Origin: Leptotrichia wadei | GTDB taxonomy: Bacteria > Fusobacteriota > Fusobacteriia > Fusobacteriales > Leptotrichiaceae | NCBI RefSeq assembly: GCF_007990545.2 | Contig: NZ_AP019829.2 | Coordinates: 1,674,001-1,738,000, forward strand | Direction of reading: 5' to 3' | DNA: 64,000 bases | In this document: positions 1-64,000 of the stretch, piece after piece | Position numbering within the stretch: position 1 is the first letter of the stretch | Layout: each line of letters begins with the position of its first letter | Position numbers and translations under genes: made by a program | The notes under the pieces: generated by a model | What the model was told of the DNA's origin: nothing | Seen by the model: the letters and a program-made list of their open reading frames with translations, nothing else | Database searches by the model: none

Positions 1-3000
1 CCAACTCCATTTATTCCATTCAATTTAATATCTGCACCACTATCAATCGTTACCTCTGAAGCTTTATTCCCGTCTCCGCCATTTCCAATATAAATACCAG
101 TTCCAGCTACTTTATTAGCACCAATATTCATAATTCCTGTATATTTTATATGGCTGCTATTTTCAGCAAATAATCCAACTCCATTTACTCCTGCAGTTAT
201 TGATGTCGATATTGCCTTAGGGCTTCCAGATGACCCTTGCTCATCAGTGTAAATTCCAATTGCATAAAAGTCATTTGAGCCACTTAATACAGAGTTTCCT
301 ACTTTTACCCCTTGGTTATAACCCGAAATATCAGCAGTTGCTCCCTTCATAAGAAGTCCGATTATTCCATTACCAGTATTAGAACCAGTCGTATAATCTA
401 ATTTTGATGTGCTTGAATTCAATATTCCTCCATCAAGATAAACTCCAACTCCATATCCACTTATGTTTCCAATATTTGCTCCATTAATCTTTCCTGTATT
501 AGAAGCACTTGTTCCTTTAATATAGTATGCGACTCTATTTTGATTTTTTGTACCTAAATTTATTGTTCCTGTAGTTGTATCAGTTACTGTTGCCCCATCT
601 TTTAGATAAACGGCTACTGAAGAATCTGCATCATCATTTAATATTATTGTTCCGACTTTTGTTATATTAGATTTTGGCGTATAGATTCCAACTGTGCTTT
701 TTTGTTTTAAATTTATTGTTCCTTCATTTTTTATAGTTGAATCAGCTAAATTACCATTATTTTTTGTAAACATTCCTGTAGAGCTTTCAGATTCTACATT
801 AATTACACCATCTGCTGTATTTGTCAGGCTGATTTTCTTACCAGCAGTACTTGCCGAACCAAACATTCCAACTGAATTTTTAGAAGATGATGTTAAATTT
901 ATAGTTCCTGAATTTTCTGCTGTTGCATCATCTTTCGAGAATATTCCTGTTGACTTTTCACCAGTCAATTTGATAGTAGCATTCTTTGCATTTATAACTG
1001 CTGTCCCATCGTCTACACCATACATTCCAATTACTGATTCTGCTGTTCCTATTATTTCTTTGTTGTTTGTTATTTTAGCTTTATCAGTCGCAAGCATTCC
1101 TGTCGCTTTTTTACCTTTTACAGTAACAGTTCCTTCATTTATTCCTTCAGTAACATTCGATGTGGCAGTATTTTTACCTGTAGCATAAATTCCTATCGCA
1201 CTCTCTCCAGTTGACAATATTTCTATTGTTGCACCTTCATGATTTTTTATTTCAGAACCATTTTTACCATACATTCCAACAGCTTCTTTGTTATTTACTG
1301 TTATTTTGTTTTTATTATTTGTTACTGAATTATCCGAAAGCATTCCAACTGATTTTTCAGAATTTACTTTGATTTCTCCTGTATTATCTGCAGTTAAATT
1401 CCCTCTGCTGCCAGTAGCATTTTTAGCAAATATTCCAACTGATTCTTTCATGCTGACATCTATTATATTTTTATTTTCTATAGTTAATGTTTTAGACGCA
1501 GCTGCTTCTAGCTCTCCATAAATTCCTGCACTTTTTACTTGCCCAGCTGTATTTTTTAAAGTAATTATTCCACTATTTTCTATTGTACTATTTTCTGTTG
1601 CATTTTTTGTAAACTTACCATAAATTCCCGCTGAAGCTCCTTTATGCACATCAATAGTTCCTGCAGCGGCATTTACTGCATTACTGTCTTCAAGATAAAT
1701 CCCTGCAGATTCTTCTTCTTTAATCTCTATTTTTTTATTATTAGTTACCCTCGATCCAGACTTACCATAAATTCCTGCCGACTTTTTATCGTTCATAGTA
1801 ATTGTTCCACTATTGTTAACCGTACTTTTTACAGCTGATATTCCGATTGATTCTTCTGAATTTACTGTTATTGTTCCAGTCGCACTATTAATAGCTTCTA
1901 TTTTATCTACATTATTATTAACATCATTTGAAGCGAATATTCCAACTGATTGCGGGCTTCCATTAGCAATATTTATTTCTTTATTATTTTGTAATGTCAA
2001 TTTTTTAGGTGCCCCACTTACAGATTCACCATATATTCCAACATTCTTGATAACATTTGTCAGATTTATTATTCCTTCATTTAAGATAGAATAATCTTTT
2101 TGAGATGAACTTGTTATTTTTCCATACATCCCTGCTGATCCACTAGTTGCTCCTGTAGAGCCTGTCAATGTTATTGTTCCGTCGCCTGTATTTGTTGCAT
2201 TTGAATCTGAAGCATACATTCCTGCTGAATTTTCATGTGAAACATTTATTGTTTTTTCATTAGTTATGTTAGAGTCATTACTTCCATACATCCCTGCTGA
2301 ATTTTCTTTTTTCACATTTATTATATTTTTATTTTTTCCTGTAGCTTTATCAACAAAAATTCCAACTGTACTCTTAACATCCAAGTCAATTTTTCCATTA
2401 GAAGCTTCATTTACTACAATTCCAGCATTATCTCCAGCGTTGTTTTTCAAATACATTGCAGCTGATTCTTCCTGTCCAACGATTATATCCTTTTCATTTT
2501 GCAATGTTGTAATTCCTGTTGCTGTACTTTCAATTTCTACATACATTCCCGCTGATTTTGTCTTACCTGTTCCTTTTAACTCAATCTTTCCTGTATTCGT
2601 GATAGTTCTTGAAGCAGCATCTGAAATTTTTGCAAAGATTCCTGCTGATTTATTACTTTCAACACTTATAGTTCCTGCATTTGAAGGCGATGAATTTTCT
2701 ACATAGATTCCTGCTGACTTATCTCCTGTTATTATAATTTTTCCAGTTGCAGCATCATTTGAAATAGTTGCTCCATCTAACCCTAACATTCCAGCAGAAG
2801 CTCCACCATTCATTTCTATATTTCCTTTATTTGTAGCACTTCCTTTATTTGCCAAAATTCCAACCGAAGCCGAAGTAGCTGTTGTATCAGTAAGTAAAAT
2901 ATCTCCGCTATTTTCGATTTCAGATTCCTTACCATAAATTCCAACTGATTTTTTCCCTTGTAATTTTATTTCAGAACCTGCGAAATTAGTCACTTTTGCT

Positions 3001-6000
3001 TTTTCTGACATTATTCCTATCGCATCTGAAGCTGAAGTATCTGAAGTTATTTTTTTCTTATTTTCAATTACAACATCAGCACCCTTACCATAGATACCAA
3101 TAGAATTGCCTATATGAATATTTATGTTTCCATCATTTTCTACATTCTGATTACCTTCTGCATAAATTCCAACATTTTGAGTTTCAGTAGAACTTGCTAC
3201 TCCAACTTCTATAGTTCCTTTATTTTTAACATTTTTTGCAGATGTAGATGTTGAATAAATTCCTGCTGAACTTCCTTTTTTAGAAGTTATTTTCCCAGTT
3301 GTTTCATTTGTAACATCACTGTTATCTGCATAAATTCCTGCTGATCCTGTTTCTCCTGTAGTTATATTTCCAGAATTTTCAATTGTCGAATTTGTTATTC
3401 CATAAATTCCCGCTGATCCTGTTCCAGAAGTTGTTATTTCTCCACCCGCAGCATTGCTTACTGTACTGCTATTTGCCAGTATCCCAACTGATGAAGTTCC
3501 AGAAGTTGTTATTTTCCCAGTACTGCTATTTGTCAATGTTGAACTTTCTTTTCCATAAATTGCGATTGAACTGTTATTTGCAGTTGTTATTATATTATTA
3601 TTTGTCACTTTTGAAGCATTGGAATAAATTCCTATAGCCCCGTCTTTTCCTGATAATATAAGTTTTCCATCATTTGTTACAACAGCTCCATTTAATCCTG
3701 AAATTGTTGTTTTCAATCCAGATGTTAAAGTACCTGTTGATGTAATATTTACATTTCCATTATCTGATACCAAAAATTGTGCTGAATCATCTATATTTGA
3801 AAATTTTGTACTGTCAGCCGTTATAGCCGCTGTAATATTCACAGTTGTATCTTTTGCTCCATAAAATATTGCCGAATTTGTTCCCATACTTGAAACAGTC
3901 AAATTTTGTAACGTAGTATTTGTTATGCTTACAGTATCATCCGCTGTATTTCCAGTATTTCCAAAATATGTAAACACCGCTCCATTTCCAATTGAAGTTT
4001 TTAAATTAGTAATTGTAAATACATTCCCAAAATCACTAGCTTTTGAAGAATATAACCCAACTGTTCCTGCTCCTAAAGTGAGTTGTGCATCACTTCCTTG
4101 AAAAGTAGTCGCTGTAGAACTTCCATCTGAATACACTCCAATTCCAGTATTTCCATTTGCTGAATCCCCAACAGTAATTTTGCCCTTAATAGTTCCAGTA
4201 GAGCCGCTAGTAAATATCGCAATTCCACCATTACTTGATTTTATTTCTCCATTACTTTCATTTGTAAATGTTCCATTTTCTGAATATAAGCCTACTTTTC
4301 CACCTGCTTCAACAGATACAACTCCAGCGTTTGTAAATGTTCCTGTATTTTGTACAACAGCATGATATGCCGCATTTGAAATAGTTGCACCATTTTTATT
4401 TGTTGCAGTAGATCCGTTTGAAAGATATAACCCAATAGAGTCAGTACCATCTGATGTTACTTCTATCTTTTTTTCATTCTCAAATGTCGCATTATTTAAG
4501 ATTACACCATATACTTTATTTCCCGCAACTGTTATTGTTCCTTGATTTCCTGTAGTTCCAGTCGTTCCGTTAAAGTACATTCCAATATTTTCATTTGCTC
4601 CATTTACTTTAATTTTACCTTCATTAACAAACTTTGCTGAACTTGAATAAACTCCAATATTTTTACCATCTGTACTGTTAATAGTAATCGTACCTTCATT
4701 TTTCATATTTGTTGCTGAAGTGTTTCCGACCCTTATTCCCATACTTCCTTGAGAGCCATTTTCAATATCAATATTTGCATCTTTAGTATTTTTTACATTA
4801 GAATCTACTTGTGAATAAAGTCCAAATGAATTTTTAGCAGTTATTGTAATTGTTCCATTATTAGTGGCTCCACCTTGGATTTTACCAAGTACTGTCATAC
4901 CACCCGAATCGTTTCCAGTAACGTTAATTGTTCCATTATTCACAAAACTTGAATCAGGTCCTAAAGCATTTGTTGTTTTTGAAACAACCATACCGTGGCT
5001 ATTGTCTCCACTAATATTTACATTTCCATTATTAATTGCAATAGTACTTATATTTACACCACTCTTAAAATCACTAGTTGCAAATCCTGCTGAAATATTT
5101 CCACTTAAACTAATTTCTCCTTCATTTCTCAATGTATGTTTATTTGTAGTACTGCTACCTGTCCCTTCATCTGTAAACAAAAGAGCCACCTGCAATGATT
5201 TATTTCCACTTATAAGCCCTGTTGAACCATTTATACCAGTAACTTGTGGATTATTCCATGTATCTGGCTGTACTTCAATTCCTGCTACTTCCATTACCTC
5301 TAAATATATTTTTCCTTTATTTTCAAATGAAAACGAAGGATTATCTCGCCCTCCCCTACCTGAAGGAAGACCTGGATCTAACGTTATTGCTCTTTGCTTA
5401 GTTATATCTACATGCATCTCTGTATTTTCACCTGAATAAAAAGAGCCGTTATTAGTCATGTATTCTCCAATCGCTTTACGATGACCAACAGGTGCCTGAC
5501 TTAATGTATAACTAGAATTAAGCAAATTGGTATTAGCATTCATTGTATTATCAGCAGTTATACTATTTCCATATGAATCCAATCGTGGAATACTAAAAAC
5601 TATAGGATTCGCTGTTGGATTTGGTGGTGTAACACTCGGAGCAGTAGGTTTAGTAACACTAATCGCACTAACTTCTGAAATATTTGGAGGAGTAATTGTC
5701 AATGTGTTTACAGTTGGAGTCGGTGCCGTCACATTCATGCTTAGTACTGGCGGTGTAATATTTACTCCTATCGTTGGTGCTGATAAATTCATTGAAATTG
5801 TAGGTGCTGTTACCGTAGGCGGTGTAGCCGGCTCTTGCGGATTCGGTACTTCAATTGTCACAGGATTCAAAGTAGGAAGTAAAATCGTAGGTGCTGTTAT
5901 CGGTGTAGTCACATTCAAATTAATCGCAGGACGCACTACTTCTCTTGGCATATCAATTTGTGGATTAATCGCAATTTCCTCTTTTGTAACGGATTTTGGA

Positions 6001-6575
6001 CGTACATTTGCCATTATCTGAATTTCCACTTCAGGTTCTTGAACATGTAATAATGAAGCTAATCCATAAGACTGCTTTCCTATTGTAGAAGTGCTAAGTG
6101 AAGAAGTCATGTAGCTTTTTCTTCTGTTTGACAAGATTCCAGTATCTGCCCAGTTTCCACGGTTATAAATACCATTAAATAAATATTTTTCAGCTTTATC
6201 CCCTCTTCCTTTGTAAGTACCATTGCTGCTTGATATAAAGGTGTTTGCACCAAATTGCCACGAACTCCATGGAGATTTTACAACTTGATCTCCTTGTTCC
6301 ATCAACTGGATTAATTCTAAATTCAATTCTTCTATTGCTTCTTCGTTTACCTTTTTCTTTTTCTTAATTGCAGTACGCGTCTTATCTGCTGACATTACCA
6401 GTTCCTTATTCATTCTCTCATAAAGAACATTTGTAGATGTATTTAACCCAATTGAAAAGGTTATCATTCCCGTTATTAAATATGAAAACAGCAATGATTC
6501 TGTATATTTTACATCCTTCGCTCTTTTGGCAAATGCTTTCAGATCCTTCTTTGCCTGTCTTAAATTGTTGCTCAT
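1..6575 (-). CDS. Giant autotransporter adhesin, N-terminal part (runs off the left edge)
   Basis: The reading frame is open from the ATG at 6575 to base 1 (at least 2191 codons), with an AGGAGAG ribosome site just upstream. The N-terminus is a lysine-rich stretch followed by a hydrophobic segment at about residues 25-45, the arrangement of the fusobacterial autotransporter N-terminal domain. A Pro/Thr/Val-rich linker follows at about residues 190-320. The remainder is a passenger of dozens of degenerate units of about 25-60 residues of the type 'SAGIY...NxGxIxV', rich in Asn, Thr, Ser and Gly, as expected for a beta-helix stalk. The C-terminal beta-barrel is outside the window. Its likely role is a surface adhesin, by family inference. 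It lies downstream of gpmI on the same strand but is separated from it by a terminator. Confidence 0.9.
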   Translation of the reverse strand, partial: MSNNLRQAKKDLKAFAKRAKDVKYTESLLFSYLITGMITFSIGLNTSTNVLYERMNKELVMSADKTRTAIKKKKKVNEEAIEELNLELIQLMEQGDQVVKSPWSSWQFGANTFISSSNGTYKGRGDKAEKYLFNGIYNRGNWADTGILSNRRKSYMTSSLSTSTIGKQSYGLASLLHVQEPEVEIQIMANVRPKSVTKEEIAINPQIDMPREVVRPAINLNVTTPITAPTILLPTLNPVTIEVPNPQEPATPPTVTAPTISMNLSAPTIGVNITPPVLSMNVTAPTPTVNTLTITPPNISEVSAISVTKPTAPSVTPPNPTANPIVFSIPRLDSYGNSITADNTMNANTNLLNSSYTLSQAPVGHRKAIGEYMTNNGSFYSGENTEMHVDITKQRAITLDPGLPSGRGGRDNPSFSFENKGKIYLEVMEVAGIEVQPDTWNNPQVTGINGSTGLISGNKSLQVALLFTDEGTGSSTTNKHTLRNEGEISLSGNISAGFATSDFKSGVNISTIAINNGNVNISGDNSHGMVVSKTTNALGPDSSFVNNGTINVTGNDSGGMTVLGKIQGGATNNGTITITAKNSFGLYSQVDSNVKNTKDANIDIENGSQGSMGIRVGNTSATNMKNEGTITINSTDGKNIGVYSSSAKFVNEGKIKVNGANENIGMYFNGTTGTTGNQGTITVAGNKVYGVILNNATFENEKKIEVTSDGTDSIGLYLSNGSTATNKNGATISNAAYHAVVQNTGTFTNAGVVSVEAGGKVGLYSENGTFTNESNGEIKSSNGGIAIFTSGSTGTIKGKITVGDSANGNTGIGVYSDGSSTATTFQGSDAQLTLGAGTVGLYSSKASDFGNVFTITNLKTSIGNGAVFTYFGNTGNTADDTVSITNTTLQNLTVSSMGTNSAIFYGAKDTTVNITAAITADSTKFSNIDDSAQFLVSDNGNVNITSTGTLTSGLKTTISGLNGAVVTNDGKLILSGKDGAIGIYSNASKVTNNNIITTANNSSIAIYGKESSTLTNSSTGKITTSGTSSVGILANSSTVSNAAGGEITTSGTGSAGIYGITNSTIENSGNITTGETGSAGIYADNSDVTNETTGKITSKKGSSAGIYSTSTSAKNVKNKGTIEVGVASSTETQNVGIYAEGNQNVENDGNINIHIGNSIGIYGKGADVVIENKKKITSDTSASDAIGIMSEKAKVTNFAGSEIKLQGKKSVGIYGKESEIENSGDILLTDTTATSASVGILANKGSATNKGNIEMNGGASAGMLGLDGATISNDAATGKIIITGDKSAGIYVENSSPSNAGTISVESNKSAGIFAKISDAASRTITNTGKIELKGTGKTKSAGMYVEIESTATGITTLQNEKDIIVGQEESAAMYLKNNAGDNAGIVVNEASNGKIDLDVKSTVGIFVDKATGKNKNIINVKKENSAGMYGSNDSNITNEKTINVSHENSAGMYASDSNATNTGDGTITLTGSTGATSGSAGMYGKITSSSQKDYSILNEGIINLTNVIKNVGIYGESVSGAPKKLTLQNNKEINIANGSPQSVGIFASNDVNNNVDKIEAINSATGTITVNSEESIGISAVKSTVNNSGTITMNDKKSAGIYGKSGSRVTNNKKIEIKEEESAGIYLEDSNAVNAAAGTIDVHKGASAGIYGKFTKNATENSTIENSGIITLKNTAGQVKSAGIYGELEAAASKTLTIENKNIIDVSMKESVGIFAKNATGSRGNLTADNTGEIKVNSEKSVGMLSDNSVTNNKNKITVNNKEAVGMYGKNGSEIKNHEGATIEILSTGESAIGIYATGKNTATSNVTEGINEGTVTVKGKKATGMLATDKAKITNNKEIIGTAESVIGMYGVDDGTAVINAKNATIKLTGEKSTGIFSKDDATAENSGTINLTSSSKNSVGMFGSASTAGKKISLTNTADGVINVESESSTGMFTKNNGNLADSTIKNEGTINLKQKSTVGIYTPKSNITKVGTIILNDDADSSVAVYLKDGATVTDTTTGTINLGTKNQNRVAYYIKGTSASNTGKINGANIGNISGYGVGVYLDGGILNSSTSKLDYTTGSNTGNGIIGLLMKGATADISGYNQGVKVGNSVLSGSNDFYAIGIYTDEQGSSGSPKAISTSITAGVNGVGLFAENSSHIKYTGIMNIGANKVAGTGIYIGNGGDGNKASEVTIDSGADIKLNGINGV

Positions 6576-6851
6576 AAATCTCTCCTTTTTTAATCTACTA
6601 TTAAGAATTCCAATAAATTCTTATATCTTATTAATCACTATTAATTAATTTAAAAATAATTTAGATATACTTTCAATTATGAATTTATTACATTATATCA
6701 TTTTTTTATTTTCATTACAATACATTTATTTACAAACTAATTTTTAACTCCTATTTATTAATTACATTACTTTTTTATTAGATTTATAATAAAAAATCTC
6801 TCTAAGTATTTTATTAGAGAGATTCTTAAATTAAAAGTTATTTAATTGAAA
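6576..6851. other. Intergenic leader of the autotransporter
   Basis: About 275 very AT-rich bases between the autotransporter start and the end of gpmI. They hold the gpmI terminator near 6791-6824 and presumably the autotransporter promoter. No convincing -35/-10 pair stands out because of the extreme A+T content. Confidence 0.6.
6791..6824 (-). terminator. Rho-independent terminator of gpmI
   Basis: An 11-bp perfect inverted repeat (6795-6805 with 6814-6824) has an 8-nt loop and, on the minus strand, a run of T directly after it. It lies 28 nt beyond the gpmI stop codon. Confidence 0.8.
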
Positions 6852-8387
6852 TTATTTTACTATTAAAGTGCTTCCATCCATTTCAGCTGGTTTTTCTAAT
6901 CCTAATAAATCTAACATTGTTGGAATGATATCAGCTAACTTTCCATCTGTTCTCAATTTTGCATCTTTCATATCATTTGTAATGAAAATAAATGGAACGG
7001 GATTTACAGTATGTGCTGTATGAGGTTCTCCAGTTTCAGGATTTACTAATAAGTCAGCATTTCCATGATCTGCTGTAATTAATACTGCACCATCAAGTTC
7101 CAATACTTTATTAACAATTTGTCCTGTACAGTTATCTACCGCTTGACAAGCTGCAATTACAGCCCCCACGTTTCCCGTATGTCCAACCATATCAGGATTT
7201 GCAAAGTTTAGTATAACTGTATCTACTTTTCCAGTATTTAATTCTTCGATTAACCTGTCTTTTACTTTGTAAGCACTCATTTCAGGTTGTAAGTCATAAG
7301 TTGCAACTTTTGGTGAGTCCGAAAGTAATCTGATTTCTCCTGGATAAGGTTCTTCTTTTCCTCCGTTGAAGAAGAATGTAACATGTGCATATTTTTCAGT
7401 TTCTGCAGTTCTTACTTGAGTCAATCCAGCTTTTGATACGATTTCTCCAAATCCATTTACAATTGTTTCAGGCGGGAATGCCACTGGTGAAGTAAATGTC
7501 GCATCATATTGAGCCATTGTAGCGAAGTTCACTTTAGGATAAACTTTTCTTGTAAAACCATTAAATTCAGGATCAACAAATGTTCTAGTCAATTGTCTAG
7601 CTCTATCTGGTCTAAAGTTTGCAAAAATTACACCGTCTCCATCTTTAATTAATCCATTATCTTTAGAACCAATTTTTACTGGTTTTACAAATTCATCTGT
7701 AATTCCTTCAGCATAAGAATTTCTGATTGCTTCATCAGCAGTTGCTGCCAAATTTCCTTCTCCAGAAGTTAGGGCATCATATGCAAGTTCCACTCTGTCC
7801 CAGTTATTATCTCTATCCATTGCATAATATCTTCCCATAACTGTAGCAATTTTTCCTACACCAAGTTCATCCAATGCTTTTTGCAATTGTGCCAAGTACT
7901 CCACTCCACTTTCAGGGGCAGTATCTCTTCCATCCATAATTGCATGAACATAAACTTCTGTAAGTCCTTTTTTCTTAGCCATATCAACTAATCCAATTAA
8001 ATGATCAATATGACAATGAACTCCACCATCAGAAGTCAATCCTGTAATATGCAAAGCCCTTCCATTTGCTTTTGTAGTTTCTATAATATCTGATAACACT
8101 TTATTTTCTAAAATTGTACCTTCTTCAATAGCTTTTGTAATTTTAGGTAGCATTTGATAAACAATTCTTCCTGCACCAATATTTGTATGTCCAACTTCCG
8201 AATTTCCAAATTGTCCTTTAGGTAATCCTACAAATTCTCCATCTGCTCTCAATTCAGTATGAGGGTACTCTTTCAAATAATTGTTAAAATTAACTGGATT
8301 AGCTAATTTTACTCCATTAACCTCATTATCATGATGATTCATTCCCCAACCATCTAAAATTATTAGAACTACTGGTCTTTTTTTCAT
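6852..8387 (-). CDS. gpmI: 2,3-bisphosphoglycerate-independent phosphoglycerate mutase
   Basis: Interconverts 3- and 2-phosphoglycerate in glycolysis; cytosolic, dinuclear metal enzyme of the alkaline phosphatase superfamily. The sequence shows the N-terminal LILDGWG-type metal Asp (about residue 12), the phosphoserine motif GNSEVGH (about residue 62), NFRPDRARQ, DMVGHTG and ADHGNAD metal-binding motifs. From the start chosen here it is 511 residues, the family norm. An in-frame ATG lies 18 nt further upstream (8405), but the best ribosome site, GGAAGGA, falls inside that extension and is correctly spaced for the ATG at 8387. It is a single-gene unit with its own terminator. Confidence 0.95.
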   Translation of the reverse strand: MKKRPVVLIILDGWGMNHHDNEVNGVKLANPVNFNNYLKEYPHTELRADGEFVGLPKGQFGNSEVGHTNIGAGRIVYQMLPKITKAIEEGTILENKVLSDIIETTKANGRALHITGLTSDGGVHCHIDHLIGLVDMAKKKGLTEVYVHAIMDGRDTAPESGVEYLAQLQKALDELGVGKIATVMGRYYAMDRDNNWDRVELAYDALTSGEGNLAATADEAIRNSYAEGITDEFVKPVKIGSKDNGLIKDGDGVIFANFRPDRARQLTRTFVDPEFNGFTRKVYPKVNFATMAQYDATFTSPVAFPPETIVNGFGEIVSKAGLTQVRTAETEKYAHVTFFFNGGKEEPYPGEIRLLSDSPKVATYDLQPEMSAYKVKDRLIEELNTGKVDTVILNFANPDMVGHTGNVGAVIAACQAVDNCTGQIVNKVLELDGAVLITADHGNADLLVNPETGEPHTAHTVNPVPFIFITNDMKDAKLRTDGKLADIIPTMLDLLGLEKPAEMDGSTLIVK

Positions 8388-8534
8388 AATCATTCTTCCT
8401 TCCATTTTTTTTATAACTTCTTTGCTATATCTATATTATACAGATTTTTTTTAAATTTATCAAGGAATTTGGAACAAAAAAATAAATAAATCACTATCTT
8501 TCAAAAAAAATTATATATATACATTGAAAACGAC

Positions 8535-8563
8535 TTGATTTTTATTGAAAAAAATGATAATAT
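8535..8563 (+). promoter_or_regulatory. Likely rpsT promoter
   Basis: TTGATT at 8535-8540 and TAATAT at 8558-8563 are spaced 17 nt apart, about 75 nt upstream of rpsT. The -10 is a weak match and overlapping alternatives exist, so the exact position is uncertain. Confidence 0.4.
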
Positions 8564-8638
8564 ATTGTGTAATTTATGTATTTTAAACTTATGTCAAATT
8601 ACAACATATTAAGTAAATTATTGAAAGGAGAAGCATAA

Positions 8639-8905
8639 ATGGCACACTCAAAATCATCTAAAAAAAGAGTTTTCATTGGTGAAAGAAACGCAGCTAGAAA
8701 TCAAGCTATTAGAAGTAGAACTAGAACTTTCATAAAAAAAGTGCTTGCCGCTGTTGAAGCTAAAAATGTCGACGAAGCTAAATCAGCATTAAACGCAGCA
8801 TACAAAGAATTAGATAAAGCTGTAACAAAAGGTGTTATAAAGAAAAATGCCGCATCAAGAAAAAAATCAAGACTTACATTAAAAGTTAATTCATTGGCAA
8901 ATTAA
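8639..8905 (+). CDS. rpsT: 30S ribosomal protein S20
   Basis: 88 residues, lysine/arginine-rich and helical, with the characteristic N-terminus MAHSKSSKKR and the 'RNQAIRSRTRTFIKK' region of bS20, which binds the 5' domain of 16S rRNA during small-subunit assembly. A GAAAGGAG ribosome site precedes the ATG. The gene is monocistronic, with a promoter upstream and a strong terminator downstream. Confidence 0.97.
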   Translation: MAHSKSSKKRVFIGERNAARNQAIRSRTRTFIKKVLAAVEAKNVDEAKSALNAAYKELDKAVTKGVIKKNAASRKKSRLTLKVNSLAN

Positions 8906-8956
8906 TTTTTTGCCACTGATTAATTTTAAAAAAATTTTTTTAAGATTAACAAAAAT

Positions 8957-8988
8957 AAAAGACTATCACAATCCAAGGATAGTCTTTT
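8957..8988 (+). terminator. Rho-independent terminator of rpsT
   Basis: An 11-bp stem (8957-8967 with 8978-8988) around GACTATC/GATAGTC has a 10-nt loop and ends in a T run. It lies about 50 nt after rpsT. Confidence 0.88.
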
Positions 8989-9070
8989 TTATTTATTTTA
9001 TATTTTAAAATTATTAATTATAAAGTGTTTATTTTTCAATTTTCAACTATTTTTTCATAATATACTTAAA

Positions 9071-9135
9071 TCTTTTAATATTAAACTGACAAAATTAAAT
9101 AATCTTGAAATTTGAGCAAAATAATCATAACTTTT
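9071..9135 (+). repeat. Dispersed intergenic repeat, copy A
   Basis: About 65 bases (ATTAAACTGACAAAATTAAA and onward) align with roughly three quarters identity to 53507-53575 and more weakly to 36389-36455. The copy abuts the 3' end of the HxlR gene. It is noncoding and its function is unknown. Confidence 0.6.
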
Positions 9136-9490
9136 ACATCTTATTTTCAAATAATTTCATAATATGTTCCCTATGCTTTATCCCCCATTCATGAAGTGCA
9201 TCAATAATCAGTTCCAGCTCTTTTCCGTGTTCTGTCAACGAATATTCTACTTTTGGCGGAATTGTCGGATAGGAAAAACGGCTTATCAAATCGTCTTCTT
9301 CTAGTTCTCTCAGATTTTTCGTGAGCATTTTTTGAGTGATTGCCGGAATTGCACGGGTTAGGTCTGAAAAACGCATTGTTCCATTTTTCATAATGTGCAG
9401 TAAAATTGGTAGTTTCCATTTTCCTGTTAGTGTATCAAGTCCATCGTCTATTTTACATAAATTTGGCTCTATTTTTTCAATTTTTTCCAT
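9134..9490 (-). CDS. HxlR-family winged-helix transcriptional regulator
   Basis: 118 residues with the HxlR/MarR-like winged-helix pattern: LTGKWKLPILLHI, RFSDLTRAIPAITQKMLTK (recognition helix) and the PKVEYSLTEHGKEL wing. A conserved N-terminal Cys (LCKIDDG) is where thiol-sensing members of this family, such as YodB, react with quinones or diamide. The ATG at 9490 follows an AGAGAGG ribosome site; a TTG 21 nt upstream is less likely. It is divergent from a VOC dioxygenase/hydrolase/monooxygenase operon, so its inferred role is a redox- or electrophile-sensing repressor of that operon and of itself. Confidence 0.88.
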   Translation of the reverse strand: MEKIEKIEPNLCKIDDGLDTLTGKWKLPILLHIMKNGTMRFSDLTRAIPAITQKMLTKNLRELEEDDLISRFSYPTIPPKVEYSLTEHGKELELIIDALHEWGIKHREHIMKLFENKM

Positions 9491-9510
9491 ATTCAAAACC
9501 TCTCTTTTCA

Positions 9511-9581
9511 ATTTCTATACTTTTGTATATTATAGCACTTTTTTGTACGTACTTGTATACTAAAATAACTCGTGTTATAAT
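9511..9581. promoter_or_regulatory. Divergent promoter/operator between the HxlR gene and the detoxification operon
   Basis: On the plus strand TTGTAT (9553-9558) and TATAAT (9576-9581) are exactly 17 nt apart. On the minus strand an extended -10 (TGC-TATAAT, TATAAT complement at 9529-9534) serves the HxlR gene. Between them lie repeated TTGTA/TAC elements, including GTACGTAC (about 9546-9553) and GTATAC (9555-9560). This is a plausible operator covering both promoters. Confidence 0.65.
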
Positions 9582-9634
9582 TCATTCATAAAAATAAAAA
9601 AGAAAAAATATAAAATCGAAAAGAGGTCATTAAA

Positions 9635-10594
9635 ATGAAAAATACAGGAATACATCACGTTTCAGTATTAGGAAGCGATATTAGAAAAGCATATAATTTT
9701 TATCATAATATTTTAGGATTAAAATTGATTTTGAAAACTGTCAATCAGGATGATTCAAATATGTATCATCTGTTCTTTGGGGATGAAACAGGGCGTGAAG
9801 GTACAGAATTTACAGTTTTTGAAATGAAGGGGGCAAGAGAAAATAAATTTGGGACAAATGCGATTGAAAGAACTATGTTTTTGGTTCCGTCTGAAGAATC
9901 TTTGTACTTTTGGGAAAAAAGGCTGGATGAGTTCGATGTGCTTCATTATGGAATCGAAGAATACAATAATCAGAAAATTCTGAGATTTGAAGATGAAGAT
10001 GGTCAAAAGCTGGGGTTTGTTTACAGAAATGAAAAAATTGGGGAAATGAATCCTTTTGTTAAGGAAGGAATACCGAAAGAACATGCTATCTTAGGAATTG
10101 GAGATGTTTATTTGCGTATAAGATACACAGAGCCGACTCAAAAAATACTTGAAGATTATTATGGATTCAAAAAATATGGCAAAACAAAATTTTACGACTG
10201 GAAAATAAGTCTTTTTAAATCTGAAAACAGTCCATTCAAACATGAGATACATATTATCGAAGATAAGGATTCCGCTGTGGAAAGAAATGGTGTTGGTGGT
10301 ATTCATCACATTGCGTTCGGTGTGGAAAGTTTGGATGATTTGGAAGAATTACAGCAAAAAATTGATGAAAAAAATTATTTAAGTTCAGGAACAAAAAACA
10401 GGGAATTTATGGTTTCAACTTATTTCAGAGAATCAAACCATCTTCTATTTGAAACTGCGACTCCACTTGACAGAAGTTCAAAGGATTTGCCTGAACAAGG
10501 ACAAGACTTCGATGAAATTCCATTATTTTTACCGGAATTTTTGGAAAGAAAAAGAGAAAGAATTGAAAAAAATCTAAACTTTAAATTTCAATAA
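9635..10594 (+). CDS. VOC-family ring-cleaving dioxygenase-like protein (MhqO/MhqA type)
   Basis: 319 residues with two vicinal-oxygen-chelate modules: the first begins IHHVSVLGSDIRKAYNFYHN, the second carries GGIHHIAFGVES near residue 222. Metal ligands would be the His of HHV, the His of HHIAF and a C-terminal Glu in HLLFETATP. The family includes MhqO, induced by methylhydroquinone and thought to open quinol rings. The neighbours (HxlR regulator, MhqD-like hydrolase, flavin monooxygenase) support quinone/electrophile detoxification, but the substrate is inferred. The AAAGAGGTC region upstream serves as ribosome site. Confidence 0.85.
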   Translation: MKNTGIHHVSVLGSDIRKAYNFYHNILGLKLILKTVNQDDSNMYHLFFGDETGREGTEFTVFEMKGARENKFGTNAIERTMFLVPSEESLYFWEKRLDEFDVLHYGIEEYNNQKILRFEDEDGQKLGFVYRNEKIGEMNPFVKEGIPKEHAILGIGDVYLRIRYTEPTQKILEDYYGFKKYGKTKFYDWKISLFKSENSPFKHEIHIIEDKDSAVERNGVGGIHHIAFGVESLDDLEELQQKIDEKNYLSSGTKNREFMVSTYFRESNHLLFETATPLDRSSKDLPEQGQDFDEIPLFLPEFLERKRERIEKNLNFKFQ

Positions 10595-10633
10595 AATTAT
10601 AAAAAAGAAAAAATAAGAAGAGGTGCATTTAAA

Positions 10634-11196
10634 ATGGAACAGACAATTTATTTGTACTGTTTCACGGAACTTGCGGAAATGAAAGCGACTTGCTGTTTTT
10701 AACTGGCGAACTGGACTCCCATGCAAGTGTAATCAGCTTTTTAGGAAATGTTGGAATTGGAAAAAATAGAAGATTCTTTAATCCGCTTATAAACGGAAAA
10801 GTCGATAAAAAAGATTATTCAGAAAGAATTGATGAATTTCTAAAAAACTGGGATTTAATGGATATTTCAAAATATAAAAATATAACATTCATCGGATATT
10901 CCAACGGAGCAAACTTTACTCTCGGACTTTTGGAAAAACGTCCGGATATTGCCAATACAACTATACTCTTACATCCATCAAATTTCGATTGGCAATTTAC
11001 GAAAAAGCCTGAAAAAAATAAAATTATTGCTACAACAGGCGCTTTAGATTTAATGGCTCCAGCCGCAGATGTAGTAAAATTAAAAAATCAGCTTTCAGGC
11101 ATTGGTTATGAAGAGTTTCAGATAATAATGCTAGATAGCGGACACGAAATAACTAATGAAGAAATCGAAAAATTAAAAGAAATTTATAAAAAATAA
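10634..11196 (+). pseudogene. MhqD-like alpha/beta hydrolase (carboxylesterase), 5' end disrupted
   Basis: From about 10636 the frame encodes an alpha/beta hydrolase of the phospholipase/carboxylesterase family: LFHGTCGNESDLL oxyanion region, nucleophile elbow GYSNGAN, catalytic Asp in ALDLMAPA and His in DSGHEIT. The only start with a good ribosome site (GAGGTG, ATG at 10634) is in a different frame and stops after 22 codons. The true frame has a stop at 10630-10632 and no good start before TTG at 10690, which lies past the oxyanion motif. A deletion has therefore removed or shifted the first codons. The product is probably inactive unless a reading error explains it. Confidence 0.75.
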
Positions 11197-11232
11197 AATT
11201 TAAATAAAAATGAAAAAAGGAAGTGAATTAAT

Positions 11233-12285
11233 ATGTTAGAATTAGGAATAAGCTCATTTGGAGAAACTACACCGCTTGAAGGAAGCAAAAAAGTAATTTC
11301 ACACGATGAACGTATAAGAAATATGATTGAAGAAATTGAACTTGCTGATAAATTGGGACTAGATATTTATGCAATTGGAGAACATCATCGTCCTGACTTT
11401 GCTGTATCAGCTCCAGAAATAGTACTTGCCGCAGGAGCAGTCAACACAAAGCACATAAAACTTTCAAGTGCCACAACAAATATTTCCTCCAACGATCCGA
11501 TAAGAGTTTTTCAAAACTTTGCAACAATAGACGCCATCTCAAACGGACGTGCTGAAATTATGCTTGGAAGAGGCTCTTTTACAGAATCATTCCCGTTATT
11601 TGGCTATAATCTTGAGGATTATGAAGAATTATTTGAAGAAAAAAAGGAAATGCTCCTTGAAATAAACGAAAATGAAATTTTGAACTGGAAAGGTGAAAAA
11701 TTTACCCACGATGTTGATAATAAAGGTGTTTACCCACGCCCTGTCAATGAAAAACTGCCAATTTGGATAGCAACTGGCGGAAGCATAGATTCCACATTAA
11801 AAATCGCCGAAAGGGGACTTCCTATTGTATATGCAATTATCGGAGGAAATCCATTGGCATTCAAAAAATTAATCGAACTTTACAGAGCATTCGGAAAGGA
11901 AATCGGTCATAGTTCTGAAAAATTAAAAGTTGCAGCACATTCTTGGGGATTTGTGTGGGATACAACTGAAGAAGCCATAGAAAAATATTTCTGGCCTACA
12001 AAAACTCTTGTGGATCAAATCTCAAAGGAACGTCCACATTGGATTCCGTTAAGCAAGGAAAGATACCTAAATTCAGTAGGCCCTGACGGAGCAATGTTCG
12101 TAGGCTCTCCAGAAGATGTTGCAAATAAAATGATTAAAGTAATTGAAGAGCTGGGATTAAACAGATTTATGCTACATTTGCCTGTTGGTTCAATGCCTCA
12201 CGAAGAAGTTCTGAAATCAATAAAACTTTATGGAGAAAAAGTTGTTCCGATTGTTAGGAAATATTTTGAGAAAAAAGAAAAATAA
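11233..12285 (+). CDS. LLM-class flavin-dependent oxidoreductase (luciferase-like monooxygenase)
   Basis: 350 residues forming a bacterial-luciferase-type TIM barrel: LELGISSFGETTP start, GEHHRPDFAVSAPE motif near residue 57, SSATTNISSNDPIRVFQ and GRAEIMLGRGSFTESFPLFGY, which is the flavin-binding signature of the family. It would use reduced FMN supplied by another enzyme; the substrate is unknown. It is the last gene of the presumed electrophile-detoxification operon (36 nt after the broken hydrolase), preceded by a GGAAGTG ribosome site and followed by a strong terminator. Confidence 0.88.
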   Translation: MLELGISSFGETTPLEGSKKVISHDERIRNMIEEIELADKLGLDIYAIGEHHRPDFAVSAPEIVLAAGAVNTKHIKLSSATTNISSNDPIRVFQNFATIDAISNGRAEIMLGRGSFTESFPLFGYNLEDYEELFEEKKEMLLEINENEILNWKGEKFTHDVDNKGVYPRPVNEKLPIWIATGGSIDSTLKIAERGLPIVYAIIGGNPLAFKKLIELYRAFGKEIGHSSEKLKVAAHSWGFVWDTTEEAIEKYFWPTKTLVDQISKERPHWIPLSKERYLNSVGPDGAMFVGSPEDVANKMIKVIEELGLNRFMLHLPVGSMPHEEVLKSIKLYGEKVVPIVRKYFEKKEK

Positions 12286-12297
12286 TAAAATATATTT

Positions 12298-12336
12298 AAA
12301 AGCCTTCTGGAGAAAAATTTTCAGAAGGTTTTTTTA
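12298..12336 (+). terminator. Rho-independent terminator of the detoxification operon
   Basis: GCCTTCTG (12302-12309) pairs with CAGAAGGT (12322-12329), flanked by A and T runs that extend the stem, and followed by seven Ts. The right arm overlaps the end of the convergent flavodoxin-fold gene, so the two genes are packed tail to tail. Confidence 0.85.
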
Positions 12337-12950
12337 AACAATTCCCTTACTCTCAAATTATTTTTTCTACCTTTTAAAATCCATGAAATTGTGGCTTGAA
12401 AAAAATACAGGCTTTTTAACCAGTTTGGATTTACATAAATATCCTCATCACTTTTTAAAGTTAGAATATTAGCAGAAAATTTATCTAACACTTTACCTAA
12501 ATTTTTTAGCGGTCCTCGCCCCAATGGATATTTTTTCAAATGTGGCAACAATTCCCCTGCACCTACACCAATTCCTTGTCCCCAGTCTGCCTTAATTTTC
12601 TCACACCAATTTTTCATCTGCAAAATTGGCAACCGATTTTGCTTACCTTCATAAAATCCATTATTCACTATGCAATAAATTTTAGTTCCAGATTTTATAA
12701 CTTTTTCTCTTTCAAATTCTACAAGTAATTTTAACAAATTGGATGGAATCCCATCAACATACAAGGGAAAGAGAAATATTAAAATATCGCTACTATGAAT
12801 TTCATTTTTAATTTTATTATCTAATCTAACAGAAATTGAATAATATTTTTTTATTTCATTTTCCTTAAGCAAGGATAAAATATAATTTCCTAATATTTCA
12901 GAATTACTTTTGCCTGCTTTTGGACTTCCGTTTATTATACTAATTTTCAT
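12321..12950 (-). CDS. Flavodoxin-fold NAD(P)H-dependent oxidoreductase-like protein
   Basis: 209 residues starting MKISIINGSPKAGKSNSEIL, the FMN-phosphate loop of NADPH-dependent FMN reductases/flavodoxins. A second flavin-contact region, IFLFPLYVDGIPSNLLKLL, sits at about residues 58-76. The ATG follows a GGAG ribosome site and lies 10 nt after the true end of the upstream flavodoxin-like gene, so the two form a pair. Substrate and partner are unknown. The C-terminal extension (about residues 165-209) is basic and hydrophobic and might associate with membranes. Confidence 0.8.
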   Translation of the reverse strand: MKISIINGSPKAGKSNSEILGNYILSLLKENEIKKYYSISVRLDNKIKNEIHSSDILIFLFPLYVDGIPSNLLKLLVEFEREKVIKSGTKIYCIVNNGFYEGKQNRLPILQMKNWCEKIKADWGQGIGVGAGELLPHLKKYPLGRGPLKNLGKVLDKFSANILTLKSDEDIYVNPNWLKSLYFFQATISWILKGRKNNLRVRELFKKTF

Positions 12951-12960
12951 ATCTATTCTC

Positions 12961-13499
12961 CTAATCTTCTAAAAATGAAACTTTAAAAGTTTTCACATCT
13001 AAATTTACGCTATTAGCCTTTACTATTTCTTTAGCGGCTGTCTTTTCATTTGGCAACAAATGTTCCCCATAAAATATACATTTAAGTCAAATTTTGTTTT
13101 ATTTCGTGTAATATGATGCATCTCTTTATTTTTGAATTTAAAAAATGGTAATAAATATGGAATTGTCCTATCTAGCACATTTTTTACAAATGGACTGTAA
13201 GAACCATAGACACATTGACTTATAATCACAACTTTATCTGCTTTTGAATATAATTTTGCTAAACTTTCATATCCATCCCTAATTTTACACTTCCCTGGGG
13301 TTTTAATCCAGCATTCAAAACAACCCATACAGCTTTTAATCCTACCGCTGTCACAAATTATAGATACATCTTCATCAACTATTATTTTCTTTTGATTTAT
13401 GCTGTCTTTTATTTTATCCGTAATTTTTTCCTTTTTTTCAATTTTCCACTTTAAATTTTCCAATTTTTCATCGTCTAAATCGTGTATAATTAATTCCAT
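12961..13499 (-). pseudogene. Flavodoxin-family protein with CxxCxxC motif, frameshifted near the 3' end
   Basis: The frame starts at ATG 13499 behind a GGAAGGTGAG ribosome site. It has the flavodoxin-like iron-sulfur/FMN signature SCMGCFECWIKTPGKC and QCVYGSYSPFVKNVLDR. As read, translation stops at 13023 after the tail ICCQMKRQPLKK. In the +1 frame the sequence continues sensibly (YGEHLLPNEKTAAKEIVKAN, then a further 16 residues ending SFLED) to a TAG at 12961-12963, just before the next gene. One T is missing from a T run near 13066-13073. It may be a recent lesion, an error or a phase-variable tract. Confidence 0.75.
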
Positions 13500-13604
13500 A
13501 TTTCTCACCTTCCATAAATATATTAAAATCTATCTAAAATTTAACTGCTAAATATTAACAATTTAAGTTTCAAAATCGTACAATAACCAGCAACTTTCAA
13601 TTCT

Positions 13605-13697
13605 ATGATAAAACTGTCTTAAAATAAAACTCAAACGCATAACTATTTTACTAAAATCTTAAATTTATATAATTTTTAATAGTTTTATTTAAAATGG
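13605..13697 (-). repeat. Dispersed intergenic repeat, copy B (inverted)
   Basis: Read on the minus strand, this segment (ACTATTAAAAATTATATAAA and onward) matches 36395-36482 over about 90 nt, including the GAGTTxxxTTTTAA tail. No reading frame is present. It lies between the TetR gene and the flavodoxin pair. Confidence 0.6.
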
Positions 13698-13716
13698 ATT
13701 CGAATATATTTTAAGA

Positions 13717-14319
13717 TTACTTCGCTATACAAACTGATTTTATTATTTCCTCTATTTTTTCTTCCCAGCTTTCAGAATACTTTATATCATTTGTAATCAT
13801 TATTGTTGTCAATCCTTGTACCAACGCCCACATTGCTATAATTTTATCTTGCATAGCCTGATTTGGCACTCCCATTTTTTCAAGTATTTTAATTGCCTCC
13901 ATTTTTAATATGCTAAAAGCTTTTTCATTATTATTTTCTATTTTTGAAAACTTTGAGAATAAATCTATTTTCATATTTTTTCTTGAAACCATAAAATGAT
14001 AGTATCTGTGATTTCCACAAAAAAACATAACGTACGTTTTTCCTAATTTTACCAACAAATCCTCTTGATTTTCATATTTTTTCCTCGTTCTATCAAGTTC
14101 CGCCGCCAATATTCCCCATATATAATCGCTCATTGCGTAAAGCAAATCGCTTTTTTTCTTAAAGTATGTATATGGTGCCGCATTACTTACTCCGCACATT
14201 TTAGCTACTTTTCTTAAAGATAATTTTTCTTCTCCTTCTTCATTTATCACCTCTATCCCTTTTTCAATCAATTCTTCCCGTAAATTCCCATGATGGTAAC
14301 TTTTTTTAATTTTTTCCAT
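13717..14319 (-). CDS. TetR/AcrR-family transcriptional regulator
   Basis: 200 residues from the ATG at 14319, which follows AGGGGGAAT. The N-terminal helix-turn-helix is typical (SYHHGNLREELIEKGIEVIN, then LSLRKVAKMCGVSNAAPYTYF at about residues 33-53). A C-terminal ligand/dimer domain (TetR_C type) follows. A longer GTG start lies inside the promoter and is unlikely. The promoter contains a 9-bp inverted repeat, so it is probably autorepressed. Its other targets are not evident; the flavodoxin-fold pair downstream on the same strand is the nearest candidate. Confidence 0.9.
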   Translation of the reverse strand: MEKIKKSYHHGNLREELIEKGIEVINEEGEEKLSLRKVAKMCGVSNAAPYTYFKKKSDLLYAMSDYIWGILAAELDRTRKKYENQEDLLVKLGKTYVMFFCGNHRYYHFMVSRKNMKIDLFSKFSKIENNNEKAFSILKMEAIKILEKMGVPNQAMQDKIIAMWALVQGLTTIMITNDIKYSESWEEKIEEIIKSVCIAK

Positions 14320-14354
14320 ATTTAAATTCCCCCTAACTTTCATTATCTTATCAC

Positions 14355-14390
14355 TGTAAAGATTATACACCCAAATCTTTACACTGTCAA
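14355..14390 (-). promoter_or_regulatory. Consensus promoter and operator of the TetR gene
   Basis: Minus-strand TTGACA (complement at 14385-14390) and TATAAT (complement at 14362-14367) are separated by exactly 17 nt, a perfect sigma-70 consensus. The inverted repeat TGTAAAGAT (14355-14363) / ATCTTTACA (14375-14383) overlaps the -10 and spacer, the usual position for an autorepressor operator. Confidence 0.85.
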
Positions 14391-14930
14391 GTTTGTTTTA
14401 AAATTTTATTACTTCTTTTTACCTGGGCTTAGTACAAATAAATATTTTTATAAAATTTATTGGATAAAAAATTATTTTAAAAACTCAAATTATATGCAAT
14501 ATAGAAAAAAATAACCGCTGTCTTTTACAACAACGATTATTTGAAAATATAGCTTTGTTTTTTTATAATTTCTATTTTTCAGTCTAATAGCAAATTGTAT
14601 TCTATTTCTTTAATATATTTCTCTAAACTCTTCATCCCATTTAAATATTTCTTCTAAAATATTCGTCTATTTTAATGTATCTATAAGAAATCATAACCTC
14701 AACAGAAAATTTATTTTTTCATCAATATGGCTGATACTTTTTTTATATGTCGGTATTTAATTTCTTTTATTTTTCCTTCTTCTAACAATTATAAAATTAA
14801 TATTTTAAATTCATCTATTTACTTTTTCCATCTCTTGTTCATCATCAAATTACTTTTCTTAAACTATGTTTTAACAAATAGAAAACAAGTTTTCAAATTA
14901 TTTGTCCAAGATTTTGGGTACACTCCAATT
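14391..14930. other. Noncoding, eroded stretch
   Basis: No intact gene is visible. An imperfect hairpin lies near 14509-14545 (AAATAA...TTATTT arms). On the minus strand near 14583-14640 a short run reads like the end of a protein (MKSLEKYIKEIEYNLLLD then stop), and fragments of similar character occur to about 14730. It looks like decayed coding sequence downstream of the putative immunity gene. Confidence 0.45.
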
Positions 14931-15431
14931 CTATTTATCTATATCATATTCAGTTACTATCTCTTTATTTAAATCAGGCTGGGTTTCTAAAAAATTTATC
15001 CATCCAATCAACGTTTCATAAAAGCATTCAAACGGAATTATATCATAATCTCCGTATTTTTCATAATCATATAAAAAATAAAGTAAAACACCTTCTTTTC
15101 TTATTTCTGCTCCAAACCCTTCCCCCATTTCTAAAAAGAAGTTTTCTGATACTCCTGACTTAATTTTCTCCACTTCTTCTATGCATTTTTTTAATGGGGG
15201 AATTATTGAAAAATAGCTATCATATCCACCATCAAAAAGCACATTGTATAAGTAATTTTTATAATTAAAATTTAATTGTATTTTTTTTTCTCCAAAAAAA
15301 TATTTTACAGATTCTTTTAAATATCCTGAATAGTCTCCTATAAAGAATGAAGCTATCACAGGCACTACAGTTTTGTTATCTTCCCATCCTCCTATTTCCC
15401 AATTAAATTTAATTCTTATTTTTCTGTTCAA
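14931..15431 (-). CDS. Putative immunity-type protein, family not recognised
   Basis: 166 residues, acidic and aromatic-rich (IKFNWEIGGWEDNKTVVPVI start; FLYDYEKYGDYDIIPFECFY near residue 120). No transmembrane segment or signal is seen. The start is TTG, chosen because AAGGAGG lies 9 nt upstream and no ATG is suitably placed. It begins 18 nt after the stop of a toxin-like C-terminal fragment, which is the classical toxin-tail/immunity order of polymorphic toxin loci. The immunity role rests only on this context, size and acidity. Confidence 0.6.
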   Translation of the reverse strand: MNRKIRIKFNWEIGGWEDNKTVVPVIASFFIGDYSGYLKESVKYFFGEKKIQLNFNYKNYLYNVLFDGGYDSYFSIIPPLKKCIEEVEKIKSGVSENFFLEMGEGFGAEIRKEGVLLYFLYDYEKYGDYDIIPFECFYETLIGWINFLETQPDLNKEIVTEYDIDK

Positions 15432-15449
15432 TTTTAATTGCCTCCTTAT

Positions 15450-15629
15450 TTATCTTTTGGGGTATGCTGTTGCATTTGGATTTCTGTTTGTAGGTTCATA
15501 TCCTCTTACTTCAATACCACTTGGGGTTATTCCTTTCCACATTAAAGACCCTTGGTTATTATTATATAAAATTCTATTCTGATATGCACTATCAAATTCA
15601 TACTTAACTATATCACAATTTTCAATATT
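15450..15629 (-). pseudogene. Orphan C-terminal fragment of a toxin-like protein
   Basis: A 59-codon open stretch without a start codon ends at TAA 15450-15452. It reads NIENCDIVKYEFDSAYQNR, then a Gly/Trp-containing segment (GSLMWKGITPSGIEVRGYEP) and ends NPNATAYPKR. The compact, glycine-punctuated tail followed at once by a small acidic gene with its own strong ribosome site resembles a polymorphic or contact-dependent toxin C-terminus. The toxin family is not identified. An in-frame stop at 15630-15632 marks the upstream limit. Confidence 0.5.
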
Positions 15630-15793
15630 TTATGTTAAAGCAGACTCAGGTTATTAGTAAAGCTGTTTTGCATTCTGTGAAACATTAGATTATTTTTCTA
15701 AAATATTTTAAAATATCTTGACGATTTGAGGATGTTATTTTTAATATATTTGTCTATTCAATAAAGTTCTTATTTGGTAAATTTTCAAATCCC

Positions 15794-15825
15794 CTTCAGA
15801 AACTTCTAATCTTCAATTTCTGAAG
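15794..15825. terminator. Inverted repeat after the 15855 gene, possible terminator
   Basis: CTTCAGAAA (15794-15802) and TTTCTGAAG (15817-15825) form a perfect 9-bp stem with a 14-nt loop, 30 nt beyond the end of the minus-strand gene. There is no long T run, so it may be a weak or factor-dependent terminator. Confidence 0.5.
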
Positions 15826-15854
15826 AAACAGCATTATCTTTATATTATAAAAAA

Positions 15855-16307
15855 TTAATCTTCCAATAGTCCAAGCCTTTCCTTATATTCTTCAAGTTCT
15901 ATTTGTAAACTTCCTTCTATGTAAATTCTATCTCCTTTTTTTAGATTCATATCCTTTTCCATATCCAGAATTATATCCCTGTTTACAATGGAGTTTTTTG
16001 CATAATAAGTAAATTCATTTATGACTTCTGTTATTTCTACTACTGCTGCTATCCCATCATATCCATTTTTTTGTATATACATTAATTCTTCATCTGTTCT
16101 CTCAAATTCTGTTATCCACGATATAAACAGATTTCCTTCTATTATGTCCCCTATCTTTCTTTTCATACTTATATTGTTCATCATAAAAACATCTTCTGAA
16201 AATTCCATGAAATATATACCAAATTTTTTTCCATCATCTATTTTTTTTACCCTTAACCACCTTTCATCAAAATCTGCTTCTATTTTTTTTATTATAAATT
16301 TTTCCAT
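15855..16307 (-). CDS. Hypothetical cytosolic protein
   Basis: 150 residues from the ATG at 16307, which has a perfect AGGAGG site; a TTG 21 nt upstream is less likely. The protein is charged, without signal or membrane segments (MEKFIIKKIEADFDERWLRV start; ITEVINEFTYYAKNSIVNRD in the middle). The alternating short hydrophobic/charged pattern suggests beta strands. It follows the lipoprotein gene by 30 nt and is probably co-transcribed. No family is recognised. Confidence 0.7.
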   Translation of the reverse strand: MEKFIIKKIEADFDERWLRVKKIDDGKKFGIYFMEFSEDVFMMNNISMKRKIGDIIEGNLFISWITEFERTDEELMYIQKNGYDGIAAVVEITEVINEFTYYAKNSIVNRDIILDMEKDMNLKKGDRIYIEGSLQIELEEYKERLGLLED

Positions 16308-16337
16308 TTTTATCCTCCTGTCCTCCAACTTATTTTA

Positions 16338-16715
16338 CTAGACTTTAAAAGGCATCATAGATTGCATTTTCCCATCATATATTATTACTTTTAAACCTTC
16401 TCTCAGTTTTTTCTTGTTCCCCTCAATAAAAAAAGAGAGCAGAAGCATGAACGTCTCTAACTTTCTACCAAGGTTCTCGCTGAAATACTTTGACTTATAT
16501 TCTATAGATTTTTTTGGTTTCAGAAGAAAAGCTCTACCTTTTGAAAAGGGCTTATAATAGACTTCCATATTTATATCAAAATCTTCCTTGCTCAATATCA
16601 AGTTATATTCTGTCTTAAAAAAATTATGTATCCGATTAAATTCTTTTTCTTTTAGGTCTTTGTCACTCCTAAGATCAATACAGGAAAGGAGCAGGGAAAA
16701 AATGGAAAATACCAA
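16338..16715 (-). CDS. Small lipoprotein, apparent frameshift in the signal peptide
   Basis: The 125-residue frame begins with a hydrophobic segment ending in the lipobox LLLSC (Cys about residue 12), followed by a charged domain rich in Lys/Glu, so it is a probable lipoprotein. The only start in this frame is a TTG without a ribosome site. An ATG at 16737 in another frame encodes MKISKIV and leads into the hydrophobic stretch if two bases are added in the T run opposite 16714-16718, giving a complete signal peptide. A small lesion or slippage tract is therefore likely. Function unknown; it forms a pair with the next gene. Confidence 0.6.
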   Translation of the reverse strand: MVFSIFSLLLSCIDLRSDKDLKEKEFNRIHNFFKTEYNLILSKEDFDINMEVYYKPFSKGRAFLLKPKKSIEYKSKYFSENLGRKLETFMLLLSFFIEGNKKKLREGLKVIIYDGKMQSMMPFKV

Positions 16716-16737
16716 AAACTATTTTTGATATTTTCAT

Positions 16738-17205
16738 TACTTAACTATACCAAAAATTTTGACCTACTTTTAAAAACATAAATTATCCTTTCTTTTAAAT
16801 GTTTTTTTACATTCATTCGTACTCATAATATTTAACTTGCTATATATTTTTTTTATTATACCACATTTCTTTATAATTGTATATTTATGCTTTATGTTTT
16901 TAGACTTTCAAACCTTTACTGCAAGATAAGATTTTGCGACAACAAGCAATCCTGTGAAAGTAAAAAAGAAAAAACATAGTAATTATGAAAAAATATTTAT
17001 TAATCAAAATATCTAAAAAATAATTTAGTTGAATGATTATAAACCAATTATCAAACAACCTTATTATAAAAAATTATTCCTATTTTTAAGCGGGGTTTAA
17101 TATAAAAATTCTTATAAAATAAAAAAGAGAGCGTCTAAATGCACCCTTTTCCATTATTTTCTGACAATAATCAGTTTATATTAAAACTTAATTTCACAAT
17201 AAATT
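16738..17205. other. Intergenic region upstream of the lipoprotein gene
   Basis: About 470 AT-rich bases without a gene. An extended -10 (TGG-TATAAT on the minus strand, complement at 16855-16863) could start the lipoprotein transcript. Near 17085-17107 a degenerate AAGCGGGGTTTAATATA motif resembles elements at 48806-48828 and 48859-48882. Confidence 0.45.
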
Positions 17206-17358
17206 TTATTTCTTTACTTTTTCCACATCTTCTTTTTTCTTTAAATTTTTATCTCTTTCTTTATCTTCCTCCTGTTTTACTCCCCACGCTTCAGGCTTAG
17301 GCACACAAATCGGACGTCCTTCTGGCAGCATATCCCATATTTTTTTTAATATTCCCAT
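17206..17358 (-). CDS. Small uncharacterised protein (50 residues)
   Basis: ATG at 17356-17358 behind an AGAGGTG ribosome site (8-nt spacing) opens a 50-codon frame. The N-terminal half is hydrophobic/aromatic (MGILKKIWDMLPEGRPICVP) and the C-terminal half is almost purely Lys/Glu/Asp. The composition contrast, good ribosome site and non-random codon use argue for a real small gene. It is upstream of nothing obvious on its strand and downstream of holA by about 175 nt. No family recognised. Confidence 0.6.
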   Translation of the reverse strand: MGILKKIWDMLPEGRPICVPKPEAWGVKQEEDKERDKNLKKKEDVEKVKK

Positions 17359-17532
17359 TAGAAATACACCTCTTTTATGTTTACTTTCAAATATTATTCG
17401 TATTCTTTAATTTTTTTGTTGAAATTCTATCAGTTGTAGTTAAAATAGCTTTTAAGCAATCTATTTATAAATCAATTATTTAAACATCTTTGTTCGATGT
17501 TTATATTTATTCATATTTTAGGATTTCTAAAA

Positions 17533-18516
17533 TTATTTTTTTCTAAATAATGAGCAAATTTCCATAATTAACATTTCCACTCCTGTTTCCATCTCTATTT
17601 TACCAGTCTTTATGTCTTTTTCGATTTCCCAGCATCTAAAAACTAATTTTTTTAAACTGGCATTTGTGTAGTTTTGTTCTAATTCTATTTTTTTGAAAAT
17701 TACATAGGAATTTGGGATTCTGTTATTGGATTTAAAAATTTCCTTTATTTCTTCAAATTCAATTTTAAAAGTGTTGTAATTTTTACTAAATTTTCGCCCT
17801 TTCACTTTTAACGAGCTTATTTTGTACATTATTTCGAGTTCATTATAAAGAGAATACAAGATTCCCATATATTCTTTTTTTTGCTCCAAGTATCTCATTA
17901 CATCCGCTGGGTTGTTTAACAATATGTTTCGGGTCATTTCATAAATTTGATAATCTTTTTCAATAGATACAATATTTTTAATTTTTTCAATATCAAACTT
18001 TTCTCCATCCAGAAAAATCTTAATTTTTGCAACTTCATTTCTGACCTTAAACGGATTGTTTCCTATCATTTCAAGAAGCATTGCCACATCCCTTGCGTTT
18101 ATATCCAGTTCATTTACAACATAAGCCCGTATTTCCTCTTCTGTTTCCTTTTGAAATAAAAAAACTTCCATTTGCTTATTTTTACTAAATTCATCCAGCA
18201 GCTTTTTTAATTTTACTCCAAATTTCCCATCTTCCTTGTCATAATCAATAATAATTTCCTTATTTACTATCTCAAGATTTGCTATGTATTTCAAAATTTC
18301 CTCAATATTTTTAAGCTTTTCCGCTCTTTTCAATACTACCAGTTCCTGACTTGAAAATATGGAATTAATATTTATTTTTTCCAAAAATTTTTCATTTTCT
18401 TTCAAATCCACATCAAAAAAACTTTCACTAATTCCAACATTTTCTTTCCGAATTTTCTCCAAAAGTTCAAAATATTTAAATTCTCTTTGCTTTTTTCCTC
18501 CAATAAAATAAATCAT
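17533..18516 (-). CDS. holA: DNA polymerase III subunit delta
   Basis: 327 residues. The clamp-loader delta subunit opens the beta sliding clamp. The N-terminal region MIYFIGGKKQREFKYFELLE and the FDVDLKENEKFLEKININSIFSSQELVVLKRAEKL segment are typical of delta (domain I without a Walker motif). The middle carries the family's LLEMIGNNPFKVRNEVAKI motif and the C-terminal collar helices end with the LIMEICSLFRKK segment. A GTGAGG ribosome site precedes the ATG. A promoter of TTCAAA-17-TATAAT type lies upstream, separating it from the PTS gene. Confidence 0.9.
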   Translation of the reverse strand: MIYFIGGKKQREFKYFELLEKIRKENVGISESFFDVDLKENEKFLEKININSIFSSQELVVLKRAEKLKNIEEILKYIANLEIVNKEIIIDYDKEDGKFGVKLKKLLDEFSKNKQMEVFLFQKETEEEIRAYVVNELDINARDVAMLLEMIGNNPFKVRNEVAKIKIFLDGEKFDIEKIKNIVSIEKDYQIYEMTRNILLNNPADVMRYLEQKKEYMGILYSLYNELEIMYKISSLKVKGRKFSKNYNTFKIEFEEIKEIFKSNNRIPNSYVIFKKIELEQNYTNASLKKLVFRCWEIEKDIKTGKIEMETGVEMLIMEICSLFRKK

Positions 18517-18557
18517 TTATTTCCTCACGTCTATAATTATTTTTATTTCTTGAGAAA

Positions 18558-18586
18558 ATTATATCAAATTTTTTGTATAATTTGAA
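18558..18586 (-). promoter_or_regulatory. Likely holA promoter
   Basis: On the minus strand TTCAAA (complement at 18581-18586) and TATAAT (complement at 18558-18563) are spaced 17 nt apart, about 40 nt before the holA start. Confidence 0.55.
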
Positions 18587-18620
18587 CTTTAAAACAAAAA
18601 ACAAATAAAATTTGTAAAAA

Positions 18621-20252
18621 TTATATTCTATATTTTTCTCTTATTTGATTTTTATATGTTTCAGCCTGAGTTCCATACACTACTTGAATTCCTTTTCCAG
18701 AACGAATTACACCTTTTGCCTGCAATTCTTTCCATCTCGCATCATCAGCAACTATAGAAGCATCTTTTACAGTAACTCTAAGTCGTGTAATGCAGGCATC
18801 TATATTTTCAATATTTTCTGCTCCTCCTAATGAAACCACTATATCATCTATGAGTTCCGTATTTCCTTTAGCTTCGTTATAGTCTTTTCTTGTGTAAAGT
18901 TTATTTTCAGAATCTCCTCTACCTGGTGTAGGAATATTGAATTTCAGAATTAATGTTTTGAATACAAAATAGTACACAAGTGCGTATACAGGCCCTAATA
19001 TTAATATCCAAAAGTATGAAGTCTTCGCATTTCCTTGTAAAAGTCCAAAGAAAGTAAAATCTATAATTCCTCTTGAAAATGTAATCCCTACTGCTACATT
19101 AAGCACATACATCAGCATATATGCTAGTCCTTCAAGCAATGCGTGAATTACATATAGTGCAGGTGCTACAAATAAGAAAGTAAATTCTATCGGTTCAGTT
19201 ATTCCTGTAAGGAATGATGTCAACGCAGCTGATAGCAATATCCCTTTTATAGCCGCCTTATTTTTATCATCTGCAGTTCTGTACATTGCAAGCGCTGCCG
19301 CAGGTAATCCAAACATCATAGGTAAAAATCCGCCTGTCATTGTTTTTGTCGCTGCTGCACTAAAATGTTTTACTGACGGATCTGCAAGCTGTGCAAAGAA
19401 TATATTTTGCCCTCCTGCCACCATTTTACCTGCCACTTCCTGATAACCTCCAAGCTGAGTATACCAGAACAGAGGATATATAGCATGGTGTAATCCAAAT
19501 ACATTTAACAATCTCATTGTAAATCCATAAAAGAATGTTCCTATCGCTCCTGTTGCCGCAAACATTTCTCCAGCTTTTACAATTCCCATAAAAATTGTAG
19601 GCCAGATAAACGGAAATATTGCCGCCAAAGGAATAAATAAAATAATTGTCATAACTGGCACAAATCTATTTCCGCTGAAAAATGCCAAATAATCAGGTAA
19701 TTTTTTATCTGAAAATTTGTTTGTAATTGCCGAAGCCACAATACCACACACAATACCACCAAACACACCTGTCTGTAATGTAAATATTCCAAGTTCCTTC
19801 GCATATAATGCCGCTGTCCCTCTTGCCGCAGCTTCACTCAAACCTTTTCCAATAAGAGCATCATAAGTTACTGAATCAGGAGTTATCCCTTTAAAACTCA
19901 AAATTGTCCCTATTATAGTGTGAAAAAGCAAAAATCCCAAAACTGCTGATAACGCTGCTGTTTCTTTATTTTTATTTGCAAGTCCTATAGCTACACCAAC
20001 TGCAAACAGTAAAGGTAAATTTGCAAAAACAAACAATCCTACGTTAGAAAACAGCTGCATAAGATAATTTAACGGAGTTCCTGGTTCAAGAAAAGTTAAA
20101 TTATACGTTTTTATAAGGACGGGATTTGTAAAAGAACCTCCCACTCCTAAAAGTATCCCTGCCATTGGTAACACTGCGATAGGGAGCATAAAAGCCCTAC
20201 CTATTTTCTGTAATACTGCAAAAATTCCATTATTTTTCATAGCATACACCAT
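18621..20252 (-). CDS. PTS sugar permease EIICB, glucose/amino-sugar family
   Basis: 543 residues. The EIIC domain (about residues 1-430, ten or so membrane segments) starts with LQKIGRAFMLPIAVLPMAGI and has the ITEPIEFTFLF motif that binds the sugar. The EIIB domain follows a hydrophilic linker and carries the phosphorylated Cys in NIDACITRLRV (about Cys487). No EIIA domain is fused, so phosphate must come from another EIIA protein. It lies 188 nt downstream of nanE on the same strand, which suggests an amino sugar such as ManNAc, but glucose/maltose-type specificity (MalX-like) is equally compatible. Neither ATG (20252, 20240) has a well-spaced ribosome site. Confidence 0.88.
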   Translation of the reverse strand: MVYAMKNNGIFAVLQKIGRAFMLPIAVLPMAGILLGVGGSFTNPVLIKTYNLTFLEPGTPLNYLMQLFSNVGLFVFANLPLLFAVGVAIGLANKNKETAALSAVLGFLLFHTIIGTILSFKGITPDSVTYDALIGKGLSEAAARGTAALYAKELGIFTLQTGVFGGIVCGIVASAITNKFSDKKLPDYLAFFSGNRFVPVMTIILFIPLAAIFPFIWPTIFMGIVKAGEMFAATGAIGTFFYGFTMRLLNVFGLHHAIYPLFWYTQLGGYQEVAGKMVAGGQNIFFAQLADPSVKHFSAAATKTMTGGFLPMMFGLPAAALAMYRTADDKNKAAIKGILLSAALTSFLTGITEPIEFTFLFVAPALYVIHALLEGLAYMLMYVLNVAVGITFSRGIIDFTFFGLLQGNAKTSYFWILILGPVYALVYYFVFKTLILKFNIPTPGRGDSENKLYTRKDYNEAKGNTELIDDIVVSLGGAENIENIDACITRLRVTVKDASIVADDARWKELQAKGVIRSGKGIQVVYGTQAETYKNQIREKYRI

Positions 20253-20440
20253 ATATTGAAACCATTTAAAATATTAAATTTCCTCCTTCCTTTCTATGTT
20301 CTAAAACAATTTCAACAATTTCCTTTCTATAAATAATATTTATTTTAATCATTAATTTTTTATATAATTTTAAAAATTTAATACCAACTCTCTATCTTTA
20401 GAATATCTTTTTTTCACAAATAAAAAAAATTGAATAACTT

Positions 20441-21133
20441 TTACTCCATTTCCCTAACAAATCTTTGAGCAATCTCAAGAGGTCTTGTTATAGCACCTCC
20501 GACAACTACTGCAAATGCACCCAATTCCAGCATTTTTTTTGCCTGCTTCGGTTCGTGTATCTTTCCTTCTGCTATTACTGGAATATGAAGTGTTTTAGAA
20601 AGATTTCCTACTAATTCAAAGTCAGGCCCTTCTGATTTTTTACTGTAGGGAGTATAGCCACTAAGCGTTGTTCCTACAAAATCTACACCAGCTTTCTCAG
20701 CATTCACTCCTTCTTCAAATGTTGAAATATCTGCCATTAATAATACATCAGGATATTTTCCCTTAATTTTTTTTATAAATTCATTTATTGTTTTTGCTTC
20801 AGGACGTTCTCTCATTGTACAGTCCAGTGCAATTATATCAGCTTTAGCTTCCACTAAATCATCTATTTCCTTCATCGTTACGGTTATATGCTGAGGAAAG
20901 CCTTCATATTGCTTTTTGATTAATCCTATAACAGGTAAATCTAAGTTTTTTTTGATTTCTTCAATATCTCTTATTCCATTAGTTCTTATTCCCGCTGCTC
21001 CAGCCCGTTCTGCCGCAATAGCCATAAGATGCATTATAGTCCCATTTTCTATATAAAGAGGTTCTCCAGGCAATGCCTGGCACGAAACAATCAACTTACC
21101 TTTTAATTTTTTCAATAATTGTTCTTTATTCAT
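20441..21133 (-). CDS. nanE: N-acetylmannosamine-6-phosphate 2-epimerase
   Basis: 230 residues, TIM barrel of the NanE family: [15 protein letters not shown]-terminal strand, [63 protein letters not shown] and a [14 protein letters not shown] phosphate loop. It converts ManNAc-6-P to GlcNAc-6-P in sialic-acid/ManNAc catabolism. No neuraminate lyase or kinase is nearby; the adjacent PTS permease may deliver ManNAc already phosphorylated. A GAAGGTG ribosome site precedes the ATG. Confidence 0.94.
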
Positions 21134-21178
21134 AATTACACCTTCTTTTATTCCTTAATTAATATTTCTTACATTTCT

Positions 21179-21206
21179 ATGTTACCCCATTTTTTTAATT
21201 TGTCAA
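21179..21206 (-). promoter_or_regulatory. Possible nanE promoter
   Basis: Minus-strand TTGACA (complement at 21201-21206) is followed 16 nt later by TAACAT (complement at 21179-21184). The -35 is perfect and the -10 weak. Confidence 0.45.
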
Positions 21207-21265
21207 TAGAAAAACTTTTAAATACTTTTTTTATTTCTTTAAATCTATTAATTTAATTCACACAG

Positions 21266-21481
21266 TTAATTCTTTGGCACCTCATAAGCCTGATGGCAAA
21301 TCGGACATTCCAAATATTCTTTCCTTGCACTTATCGGAAAAACTGGTATCCAAAACAAAGTAAACCAGTCACGATATTCCACAAAATTCCAGTCAGATGT
21401 ATTGTTGCATCTTGAACAATGACAGTTTTCTAGTGTTCCTAAATTTTTAAATTTTCTTTTTGTTCCAAATATTAAAATCAT
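21266..21481 (-). CDS. Small zinc-ribbon protein
   Basis: 71 residues from the ATG at 21481 (MILIFGTKRKFKNLGTL). Two CxxC pairs, CSRC and CPIC, flank an aromatic segment (DWFTLFWIPVFP), a pattern of small zinc-ribbon proteins of unknown function. A longer frame opens at 21568 but would run through the aspS terminator hairpin and overlap aspS, so the inner start, preceded by GAAGTGAG, is preferred. Confidence 0.75.
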   Translation of the reverse strand: MILIFGTKRKFKNLGTLENCHCSRCNNTSDWNFVEYRDWFTLFWIPVFPISARKEYLECPICHQAYEVPKN

Positions 21482-21511
21482 TTTAGATATCTCACTTCCC
21501 AATTTTTGAAT

Positions 21512-21550
21512 AAAACTTCTCCCACTCCTATAAAAAAAGTGGGAGACTTT
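21512..21550 (-). terminator. Rho-independent terminator of aspS
   Basis: AAAACTTCTCCCACT (21512-21526) pairs with AGTGGGAGACTTT (21538-21550), with one bulge. On the minus strand it ends in TTTTATT and starts 2 nt after the aspS stop codon. Confidence 0.8.
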
Positions 21551-21551
21551 A

Positions 21552-23333
21552 TTAATCTTCTTTTTCAACTTCCAGCAATTTCAATCTCAAATCATCTTCA
21601 AGAACTTGTTCTTCAATTCCCGCAGGTGCTCCAGTCATCAAGTCTTGCCCTTTATTAGTTTTAGGGAACGGAATTACTTCTTTTATTGAATCTTCCTTCA
21701 ACATTGCCATAAGCCATCTGTCGATTCCGTAAGCAAGTCCTCCATGTGGCGGAACTCCATATTTCAACACTTCCAAGAAGAATCCAAATTTGTCTTCTAA
21801 TTCTTCTTGACTAAATCCTAATTTTTCAAAAACTTTCGCCTGTAAATCTTCATCGTGAATTCTGATACTTCCTCCACCGATTTCATAACCATTCAAGACA
21901 ATATCATATGAATCTGTCTTAATTTTTGCAAGTTCATTCGTATCAAGATATTTTCTATCTTCTTCCTTAATCGAAGTAAACGGATGGTGTTGTGCTTTAT
22001 ATCTATTTTCTTCTTCACTCCATTCAAACATAGGAAAATCAACTACCCATAAGAATTTAAACGCATTTTTGTCGATTAATTCCAATTCTTCTCCCAATTT
22101 CAATCTCAATGCTCCCAATCCATCATGCACAACTTTATATTTATCAGCTAAAATTAACGCAACTTCATTATTTTTAATTCCCAATTTTTCAATAATTTGT
22201 GTCAATTTTTCTTCCGAGAAGAATTTCGCAATTGGAGAATTTATCTCTCCATTTTCATTCATTTTGATATATGCCAAACCTTTTGCTTTAAAGTATGTTT
22301 TCACATAATCTTCCAAATCTTTAATATATTTTCTCGAGAATTTTTCAGCATTTGGTGCAACAATTGCTTTTACATTCCCACCATCTTTTAACGCATTTTC
22401 AAAAACGCCAAATCCACAATCAGCAGTTTCTTCAGATAAATCAATCAATTTCATATCAAATCTCAAATCTGGCTTATCTGAACCATAAAAATTCATCGCA
22501 TCATCGTAGCTCATTTGAGGAAATTTTTCAGTAATTTCAATTCCTGTAACATCTTTAAATACTGTCTTTGTCAATTCTTCAGCCATTGAAATCACATCTT
22601 CCTGCTCAACAAACGACATTTCCACATCTAATTGAGTAAATTCAGGCTGTCTATCCGCTCTCAAATCTTCATCTCTAAAACATTTTGCCAATTGATAATA
22701 TTTGTCAATCCCAGAAACCATAAGTATTTGCTTAAACAATTGTGGCGATTGTGGCAACGCATAGAAATCCCCTTTGTTAGTTCTACTTGGCACGATAAAA
22801 TCCCTCGCTCCTTCAGGTGTCGCTTTTGCCAAAATCGGAGTGTCGACATCCAAAAATCCATTTTTATTCATAAATTTTCTAATCGAAAACAGCATATCGT
22901 TTCTTTTAATAATATTATTCAACATTTTCGGTCTTCTAATATCCAAGTATCTATAAGTCAATCTCATATTTTCACTAAGATTCCCAGTTTCACTAATCTC
23001 AAACGGCAGTTGCTTTGCTCGGCTTAAAACTTCAATTTTTTTCGCTTCAATCTCAATATCCCCAGTAGGAATATTTTTATTTTTACTACTTCTCTCAGCC
23101 ACAACCCCAGTAACCTTCAAAACCCATTCATTCTTATATTTTCTAGCTTCCTCAAAAAGTTCACTCCCAGAAACTTCCTCATTCAACAAAATCTGAGTAA
23201 TCCCGTATCTATCCCTCAAATCAATAAACACAAAGTGCCCCAAATCCCTAACTTTAGAAATCCATCCCGACAAAGTTACTTCTTCGCCAATATTTTCCAT
23301 TCTTAACTCGTTTAATTTATAGTTTCTATACAT
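21552..23333 (-). CDS. aspS: Aspartate-tRNA ligase
   Basis: 593 residues, the bacterial class IIb size. The N-terminal OB-fold anticodon domain begins with [20 protein letters not shown]. The catalytic domain has motif 2 [23 protein letters not shown], the bacterial GAD insertion in the middle (about residues 280-410) and motif 3 [15 protein letters not shown]. It charges tRNA-Asp. No separate asparaginyl synthetase is in view, so whether it is discriminating cannot be told. hisS lies 3.3 kb upstream on the same strand; hisS-aspS adjacency is common, so the intervening genes look inserted. Confidence 0.96.
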
Positions 23334-23360
23334 TTTTTGTCCTTTCTCTATTTAATAATT

Positions 23361-23639
23361 TTATATTTTAATTTCCTTATTTTTTTCCAAAAATATCCCA
23401 AATTTTTTTAATTTCAAATCAATATCAATAATTTGGCCAATTATCGAACCAATTATCAAATAAATCAAAACAATGATATCACGTTTTGAATTTATTGTAC
23501 TTTTCACGCCAACAATTATTATAAACAGTCCAGCACATTCCATCATAATATTTTTCATATCTTCTTTAAACTTGTGACCGATAAAAAATCCGATTAAACT
23601 TCCAAGAATAATGGCAGCACAATTTACTAAATTTCCCAA
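23361..23639 (-). CDS. DUF554-family membrane protein, short form (apparently truncated)
   Basis: About 92 residues with three hydrophobic segments: GNLVNCAAIILGSLIGFFIG, AGLFIIIVGVK and IIVLIYLIIGSIIGQIIDID. These match the N-terminal half of DUF554 (YqgA/YdfK-like) proteins, which normally have about 230 residues. The frame stops right after the first structural half, so it is probably a truncated remnant or a half-size variant. TTG at 23639 is chosen because AAGGTGA sits 5-6 nt upstream; GTG at 23648 is the alternative. It ends 27 nt before aspS. Confidence 0.65.
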   Translation of the reverse strand: MGNLVNCAAIILGSLIGFFIGHKFKEDMKNIMMECAGLFIIIVGVKSTINSKRDIIVLIYLIIGSIIGQIIDIDLKLKKFGIFLEKNKEIKI

Positions 23640-23710
23640 AAAAATCACCTTACAAAATCTTTAATTAACAATTTATATTTATAAATTTTTCTTTTAAATG
23701 AATTCTTTGT

Positions 23711-23739
23711 ATTATACTTGAAAAAATATGTATTTTGAA
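23711..23739 (-). promoter_or_regulatory. Possible promoter for DUF554-aspS
   Basis: A minus-strand TATAAT (complement at 23711-23716) with a weak TCAAAA 17 nt upstream (complement at 23734-23739). If functional it lets aspS be expressed independently of the methyltransferase cassette. Confidence 0.4.
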
Positions 23740-23749
23740 AATTTAATAT

Positions 23750-24484
23750 TTATTCTTGTTTATATTTTTTTTCATCAATAAATTTCTTAACAGCATTTAA
23801 TAAATCATCCATTAATAAGACTATTTCATCATAATAATTTTTTAAATCACTTACTGTATATTCGGAACCAACTTCTATAAAAGATTTTCTACCATGTGCT
23901 AAAGCATTCCTTTCGTTTTTTATATTATCCAATGAAAATTTGTGATTTTCTGGATCTTGGCTTCTTGATCTAGAATTTAAAACTATTCCATGTAATTTAC
24001 ACATTTCTCTTAAATTTTTAGCACCTACATTCCCTGATAAATTAGATAAGTTTTTTATTTCAAATTTTAAAACTATCCTATTAGAGATTCCTTCAATAAT
24101 TTCATTAACTTTATCTTTATAAGTATTAAAATTTGAATTTTTTTTAAATGAATCTGAAAATTTATATTCAATAAATAGTTTTTGAAAGACTTCACTTGCT
24201 TGTAAATAAGTTATATTTTCATATTCAAATTTTTGATATATTGAATCAATAAAAAGAAAAACAGAAGCTTCTATAAAATTATATAACAATAAAATAAAAC
24301 TTGAACGAAAAATTTTAAAAAAATCATTATAGGAAAAATTCATGTTATCAGTATTATAATTAAAATCAATAATTGTTTCTTCTACTTCTCCTAAATCATT
24401 TCTAATTTTTAAATTCTCAAATTTTTCTAATATATTAAAGCAATATCTTAACTCATTTTTCCTTTTTCTGTATTCTGATTTCAT
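23750..24484 (-). CDS. HEPN-domain nuclease of the MAE_28990/MAE_18760 type
   Basis: 244 residues, mostly helical. The C-terminal part carries the HEPN ribonuclease motif R-x4-H as RNALAH (about residues 192-197), preceded by SLDNIKNE. This is the layout of the MAE_28990/MAE_18760 HEPN-like nucleases. An internal hydrophobic helix (FILLLYNFIEASVFLFID, about residues 70-87) packs the domain. The start overlaps the end of the DUF262 gene by 32 nt, so the two are translationally coupled. HEPN proteins of this kind are toxins or RNA-targeting effectors in defence systems; here that role is inferred from motif and neighbours. Confidence 0.82.
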   Translation of the reverse strand: MKSEYRKRKNELRYCFNILEKFENLKIRNDLGEVEETIIDFNYNTDNMNFSYNDFFKIFRSSFILLLYNFIEASVFLFIDSIYQKFEYENITYLQASEVFQKLFIEYKFSDSFKKNSNFNTYKDKVNEIIEGISNRIVLKFEIKNLSNLSGNVGAKNLREMCKLHGIVLNSRSRSQDPENHKFSLDNIKNERNALAHGRKSFIEVGSEYTVSDLKNYYDEIVLLMDDLLNAVKKFIDEKKYKQE

Positions 24485-25514
24485 GCTGAATATTATCTCC
24501 TAATAATTTATTTTTTACAAATGTAATTCTTTCTACTAATTTAGATTTATTATTTGCACTGTCAGTAGTTGTTACTTTTTTAAATTCTTTTGACTCTAAC
24601 CATTCTTCTGTATTTGTGTTTAGATTTTTATTTTCATTTAAAGCTAAATTTACTCCAACAGAAATTGCTTCAAATCTAGTTCTTGGAGTAGATTTTGCAC
24701 TTTTTGATTTAGCAAAACCATTAGGAAAATATTTCTCTACAAAAACTAACATATTTTCAAAATTTTTTAATAATCTTTCTCTATCAAAATCCCTTAAATT
24801 TTTTTTTACATAATCTTCCAAAAAAAGAGTTACTTTTCCATCATATTCATCTAAACTATCTGAATATGCAAAAAATCTAAGTACTAATTCTAAGTTTTCT
24901 TTCTTTTTTTGTTTTTCTAAAGAAATTGGACATAACTTTTTATATTTTTCGTTTTCTGAACATCTTTTTAAAAATTCAATAAATTCTTCATCAGCATAAG
25001 TACCTAACAATACTTCTATTGGTTCTAATTTTTGACTAGTTGTATTAAGTCTGTTAAAAATTTCTTTTCTAAATTCATTATTTGTTTTTTCTTCTAAAAG
25101 AATGACTCTCAAAGCTGTATTTTCAAATTTATTTTTAAATTTTTCAGGTAAATCATTAAAATAACAATTATTTAAACTTTTTAATTTTTTCAATCCTTCT
25201 AGTTTTAATTTATTTTCTAAAAAGAAATAAACACTTTGTAATCTTTGAGCACCGTCTACAACTTCTAAAATTCCTTTATCTTTATCTTCATAAAAAAACA
25301 AAAAAGGTATTGGAAATCCCATTAATATAGATTCTATTAACTTTGATTGTTTATCAATAGTCCATACAAACTCTCTTTGATAATTTGGAATAATAATTTT
25401 TTTATTTTCAAACCTTCGACAAATAGATTCAATGGGATAATCTACTGTATCGTATTTTATTTTTTCTCTATACCTTTCTATTTCTTTATGAATTTTTTCT
25501 AAATCTTTATTCAT
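24453..25514 (-). CDS. DUF262 (ParB/GmrSD-N-like) protein
   Basis: 353 residues. The DUF262 signature is clear: PNYQREFVW (residues 43-51), LIESILMGFPIPFLFFYE and the catalytic-loop variant VVDGAQRLQSV (DGAQR, about residues 87-91; classic GmrSD has DGQQR), then FRKEIFNRLNTTSQKLEPIE. No DUF1524/HNH domain is fused, unlike GmrSD, so the nuclease function may be supplied in trans by the HEPN partner. DUF262 domains are nucleotide-dependent ParB-fold modules. The gene overlaps the methyltransferase by 8 nt and the HEPN gene by 32 nt. Confidence 0.87.
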   Translation of the reverse strand: MNKDLEKIHKEIERYREKIKYDTVDYPIESICRRFENKKIIIPNYQREFVWTIDKQSKLIESILMGFPIPFLFFYEDKDKGILEVVDGAQRLQSVYFFLENKLKLEGLKKLKSLNNCYFNDLPEKFKNKFENTALRVILLEEKTNNEFRKEIFNRLNTTSQKLEPIEVLLGTYADEEFIEFLKRCSENEKYKKLCPISLEKQKKKENLELVLRFFAYSDSLDEYDGKVTLFLEDYVKKNLRDFDRERLLKNFENMLVFVEKYFPNGFAKSKSAKSTPRTRFEAISVGVNLALNENKNLNTNTEEWLESKEFKKVTTTDSANNKSKLVERITFVKNKLLGDNIQHEIRIQKKEK

Positions 25515-26553
25515 TTAAAATACCCCTTTCATATAAATGATTTATTATCGTTTGTGCTATATACTCAGCCAATTTAGGAGGAACTGCATTTCCAATATGT
25601 CTTGCTACTTCTGTTATTTTGAAATTTTTTTCATGTTCTACAAATTTATAGTTTTTTGGAAAAGACTGAAGAATAGCTCCTTCTCTTATTGAAATTGCTC
25701 TGTCTTGTTCAGGATGTCCATATCTTCCAGTTCCATAATTATAAAATTGTGTTGTTAAAGTAGGAGCTACATCATCCCATTTCATTCTTCCAAAAACGGA
25801 TTTATAAGTTAATCCTGTTTTTTTCTTATAACAATTTGGTTTTATATTTTCAGGCCATAACTCCCAAGTTTTTCCAGGAATAGAATTTCGAATTCTTTGA
25901 AGATTCAAATCACTCAACTTAGAAGCCCTGTGAATAAAATCTTTTTTACTTATTTCTCCCGCTTTTATAGGAAATAAATTTTTGATAGCTTCCCTTACTG
26001 TTACTTTTTTTATATCTTTTTTCAAAAAATTAATTTCTCCAAATTTTGATGCTAATAATAATAATCTTTTTCGTCTTTGTGGCACACCATAATTTTCAGC
26101 ATTGTGTACATCATAATTTACATAATATCCCATATCTTTCAATGAGGTATAAAACTTTACAAATATATTTTCTTTTTGCAGAGCAGGTACATTTTCCATT
26201 GAAATAATTTCAGGATTACTTATTTTAATAATTCTTAAAAATTCATTTAGTAAATCCCAATCTTTATGTTTATTACTATTTTTTTTGTCTTTTCTATAAT
26301 TAGAAAATGGTTGACATGGAGCACACCCCATTAATAATTTTATATTCTTTTCCCCAAAAAGTGAATTTATTTCATTTTTTGTTATTTCTGTTACAGATTT
26401 ATTTATAAAAATACTGTGATTATTTACCTCATATGCATATCTGCAAGTTTCATCAATATCAATACCGGCTATCACTTCAATTCCTGCTTTCTTTATACCG
26501 TATGTTAAGCCACCAATTCCGCAAAATAAATCTACTGCTACAATTTTTTTCAT
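25507..26553 (-). CDS. DNA (cytosine-5-)-methyltransferase
   Basis: 348 residues with C5-methyltransferase motifs in order: I DLFCGIGGL (residues 8-16), IV PCQPFS with the catalytic Cys (79-84), VI ENV (120-122), VIII QRRKR (159-163), a variable target-recognition region (about 195-285), then IX EGAILQSFP and X GNAVPPKLAEYI. The recognition sequence cannot be read from the protein. It starts a tight, overlapping cassette with DUF262 and HEPN genes, with no recognisable restriction endonuclease, and lies 43 nt after hisS without a terminator. Composition is even more A-rich than its housekeeping neighbours, consistent with acquisition. Confidence 0.94.
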   Translation of the reverse strand: MKKIVAVDLFCGIGGLTYGIKKAGIEVIAGIDIDETCRYAYEVNNHSIFINKSVTEITKNEINSLFGEKNIKLLMGCAPCQPFSNYRKDKKNSNKHKDWDLLNEFLRIIKISNPEIISMENVPALQKENIFVKFYTSLKDMGYYVNYDVHNAENYGVPQRRKRLLLLASKFGEINFLKKDIKKVTVREAIKNLFPIKAGEISKKDFIHRASKLSDLNLQRIRNSIPGKTWELWPENIKPNCYKKKTGLTYKSVFGRMKWDDVAPTLTTQFYNYGTGRYGHPEQDRAISIREGAILQSFPKNYKFVEHEKNFKITEVARHIGNAVPPKLAEYIAQTIINHLYERGILNE

Positions 26554-26596
26554 ATCAATCTCCTCCTCTCTATAAAAATTTTATAAATTGATAAAA

Positions 26597-27832
26597 TTAT
26601 TTCAAAATCTCCAAAACTTCCTCGAAGCCATATTTTTTCTGCTCCCCAGTACTAAACTTCTTAACCGTAATCACATTTTCATCTCGTTCTTCTTCCCCTA
26701 AAATCAACACATATTCAGCATTTTCACGGTTTGCCTTTTTCATTTGTGCTCCAAAGCTTTTGGCATTGTAATCAAAGTTTACTTTAATACCGTTTTTTCT
26801 AAGTTCGTTTATTGTTTTCACAAAATATTCTTTTGTGTCATCGAAATAAATCACATAAATTTTTTCTTCATTTTCAGAAATTATAGAATTGTCCATTAAC
26901 ATCGCAATTCTTTCCATTCCAGCGGCAAATCCTATTCCAGGAACTTTCGCATTTCCTAATATTTCAAGCAATCTGTCATATCGTCCACCCGCTAGAACTG
27001 TCGCCTGTGATCCCAATTTATTCGATTTGATTTCAAAAACCGTGTCTGAATAATAATCAAGCCCTCTAACCAATTTATCGTTCACGACATAATTCACACC
27101 CAACAATTCCAAATATTTTTTAGTGTCTTCAAAATATTTTTTACTTTCTTCATCCAAATAATCATAAAGTTTTGGTGCATTTTTAAACTCTTCCTGATCG
27201 CCTTTATCCTTAGAATCCAAAGCTCTCAAAGGATTTTTCTCATATCTTTTTTGCGAATCTTTACTCAATTTGTCAAGTCTTTCAAGCATAAATTTTTTCA
27301 AATCTTCAATATATTTTTTTCTCGACTCAACATTTCCCAAGCTGTTAATTTCCACAATCAATCCAGTAATTCCAAGTTCTTCAAGAAAATCGCAACCCAT
27401 TTTAATAATTTCTGCATCTAAATAAGCACTTCTCACACCAAACATTTCCACTCCAGTTTGATGAAATTCTCTCATTCTCCCTTTTTGCGGTGCTTCGTAT
27501 CTGTACATTGGACCATTGTAAAACCATTTCACTATTGGAGAAGACTTATGAAATCCAGCTTCAAGATACGCTCTTACAACTCCCGCAGTCCCTTCTGGAC
27601 GCATTGTAACATCTCTTTCTCCCTTATCCTTAAAATCATACATTTCTTTTGAAACAACATCAGTTTCATCTCCAACACCTCTTCTAAAAAGCTCCGTTTC
27701 CTCCAAAATTGGCGTAATTATTCGCTCAAATCCATATTTTCCAAAAACTTTTTTTGAAGCATCTACAATCGCATCGTATTTTTTCACATCGTCAGAATAT
27801 CTATCTTTCATTCCTTTTAAGGCGGTTATCAT
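26597..27832 (-). CDS. hisS: Histidine-tRNA ligase
   Basis: 411 residues, class IIa. Motif 1 region IITPILEETELFRRGVG, motif 2 MRPEGTAGVVRAYLEAG, the HisA signature GLDYYSDTVFEI and motif 3 GGRYDRLLEILG with GIGFAAGMERIA are all present. The C-terminal anticodon domain starts at about residue 320. A GAAAGGA ribosome site precedes the ATG. It probably heads the transcript that continues into the methyltransferase cassette. Confidence 0.96.
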   Translation of the reverse strand: MITALKGMKDRYSDDVKKYDAIVDASKKVFGKYGFERIITPILEETELFRRGVGDETDVVSKEMYDFKDKGERDVTMRPEGTAGVVRAYLEAGFHKSSPIVKWFYNGPMYRYEAPQKGRMREFHQTGVEMFGVRSAYLDAEIIKMGCDFLEELGITGLIVEINSLGNVESRKKYIEDLKKFMLERLDKLSKDSQKRYEKNPLRALDSKDKGDQEEFKNAPKLYDYLDEESKKYFEDTKKYLELLGVNYVVNDKLVRGLDYYSDTVFEIKSNKLGSQATVLAGGRYDRLLEILGNAKVPGIGFAAGMERIAMLMDNSIISENEEKIYVIYFDDTKEYFVKTINELRKNGIKVNFDYNAKSFGAQMKKANRENAEYVLILGEEERDENVITVKKFSTGEQKKYGFEEVLEILK

Positions 27833-27879
27833 ATTTTTTTCCTTTCTTAATTAATATCGTCAATTTTATTTTATAAATT

Positions 27880-27908
27880 ATTATACCACAATTGAATAAA
27901 GATTTTAA
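27880..27908 (-). promoter_or_regulatory. Likely hisS promoter
   Basis: An extended -10 on the minus strand (TGG-TATAAT, TATAAT complement at 27880-27885) lies about 48 nt upstream of hisS. The -35 is poor, as is usual for extended -10 promoters. Confidence 0.5.
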
Positions 27909-27934
27909 GATGCGGGATTTCATAATTAATCTTT

Positions 27935-28471
27935 TCATTCAACATCTTTATTTGTAAAATCACATCTAGTTAACTGCTCCATTGCATGTTTTCTTATCAT
28001 TTCTTCATCACTTTGTAATAATAATTCCAGTTTTTCTTTCGCCTTAGGAGTATTTATATCCCCTAAAGCAAAACAACATTTTCTCACTAATGCGAAATTA
28101 TCATCCCAACGGTATTTTTCAAAATTTGAAATTGCTAGTTCATAAATGCAATCTATTGTAGAAGGTAATTCTAGTTGCTGGAGATAAAACACTATGTCTT
28201 CATGTTTTCCATGCCATTCTTCTTTTGTTAATTTGCATAAAATATCAACAAATTTTTCACTGTATAATTCGAACATGTAAATTGCTGAAATTAAAATATC
28301 TACGCTGTCTCCATTTTTTTCATTATATGCTTTTTCCAACTCTGTTTTTATATACTCTATTCTTTCATCATCATTTTTTAAAAATTCCTTTTGTAATTGT
28401 TGAAAACTTATTTGTTTTTTATATTTTTTCCACATCAAATTTTCCAATTCTTCAAGACTATTTTTCTCCAT
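27935..28471 (-). CDS. HEAT-repeat-like hypothetical protein
   Basis: 178 residues, acidic, all-helical by pattern. The C-terminal half has HEAT-like helical pairs (ALVRKCCFALGDINTPKAKE, then EEMIRKHAMEQL). No membrane segment or catalytic motif. Proteins of this build often act as binding scaffolds or immunity proteins. It is monocistronic and upstream of hisS on the same strand (about 100 nt gap). Function unknown. Confidence 0.7.
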   Translation of the reverse strand: MEKNSLEELENLMWKKYKKQISFQQLQKEFLKNDDERIEYIKTELEKAYNEKNGDSVDILISAIYMFELYSEKFVDILCKLTKEEWHGKHEDIVFYLQQLELPSTIDCIYELAISNFEKYRWDDNFALVRKCCFALGDINTPKAKEKLELLLQSDEEMIRKHAMEQLTRCDFTNKDVE

Positions 28472-28627
28472 TTTTTATTATTTCCTTTCTAAAACTAATT
28501 TCTTTAATATTTTGATTAAATATTTCCAGTCCTTTTCTTTATTAATATTAGTCAAATTAAAAATACTCCATCATTTTAAATTTTGATACAATGCAAAAAT
28601 TGTCGTGATCTTTTTATAACTTACTCA

Positions 28628-29044
28628 CTAATTTATTTTATTTTTCTCATCTTCAATCAAATCTCTTAAATCATTACTTCCTTCCTCATAAATTATTTTT
28701 GCAATAACCCTCAAAATTTTATAAAGTTTTCTCAATCCGTAAAATATTAAAATTGTCAAAAGAAAAGTTTGTGAAAATAATAATGAAAATAATAAATTTA
28801 TGTTTTTGTTGATTTTATACAAACTTTTTTCTAAAAAAAGACTAAATACGATATTTCTCAGCAAATAAACTTGCACAGGAATATAAATTGCAGTTGCCAT
28901 ACGGATTATTTTTAATATTGAAAGCACAAGTTTTCTTATTTCAAAAGAATATTTTTTCTCTCTTTGCAAAATTTTATACATAATTTTTTCTTTTGTAATA
29001 AATTCCAGCTCAAAATATCTATCTTTTAAAGTCAAAAGCAACAT
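28628..29044 (-). CDS. Hypothetical membrane protein
   Basis: 138 residues with two hydrophobic segments (ATAIYIPVQVYLLRNIVFSL and LLFSLLFSQTFLLTILIFYG) and a charged C-terminus ending DLIEDEKNKIN. It begins 13 nt after the stop of the larger membrane gene and is probably co-transcribed. The start is uncertain because no ribosome site is obvious; MYKILQREKK, 21 codons in, is an alternative. No family recognised. Confidence 0.55.
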   Translation of the reverse strand: MLLLTLKDRYFELEFITKEKIMYKILQREKKYSFEIRKLVLSILKIIRMATAIYIPVQVYLLRNIVFSLFLEKSLYKINKNINLLFSLLFSQTFLLTILIFYGLRKLYKILRVIAKIIYEEGSNDLRDLIEDEKNKIN

Positions 29045-29057
29045 AAAATTACAGAAA

Positions 29058-30137
29058 TTAAAACATCACATAATTAATTTGCTTTTTAATTTTCAATTTT
29101 TTATCCACAATGAAAATTTCTTTCCCTTTATTTTTTTGAAAATATCGATAACTACTGTTTAACGGCAAATAAATTCCATTTGAAAGTTTTATAATTTTTC
29201 CTGAAATAATATTTCCGCTGTAAATTTTATTTTTTGAAAAAATTTTCACAACATTATTTTTTAAATCAATATATTCGCCCTTTTGAGATTTCAAATTTCC
29301 ATTTTCTTCTTCAAAATTATTTCTATTTTTTTCATAATAAAGCATAAGACTGCTATTTTCCTTGACTAACAAATTTTCAACTCTATAATTTCCTTCTATT
29401 TTATTTCTTGAATCAATAATTTTCCCGTTTTTATCAACCGACCATTTAAAATGATAATTTTCATTCAAAATTTCAATAGTTGAATTTTTTAATAAATCCA
29501 TATCATCTATATCATCGCTTTCCAAAATTAAAAAACTCTGATTTTTTTCTAAAAGTTTTTTTGTATAATTTTGAAAAGTAAGATTCGCTAAACTCAACAA
29601 AATTATTCCAACTATTATTTTATTCCATTTTATATGCAAATAAAAAGCTCCAATATAAAATTTTTTCGTCATTTGTACAAAAAACAAACTTGCCCATCTT
29701 ATAAAAACCAAACTTATCCAAACTATGACAAATGTTATCCAGCTCACAAAAATCAATAAATAAATGTGATAATTCAAAACTTTAATTTGCCAAGCGATAT
29801 TTAAAGAAGTCAATATCAACATTGCATAAACTGTGATTTCAAAAAAGAATTGGGAAAAATCCATTATTTTAATTTGATTATTTTTTATTTCCAAATATTT
29901 TTTTCGCTTGTAATAAAGTTTTTTTAAATTTTTTTTAGTCTTATTTTCTTCACAAACTTTTCTTAATTTCCTTATTTCATTTTCCATTTTTTTTAATATT
30001 GTAAATTTAAACTTCTTTAAACGAATATCATTTTTCAGATACTTATTTTCATTTTGCATAAGCTTTACTTTTGTGGAAATGAGATAAGAAATAATAGTTT
30101 TATACAAAACTTGTAAAACTTTTATAATTTCTTGCAT
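29058..30137 (-). CDS. Hypothetical membrane protein with extracytoplasmic domain
   Basis: 359 residues from the ATG at 30137, which has an AGGAGGG site; an in-frame start at 30170 lacks one. A lysine-rich coiled region (about residues 25-95) precedes three hydrophobic segments (FFFEITVYAMLILTSLNIAW, YHIYLLIFVSWITFVIVWIS, WNKIIVGIILLSLANLTF), then a soluble C-terminal domain of about 160 residues. It pairs with the 28628 gene. No recognised family; a two-protein membrane complex is conceivable. Confidence 0.65.
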   Translation of the reverse strand: MQEIIKVLQVLYKTIISYLISTKVKLMQNENKYLKNDIRLKKFKFTILKKMENEIRKLRKVCEENKTKKNLKKLYYKRKKYLEIKNNQIKIMDFSQFFFEITVYAMLILTSLNIAWQIKVLNYHIYLLIFVSWITFVIVWISLVFIRWASLFFVQMTKKFYIGAFYLHIKWNKIIVGIILLSLANLTFQNYTKKLLEKNQSFLILESDDIDDMDLLKNSTIEILNENYHFKWSVDKNGKIIDSRNKIEGNYRVENLLVKENSSLMLYYEKNRNNFEEENGNLKSQKGEYIDLKNNVVKIFSKNKIYSGNIISGKIIKLSNGIYLPLNSSYRYFQKNKGKEIFIVDKKLKIKKQINYVMF

Positions 30138-30194
30138 TTTTCCCTCCTTTTTTGTTTCTAAATTTTTCATTTTTTACAATTTTTTATATTATCT

Positions 30195-30544
30195 GAACCT
30201 CCCACGACTGAAGTCGCAGGGTTCTAAAATCTTTAAAATCATTTAGAAATTTTCTAAAAAATTTGATAGCTTTACACTACCCTTATTCTTTTAGGTATGT
30301 TCAGCTCACCTCTATTGTATAGGACACTTAAGTCCACAATTTTACTTTTTCTTAAAATATTTAATGCTCCATTACAATCTGCATTTATGAGTTTACCTTT
30401 TCTTGTTTTATATAGTCCTCTTTTTATTCTTTTTCCACTAAATATATAATTAGTTTTATCATTTTCTTTATCATATACTGGGATATCATCTCCATCAAAG
30501 AAACTTGCTTTTGATGTATAACTTTCTTCTTTAAAGTTTATCAA
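30195..30544 (-). mobile_element. IS200/IS605-family remnant with intact right end
   Basis: The 3' piece of a tnpB gene followed by the element's right end. The end hairpin shows GAACC (30195-30199) / GGTTC (30220-30224) outer arms and CGACT (30205-30209) / AGTCG (30212-30216) inner arms, the classic foldback recognised by TnpA. The left end and tnpA are absent; sequence similarity stops near 30545. Confidence 0.75.
30272..30544 (-). pseudogene. TnpB (IS605 OrfB) C-terminal fragment
   Basis: About 90 codons corresponding to the C-terminus of TnpB: EESYTSKASFFDGDDIP, a GKRIKRGLYKT turn and INADCNGALNILRK, which includes the last RuvC aspartate. The zinc-binding cysteines are replaced, as in one TnpB subgroup. 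The N-terminal three quarters, including the other RuvC residues, are missing, so it cannot be an active nuclease. Confidence 0.8.
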
Positions 30545-30706
30545 AAAGACTGTCTCAAGTCTAGTCTAAATACTAAAATATTTTATTTAATTGTTTTATC
30601 AATTTAAAAATTAAGTATTTAGATAAATGTAAAAATTAATGTTTATATTTTAAGAAAATTATGATAAAATTTTATTATATTAATTTTGAAAAGAAGTGAG
30701 GAAAAT

Positions 30707-31396
30707 ATGTATAAAGTACTGATTGCAGACGATAATAAGCAAATCGTGTCAATACTTTCAGAATACTGCAAAAAAAATAATTTTACTGTAAGTGCTGTTT
30801 TTGACGGGGAAACAGCATTAAAAGAAATTGAAAAAAATAAATTTGATATAGTTTTGCTGGATGTGATGATGCCGAAAAAAGATGGATTTGATGTGTGCCG
30901 TGAAACGAGAAAATTTTCAAATGTTCCAATTATAATGATTACAGCACGTGGCGAAGATTATGAAAAAATAATGGGGCTTGAAATTGGGGCAGATGACTAT
31001 ATTGTAAAACCATTCTCGCCAGGAGAAATAATTGCCAGAATAAATGCAATTTTACGTAGAATAATGCCTAAAAATGATGAAAGTGAAAAAATCTTTACTT
31101 TTGATAATCTTGAAATTGATTTAAACAATTTTACGGTAAAGGTAAATGATGAGATAATTTCACTGACTAAAAAGGAAATTGAAATTTTATGGACTCTTGC
31201 AACAAATCAGAATAAAGTTTTTACAAGAGAGAATTTGTTAGATCTAATTTGGGGATTTGATTATTTTGGAGAAAGCCGTACTGTTGATACACATATAAAA
31301 AGGCTTCGTGCAAAATTAGACAACTATGAGCATAAAAAATGGAATATTAAGACAATTTGGGGTGTTGGATATAAATTTGATATTTTAGAAAAATAA
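30707..31396 (+). CDS. OmpR/PhoB-family response regulator (orphan)
   Basis: 229 residues. Receiver domain with acidic pair DD (residues 8-9), phospho-acceptor Asp52 in VLLDVMMPK and the switch Lys in IVKPFSPGE; C-terminal winged helix ends RTVDTHIKRLRAKLDN...GVGYKFD. ATG 30707 follows a GTGAGG site; an upstream TTG (30686) is unlikely. A histidine kinase would normally follow, but the next gene is a DUF1275 membrane protein, so the partner kinase is elsewhere or lost. Confidence 0.92.
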   Translation: MYKVLIADDNKQIVSILSEYCKKNNFTVSAVFDGETALKEIEKNKFDIVLLDVMMPKKDGFDVCRETRKFSNVPIIMITARGEDYEKIMGLEIGADDYIVKPFSPGEIIARINAILRRIMPKNDESEKIFTFDNLEIDLNNFTVKVNDEIISLTKKEIEILWTLATNQNKVFTRENLLDLIWGFDYFGESRTVDTHIKRLRAKLDNYEHKKWNIKTIWGVGYKFDILEK

Positions 31397-31447
31397 TAAT
31401 TAATTTGAAGACAAAAAAGAAAACAAAAGAAAGGATCAGATTTTTTT

Positions 31448-32137
31448 ATGAGTAAAAGAATTAAAAAAATTTTATTTAACGGAGAAGAATATCCTCCAGA
31501 AACATTTCGATTAGGAATGATGCTGTGCATGGTTGGAGGGTTTATGGATGCATACACGTTCATTACACGTGGAAAAGTGCTTGCTAATGCACAAACTGGA
31601 AACATTGTCTACCTTGCAATAAATTTAGGAAAAAGAGAATGGGAAAAATCCTTTGATTACTTTATGCCAATTTTATTTTTTGCACTTGGAATATTATTTA
31701 CTGAACTTATAAAAACGAAATTTGAAAAGCATAAGATTTTCAGATGGCAGCAAATCGTAATAATCTATCAGGTTATAGTAATGTTTTTTATTTCTTTCAT
31801 TCCAAGCGGAAACTGGAATATCATCGTAAACATAATCATGTCCTTTATCGCCGCAATTCAATACCAAGGCTTCAGAAAAATTAGAGGTCTCGCAGGAGCC
31901 ACTACAATGTGTACAGGAAATCTGCGAAGCGGAATGGACAATTTAGTTAAATACATCAAAACTAAAGACAAATCACATTTACAAAGTTTTTGGATATATT
32001 TAGGCTTAGACGGATTTTTCCTTATTGGATCATTACTTTGCGTAATTTTAGTAAATATTTATGGGATAATTTCTCTGTTAATTTGCTGTATTTTACTAAT
32101 TTTTGTATTTATAATAATGTTTAAGGAAACTATTTAA
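31448..32137 (+). CDS. DUF1275 (YoaK-type) membrane protein
   Basis: 229 residues with about six hydrophobic segments. The family motif GGFMDAYTFITRGKVLANAQTGN is at about residues 23-45, and YQGFRKIRGLAGATTMCTGNLRSGMD near residue 138. The biochemical role of DUF1275 is unknown. It is 51 nt downstream of the orphan response regulator and 23 nt upstream of the methyltransferase pseudogene, all on the same strand. Confidence 0.85.
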   Translation: MSKRIKKILFNGEEYPPETFRLGMMLCMVGGFMDAYTFITRGKVLANAQTGNIVYLAINLGKREWEKSFDYFMPILFFALGILFTELIKTKFEKHKIFRWQQIVIIYQVIVMFFISFIPSGNWNIIVNIIMSFIAAIQYQGFRKIRGLAGATTMCTGNLRSGMDNLVKYIKTKDKSHLQSFWIYLGLDGFFLIGSLLCVILVNIYGIISLLICCILLIFVFIIMFKETI

Positions 32138-32159
32138 GAAAGCTATTGAAAGGATATTT

Positions 32160-32921
32160 ATGGATAAAAAAAAATTAAAAGAAGAGTGGCTGAAAGAAAA
32201 AAATGGCACATATACACGGCTGGGATTTTTCTCATATTTATGGACGTTATTCAGAAGAGGAAAATTTACTTTGGGATTTTAGAACAGTTATAAATAAGTA
32301 TTTAAAAAATGATATGAAATTGCTAGATATGGAAACAGGTGGTGGAGAATTTTTACTTTCATTAAACTATCCAAAACATAATATATCAGCAACTGAAAGT
32401 TATCAGCCAAATGTTGAACTATATAAAAAAGTATTACTGCCACTAGGAATAAATTTTAAAAAAGCGGATGGAGATGAAAAACTCCCATTTGAAAATAAAT
32501 ATTTTGACATAATTACCAATCGTCATGGGCTTATAATGTTGCAAAATTAAAAAGAATTTTGAAAAAAGATGGAATTTTTATTACACAGCAAATAGGGGCA
32601 GAAAATGATAGGGAACGTGTTGAAATTTTACTACCTGAATATAAAGATTTACCATACTCTGAACATTATCTTAATATTAAACAGCAAGAAATTTCTGAAC
32701 AAGGATTTGAAATATTAGAAAGTGGCGAAACATTTCAGCCAATAAAGTTTTCTGATACAGTAGCTCTTGTATGGTTTGCAAAAATTATTGAATGGGAATT
32801 TCCAAATTTTTCAGTCAAAAGCCATCTTGACAACTTGTATAAGATACAGGAAATAATTGAGGCAAATGGAGCAGTGGAAGGAAGAATTCATAGATTTTAC
32901 ATTGTAGGCAAAAAAATTTAA
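32160..32921 (+). pseudogene. SAM-dependent methyltransferase, two frameshifts
   Basis: The ATG at 32160 follows GAAAGGATATTT and encodes MDKKKLKEEWLKEKN, then the frame must shift at the A run 32197-32203 to continue as AHIHGWDFSHIYGRYSEEE with the SAM-binding LLDMETGGGEFLLSL. A second shift at the G run near 32526-32529 is needed to continue with AYNVAKLKRILKKDGIFITQ. Both shifts are single-base changes in homopolymers. The combined frames reconstruct a complete class I methyltransferase of about 250 residues. As sequenced it is inactive; substrate unknown. Confidence 0.8.
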
Positions 32922-32987
32922 ATTTTTAAAATATAAATTGAAAATAACAATAGGCTTATTTAATAACTTAATATTCTTTATCTTAAC

Positions 32988-33007
32988 AAGGGGTCAAGAC
33001 CCCTTGC
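32988..33007. terminator. Perfect hairpin between convergent genes
   Basis: CAAGGGGTC (32988-32996) and GACCCCTTG (32999-33007) form a 9-bp stem with a 2-nt loop. It sits between the convergent methyltransferase pseudogene and ABC ATPase gene and could stop transcription from both sides, although neither side has a T run. Confidence 0.5.
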
Positions 33008-33107
33008 GAAAAAATTTATAGCTAATCGTTTATTCTATTCAAACGAGAAATAATATAAATCTCCCTAATTTAGTTTCATTAATAATTTTCAAAAACAAAT
33101 TTTTTAA

Positions 33108-34124
33108 TTAAAAATCATTTCTCAAAACTTCCCCTTTTCTCAAATTACTTCTCATCTTCTGAATAACATCATCCATTTCATCCAGTTTTTTCAAAATTTT
33201 CTTTTCCTCCGCACTTGTCGTGATAATTTTACTAATTCCACCATTTTTTATTATAATTCGTTTATCTGCTATTAGTGCCAATGTTGGATCGTGTGTTGCC
33301 ATTAATACGATTTTGTCAGATGAAACAAGTAATTCCAAAGCTTTTTTCCTGTCAATTCCTGCATTTTCAATTTCGTCAATTAGGACAATTGGAGATGAAC
33401 TTAGAATGGCTGTGTCGGCAATCATCAAAGCACGGGATTGTCCACCACTTAGGGCTGTAATTGCAGTAGTTAAGTCAAATTGCTCTCCAGCCAGATTGTT
33501 TGCAGCGGTAATGATTTTTTCCACAGTTTCATCAATATCTTCAATCATTCGGCTTTGAGCGTGCAGTTCTAGAAATTCCTTTACCGATAAATCCATAACA
33601 AAATTCATATTTTGTGATAGTTGTGCGACTAATTTGTTGTTTGAGGAATAACGCCATTTTTTGTCTGGAAGTTCACCATTTATAAGGATTTGACGCTGTG
33701 TTGGAGTATCTTTCTGGGCAGTCCATTCGATGTCGGCAAGAAGTCTTGATTTTCCAGAGCCTGTAGGTCCTACAATGGAAATAATTTCTGATTTATGAAT
33801 GTCGAGCCTTTCAAATCCCTCTTTATTTCCTGATTTATCCTGTCCAGCAAGGATTGTAAGCAGATCAATCGAATTTTCCTCTTCCATTCCCAAAAAAAGT
33901 TTCATCTGCTCAATGTAGTCAACAAGACTTTCCTCAATTTTTTCCACATCCAGTGCAAAGTCTTCGATTTTATCTTCTGCAAAAGTTACGATGAACTCGT
34001 GAAATGTCCTATCCTGAAAAGTTTCTACAGGTAAGTGGTTTTCAGTAAAAAAGTTTTCTGCAAAGGGATATTTATTGCTAAGTTCACTAATAGTCAATTT
34101 ATTTATTAAATCGTTATTTTTCAT
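33108..34124 (-). CDS. Soluble ABC-type ATPase with N-terminal helical domain
   Basis: 338 residues. Residues 1-80 form a small helical region (ISELSNKYPFAENFFTENHLP) resembling DUF1858-type domains. The ABC ATPase has Walker A GPTGSGKS (119-126), signature LSGGQ (225-229), Walker B IVLIDE (246-251) and the switch His in THDP (about 278). There is no membrane domain and no permease gene nearby, so it is unlikely to be a normal importer. It is the third gene of an operon with a metal-type GTPase and a binding-protein-like protein, 35 nt after the GTPase. The role is unknown; an energy-driven cofactor or metal-transfer machine is a guess. Confidence 0.8.
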   Translation of the reverse strand: MKNNDLINKLTISELSNKYPFAENFFTENHLPVETFQDRTFHEFIVTFAEDKIEDFALDVEKIEESLVDYIEQMKLFLGMEEENSIDLLTILAGQDKSGNKEGFERLDIHKSEIISIVGPTGSGKSRLLADIEWTAQKDTPTQRQILINGELPDKKWRYSSNNKLVAQLSQNMNFVMDLSVKEFLELHAQSRMIEDIDETVEKIITAANNLAGEQFDLTTAITALSGGQSRALMIADTAILSSSPIVLIDEIENAGIDRKKALELLVSSDKIVLMATHDPTLALIADKRIIIKNGGISKIITTSAEEKKILKKLDEMDDVIQKMRSNLRKGEVLRNDF

Positions 34125-34159
34125 GTTTTTTCCTTTTTTATTATTTTTATCTATTTTTT

Positions 34160-34852
34160 TTATTGCTGTAAATTCATTTTTCGGACATTACCCATCTGGT
34201 ATTTTTCACCGATTCTCTTTTCTCCCAAGCAGTAAGAGCAAAGTGCCGATGGCATAGGAAATCTAAGTTCCATTCCCTGAACGCTGTCTATTTCCAATTC
34301 TTTTTCGTAAAGAAGTGTACTTAATTCGTACGCTCCTTGTCCAGTAAGCCCGTTAACGTGCATTGTTACAGCTTTTGGGTTTACGGAGTTCACACGTGAG
34401 GCAAAAACTTCACGTTCAGCTTGTGAAACAATGTCTCCTTTGGTAATAATAACAATATCAGCAGCTTTTAATAATGGTCCAATCTTTTTAGGCGTATTAA
34501 TTCCTGATAAATTGTCAATTACACAGACTCCCTTGATGTCCTTGATATATGGCGAACATCTGTTGCAAAGTCCTGCCGATTCTGTAATTAATATTGAAAG
34601 CCCAAGGCTGTTTCCCCATTGCACAACTTCCTCGATATTTGATACGAAGAAATGGTCTGGACATAAAGCACCTGAAATTCCTTTTTTTACTGGAATTCCT
34701 GCTTTTGCATATAATTTGTCGTCATCTGTATAAAGACAGTCAAATTTTACTACTCCCACTGACATTCCTTGTGATTTTAAGGCTTCTACTGTTTTTAGAA
34801 TAACGCTTGTTTTTCCTGATGATGGTGGGCCTGAAAATATTATCAAATTCAT
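34160..34852 (-). CDS. CobW/HypB/UreG-like GTPase with cysteine motifs
   Basis: 230 residues. P-loop GPPSSGKT (8-15), ESAGLCNRC (91-99, Cys96 and Cys99), a guanine-specificity-like ITKGD (136-140) and a C-terminal CSYC pair (about 205-208). This is the SIMIBI G3E-type fold used for inserting metals into enzymes. The two cysteine pairs suggest a bound metal or cluster. It lies 26 nt downstream of the binding-protein gene and just upstream of the ABC ATPase gene. Target protein unknown. Confidence 0.8.
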   Translation of the reverse strand: MNLIIFSGPPSSGKTSVILKTVEALKSQGMSVGVVKFDCLYTDDDKLYAKAGIPVKKGISGALCPDHFFVSNIEEVVQWGNSLGLSILITESAGLCNRCSPYIKDIKGVCVIDNLSGINTPKKIGPLLKAADIVIITKGDIVSQAEREVFASRVNSVNPKAVTMHVNGLTGQGAYELSTLLYEKELEIDSVQGMELRFPMPSALCSYCLGEKRIGEKYQMGNVRKMNLQQ

Positions 34853-34878
34853 AATTTTTCTCCTTTTTTATTTAAAAA

Positions 34879-36105
34879 TTATTCTGTAAAACTTTTTTGT
34901 ACATCATTATTAAATTCTTCTTCACATTCACGAATAATTTTCCCAATATCATGGCTATAAATGAAATCCCAGCCAATCCATTTGAAATTCTGATGCTCTT
35001 CTAAATGGTTATCCACATTTGGATTTGTTGATGGGAATTTTCCGTTTGCAGAAAAAATTGTTCCAATTTCATTTGACATGAATAAGTCCATAAATGGCTT
35101 GATTTTATCTGCCTTAGATTTTTTTGTAATCATAAATATTGGGCTTAGCAAAGCTCCATCTTTTGGCCATACAGCCTCCAAATCTCCTGATCCGTCAATC
35201 ATTTGTGAAAAGAAGTATGGAATAATGCTGACAGCAGGGGCTTCTGGTGTTCTAGTTCTGGCTTTTACCATTTGAGCAGGGTGCAAGCTCTTTTTGTATG
35301 AACGTGCCAATTTATGTATCCCATCCATTCCGAAATCTTTGTAAAGATTTGCAAGAAGAGCATTAAACAAGTCTAAATCAGCCATTGGCAATGCAACTGA
35401 GTCTTCAAATTCGTCATTTAACAAGTCTGCCCAAGTTTCTGGTGCTTTTCTATCTCCTAAAGAAGTCTTGTTTATCAAAAATATTGCTGGCACAACTCCC
35501 ATTATTGCGTAACGCTTTTTAGGATCCCGCAAATCAATAGTTTCATTGCAAAAATCTTTATTCATGCTTTCAAGGTGTGTTTCAAAAATACCATTTTCCA
35601 TGTACTGTCCCATCAAATTTTTATCAAAAAACAGCTCAAATCCAGCTGAAAGCAATATATCCGAAACTTTGTCAGGATTACCTGTCTTAACTTTTTCTAC
35701 AACCCAGTCAAGCCCTAAATTTGCGGATTTCAAGGTATATGAAATAGTATAATCATTTTTCTCATTCTGTTCGTTTACCCAGTCTTTTATACCTTCTAAA
35801 AGTGGTATTCTGATAGGGCAAGGCAGCACTCCTTCGATTATTAAGTCACTATTCTCATCAGCTTTGCTTTCATCTAGCGAAACATCAATATCCGCATCTT
35901 TTTTTAAAAATGTTTCCAGCTTTTCAACAAACAGTTTCTGATTAATTTTTTTTGACATAAGTGCCATTCTTAACTTAATATTTTTCCCCATAACCTCAAG
36001 CATCTGTTTATTTTTAAGCTGCTCAAACCCATTAGCAATAAAAAAATCCAAAGCCTCAGGATATTTTTTTATAATCTCATAAAGCGTATCATCTAAATTA
36101 AACAT
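34879..36105 (-). CDS. Cytosolic solute-binding-like protein with DUF1858-type N-terminus
   Basis: 408 residues. The N-terminal 70 residues (DTLYEIIKKYPEALDFFIANGFEQL) match the DUF1858-like helical pattern also present at the start of the ABC ATPase in the same operon. The rest resembles iron/thiamine-type periplasmic binding proteins (DWVVEKVKTGNPDKVSDILLS, ETWADLLNDEF, SNEIGTIFSANGKFPSTNP). There is no signal peptide or lipobox, so it should remain in the cytosol, which is unusual for this fold. GGAGAATGTAGT precedes the ATG. It is the first gene of the operon. Confidence 0.78.
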   Translation of the reverse strand: MFNLDDTLYEIIKKYPEALDFFIANGFEQLKNKQMLEVMGKNIKLRMALMSKKINQKLFVEKLETFLKKDADIDVSLDESKADENSDLIIEGVLPCPIRIPLLEGIKDWVNEQNEKNDYTISYTLKSANLGLDWVVEKVKTGNPDKVSDILLSAGFELFFDKNLMGQYMENGIFETHLESMNKDFCNETIDLRDPKKRYAIMGVVPAIFLINKTSLGDRKAPETWADLLNDEFEDSVALPMADLDLFNALLANLYKDFGMDGIHKLARSYKKSLHPAQMVKARTRTPEAPAVSIIPYFFSQMIDGSGDLEAVWPKDGALLSPIFMITKKSKADKIKPFMDLFMSNEIGTIFSANGKFPSTNPNVDNHLEEHQNFKWIGWDFIYSHDIGKIIRECEEEFNNDVQKSFTE

Positions 36106-36168
36106 ACTACATTCTCCTAAATTTCTCTATTTTTTATTTTAATTTTAAAACAATTTTATTATAAGTGA

Positions 36169-36212
36169 ATTATAACATAAAATAACAAAAAAAAGTGTAA
36201 TATATATTACAC
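36169..36212 (-). promoter_or_regulatory. Promoter with perfect 18-bp palindromic operator for the ABC/GTPase operon
   Basis: GTGTAATATATATTACAC (36195-36212) is a perfect palindrome. On the minus strand a TATAAT (complement at 36169-36174) lies 20 nt downstream, so the palindrome covers the -35 region. The 5' leader would be about 55-60 nt. The regulator is not identified. Confidence 0.7.
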
Positions 36213-36388
36213 AAATCTAAGAAAAATTTGGTAAAATGTCGCAATTAATATTGCAATTTATGTAATACTTAAATTTCATTTATACTATTTCCTATTAAAA
36301 TAACAGATCTATTATAAATCGAAATCTCGACCTTTTTTTAAATAGTATCTAGTAAATAATCAAAAAATTATCATAATATAGTGAAACC

Positions 36389-36482
36389 TATTTAAAATTA
36401 AACTATTGAAAATTATATAAGTTTAAGGTTTGAACAAAATAATTATAATTTTTGAGTTCAGTTTTAAAGTAGTTTACTATAA
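36389..36482 (+). repeat. Dispersed intergenic repeat, copy C
   Basis: Shares ACTATTGAAAATTATATAAG, CAAAATAATTATAA and GAGTTCAGTTTTAAAG blocks with 13605-13697 (minus) and 53507-53610 (plus). Noncoding. Confidence 0.6.
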
Positions 36483-36484
36483 AT

Positions 36485-36505
36485 AAAAAAAACTCCGCTA
36501 AGGAG
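36485..36505 (-). terminator. Terminator of the rRNA/tRNA operon
   Basis: On the minus strand a CTCC-TTAGC-GGAG hairpin is followed by eight Ts. It lies 40 nt beyond tRNA-Asn. The stem is only 4 bp, so efficiency is uncertain. Confidence 0.55.
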
Positions 36506-36544
36506 AATATGACATGACAAAAATAAATTCAACAAATAAAAAAA

Positions 36545-36621
36545 TGGCGTCCCCGGTTGGACTTGAACCAACGGCCCTCTGATTAACAGTCAGATGCTCT
36601 AACCAGCTGAGCTACGGAGAC
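36545..36621 (-). tRNA. tRNA-Asn (GTT)
   Basis: A 77-nt cloverleaf: acceptor GTCTCCG pairs with CGGGGAC, the D arm is AGCTCAGCTGG type, the anticodon loop CTGTTAA carries GTT and the T arm has GGTTCAAGTCC. The CCA end is encoded. It is the last gene of the rRNA operon, 15 nt after 5S. Confidence 0.95.
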
Positions 36622-36636
36622 ACACATATTCAAAAA

Positions 36637-36752
36637 AGTTTGGCAACCGCCTATCTTCCCAGGACAAGTCCAAGTATTTTAGGCGCTAACAGACTTAACT
36701 GCCGGGTTCGAAATGTTACCGGGTGTATCCCTGTCGCTATCATCACCAAACT
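36637..36752 (-). rRNA. 5S ribosomal RNA
   Basis: About 116 nt. The ends pair (AGTTTGG...CCAAACT) and the interior has the conserved CGAACCCGG and GCCTAAAATACTTGG blocks. It follows 23S by about 58 nt. Confidence 0.92.
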
Positions 36753-36809
36753 GGATATATATGCTGCCTATCAAGACAATGAGAAATAAATAGCAGAAGT
36801 AAAAGATCA

Positions 36810-39702
<2,893 letters not shown>

Positions 39703-39814
39703 CCAGAATAACTTTTTTTACTCCAGTTCAGTTATAATCTTTTACCTACTATTCATTTCCCATTGTCCTGACAGATATAAAGATATGTAAAGAAGCAGTG
39801 CTTATTGCTCCTTA
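39703..39814 (-). other. 16S-23S internal transcribed spacer
   Basis: A short spacer of about 110 nt without tRNA genes; in this operon the tRNA sits after 5S instead. Confidence 0.75.
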
Positions 39815-41319
<1,505 letters not shown>

Positions 41320-41616
41320 ATATATTCTTATATATTTAAATTTCACCTAATTAGTCTTGACGCCATCTTTTTCAAGATGCTTGACTTGTTGATTATACAC
41401 TTAATTGCTTCTTTACATTATTAATATCTCTATTGTCCATGATACATTTTCGTATCGACAAGATATATATTATCATAAAAGGGATTATTTGTCAACTACT
41501 TTTTTGAAATTTTTTTGATTTTTTCAAAATTTTTCAACTTTCTATACTTAAATTCTCATTTCACTATTCTACTTTCATCCGATATTAAAAAAGTTTTAAC
41601 ATATTTCTTAATGTTT
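41320..41616 (-). other. rRNA operon leader and NadR-gene downstream region
   Basis: About 300 nt. The leader transcript from the promoter at 41467-41495 to 16S is about 140 nt. 41500-41616 is T-rich and otherwise featureless. Confidence 0.6.
41467..41495 (-). promoter_or_regulatory. rRNA operon promoter
   Basis: Minus-strand TTGACA (complement at 41490-41495), 17-nt spacer and TAATAT (complement at 41467-41472), about 145 nt upstream of 16S, the expected strength and location for an rrn promoter. Confidence 0.75.
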
Positions 41617-42684
41617 TTAATTTTCTAAATAATCATTTATTATTTGAATACTTTTCATATAATTTTCTGTAAGACTTTTATTTGACTTATGTGGTAATTC
41701 AATATATTTTTGATTATTTTTTTTTAATAAATTTTGTAATATTTTATCGTACTCAAAATCTTGAAGACTACTTGAATTAGCTTTATCAGATATATTCCTT
41801 ATATATAATAATACATCAAAATTTGTATGTCTTACAAAATCCTCCACTACTGGATGTTTTTTTCCTGTTTCAAGAATTGAAAAGGATTGCAAAGAATAAA
41901 AATCTGTATCAATGAAACTTAATTTTTCTGCATTTTTTATAGAATCCATTATTCTTCTATTATGTTCATAGGCTATATTGCTGTAGTCATCATATTGAAG
42001 ATTATCTACATTATTTTGGAGTTCATCTTTTACATATTCTTTTTTATATTCTTTTACATAAGTTGTATTGTAATAATTTGCTAATTTATGGGTTAAATTA
42101 GTTTTTCCTGAATGTTGTGAACCTATTATTGCCACTTTCAAGACAAAAAACTCTCTTACGTATTTTGGAATAAAAAACCAGTTTTTATAAGGATTTTTTC
42201 TTATTTCTGTTGCACTTATATGAAAATTATTTCTATTTGTATCTATCATTTGGATTTTTAAATTTTTATTGAATGTGCTTTCAAAATTTGGTAATGTTAA
42301 AAAATTGTTTTTGTAATTTTCTACATCTTGAGTTTCATTTGTAAAAATTACATCTACTTTTATATTATTTTTCAAAAGTGTCTCCTGTACTCTTTCACTC
42401 CATAATTTCCAGCCATTTGGATAAAATGGGATTCCATCTTCTGCCAAATGTATGATTTTTATATTTTTCTGATGCTTAAAGGTTTTTTCAACAAATCTAA
42501 GCCGATCCTTTATAGTCGGAATTTTTTTCATCCTAGATTCTTCAAAAAGTTCTTTATCTCTATCGACATCACTACAGACAACAACGTATAAATTTTCTAC
42601 AAAACCGCTTGCCTGCTGTATAAAATCAACGTGTCCGATATGAAGTGGATAAAATTTTCCAAATATTATTCCATTTTTTAACAT
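41617..42684 (-). CDS. nadR: NadR-type bifunctional NMN adenylyltransferase/ribosylnicotinamide kinase
   Basis: 355 residues. The N-terminal nucleotidyltransferase has GIIFGKFYPLHIGHVDFI (HxGH) and ISATEIRKNPYKNW; the C-terminal kinase has P-loop IIGSQHSGKTNL (about residue 186) and FIDTDFYSLQSF. It makes NAD from salvaged nicotinamide riboside. It lacks the N-terminal helix-turn-helix of enterobacterial NadR, so it is enzymatic only. Monocistronic, on the minus strand upstream of the rRNA promoter region. Confidence 0.9.
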   Translation of the reverse strand: MLKNGIIFGKFYPLHIGHVDFIQQASGFVENLYVVVCSDVDRDKELFEESRMKKIPTIKDRLRFVEKTFKHQKNIKIIHLAEDGIPFYPNGWKLWSERVQETLLKNNIKVDVIFTNETQDVENYKNNFLTLPNFESTFNKNLKIQMIDTNRNNFHISATEIRKNPYKNWFFIPKYVREFFVLKVAIIGSQHSGKTNLTHKLANYYNTTYVKEYKKEYVKDELQNNVDNLQYDDYSNIAYEHNRRIMDSIKNAEKLSFIDTDFYSLQSFSILETGKKHPVVEDFVRHTNFDVLLYIRNISDKANSSSLQDFEYDKILQNLLKKNNQKYIELPHKSNKSLTENYMKSIQIINDYLEN

Positions 42685-42894
42685 CTAACTTTCTCCTTTT
42701 TCTGTTTTTTATTTAACCATTTTTAAGATTATAAAATTCCAATAAACACAGCATTTTTAGATTTGTTATTTTTCTCTGCTTCCTGGTTATAAATCTTGTT
42801 ATTATTTATCTCTATTATTTTTATTCTTAGTCTGTCTACAATTTTTTCAAGTTATAATTTTTTATTATTTGATAAAATAAGCATTCTGCTTAAT

Positions 42895-44328
42895 TTAATT
42901 TTCAGTAATTTGACTTTGAACAGTTTCAAATAAATTGTCTGTTTTTTTATCAAATTTTACATTTGAAATTTGTGTAAAACGTTTGCTTATTTTATTTGAA
43001 GTTGTTGTAATGTCTTTTACATCTTTGGAAACTTTTTCAATATCCTTTTGAAGACTGTTCCAACGAGTTTGGTATCTTCCAAATTCAATATTTAATTTTT
43101 CAAGTTCCTGCTGAATAACGCTAGCATATTTATCACGTTCCATATTTGTCATTATAACTTGAATTACGGTTAATACTGATATTAATGTTGTAGGTGAAGC
43201 TATTCTTACATTTTTCTTGTTGGCATATTCTATTATGTCAGTATGATAGGCATTTATTTCAGCAAAAATTGCTTCGGCAGGTAAAAATAGCACTGCCTGT
43301 TCACTTGTTTCATTTTTTATTATATATTTTGAAGAAATTGCATCTATATGTTTCTTCAGGTCATTTACAAAATCTTTTCTCGCGTTTTCCCGCTCAATTT
43401 GGTTCAATTCATTATTATACATTTTTCTATAATTTTCCAACGGAAATTTTGAATCGACTGCGATATTTCCCAATGGTTCGGGTGTAAAAATAATTGAGTC
43501 AACTATTGTGCCGTTTGAAAGTTTATATTGCTTCTGGTAAAGTTTGTCGTTTTTTTCTCCAAAAACTGATGCCAAAATTTGATAAAGCTGAACCTCGCCA
43601 AATATTCCACGGCTTTTCTTATCAGTAAGAACATCTTGAAGCGAAACGACATTACTTGATAACGCTTCAATTTTTTTTTGTGCCTCATCAATTTTACTAA
43701 GTCGTTCCAAAACATTTCCGAAAGTTTTTGTTGTTTCCTCAAAACCCTTAGACAAACGTTCTTCCACTTTCGTATTCATCAAATCAAGTCTATTTTCCAC
43801 CTTCTGATTTAGTTTCTCAAAATTCTCATTTATATTTTGATTAAGCATATCCTTAAATTCATTTATATTTTTTGTCAGTTTGTTATTATTCTCAGTCATA
43901 ACTCCAGTTAGCACCGTATTATTTTCATTCAATCCAGTTGATAGCTTTTGAATAGCATTATTCATGCTTTCAGTTAAACGTTGACTATTTTCAGTATGAT
44001 TCTTAGACAAAAGCTGGTTATTTGTATTTATCGTTCCATTTATATTTTGCCCAAGCTCATTAAATCTTAAAAGCATTTTTTCATTATTTTCTGCCAAAAG
44101 AATTCCAATATTGCCTGTTCCTTCGAGCAAGCTATTTTTTGTACCTAAATTTATTGATTTTTCAATTTCATCAAATTTTCTCTTATTTTCTTCAAAATTT
44201 TGCCGATTATTTTCACTAATTTGATTTAATATTATCTTTTCCAAGTTCTCATTATTTTTTTTATTCAATAAAATAATTATAATAGATACTAAAATAGTAT
44301 TTACAATTATCGCCAATATTGTCAACAC
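42895..44328 (-). CDS. rmuC: DNA recombination protein RmuC homologue
   Basis: 477 residues. One N-terminal transmembrane helix (LAIIVNTILVSIIIILL), a long Asn/Glu/Lys-rich coiled coil (about residues 25-230) and the RmuC (DUF195) nuclease-like domain (about 235-430: SRGIFGEVQLYQILASVF, AVDSKFPLENYRKMY, EQAVLFLPAEAIFAEI). RmuC limits inverted-repeat recombination in E. coli; enzymatic activity is inferred from fold. The GTG start has a GGGGAAT site. The gene is 56 nt after the YihY gene. Confidence 0.88.
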   Translation of the reverse strand: MLTILAIIVNTILVSIIIILLNKKNNENLEKIILNQISENNRQNFEENKRKFDEIEKSINLGTKNSLLEGTGNIGILLAENNEKMLLRFNELGQNINGTINTNNQLLSKNHTENSQRLTESMNNAIQKLSTGLNENNTVLTGVMTENNNKLTKNINEFKDMLNQNINENFEKLNQKVENRLDLMNTKVEERLSKGFEETTKTFGNVLERLSKIDEAQKKIEALSSNVVSLQDVLTDKKSRGIFGEVQLYQILASVFGEKNDKLYQKQYKLSNGTIVDSIIFTPEPLGNIAVDSKFPLENYRKMYNNELNQIERENARKDFVNDLKKHIDAISSKYIIKNETSEQAVLFLPAEAIFAEINAYHTDIIEYANKKNVRIASPTTLISVLTVIQVIMTNMERDKYASVIQQELEKLNIEFGRYQTRWNSLQKDIEKVSKDVKDITTTSNKISKRFTQISNVKFDKKTDNLFETVQSQITEN

Positions 44329-44384
44329 CGTTTACATTCCCCTTTCCAACTAACTAATAAAACCTTTTTCAAATTTTTATTTTT

Positions 44385-45992
44385 CTAGAAAAATTTCCAA
44401 GTTCCGTCTTCATATCTAACTCTTTTTCCACTACTTTCAGAATCTTCCACTTCTGATATTTCTATTGCTTCTTCGGTTTGCTTTTCAATTTCTTGTTCCT
44501 CATTTTTAGAATCTATTTCCTCTTTTTCTATTATTTTTTTAGAATCTTTTACTTTAAAATTTTCATCCTTTTGCTTTGGCTCTTTTGAAATTTGAAAATC
44601 TATTGTCAATTCTTCTGGTTTTCTGGACTTTACAGACGTTCCTGAATTTTCAAGATGTTCTGTTTCTGAGAACGATGATTTTTGTTCTATATTTTCGATT
44701 TCACTTTTATTTCCATTCTCACCTTCTGGATTTTCAATTTTTTTCATTGCCAGTTTTTCTCTTATTTTTTCAAGAAGTTTTCTATCCTCTTCATTTAAAT
44801 TATCAAAAATATTTTCATAATGTTCAATATTTTTAGTATCAAATTTTTTCATAAATTCTCTAATTGTTATACTTTCAGGGCTATAGGCAACTTGATATTG
44901 ACTGTCTGAATTTTTATCATAGAAAACTTCATTAATAAATCCCATTTTTTCAAGGTCAGAAAGCACCTCTTTTACAAAAAATACTTCCATTCCAAGCCTG
45001 TCAGTTAATTTTTGATATGTAAATGCTTCTTTTTTTTCTACGAAATTCTTAATAATTAATGATAAAATTAGTATCCCTGCTTCTCTTTTTACTTTTATCG
45101 GCATTTCAATTTTTTCACTATACAAAAATTCATCTGAAGTTTGTATTGAAAAAGCTATTTGAGCTCCAAGCAAAATTGTTACCCAGACATATTGCACCCA
45201 AATTAAAAAGATTGGGATTAATGCAAGACTTCCGTAAATTATATTATATTTCGTAATTGAAGATTGTAACAGTAAAAATAGTAATTTCCATCCAAAAGTA
45301 AGTGCCGTTGTTACAATTCCAGCAAAAATAGCTGGCTTAATTTTTACATTTGTATTTGGAATAAGGTAAAATAAATAACTAAATAGGATAATATATGTTG
45401 CAGGTCCAAAAAATCCAATAAACAAATTTGTTAAAACAGCATTATTTGGAAAATTTTTCACTATTTCTTCAATCACAACTGAATTTAATGCAGATAATAA
45501 AACAAAAAATATTGGTCCTAAAAATATAATCGCAATGTAGTCTACCACTCTTCTTGTAAGTGATCTTTTTTTATTTATTTTCCATATTTTATTAAATGAA
45601 TTTTCAAGCATTATTAGAACTTTAACAGCAGAGTAAATCAAAATTACAATTCCCGCTCCAGTTAATATACTACTTTCAGTTGATAAAAGTAACTTTTGAG
45701 CTATATCTACAATTAATTTTAAAAAACTGTTATTTCCAGGCCATAATTCAAAGAACTTCTGAATAAATATCTTATCTAAGCCAAATCCCTTTGTAATTCC
45801 CAACACAAGGGCAACTACAGGAAAAATTGCAAGAAGTGAATAATAGGTTAGAGAAATAGCAAGTATTTGTGTTTCTCCATCTCGATAATTTCTATAAATT
45901 AAATATATCATCTTTTTTATTTCATCAATCTTTTTTTTCAACCCTTCTCCTTTCTTTTCCCTCTTTCCTTTTAATTCTTTTTTTTCTTTCAT
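44385..45992 (-). CDS. YihY/BrkB-family membrane protein with long acidic tail
   Basis: 535 residues. The YihY core (about residues 1-300) has six hydrophobic segments and the motifs ISLTYYSLLAIFPVVALVLG and VLIMLENSFNKIWKI. A winged-helix-like region (QKLTDRLGMEVFFVKEVLSD) follows, then a highly charged Glu/Lys/Ser tail of about 120 residues. The start at 45992 is preferred because GGAG precedes it; 46004 is the alternative. Despite old 'ribonuclease BN' labels, the function is unknown. Confidence 0.85.
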   Translation of the reverse strand: MKEKKELKGKREKKGEGLKKKIDEIKKMIYLIYRNYRDGETQILAISLTYYSLLAIFPVVALVLGITKGFGLDKIFIQKFFELWPGNNSFLKLIVDIAQKLLLSTESSILTGAGIVILIYSAVKVLIMLENSFNKIWKINKKRSLTRRVVDYIAIIFLGPIFFVLLSALNSVVIEEIVKNFPNNAVLTNLFIGFFGPATYIILFSYLFYLIPNTNVKIKPAIFAGIVTTALTFGWKLLFLLLQSSITKYNIIYGSLALIPIFLIWVQYVWVTILLGAQIAFSIQTSDEFLYSEKIEMPIKVKREAGILILSLIIKNFVEKKEAFTYQKLTDRLGMEVFFVKEVLSDLEKMGFINEVFYDKNSDSQYQVAYSPESITIREFMKKFDTKNIEHYENIFDNLNEEDRKLLEKIREKLAMKKIENPEGENGNKSEIENIEQKSSFSETEHLENSGTSVKSRKPEELTIDFQISKEPKQKDENFKVKDSKKIIEKEEIDSKNEEQEIEKQTEEAIEISEVEDSESSGKRVRYEDGTWKFF

Positions 45993-46025
45993 AATTTTCT
46001 CCATTATTTAATTTAAAATTTATTT

Positions 46026-47216
46026 TTACCCAAAATTAAAATATTCTCTTTCTTCAAAAATTTCATTCATAATTTCATCATAATTTTCAATTTTTTCTTC
46101 TTCAGCCAATACATCCTCCAACTTAGGATTTGTAACTGGATGTTTTGGTGCAAAAATTACACAGGAATCCTCATATGGCTCAATAGATTTTTCATAAGTT
46201 TCTATTTCCTTCGCAATTTCTATTATTTCCGTTTTATCCATCCCAATAAGCGGTCTAAATACTGGTAATTTTTCTACCGAAGCATTTGTACAAGTAAGCC
46301 CTCCCATTGTTTGTGAAGCAACTTGTCCAAGACTTTCTCCTGTAACTAAAGCCTGATATCGCATAGTATTCGATATTCTTTCAGCTAGACGCATCATAGC
46401 ACGTCTTGTTAAAATCGTAGCCAGGTCTTTTTTTGTCTGTGTATTTATTGCTTCCTGAATTTTTAATATATTTAATGAATAAAGTCTTGTTTTTCCGACA
46501 TAAAGCGATAAAATATCTGTCAGTTCCTTTACCTTTTCAAGAGCCTGCTGACTTGTAAATGGGAAGCTATGGAATGTTACAAAATTTAACCGCATTCCTC
46601 TTTTTGCCATCATAAAAGAAGCAACAGGACTATCTATTCCTCCAGATAAAAGCACAAGCCCTTTTCCAGTTGATCCAAGTGGAAGTCCCCCATAAGTTTT
46701 TATTCTATCTGTATAAATATAAACATTTATTCTAATATCAACATTTATCATAACATCAGGATCATTCATCTTAACCTTTTCAAAGGGACTGTTTACAAGC
46801 ACATAAGCTCCCAATTCACGTGCATAATCCATAGACTTCTTCTCAAATCCCTTATTGCTTCTATTAACTTTTATCTTAAACGTCCTAGCCCCTTGTTCAT
46901 AAGCATAATTTGCAAACTTCAGCACCTTTTCCTTAATAAATTCATCGTTTCTCTCAACCTTAGCCGACTGATTAAGCCCCACAATTCCAAAAACCTTTTT
47001 TAATTTATCTGTTATTTCATCTAAATTCTCAGGATTTATAAAAACATACAATTTTGACAAATCATCAAACAATTGATATTCAAACCCCTTCAACACTTTA
47101 TTAATTTTATTTCGTAATTTTTTTTCAAACTGCCCTCTATTTTTTCCCTTTAACGACAACTCCCCATAAGAAAGTCCCACTGCATTCAATAAATTTTTGT
47201 CAGTATAATTGTTCAT
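46026..47216 (-). CDS. thiI: tRNA 4-thiouridine synthase ThiI
   Basis: 396 residues. N-terminal ferredoxin-like domain (GLSYGELSLKGKNRGQFEKK), THUMP domain (about residues 55-165) and PP-loop adenylation domain with LLSGGIDSPVASFMMAKRG. There is no C-terminal rhodanese domain, so sulfur is probably transferred directly from the cysteine desulfurase encoded just upstream. It makes s4U8 in tRNA and may feed thiazole synthesis. GGAAAGGG before ATG 47216 decides the start; ATG 47231 lacks a site. Confidence 0.94.
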   Translation of the reverse strand: MNNYTDKNLLNAVGLSYGELSLKGKNRGQFEKKLRNKINKVLKGFEYQLFDDLSKLYVFINPENLDEITDKLKKVFGIVGLNQSAKVERNDEFIKEKVLKFANYAYEQGARTFKIKVNRSNKGFEKKSMDYARELGAYVLVNSPFEKVKMNDPDVMINVDIRINVYIYTDRIKTYGGLPLGSTGKGLVLLSGGIDSPVASFMMAKRGMRLNFVTFHSFPFTSQQALEKVKELTDILSLYVGKTRLYSLNILKIQEAINTQTKKDLATILTRRAMMRLAERISNTMRYQALVTGESLGQVASQTMGGLTCTNASVEKLPVFRPLIGMDKTEIIEIAKEIETYEKSIEPYEDSCVIFAPKHPVTNPKLEDVLAEEEKIENYDEIMNEIFEEREYFNFG

Positions 47217-47255
47217 TTTTTCCCTTTCCATATTTTATCTAAATTTATAATAAAA

Positions 47256-48404
47256 CTATCTCATTTTCCTAATTCTTTCTACACTTTCCTTCAGCCTTTT
47301 TACAACTTCATCAATTTGCTCCACTGTATTTTCACTTGAAAAGCTAAATCTTATCGCCCCATCCAGTTCTGACTGATTAAGCCCCATAACTTCCAGTATT
47401 CTGCTATTCCCTTTTTTAGAAGAGCAAGCTGAACCTGTAGAAACATAAATCTGATACATTCCTAAAAAATGTGTCAGCACTTCACCTTTTGTCCCCTTAA
47501 AAGAAACATTCAAAACCTTTGGACTCGATTTTTCAGGATCAAGCGATGAATTAAGTTTAACATCTGTAATTTCTTCACAAATTTTATCAGCAAGCATTTT
47601 TTTTATATTTTGAGAATGCTTCATATCTTTTTTATCCTCTTTTGACAAAATTTCCACAGCCTTCGCAAATGCAAGAATCAATTCTGTCGGCATTGTTCTT
47701 TTTACAATCCCATTTTCCACATTTGAACCAAAAACTACATCAGCAATTTTAACACGTTTATTTACATAAATCGCCCCAATTCCCTTTGGTGCATGAATTT
47801 TATGACCGCTTACCGTTATCGCATCCACAGAAATTTTATCAAATTTTATATTTGTACACCCAAATCCTTGCACAAAATCAGTATGGAAATATGTATTCCT
47901 ATTTTTATTCCAAATAATCTTAGAAATCTTCTCCAAATCCTGAATTGCTCCAATTTCACTATTTACAGCACCCACAGAAACCAAAATCGTATCTTCACGA
48001 ATCAAATCTTCTAATTGCTTTAAATTTATATATCCATCCTTGTCAACATCCAGATAGTCAACTTCAAATCCAGCATTTTCATAATGCCTAAATACTTCAT
48101 AGACAGATGGATGCTCAATCTTTGTCGTAATCATATGCTTTTTTATACGGGAATTCGCATTAACAATCCCTTGCAGCAAAAGATTATTTCCATCTCCGCC
48201 TCCTGCTGTAAAGTAAATTCTGTCAGCCTCCACTTTTAGATAATCAGCCACAATTTTTCTAGCCTTTTTTATTTTCAAAAAAATTTTATGAGAAAAATCA
48301 TGAATCGCATCAGCATTCGCATAATTTTCCTCCATTGTCTGAACTAGCACATCTATAACTTCTTTATACGGCTTTGTGCTAGCAGAATTATCTAAATAAA
48401 TCAT
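47256..48404 (-). CDS. Cysteine desulfurase (NifS/IscS-like), ThiI partner
   Basis: 382 residues. PLP enzyme with the N-terminal YLDNSAST, EHPS substrate loop, the Schiff-base Lys202 in VSGHKIHAPKG and the catalytic Cys in VSTGSACSSKKG on an extended loop (class I type). It lies 40 nt upstream of thiI on the same strand, the B. subtilis nifZ-thiI arrangement, so its main job is probably sulfur donation for tRNA thiolation rather than general Fe-S assembly. No iscU follows. Confidence 0.92.
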   Translation of the reverse strand: MIYLDNSASTKPYKEVIDVLVQTMEENYANADAIHDFSHKIFLKIKKARKIVADYLKVEADRIYFTAGGGDGNNLLLQGIVNANSRIKKHMITTKIEHPSVYEVFRHYENAGFEVDYLDVDKDGYINLKQLEDLIREDTILVSVGAVNSEIGAIQDLEKISKIIWNKNRNTYFHTDFVQGFGCTNIKFDKISVDAITVSGHKIHAPKGIGAIYVNKRVKIADVVFGSNVENGIVKRTMPTELILAFAKAVEILSKEDKKDMKHSQNIKKMLADKICEEITDVKLNSSLDPEKSSPKVLNVSFKGTKGEVLTHFLGMYQIYVSTGSACSSKKGNSRILEVMGLNQSELDGAIRFSFSSENTVEQIDEVVKRLKESVERIRKMR

Positions 48405-49016
48405 TCTCCCTCCTTATCAATTTTTATTAATATAATCATTTGTAAAAATCTAAAACTCCAATTAACACAATATTCTATTATTTTCCAATAAAAGTCCTTA
48501 ATTTTCTACTGTAATAAATACTAAATGCTGATTAATTTTTACAATCTTAACTTTTATGAATTTTTATTTTTTTATTTCATAAAAAATTATATTATTTCCT
48601 AATTCTATTCAATATTTGATTTACTTTTACATTATACTATATTTTGAAAAAATTATCAAAAATAAAGTTCTTATACTAAACCTTGTTTAAAAATACTGAC
48701 AAGAGGACTTAATACTAAACTCCATTTGAATAACGAATACATTGTAAATCTTTTTAGCAGATTAAACCTGATATTTATTCTTAAATAATTAAAGTAAATA
48801 TTCGCTTTTTAAACGGGGAATAGTATGACTGCTTGGAAAAGAATTTATAATCCGTTCTCTGTTTAAATGGGAAATAGTATTACAAGAATACATTTAAAAT
48901 TTTAAAATAAAAATAAATAATATATCTTAAAAAAAGAGAAAATCAACTGTAAAATCCAATTACAATAAATTTTCTCCAAATTATTTTTATTCTTTAGTTT
49001 TTCATACTTCAAAATA
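48405..49016. other. 612-nt intergenic region with clustered degenerate repeats
   Basis: No gene. It holds the pdxK terminator (48929-48977) and at least four related short elements: ATACTAAACCTTGTTTAAAA (48673-48692), ATACTAAACTCCATTTGAA (48712-48730), TTTTTAAACGGGGAATAGTA (48806-48825) and CTGTTTAAATGGGAAATAGT (48859-48878). The first two read on the opposite strand to the last two. Their purpose is unknown. Confidence 0.55.
48929..48977 (-). terminator. Rho-independent terminator of pdxK
   Basis: GAGAAAAT (48936-48943) pairs with ATTTTCTC (48969-48976), the loop has an internal GTAA/TTAC pairing, and seven Ts follow on the minus strand. It is 40 nt after the pdxK stop. Confidence 0.7.
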
Positions 49017-49829
49017 TTATTTTAATGCAAATGCCTTATGATTCAACGGTCCAGTATAATCATTTAATTTAAAAGATTGTTTTAATGCTTCCGCTATTAA
49101 TTTTTTAGTTGTAGCAACTGCCTGGGATACTGTCGCCCCTTTGGCAATTTCTGAAGTTATTGAAGCTGAGAATGTGCATCCTGCTCCGTGATTCCATTCT
49201 GTATCTATTTTTTCAGATTCAAAAAATTCAAAATCCTTTCCATCATATAAAATATCTACAGATTTATCTCCTGCAAAAAACTTTCTTCCTTTGATTACAA
49301 CGTTTTTTGCACCTAAATCATATATTTTTTTTGCCGCCTCCTTTGCTTTCTCAATCGTATTTATCTTTTCTATTCCAGCTAATTGTGCTGCCTCAAATAA
49401 ATTTGGTGTAACAACAGTTGCATAAGGCAATAAGTATTTTTTCATTGCAGTTACATTTTCTGGAAAAAGATTTTCAGTTGATCCGCTAGTTACTTTACAA
49501 ACCATTACAGGATCAATAACAATCGGATTTTTCAAATCTTTTAAAACAGAACCCACATATTCAATAATTTCCGCAGTTGGAAGCATTCCAGTTTTTAATG
49601 CATCTACTCCAATTCCATTTATAACAGTGTCAATTTGCTCTTTAATAACATTCAACTCAACTGGAAAAACCTTGTGAGCCCATCTATTTCGTGGATCCAT
49701 CGTAACAATAACTGTAAGGGCATTCATTCCATAAACTCCTCTTTCCTGGAAAGTCTTTAAATCAGCTTGTATTCCAGCTCCTCCACTTGTATCAGATCCT
49801 GCAATTGTTAAAACTTTTTTTATAGACAT
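49017..49829 (-). CDS. pdxK: Pyridoxine/hydroxymethylpyrimidine kinase (PdxK/ThiD family)
   Basis: 270 residues. KVLTIAGSDTSGGAGIQADLKTFQ substrate site, YGMNALTVIVTMDP, GIGVDALKTGMLP, VIDPVMVCK and the anion-hole EWNHGAGCTFSASI motif are characteristic. It resembles the Firmicutes PdxK of the ThiD fold more than true ThiD, so vitamin B6 salvage is the likelier role; thiamine kinase activity is possible. ATG 49829 has a perfect AGGAGGT; an upstream in-frame start (49880) would overlap metF. Confidence 0.88.
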   Translation of the reverse strand: MSIKKVLTIAGSDTSGGAGIQADLKTFQERGVYGMNALTVIVTMDPRNRWAHKVFPVELNVIKEQIDTVINGIGVDALKTGMLPTAEIIEYVGSVLKDLKNPIVIDPVMVCKVTSGSTENLFPENVTAMKKYLLPYATVVTPNLFEAAQLAGIEKINTIEKAKEAAKKIYDLGAKNVVIKGRKFFAGDKSVDILYDGKDFEFFESEKIDTEWNHGAGCTFSASITSEIAKGATVSQAVATTKKLIAEALKQSFKLNDYTGPLNHKAFALK

Positions 49830-49863
49830 TTTGCTACCTCCTATTTTATATTTTTTTATTAAA

Positions 49864-50739
49864 TTATCTTGCAAATTCAATATTTTTCACAATTTCCTTA
49901 GCAATTTCAGGCTTATTCATCGTATAAATATGAATTCCTCTAATTCCATAAGCCAGTAATTCTATAATCTGTTCACTTGCATACATTATTCCCGCTTTTT
50001 TCATAGATTCTGGATTATCTCCATATTTTCCCAGTAATTTATCCAATTTCTCAGGTACAGAGCATTTTGACAATTCTATAATTCTTTTTATTTGTTTTGC
50101 ATTTGTAACTGGCATAATTCCTGCAATTAACGGAACTTTTATATCCAGTTTTTCAGCCTGTTCCTTAAATTTTATAAAAATATCATTGTCAAAGAACATT
50201 TGAGAAGCCAAAAAGTCAGTACCAGCTTCAACTTTATTCTTTAAATGAAATAAGTCAACTAAATCATTATTTTCATAATGAGTTTCAGGGTAGAACGCAC
50301 CACCAATTGAAAAATCATTAAATTCACTATTTTTTCTCAAATCACTAATCAATTCTGAAGCATATTTATAATCTCCTCTATTATAAATCTCTTCTGTTTC
50401 CCCTTGCGGAACATCTCCACGAAGTGCCAAAATATTTTTTATATTACACTTTTTTGCCTCTTGTAAATAATCATTAATTTCACTTTTTTTACTTCCAACG
50501 CAAGTCAAATGAGCCAACACTTCCGTCTTCAAATTATTTTTAATATGTGAAGCCATTTCAATAGTCCCACCTTTAGTCTTTCCACCTGCACCATAAGTAA
50601 CACTAATAAAATCAGGCTTATATTGTACCAATTCATCTGTTACATCCTTTAATTTTTCCACAGAAAAATTCTTATTTGGCGGAAAAATTTCAAAGGAAAT
50701 TAAATGCTCCTTTTTCTCAAACAAATCTTTTATTCTCAT
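49864..50739 (-). CDS. metF: 5,10-methylenetetrahydrofolate reductase
   Basis: 291 residues, FAD-dependent TIM barrel. LISFEIFPPNKNFSVEKL, FISVTYGAGGKTKGGT, LAHLTCVGSKKSEI, ILALRGDVPQGE and ASQMFFDNDIF are the typical strands, and KAGIMYASEQIIELL lies near the end. It provides methyl-THF for methionine synthesis. The ATG at 50739 is preceded by GGGAGGA, against a TTG 12 nt upstream. It is the first gene of a pair with pdxK, 34 nt apart. Confidence 0.94.
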   Translation of the reverse strand: MRIKDLFEKKEHLISFEIFPPNKNFSVEKLKDVTDELVQYKPDFISVTYGAGGKTKGGTIEMASHIKNNLKTEVLAHLTCVGSKKSEINDYLQEAKKCNIKNILALRGDVPQGETEEIYNRGDYKYASELISDLRKNSEFNDFSIGGAFYPETHYENNDLVDLFHLKNKVEAGTDFLASQMFFDNDIFIKFKEQAEKLDIKVPLIAGIMPVTNAKQIKRIIELSKCSVPEKLDKLLGKYGDNPESMKKAGIMYASEQIIELLAYGIRGIHIYTMNKPEIAKEIVKNIEFAR

Positions 50740-51164
50740 AAATCCTCCCAATTTAAATTATTTTTATTATTTTTAAAAGTTTACAAAATTCTATTAATAC
50801 ACTCTTTTTCAATTTTATGTTTTCTATTTTTATTCAATTTCACAACAAAAATTTTTAATAAAAAAAATTATACTTTTGAAAAATAAAATTTTATAATAAA
50901 GTTGCTATTTAAATAAAAAGTAACATTTGTATTATCAATTCTTTTATATTGTACTACAAAAAATTCATTTTGTAAAATTTTTAACTATACTTTTTTATTT
51001 TTATTTGTAATAAATTTTAGTTATAGCAAAACCCTAAAAGTTATAGTTTTAAAATAATTTTTCTATAATCAAATTGAAAAAATAAATTGATTTTCCTGGC
51101 AAAATAAAAAGTGCAAAAAAAGAATTCCTAAAATTGTCTAATTCCAGAAATTCTTAAAAAAAAT
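50740..51164. other. Intergenic region, argG terminator and metF leader
   Basis: 425 very AT-rich bases. The argG terminator occupies 51115-51155. Otherwise no gene, riboswitch or convincing promoter is seen. Confidence 0.55.
51115..51155 (-). terminator. Rho-independent terminator of argG
   Basis: A 9-bp stem with one G-U pair (51120-51128 with 51147-51155), an 18-nt loop and seven Ts on the minus strand, starting 10 nt after the argG stop. Confidence 0.75.
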
Positions 51165-52367
51165 TTATTTATGTTTTTTATAAGCTCTAATTCTATTTGG
51201 AAGTGAGAATAATTTAATAAATCCTTCTGCATCCTTATGACTATACAATTCACTCGCACCAAATGAAGAAATCTCTTCATCATACAATGCAAAATCAGTA
51301 AATCTTCCAGCAATTTTTATACTTCCTTTGTATAATTTTAATCTTATTGTGCCAGTTACATTTTTAGAAGTTTCATCTACAAATGCATCAAGACCTTCCC
51401 GAAGTGGTGTAAACCATTGTCCTGAATATGCGATACTTGCATATTTTTGTGATACTAATTTTTTAAACTCAAAAGTATCTTTATCAAGAATCAAAGTTTC
51501 TAATTCCTTTAATGCTTCCATTAGCAATGTTCCACCTGGAGTTTCATAAATCCCTCTTGATTTCATTCCGACTAGTCTGTTTTCCACAATGTCAATTACT
51601 CCAACACCATTTTCTCCAGCGATTTTATTTAGCCTTCTCAATAATTCCACAGGCTCTAGAGCTTCACCATCTACTTTTACAGGCCATCCTTGTTCAAATG
51701 TAATATCCACATAAGTTGGCTTATCTGGTGCCTTTTCAGGTGGAGTTGTCATCATGTATACAACATCTTCCTTATGCTCATTTTCAAGATTTTCAATATC
51801 TCCACCTTCATGAGAAATATGCCATAAATTTTGATCTCTCGAATAAATTTTTTCTTTTGTTGCACTTACTTTTATACCTTTTTTTTGTGCATAGTCAATC
51901 GCATCTTCTCTTGAAGAAATATCCCAAATTCTCCAAGGTGCAATTATTTTTAATGTTGGATCCAATGAAAATACACCAGTTTCAAATCTAACTTGGTCAT
52001 TTCCCTTTCCAGTACATCCATGACAAATATATGCCGCCCCTTCTTTATGAGCCACATCTACCAATGCCTTAGAAATCAAAGGTCTTGCAACTGAAGTTCC
52101 CAAAAGATATTTGTTTTCATAAACTGCTCCTGCTCTTAATGCACGGAATGCATAATCTCTTACAAATTCTTCTTTCATATCCTCCACATAAACTTTTGAA
52201 GCACCTGATTCAATAGCTTTTACCTTTACTTCCTCCATATCATCATCTTGTCCCACATCAACACAACATGCGATTACATCTAAGTCGTAATGTTCTTTTA
52301 GCCAAGGAATGATAATTGATGTATCAAGTCCACCTGAATATGCTAAAACTACTTTTTCTTTTGCCAT
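51165..52367 (-). CDS. argG: Argininosuccinate synthase
   Basis: 400 residues. ATP P-loop [18 protein letters not shown], the CCVDVGQ segment, [25 protein letters not shown] and [18 protein letters not shown] are diagnostic. It condenses citrulline and aspartate. argH and other arginine genes are not adjacent, so it may serve citrulline recycling or a scattered pathway. A single gene with its own terminator; AAGGAC precedes the ATG. Confidence 0.95.
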
Positions 52368-52401
52368 ATTTTTTGTCCTTTCTAGTTTAAAATTTATTCA
52401 A

Positions 52402-53001
52402 TTAAAATTTATTTGGAAAATTTTGTTTCAATATTTTATTCCAACTGTCAACTCTATTTTTTTGAGTTTTTAGAAATGCGTCAACATCTCCTTCAACCAC
52501 AACTTTTTTCATTACATCTCCATTAGACAATTTTTTTACAACTTTTAAATCATCATCTGACACAACTTCTCCAAAAATTGTATGATTGCCATTTAGCCAT
52601 TCTGTTGGAACAGTTGTAATAAAAAACTGACTTCCATTTGTTCCAGGTCCTGCATTTGCCATAGCTAATTTCCCAGCCTTTGAAAAGTTCAGTCCATTAT
52701 TAACTTCATCTTCAAATTGGTATCCAGGTCCTCCAGCACCGGTTCCCGCAGGATCTCCACCTTGAGCCATAAAGTTGTCAATTACCCTATGAAATTTTAA
52801 TCCATCATAATATCCCTTTTTAGCCAAATTTACAAAATTTGCCACAGTTACAGGCGATTTTTCAGGCAATAAATTAATATTTATATCACCCTTTTCAGTC
52901 ATAATTTTTACTTTCATCTTATATTCCCTGCTGTATGATATCACGCCTGCCATCATTATCATCAGAAACGACAACATTAACAATGATACTTTTCTAATCA
53001 T
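52402..53001 (-). CDS. Secreted cyclophilin-type peptidyl-prolyl isomerase
   Basis: 199 residues from ATG 53001, preceded by GGAGAGG. An N-terminal signal sequence ([20 protein letters not shown]) directs it across the inner membrane. The cyclophilin domain has [37 protein letters not shown] and the [14 protein letters not shown] loop. A C-terminal extension of about 35 residues lies beyond the usual domain. Likely role: folding of exported proteins. Confidence 0.9.
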
Positions 53002-53066
53002 ACATTCCTCTCCTTTTCTTATTTGTTTTAGTTGCATACTTTCAATGCGTACTTAAAACCTTTTTA

Positions 53067-53471
53067 CTATTTTCCGTTAAATACTGTTGGATATGCCTTA
53101 TCATTGTTAAAAGCCCAAGAACCAGTATAATAATAGCTGTTATCACTTGAGTTGTAGACTAAATTTCTGCCTGCCTTCAAATGCATGTATTTATATTTTT
53201 TCAAATAGTTTTTAGCTTTTTCAATATCCTTAACTATCACTCCAACTTTTACATTTTCATAAGTTTCTCCATCAAACACACATTTTTCAAAATTTACATC
53301 CATTCTAGAATAATCCTTGCCGTCTACCTTTTTAAATTCACCATCTTCCTTCGGAACATTACAATAAGAATCCTTTTGAAGTTTTGCTGTTACTTCGTGA
53401 ACTTTCTTACTTTCTCCAGCCGCAAACATTGTCATAGAAATTGCAAATAATGCAAAAATACTTTTTTTCAT
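53067..53471 (-). CDS. Small secreted protein of unknown function
   Basis: 134 residues. A cleavable signal peptide (MKKSIFALFAISMTMFAAGE) is followed by a lysine- and tyrosine-rich domain with two Cys (DSYCNVP, FEKCVFDG) that could form a disulfide, and a C-terminal YYYTGSWAFNNDKAYPTVF. It has a GGAGG-type ribosome site and is 65 nt upstream of the cyclophilin gene, so co-expression is likely. No family recognised. Confidence 0.7.
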   Translation of the reverse strand: MKKSIFALFAISMTMFAAGESKKVHEVTAKLQKDSYCNVPKEDGEFKKVDGKDYSRMDVNFEKCVFDGETYENVKVGVIVKDIEKAKNYLKKYKYMHLKAGRNLVYNSSDNSYYYTGSWAFNNDKAYPTVFNGK

Positions 53472-53506
53472 AATAAGTTTCCTCCTAATTTTATATATTC
53501 GAATCT

Positions 53507-53610
53507 CTTTAACATCAAACTGATAAAATTAAATAATATCGGAATCTTCCTTAAAATAGTTATAACTTTGTAAGTTCGGTTTTAAAGCGATTTTATTACG
53601 TATAGTATAA
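53507..53610 (+). repeat. Dispersed intergenic repeat, copy D
   Basis: The fullest copy: AACATCAAACTGATAAAATT, AAATAGTTATAACTTTG and GTTCGGTTTTAAAGCGATTT blocks. The first two match 9071-9135 and the last two match 36389-36482. Intergenic, upstream of the secreted-protein gene. Confidence 0.6.
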
Positions 53611-53728
53611 CACACTTTCTCTGATTTTTCCATTTTTTCTTATATTTAGATTATTAAAAACACTAAATTTTATTGTATACTAAAATTTCCTTAATATTAA
53701 TTCTTTGAATTATTCAAAATAATTTTTC

Positions 53729-54463
53729 CTATAATCCCAATACATCCTTCATAGTATAAAGCCCTGCTTTCTTCCCAAAAAGAAATTCCACAGCCCTAAC
53801 TGCACCATCTGAGAACATTTTTCTTGACAATGCTTCATGTTTTATCTCAATTATTTCATCATTTTTAGCATAAATCACAGTGTGTTCTCCCACGATATTT
53901 CCACCACGGATAGCATGAACTCCTATTTCCTTTTCAGCACGTTTACTATGTCCTTCTCTTCCATAAACTGTTCTGTAATCTTTTCCATTATTATCCAAGT
54001 TTTCTTTCACAATTTCCAGCAAAGTGTCTGCCGTACCGCTTGGAGCATCAATTTTTCTGTTATGATGCTTTTCAACTATTTCAATATCAAAATCTTTTAA
54101 TAATTTTGTTGCAAAAGCTACAATTTCATTGACAATATTTACTCCAACCGAAGTATTTGTAGCCTTAATTATCGGTATTTTTTTTGAAGCTTCTTCAATT
54201 TCCTTTATTTGAGCTTCAGAATGTCCAGTTGTAGCGATTAACACTGGAACTTTTTTATTAATTCCCGCTTCCAGCACATCTTCCAAAAGGCTAAAGTGTG
54301 AAAAGTCTATAATTGCATCAAAATCCACATTATTTTCCTTCAAATTTTTAAAATCTCCATTTCCAAGCGGGTCAACAAATCCAACAAATTCATTTCCAGA
54401 ATTTATTACAGATTCCTTCACATATTGTGCCATAACTCCAGCACCGTAAACTACTATTTTCAT
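53729..54463 (-). CDS. dapB: 4-hydroxy-tetrahydrodipicolinate reductase
   Basis: 244 residues. N-terminal nucleotide-binding loop VVYGAGVMAQYVKESV, active-site EKHHNRKIDAPSGTA (catalytic His pair and Lys) and GREGHSKRAEKEIGVHAIRGGNIVGEH. It makes tetrahydrodipicolinate for lysine and cell-wall diaminopimelate. No other dap gene is adjacent. AAGGAGG precedes the ATG. The length is slightly short but complete. Confidence 0.93.
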   Translation of the reverse strand: MKIVVYGAGVMAQYVKESVINSGNEFVGFVDPLGNGDFKNLKENNVDFDAIIDFSHFSLLEDVLEAGINKKVPVLIATTGHSEAQIKEIEEASKKIPIIKATNTSVGVNIVNEIVAFATKLLKDFDIEIVEKHHNRKIDAPSGTADTLLEIVKENLDNNGKDYRTVYGREGHSKRAEKEIGVHAIRGGNIVGEHTVIYAKNDEIIEIKHEALSRKMFSDGAVRAVEFLFGKKAGLYTMKDVLGL

Positions 54464-54510
54464 TTAACAACCTCCTTATAATTTTAAACTCAATTTTTTA
54501 CCATTATTAT

Positions 54511-54536
54511 AAAAGACCGAAAATCTCGGTCTTTTT
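54511..54536 (-). terminator. Rho-independent terminator of gloA
   Basis: AAAAGACCGA (54511-54520) pairs with TCGGTCTTTT (54526-54535), with a 5-nt loop. It is symmetric with A and T runs, so it may work both ways; it lies 45 nt after gloA. Confidence 0.8.
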
Positions 54537-54580
54537 ATATTATTTTTATCAAAATTTCTATTTAACTGCTCTTAACATTT

Positions 54581-54964
54581 TTATTTTGCACGAATTACTT
54601 CCATACGGTAACCATCTGGATCTGTCACAAAATAATAATGTCCTGGCTTTCCAGGCAAGCCCTTAATATCAGTTGTTTCATATCCAAGTGCCTTATGTTT
54701 TGCATTGTCACCTTCCAAATCATCTGAAGCAATTGCAAGATGTGAAAAACCATCACCAATCGTATATGGTCCATGACCGTAATTGTAAGTCAGCTCAATT
54801 TCAAAATGTTCACCTGGAAGAGCCAAATAAACAATAGTAAACTTATGCTCTGGATAATCCATACGTCGATCTTCTTTAAATCCAAATGCCTTTTCATAAA
54901 ATTCAATAGACGTTTCCAAATTTTCTACACGTAAGCAAGCGTGCAACATGTTTAAAATAGCCAT
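54581..54964 (-). CDS. gloA: Lactoylglutathione lyase (glyoxalase I)
   Basis: 127 residues, single VOC domain. Metal ligands appear as His8 (MLHACLRV), Glu in HFEIELTYN, His in GFSHLAIAS and Glu in YRMEVI. It detoxifies methylglyoxal from glycolysis as a homodimer. GGAAGGGA precedes the ATG; single-gene unit with its own terminator. Confidence 0.93.
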   Translation of the reverse strand: MAILNMLHACLRVENLETSIEFYEKAFGFKEDRRMDYPEHKFTIVYLALPGEHFEIELTYNYGHGPYTIGDGFSHLAIASDDLEGDNAKHKALGYETTDIKGLPGKPGHYYFVTDPDGYRMEVIRAK

Positions 54965-55006
54965 TTCATTCCCTTCCTTTTCATTTTAATTTATTTTAAG
55001 AATATT

Positions 55007-56005
55007 TTAACTACTTCTTGCTCCACTCATATCAAGTCTAAGACCTGGAAGTTTTCCTTTTACTACTCTTCTTTCAATTAATGATTCTGAAGCTCCAACT
55101 TTTGTCAATCTTTCTATAACTTCAATTATAAATTCATCATTTTCTTCTGAAACATAAGAACCTTCAGGTATTCCTAAAAGTTCTCTTCCTTCTGGAGTAG
55201 AAACTGGTGTATTTATATATTTTATTAATTGATTTGTATTTTCATCTAATCTTACAGTTCCCCATACTAAGTCAAAATTATCTGAAACTTTGTCATTTGG
55301 TGTTATAGCTTGTACCGAACGAGCTACTTCAGAAAAGTTTCCGTACTGATCTTCATATCCGATAGATACTTCATAATCTTGATTTACATCAATGCCAGTA
55401 ATATAGTGTGAACCTATTCTTTCATGTCTTATAATTTTTCTGTATTCTTGTCCATCCTTGAAAAGTTTTATAACTACATTGTCAATGACTCCATTATTTG
55501 ATGATAATCTTTCATACGTATCATCACGAATTTCCCAATACATAAACAATGTTGTAGGATTTTTTGGCATTAGCACGATTTCATCAACAAAATATGCTAC
55601 TGGCAATGGAGCTTTATCGAAGTAAATATCCTCATGGTTTGAGTTTCCATCATATTCAACACCTTTTGCAAATTTTGAACGGTTAATTTCAGTTTCTACA
55701 TATCTACGTCTTATTTGATCTGGCGAAATTTTTTCAAAGTCAAAATTCAAAGATTTAAACATTCTCTTATATTTTTTCCCAAAATTTCCAACTAATTTTC
55801 TATTTATGAAATTTCTATAAAACGTTCTGCTTCTTTTTATTAAAAAACATTTTACTAAAATTCTCTCAATAATTTCTCTTTCAATAACTTCAAAAGAAAC
55901 TATTTCTTCAACTTTTTTAAAGCTTTTTCTTTTATTTCCAACTAATTTTTCATTTATGTAATTTCTATAATGTGTTCTTTTTCTATTTTTTCTTGCTTGC
56001 TCCAT
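55007..56005 (-). CDS. DUF4912 protein with duplicated basic N-terminus
   Basis: 332 residues. The first 90 residues are strongly basic and contain two similar units (RTHYRNYINEKLVGNKRKSF and RTFYRNFINRKLVGNFGKKY), an internal duplication about 50 residues apart. DUF4912 follows (PVAYFVDEIVLMPKNPTTLF, then MYWEIRDDTYERL and an Ig-like EVSIGYEDQYGNFSEVA). DUF4912 proteins are common in Fusobacteriota, function unknown; the basic part could bind nucleic acid. ATG 56005 is preferred over 56011 by AGGTGG spacing. Confidence 0.82.
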   Translation of the reverse strand: MEQARKNRKRTHYRNYINEKLVGNKRKSFKKVEEIVSFEVIEREIIERILVKCFLIKRSRTFYRNFINRKLVGNFGKKYKRMFKSLNFDFEKISPDQIRRRYVETEINRSKFAKGVEYDGNSNHEDIYFDKAPLPVAYFVDEIVLMPKNPTTLFMYWEIRDDTYERLSSNNGVIDNVVIKLFKDGQEYRKIIRHERIGSHYITGIDVNQDYEVSIGYEDQYGNFSEVARSVQAITPNDKVSDNFDLVWGTVRLDENTNQLIKYINTPVSTPEGRELLGIPEGSYVSEENDEFIIEVIERLTKVGASESLIERRVVKGKLPGLRLDMSGARSS

Positions 56006-56353
56006 TCCCATTCCACCTTTACATTAATTATTTATTTAATTTTTATTTATAATATTTATAACAGTTCTTAAAAAATAAGAATTTATATTTTTTAAGTTTA
56101 TTATTAAAATTAAATCTTAATAAATGGTATACTGGATACCACTGCTAAATCTAACAAAATTGTTATTATTAACTTTTTTTCTAAAGAATCTCTTTACTAT
56201 TCCTTGTTTAAAAAATTTTTTAAACCAAATACTACTTCATAAAAAGAACTTTATTTCTTTGTTTATATTTTATCATAAATAAAAGAGAAATTCAAATATT
56301 TTTATTTTAATTTACTTGATTTTTTGAAACTATTTTAACACATTTTTTAAAAT
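56006..56353. other. Intergenic region downstream of the atp operon
   Basis: About 350 bases, AT-rich, with a TTTACTATTCCTTGTTTAAA element (56193-56212) related to those at 48.7-48.9 kb and a nearby imperfect inverted copy. No gene and no strong terminator for atpC are seen. Confidence 0.5.
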
Positions 56354-56743
56354 TTACTTTTTGCTCAAATTACTCTGAATACGTTTTTTTGTTCCTAAAA
56401 TATCTCGATCTTCTTTTAACTTTTGATTTTTTGCCTTTTCAATAGCAACTTGTCTTGCCATTCTTTCAGCTTCTGCCTTAGTTGTTTCAACTATATTTAC
56501 TCCCAAAATAACAACTTTATCCTGTCTAACTTCTAAAAATCCACCTTCCAGATAATATGTCACATCTTCCTTGTCCTTTTCACGTACAAGCATCTCTCCT
56601 GCACCAATAGCTGTTATGTAATTAATATGCTTTGCAAGTATTCCAATATCTCCACTTTCTGTACGTAATTTTACAAATTCGACAGGCTTTTCAAAAACGA
56701 GTCTTTCTGGAGTTACTGCTTCCAAAATAAATTCTGCTGCCAT
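56354..56743 (-). CDS. atpC: F-type ATP synthase epsilon subunit
   Basis: 129 residues. N-terminal beta sandwich (FILEAVTPERLVFEKPVEFV, GDIGILAKHINYITAIGAGE) and C-terminal helical hairpin (AERMARQVAIEKAKNQKLK). It couples the rotor and inhibits ATP hydrolysis. AAGGAGG sits correctly before ATG 56743. Last gene of the operon, 105 nt after atpD with a hairpin between. Confidence 0.93.
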   Translation of the reverse strand: MAAEFILEAVTPERLVFEKPVEFVKLRTESGDIGILAKHINYITAIGAGEMLVREKDKEDVTYYLEGGFLEVRQDKVVILGVNIVETTKAEAERMARQVAIEKAKNQKLKEDRDILGTKKRIQSNLSKK

Positions 56744-56800
56744 AAAGCCTCCTTCCATTTAAAAGTGATTTTTAAAAATTTAAAAAAATTTATGGGAAAA

Positions 56801-56820
56801 CAGGGAATGTTAAATCCCTG
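56801..56820 (-). terminator. Possible attenuator hairpin between atpD and atpC
   Basis: CAGGGA (56801-56806) and TCCCTG (56815-56820) form a short GC-rich hairpin followed on the minus strand by TTTT. It may reduce transcription into atpC or stabilise the upstream message. Confidence 0.45.
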
Positions 56821-56848
56821 CTTTCTTTAATATAATCTTTAAAATTAA

Positions 56849-58249
<1,401 letters not shown>

Positions 58250-58359
58250 TTAAGTCTAACCTCCTTCTTAAAATTCTGCTCTTTTATTTTTATTAATATT
58301 TCTATATTCATCTCCCAGTTATAGTACAAAGAGATTTCTTGGTATTTTTTTGTTAAAAA

Positions 58360-59220
58360 TTACTGTACACTTGATGAACCACTTATTATTTCTGTCAGTT
58401 CCTGTGTTATTTGTCCTTGTCTTTCACGATTATATTGTACTTCCAAGTTCTTTATCATTTCAGAAGCATTATCGTTAGCCTGCTTCATTGCCGACATTCT
58501 AGCCGAATGTTCACTTGCTGAATTTTCAAGTAATGACTGATACAGCTTTATATTCAATACTTGTGGTACAAAGGAATTTAACACTTCTTCCTCTGATGGT
58601 TCAAATATATATTCCTTAGTTGGTAACCCTTCCTTTTTCTCAATTGGAAGCAATTTTTCCACTTGAATATTATATTCAATTGCTGATACAAATTTTGAAT
58701 AAATCATATAAACTTCATCATAAAAGTCATTCAAATAAAACTGTACAACATCTTCACTAATTTTTTTTCCTGTTTCAAACATTGTTTCAGGAATCATCTG
58801 TGTATATTCACTATCCACATTAATATCCCGATTTTTACAATATTCTTTAGCCTTTCTTCCAATTGTTATAACTGAAACTTCCCTGCCTTCCTTCTGAAAT
58901 TCCTTTTTCATACTTTCAAGCCTTCTAAAAGTATTTGAGTTAAAACTTCCGCAAAGTCCCCTATCTGATGTCATTACGATAATTCCAACTCTTTTAACTT
59001 CAGGCTTTCCATCAAAAATTACAAATTTATTTCCCGTAAGGCTTGCCACTAGATTATCAAAGGCTTCATTCACAGCACGTGCATAACTTCGTGACTTTAA
59101 AGTAAGAACTTGAAATCTCTTGAATTTAGTAGAAGATACAATATTCATCGCATTTGTAATTTGACTGGTATTTTTTACGCTGTCAATACGTTCTTTTATT
59201 TCTTTCATATTTGCTGCCAT
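58360..59220 (-). CDS. atpG: F-type ATP synthase gamma subunit
   Basis: 286 residues. Central stalk: N-terminal helix MKEIKERIDSVKNTSQITNAM, the conserved GIIVMTSDRGLCGSFNSN and C-terminal helix ASEHSARMSAMKQANDNASEM. Length is normal. It lies between atpA and atpD, with a 15-nt gap to atpA. Confidence 0.95.
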   Translation of the reverse strand: MAANMKEIKERIDSVKNTSQITNAMNIVSSTKFKRFQVLTLKSRSYARAVNEAFDNLVASLTGNKFVIFDGKPEVKRVGIIVMTSDRGLCGSFNSNTFRRLESMKKEFQKEGREVSVITIGRKAKEYCKNRDINVDSEYTQMIPETMFETGKKISEDVVQFYLNDFYDEVYMIYSKFVSAIEYNIQVEKLLPIEKKEGLPTKEYIFEPSEEEVLNSFVPQVLNIKLYQSLLENSASEHSARMSAMKQANDNASEMIKNLEVQYNRERQGQITQELTEIISGSSSVQ

Positions 59221-59235
59221 ATATTTTCACCTGCT

Positions 59236-60741
59236 TTACCAGACATATTCTTTTTTATAATTAATTATAAATTCGTCAAGTTCATTCTTCAAGTTATCAT
59301 CTAACGATTTTTTCTCTAAAATTTCACTTAAAATATTTGAATCATTTTTAATTGCTTCTATTAAATCCTTCTCAAATGTTCTCAATTTTTCATTTGGAAT
59401 ATCATCAAAATATCCATTTGTTACACAATAAAATGAAATAACCTGTTCTTCAACTTTATATGGACTATATTGTGGCTGTTTTAATACTTCCATAATTTTA
59501 GATCCACGATTAAGCTGATCTCTTGTAGCCTTATCCAAATCTGATCCAAATTGTGCAAATGCTAAAAGTTCATTATATTGTGCAAGTTCCAATTTCACTT
59601 TTGAAGCAACTTGTTTCATAGCTTTAATTTGTGCTGATCCTCCAACCCGTGATACTGAAACTCCTGCATTTATAGCTGGTCTAAATCCTGAATTAAATAA
59701 ATCTGTTTCCAAGAATATCTGTCCATCTGTTATTGAAATAACATTTGTTGGAATATATGCTGAAATATCTCCAGCTTGTGTTTCTACAATTGGAAGTGCT
59801 GTAATTGAACCTCCACCTAATTTATCACTTAATTTTGCCGCTCTTTCAAGAAGTCTTGAGTGAAGATAGAAAATATCCCCTGGATATGCTTCCCTTCCTG
59901 GTGGACGCTTCAATAATAATGACATTTCACGATAAGCCACAGCATGCTTTGATAAATCATCGTAAACTATCAATACATCTTTTCCTTCATCCATAAAATA
60001 TTCACCCATAGCAACTCCTGAATACGGTGCTAAATATTGAAGTGATGCTGATTCTGAAGCAGTTGCCGCAACAATAATCGTATATTCCAATGCACCAACT
60101 TCTTCTAATTTTTTATAAATTTGTGCAACAGTTGATCTTTTTTGCCCAATCGCTACATAAATACATATAACATTGTTATTTTTTTGATTTATAATTGCAT
60201 CAATTGTAATGGCTGTTTTACCAGTTTGTCTATCTCCAATTATTAATTCCCTTTGTCCTTTTCCTATCGGTAACATTCCATCTATTGCTTTAATTCCAGT
60301 TTGCATAGGTTGTGTAACAGGTTTTCTAGCAATAATTCCTGATGCCTGTCTTTCAATTGGCATATATTTATCAGCAGTTATTGAGCCTTTTCCATCAATA
60401 GGATTTCCAAGGGCATCAACTACTCTTCCAAGCAGCTCTTTTCCTGCTGGAACTTCAGCTACTTTTCCCAATCCTTTTACTATACTTCCTTCTTTAATTC
60501 CTTGTGTTTTCCCAAAAACTACTGCTCCAATATTACTTTCTTCCAAGTTTAGTGCCATTCCGATAGTTCCATTTTCAAACTCTAAAAGCTCTCCTGCCAT
60601 AGCGTCACTTAATCCGTAAATTCTGGCAATTCCATCTCCCACTTCCAAAACCGTTCCAGTATTGGAAATATCCAGTGAACTTTTGTAATTTTCAATTTCG
60701 CTTCGGATTACTTTACTTATTTCCTCTGGCTTGATTCTCAA
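59236..60741 (-). CDS. atpA: F-type ATP synthase alpha subunit
   Basis: 501 residues. Regulatory nucleotide-binding subunit with Walker [16 protein letters not shown], the [19 protein letters not shown] start, [29 protein letters not shown] and the arginine finger region [22 protein letters not shown] precedes the ATG. Operon member between atpH and atpG. Confidence 0.97.
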
Positions 60742-60759
60742 AGAAAAGCACCTCCATTT

Positions 60760-61287
60760 CTAAAAATTTTTCTTTATTTCTTCAATTTGATTTTTTATCG
60801 AACCGTCAATAACCTCATTACCGATTCTTAAAATTCCTCCGCCGATAATTCCCTTGTCAATTTCAAGGTCAAGAACGACTTTTTTACCATATTTTTTTTC
60901 AAGTTTCCGTACTAACAGATCCCTTTGTTTTTCCGATAGCTCCTTTGCAAATATAGCAGTTATTGGAAGTTTATTATTTTCCTCATAATAAAGTTTTAAA
61001 AAATATTCCTTTATATCACTAATTAACGATAACCGCTGTTTTTTTACAATGTATTCTACTATTCCAAGTGCTTCGCTAGATACGTGATTAAAGGATTTTT
61101 CCAAGAACTTCTTCTTTTCTGGAAACTTTTTAAGAGGATCTTCCAAAATTTTTCTAAATTCCTCTTCTTCCTCGTAATTTTCCAGAAGAACATTCAATAC
61201 TTCCCTAACTTCATTTATACTGTCAGAAGATTTTGCTATATTGTAAATTGCCGATGCGTATCTTTTTGCAATCTCATCATTAGCCAT
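60760..61287 (-). CDS. atpH: F-type ATP synthase delta subunit
   Basis: 175 residues. Peripheral-stalk OSCP/delta: IAKRYASAIYNIAKSSD N-terminal helix, then the C-terminal beta domain with KYGKKVVLDLEIDKGIIGGG and RIGNEVIDGSIKNQIEEI. It starts 1 nt after the atpF stop codon, which implies coupled translation. Confidence 0.93.
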   Translation of the reverse strand: MANDEIAKRYASAIYNIAKSSDSINEVREVLNVLLENYEEEEEFRKILEDPLKKFPEKKKFLEKSFNHVSSEALGIVEYIVKKQRLSLISDIKEYFLKLYYEENNKLPITAIFAKELSEKQRDLLVRKLEKKYGKKVVLDLEIDKGIIGGGILRIGNEVIDGSIKNQIEEIKKNF

Positions 61288-61288
61288 T

Positions 61289-61777
61289 TTAATCTCCTAT
61301 CTCATTAATAAACTTTTCTATAGTTTTATCCTGCTTTTCATCAATATTTTCCTTGATAATTTTTTCTGCAAGTTCAACTGCCATTTCTCCAACTTCCTTT
61401 TGAAGTTCAAATTTAGCATTTTGACGCATTTTTTCAATATCAGCTTCCGCCTTTATCATCATTCTTTCACGATTACTCATAGCCAGCGATATAATTTGAT
61501 CTTTTCTGTCATCAGCCTGTCTTTCAGCTTTTATCAAAATATCATTGGCACGTCTTTTAGATTCCCTTTTCAATTTTTCAATTGATTTTTTTTGATCTTC
61601 CAGTTTTTCCTTTTCATTTTCAACAATTTCCATTTCAGATAAAGCCAGTTTTTTTCTATCTTCTAGAACTTTACCGATTTTTTTTGAAAAAGTTCGTGAA
61701 AAAAAATAGACTAATACTATAAAGTTTATTATTTCAATAGCCATCGTAAAGTCGATGTTTATTAATTTTCCTCCCAT
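61289..61777 (-). CDS. atpF: F-type ATP synthase subunit b
   Basis: 162 residues. One N-terminal membrane helix (FTMAIEIINFIVLVYFFSRTF) followed by a continuous charged coiled coil (KIGKVLEDRKKLALSEMEI onward), the dimeric stator. Only one b gene is present, so it is a homodimer. Confidence 0.93.
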   Translation of the reverse strand: MGGKLINIDFTMAIEIINFIVLVYFFSRTFSKKIGKVLEDRKKLALSEMEIVENEKEKLEDQKKSIEKLKRESKRRANDILIKAERQADDRKDQIISLAMSNRERMMIKAEADIEKMRQNAKFELQKEVGEMAVELAEKIIKENIDEKQDKTIEKFINEIGD

Positions 61778-61953
61778 ATTTACTCCTTAACTTTGAGAAA
61801 TTAACCTGATTTTACATATTAATCCTATTTTCTTTTTTATAGCTCTTCACTTTTTAGAATTTCTTTATTTTTTCTATCTTTAATATCCCTTTAAATTTAA
61901 TTTTAATCAAAATTCTAAAAATACCTAAATACTGTTTTTTTATTTTTAAAATC

Positions 61954-62196
61954 TTATCCTTTTAAGAAAATCAATAGGAATGCTATTACTAACGCATAAA
62001 TTGCTGATGATTCTGTAATTGCAAGTCCTGTAATTAACGTTTGCATAATATCTTGCTTAGCTTCAGGCTGTCTTGAAACTGCTTCTACTGCATAACCAGT
62101 TGCAATCCCTTGTCCTAATCCTGCTCCAGCACCTCCTATTGCTGCAATTCCCGCTCCTAATAAAGCTGCTGCCTTAATTAATTCTACTCCTGCCAT
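61954..62196 (-). CDS. atpE: F-type ATP synthase subunit c, sodium-binding signature
   Basis: 80 residues, helical hairpin. The loop RQPEAKQDI is canonical. The ion site reads GLGQG (Gln29) in helix 1 and ITESSAIY in helix 2 (Glu62, Ser63, Ser64, Tyr67). These correspond to Gln32, Glu65, Ser66, Thr67 and Tyr70 of the Ilyobacter tartaricus c-ring, which binds sodium. The enzyme is therefore predicted to translocate sodium. The atpF-atpE gap of 176 nt has no terminator. Confidence 0.93.
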
Positions 62197-62323
62197 TTTT
62201 AATCCTCCTAATTTTTATTTTTATTTTTTGTTTAATAAAGTTAATCTTGTCCTACAATACTCTTATTTATACAAAATACTAACTTTGAACATATAAAAGA
62301 ATTTCAGGACTGCAGTTTTTATT

Positions 62324-63220
62324 TTATTCCTCTTCACCCAATGCTTCACTTATGTAAACTGATGAAAGTATCGTAAACACAAATGCTTGAACAATGCCAA
62401 TGAATAAATCCAAATAAAGCTGTATAATCATCGGCCATCCAACTGAAAAGGAGAAACTTCCCTTCAGCATATCATGTGTTAATGACTGAAGCAAACCTCT
62501 TCCAACAAGGCTATACAAAAGTCCCACAATTACAAGCCCCGCAAGCATATTTCCAAATAACCGCATTGAAGTATTTAAAACTTTTGAAAAAATATCAACA
62601 ATATTTAATGGAAACATAAACCACATTGGTTCAAACAGTGATTTTATATATCCTCTTAATCCCTTTTGCTTTATAGATACCGCCAAAAAAAGAATAATTA
62701 CCACAAGTGATAATCCAATCGTAGTATTTGGATCTGCTGTTGGTGTTCTAAAAAACGGTTTTACCATTTTAACTCCATCTTCACTAACTACCATCATAAT
62801 ATATGGAAATAAAAATGTACTTAAATTTGAAAACATTATAAATGCGAATAATGCTGAAAAAAACGGTATATATGTCTTTTTATGTTTCCCAAATGTAGTT
62901 AAAAAAGTATTTTCAATAAAATGATAATATTCTTCCATCACAATTTGCATTTTACTTGGATTTTCAACACTTGCCTTCTTTGTTCCAGCTCTTACAATAA
63001 ACATGATTATAAGCATAAGTACCCATGTATTAACTACTGTCTGACTAAGTGAGAACTTAAATCCCCCTAGAACAAAATTAAAATAATGTGGAGCTTCTAC
63101 AACTGAACTTGGTGACTCAAATTTTACTGGTAAAAATGTCGAAATAATTGACAAAATCAAATTTACGACAACCATCATAAGAAATAGGAAGCCTAAAAAC
63201 TTAAAAATCTTATTTTTCAT
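62324..63220 (-). CDS. atpB: F-type ATP synthase subunit a
   Basis: 298 residues, five to six membrane helices. The essential Arg is in NTSMRLFGNMLAGL (about Arg220); the FVFTILSSVYISEALG segment ends the protein. It forms the ion half-channels. First gene of the operon, with an AAGGAGGG ribosome site. No atpI precedes it. Confidence 0.94.
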   Translation of the reverse strand: MKNKIFKFLGFLFLMMVVVNLILSIISTFLPVKFESPSSVVEAPHYFNFVLGGFKFSLSQTVVNTWVLMLIIMFIVRAGTKKASVENPSKMQIVMEEYYHFIENTFLTTFGKHKKTYIPFFSALFAFIMFSNLSTFLFPYIMMVVSEDGVKMVKPFFRTPTADPNTTIGLSLVVIILFLAVSIKQKGLRGYIKSLFEPMWFMFPLNIVDIFSKVLNTSMRLFGNMLAGLVIVGLLYSLVGRGLLQSLTHDMLKGSFSFSVGWPMIIQLYLDLFIGIVQAFVFTILSSVYISEALGEEE

Positions 63221-63640
63221 TGATTTCCCTCCTTTCTCTCAACTTTGAGTAAAGATTAAAAAAACTTTGTTACGTAAATTTATTATACTCCAATTAATTC
63301 TTTTTTGCAAATTTTATTATTATTCTATCTAAGTCAATATTTATCGCATATCCCTTATATTTTTTATAAAAAACAGTAAATTATTTAAATCACTTTTAAA
63401 ATCATTTTCATTTTTTTTCCAAAAAGAATATTAATGGTTTTAACAAATAAAATATAAAAAAGTTCACAAGTTAAAAATAACTTTACCAATATAAATTTTA
63501 TATGTTTTTAAAATCAAAAAAATATTTTTATAAAATTAATAACACACAAAATTTACAATTTAGTAATCTTAAATTAACTTGTGAATCATACATTATTTAA
63601 TTTGAGTTCTATTTTATTTTTATTACATTTTATTATTTTA
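63221..63640. other. Intergenic region upstream of the atp operon
   Basis: 420 AT-rich bases with the atp promoter at 63282-63310 and the end of gltS to the right. No gene and no clear gltS terminator are seen. Confidence 0.6.
63282..63310 (-). promoter_or_regulatory. atp operon promoter
   Basis: Minus-strand TTGCAA (63305-63310), 17-nt spacer and a perfect TATAAT (complement at 63282-63287), giving a leader of about 55-60 nt before atpB. Confidence 0.7.
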
Positions 63641-64000
63641 TCATTTAAAAAATTGTGTAAATACAGTAATAATACTAATATTAACAAAGTCGATAAATAG
63701 TGAACCAACTATTGGAATTACAAAAAATGCCATTTTTGAGTAAATGTATTTTTCTGTAACGGCCTTCATATTTGAAATTCCATTTGGAGTCGCACCTAAT
63801 CCAAATCCACAATGTCCAGAAACCATTACAGCCGCATCATAATCTGATCCCATTGCCTTAAATGTTATCCAATTCAAATAGAAATAAATTAATATAACTT
63901 GTGCGATTAATAGAACAAATACTGGAAGCGCCAAATCAATAAGCTCCCACAATCTTAAAGTCATCAATGCCATTGCTAAAAACAGACTAAGGGCAACATC
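63641..64000 (-). CDS. gltS: Sodium/glutamate symporter GltS, C-terminal part (runs off the right edge)
   Basis: The last 119 codons of a GltS-type carrier (full length about 400). SLFLAMALMTLRLWELIDLA, FKAMGSDYDAAVMVSGHCGFGLGATPNGISNM (with the GASG-like re-entrant loop in GFGLGATP) and KMAFFVIPIVGSLFIDFVN are characteristic. It imports glutamate with sodium. It lies upstream of the atp operon on the same strand. The N-terminus is outside the window. Confidence 0.92.
   Translation of the reverse strand, partial: DVALSLFLAMALMTLRLWELIDLALPVFVLLIAQVILIYFYLNWITFKAMGSDYDAAVMVSGHCGFGLGATPNGISNMKAVTEKYIYSKMAFFVIPIVGSLFIDFVNISIITVFTQFFK

Follow-up and report, generated by a model that had tools for sequence, protein, structure and literature searches.

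Organisation of the locus

The window, by which we mean the whole stretch of 64,000 nucleotides analysed from the Leptotrichia wadei genome, harbours a perfect palindrome flanked on one side by three minus-strand genes and on the other by the end of an rRNA operon that includes tRNA-Asn. The features of this locus are as follows.

33108..34124, minus strand: gene 3, soluble ABC ATPase whose N-terminal extension is helical, 338 aa
34160..34852, minus strand: gene 2, P-loop GTPase of the CobW/HypB/UreG type with CNRC and CSYC motifs, 230 aa
34879..36105, minus strand: gene 1, DUF1858 plus SBP_bac_6 with a ferric-binding-protein fold, 408 aa
36169..36174, minus strand: -10 element TATAAT, its spacing conserved among relatives
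36195..36212, no strand: perfect 18-bp palindrome GTGTAATATATATTACAC, a predicted HcpR dimer site, conserved ahead of orthologous operons
36197-36210: palindrome core GTAATATATATTAC, centred at about -41.5

The intergenic gaps in the operon are 26 and 35 nt. The first-pass annotation of this DNA described a fully symmetric 18-bp palindrome 20 nt from a TATAAT, and both statements agree with the sequence: the symmetry is complete at 36195-36212, and the gap to the TATAAT (36174-36169, minus strand) is 20 nt. The palindrome was also said to cover a -35 element. This was not borne out, as inspection by eye showed no TTGACA-like hexamer at spacings of 16, 17 or 18 nt and a promoter scanner detected no promoter-like pair ending at the TATAAT. 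Reckoned from the TATAAT, the palindrome is centred at -41.5, which is the position of a CRP/FNR activator; class II activators of this family bind at -41.5. On the plus strand (window positions 36197-36237) the palindrome is followed by a -10-like TAAAAT facing the rRNA operon, probably by chance.

An 18-bp perfect palindrome is by itself unremarkable and not rare in this AT-rich window. Four perfect palindromes of at least 18 bp were present against 0.77 expected, and at least one occurred in 52 of 100 dinucleotide shuffles. The bare palindrome was accordingly dropped as evidence, and the case for the 18-mer being above chance is made by its conservation across orthologous operons. Searching the 2.34 Mb genome for additional copies with one or two mismatches, as had been proposed, returned none; one other site had three.

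Several Leptotrichia operons (L013, L016, L017, L019 and L021) display a terminator-like hairpin with a T run in the leader upstream of gene 1, perhaps an attenuator, which the leader in the window lacks. The L013 leader folded no better than its shuffles (z -0.93).

Conservation of the site upstream of orthologous operons

The GTPase was present in 22 of 33 Leptotrichiaceae genomes. All 22 carriers had an equivalent site ahead of the operon, with a -10-like hexamer 20-23 nt further on, a count that is descriptive since the relaxed consensus used, GT(A/G)A(C/T)-N4-(A/G)T(T/C)AC, was partly derived from the same sequences and the script favours hexamers near 22 nt. All ten letters of this relaxed form were matched in 21 carriers and nine in G002. 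For G003 a single operon was assumed, the site lying ahead of the gene 1 start and the GTPase on another contig.

The independent test was the published strict motif of HcpR2, GTAAC-N4-GTTAC. Eighty loci were found via the GTPase among genome contigs; 78 had a recognised gene 1 and 76 enough upstream DNA to be scanned. The exact strict motif occurred in 37 of the 76 upstream regions, mostly from other phyla, against 0.04 expected from shuffles, and at least nine of its ten letters in 45 (0.42 expected). A -10-like hexamer started 20-23 nt downstream in 41 of these 45 loci, given that the script prefers distances near 22 nt. In 29 of the 76 loci, notably those of Peptostreptococcus and Lacrimispora, no more than seven letters matched, which is no better than shuffles. 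The check on orthologous operons thus came out in favour of the dimeric regulator that the first-pass annotation had proposed for the operon. That the palindrome is a functionless product of AT-rich sequence, as the 0.77 palindromes of this length expected per window could suggest, is already contradicted by conservation and fixed spacing in the whole set of family members and across phyla, and its probability is negligible.

The window copy matched eight of the ten strict-motif letters, the divergence being a symmetric change from C to T, while the exact motif occupied the same place elsewhere in the family and in other phyla. The C and T variants of the site intergrade among close relatives.

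The candidate regulator

A single protein with the CRP/FNR domain PF00027 is encoded in the window genome (C1:2093262; L186:3158-3811). PF00027 scored over its cut-off, and the weaker HTH_Crp_2 score (16.6 bits, below the 27-bit cut-off) falls in a region that aligns with the solved structures 9day and 1o5l, so that both a sensor and a helix-turn-helix region were found. Among solved-structure matches, chain 1o5l, a CRP-family protein of Thermotoga maritima, ranked first and 9day, the HcpR of Porphyromonas gingivalis, second.

Of the 28 genomes with a completeness of 90% or more, 19 carry both PF00027 and the operon and the remaining 9 carry neither, a full agreement; over all 33 genomes the two agree in 31, the exceptions being G003 and G025, both 86% complete. 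The corresponding Fisher value of 1.4e-7 is overstated, because the genomes are related and the counts not phylogenetically independent.

The recognition helix reads TRPALSR in the window genome (G000), and its Arg-Pro was present in 20 of 20 aligned Leptotrichiaceae loci. In the HcpR2 branch the second specificity position of this helix is a proline, and Arg-Pro is the signature (PMC1274295, in part). Met66 of the regulator aligned with the heme ligand Met68 of P. gingivalis, and the EM pair was likewise conserved in 20 of 20 aligned Leptotrichiaceae loci; Met68 matters for heme binding and activation in P. gingivalis (PMC12750200, in part). In a 41-row tree, whose long branches make the deep joins uncertain, the regulator shared a clade (support 97/96) with 1o5l, P. 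gingivalis HcpR and the regulators encoded next to hcp in two relatives, and other CRP/FNR paralogues fell outside it. Judged by these sequence features, the CRP/FNR protein of the window genome is very probably of the HcpR type, with the recognition pair of the HcpR2 branch.

Ten of 13 Leptotrichia genomes share the GTPase (window positions 34160-34852) with 99-100% identity. In the nine of these ten other than G000, the regulator is 77-96% identical to that of the window genome.

Relation to hcp

The classical target of HcpR is hcp. It was located close to the operon in 33 of 80 loci, usually shortly downstream, and scored over the cut-off in 19 of 20 named operon carriers, Treponema vincentii being the one without. 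Of 118 genomes in the Tissierella class, 60 had hcp over the cut-off, among them all eight whose GTPase orthologue is 43% or more identical (hypergeometric 0.0035; the 43% line was placed with hindsight, above a gap that extends down to 39%).

Within the Leptotrichiaceae, hcp was found in 9 of 22 operon carriers. The other 13, the window genome among them, had neither hcp nor a prismane-family protein over the cut-off. This counts against the HcpR2 reading, since that branch was stated always to co-occur with hcp (the 2005 paper PMC1274295, in part), and it also means that HcpR and the operon persist in the window genome without hcp.

A small HypA-like zinc-ribbon gene, whose HypA score was below the cut-off, was a conserved neighbour in 26 of 80 loci. 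It was tried as an indicator of the association with hcp and rejected, nearly all hcp-bearing Leptotrichiaceae being without it; in the 33 Leptotrichiaceae genomes it gave a strong match in G017 only and a weak one in G006.

Genome-wide occurrence of the site

When 13 Leptotrichia genomes were searched for the site combined with a -10 element, this composite pattern gave 34 matches, compared with 4 for the reversed control. These included the operon promoter in 11 of the 13 genomes and hcp in all three hcp-bearing ones, and by direct check an MntR/DtxR-type gene was preceded by a predicted site in 8 of the 13. About a third of the 34 matches fell outside the operon, MntR/DtxR and hcp groups. 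In the window genome the pattern was restricted to the site in the window, read on both strands, and the one upstream of mntR.

A regulator other than HcpR, dimeric and with a similar recognition sequence, could own the palindrome, and the two symmetric positions at which the window copy leaves the strict HcpR2 consensus would fit such an owner. The C and T variants, however, grade into each other, those Leptotrichia that have hcp carry this element ahead of it as well, and only one CRP/FNR protein is encoded; we regard another owner as quite improbable. A metal-sensing regulator is unsupported, as the best candidate is HcpR; one other predicted HcpR site does precede a regulator of the MntR/DtxR type.

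That predicted site (L187:3648-3875; G000:C1:1997647 onward) and its -10 are separated from the downstream MntR/DtxR-type gene by about 360 nt. The DNA between them contains a second promoter and a strong hairpin that has a T run, so that transcription from the site may yield a short RNA. In G004, a ferredoxin-domain gene resembling FrdX (L202:1068-1922) is preceded by a perfect TGTAACAATTGTTACA site, although no PF00027 protein was found in this genome, which is 88% complete.

The three-gene operon

The structure predicted for gene 1 had a mean pLDDT of 84, and in a fold search its C-terminal domain matched the ferric-binding-protein fold with a Z of about 22. A 43-row alignment revealed an invariant cysteine. 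No signal-peptide-like segment was seen in gene 1; the highest 12-residue Kyte-Doolittle mean within the first 60 residues ranged from 0.38 to 1.44 over the 43 rows. Pfam assigned DUF1858 to gene 1 alone, and the helical N-terminus of gene 3 resembles it by eye. The CNRC and CSYC motifs of gene 2 were present in 79 of 79 relatives; close relatives of this GTPase include that of L. hongkongensis. Gene 2 scored 41.9 bits against the curated HypB model with a cut-off of 121.2, and is thus classed as HypB-like, not as HypB. For gene 3, many ABC ATPases were found at similar scores, including both the Fe-S-assembly protein SmsC and transporter ATPases, so the fold search cannot separate these two kinds. 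Among the NCBIfam families shown, no equivalog scored over the cut-off for the operon.

No membrane permease was found in the three genes, and none was recognised by eye among the conserved neighbours. A periplasmic uptake system is not favoured, as the operon has no permease gene and gene 1 no strongly hydrophobic N-terminus. From its sequences the operon looks like a metal-handling machine, presumably handling metal or iron-sulfur clusters during nitrosative stress. As a hypothesis, we infer a NO-induced cytosolic system for the assembly or repair of metal or Fe-S clusters, bearing in mind that a shared fold shows no function. More tentatively, and with considerable doubt, a cytosolic iron carrier resembling ferric-binding proteins, a HypB-like GTPase and an ABC ATPase devoid of a permease might together form a machine not described before that mends or builds metal clusters under NO, serving Hcp in most bacteria and some other client in Leptotrichia, most species of which lack Hcp and all other prismane-family proteins.

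A model for control of the operon

It is very likely, judging from the sequence comparisons above, that the palindrome is the site of the HcpR orthologue and that the operon is transcribed from a NO-activated, HcpR-dependent promoter. The Leptotrichia orthologue, a CRP/FNR-family homodimer, would bind the palindrome. By analogy with P. gingivalis HcpR, NO on the heme ligated by the conserved Met66 would activate the dimer, which at -41.5 would act as a class II activator in contact with RNA polymerase and substitute for the missing -35 element, thereby turning on the three-gene operon. Known HcpR proteins sense NO through heme and in other anaerobes turn genes on in response, and the signal at this promoter is by the same analogy probably NO rather than a metal. 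The first-pass annotation had expected a regulator sensing a metal or cofactor to disclose the substrate of the operon; a probable condition did emerge in this way, NO sensed through heme as in known HcpR, but no cargo.

HcpR might instead hold the operon repressed until NO releases it, and the effect of NO would then be derepression, not activation. By overlapping the -35 region, the bound site could block the polymerase, and in Desulfovibrio desulfuricans HcpR2 was modelled as a repressor of hcp (PMC5701242, in part). The window promoter, however, has no -35 hexamer that a repressor could cover, the -41.5 spacing is conserved across phyla, and the P. gingivalis protein, which shares the methionine, is an activator (PMC12750200, in part). 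Repression is therefore considered unlikely, and activation by HcpR is the preferred reading.

By this reading, a highly conserved and uncharacterised operon gains a candidate regulator and a candidate condition, which makes its function testable. Most of this genus of oral anaerobes would moreover retain a NO regulon although hcp, its classical target, is missing, raising the question of what protects these cells from NO.

Comparison with known systems

A literature search over titles and abstract openings returned no paper on this operon under HcpR, though an earlier mention may exist. The main text of PMC1274295 holds no mention of an ABC transporter, HypB, ATPase, solute-binding protein or GTPase.

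Gene 3 resembles SufC in having no permease. With the HypA/HypB and UreG metallochaperones, the operon shares the CobW/HypB/UreG domain of gene 2 and, in some relatives, a HypA-like zinc-ribbon gene, but gene 2 scores far below the curated cut-offs and no link to hydrogenase or urease was seen. The C-terminal domain of gene 1 has the fold of the ferric-binding proteins FbpA and FutA, from which gene 1 differs in its N-terminal DUF1858, an identity of 8-16%, and the lack of both a signal-peptide-like segment and a permease in the operon.

The regulator resembles P. gingivalis HcpR (PDB 9day; PMC12750200, in part) in CRP/FNR family by sequence, heme-ligand methionine and clade, whereas the P. 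gingivalis protein has a glutamine in place of the recognition-helix proline and a different DNA motif. The DNA site resembles those of the HcpR2 regulons of Clostridium, Bacteroides, Thermotogales and Treponema with their consensus GTAAC-N4-GTTAC (Rodionov et al. 2005, PMC1274295, in part): motif (eight of its ten letters in the window copy), recognition-helix proline, anaerobic hosts and, in relatives, the hcp target are alike. The main targets named there are hcp and frdX, whereas here an ABC/GTPase operon is the predicted target in a genome without hcp. The HcpR2 family of regulators is already known, and the interest lies in the ABC/GTPase target and in the lack of hcp.
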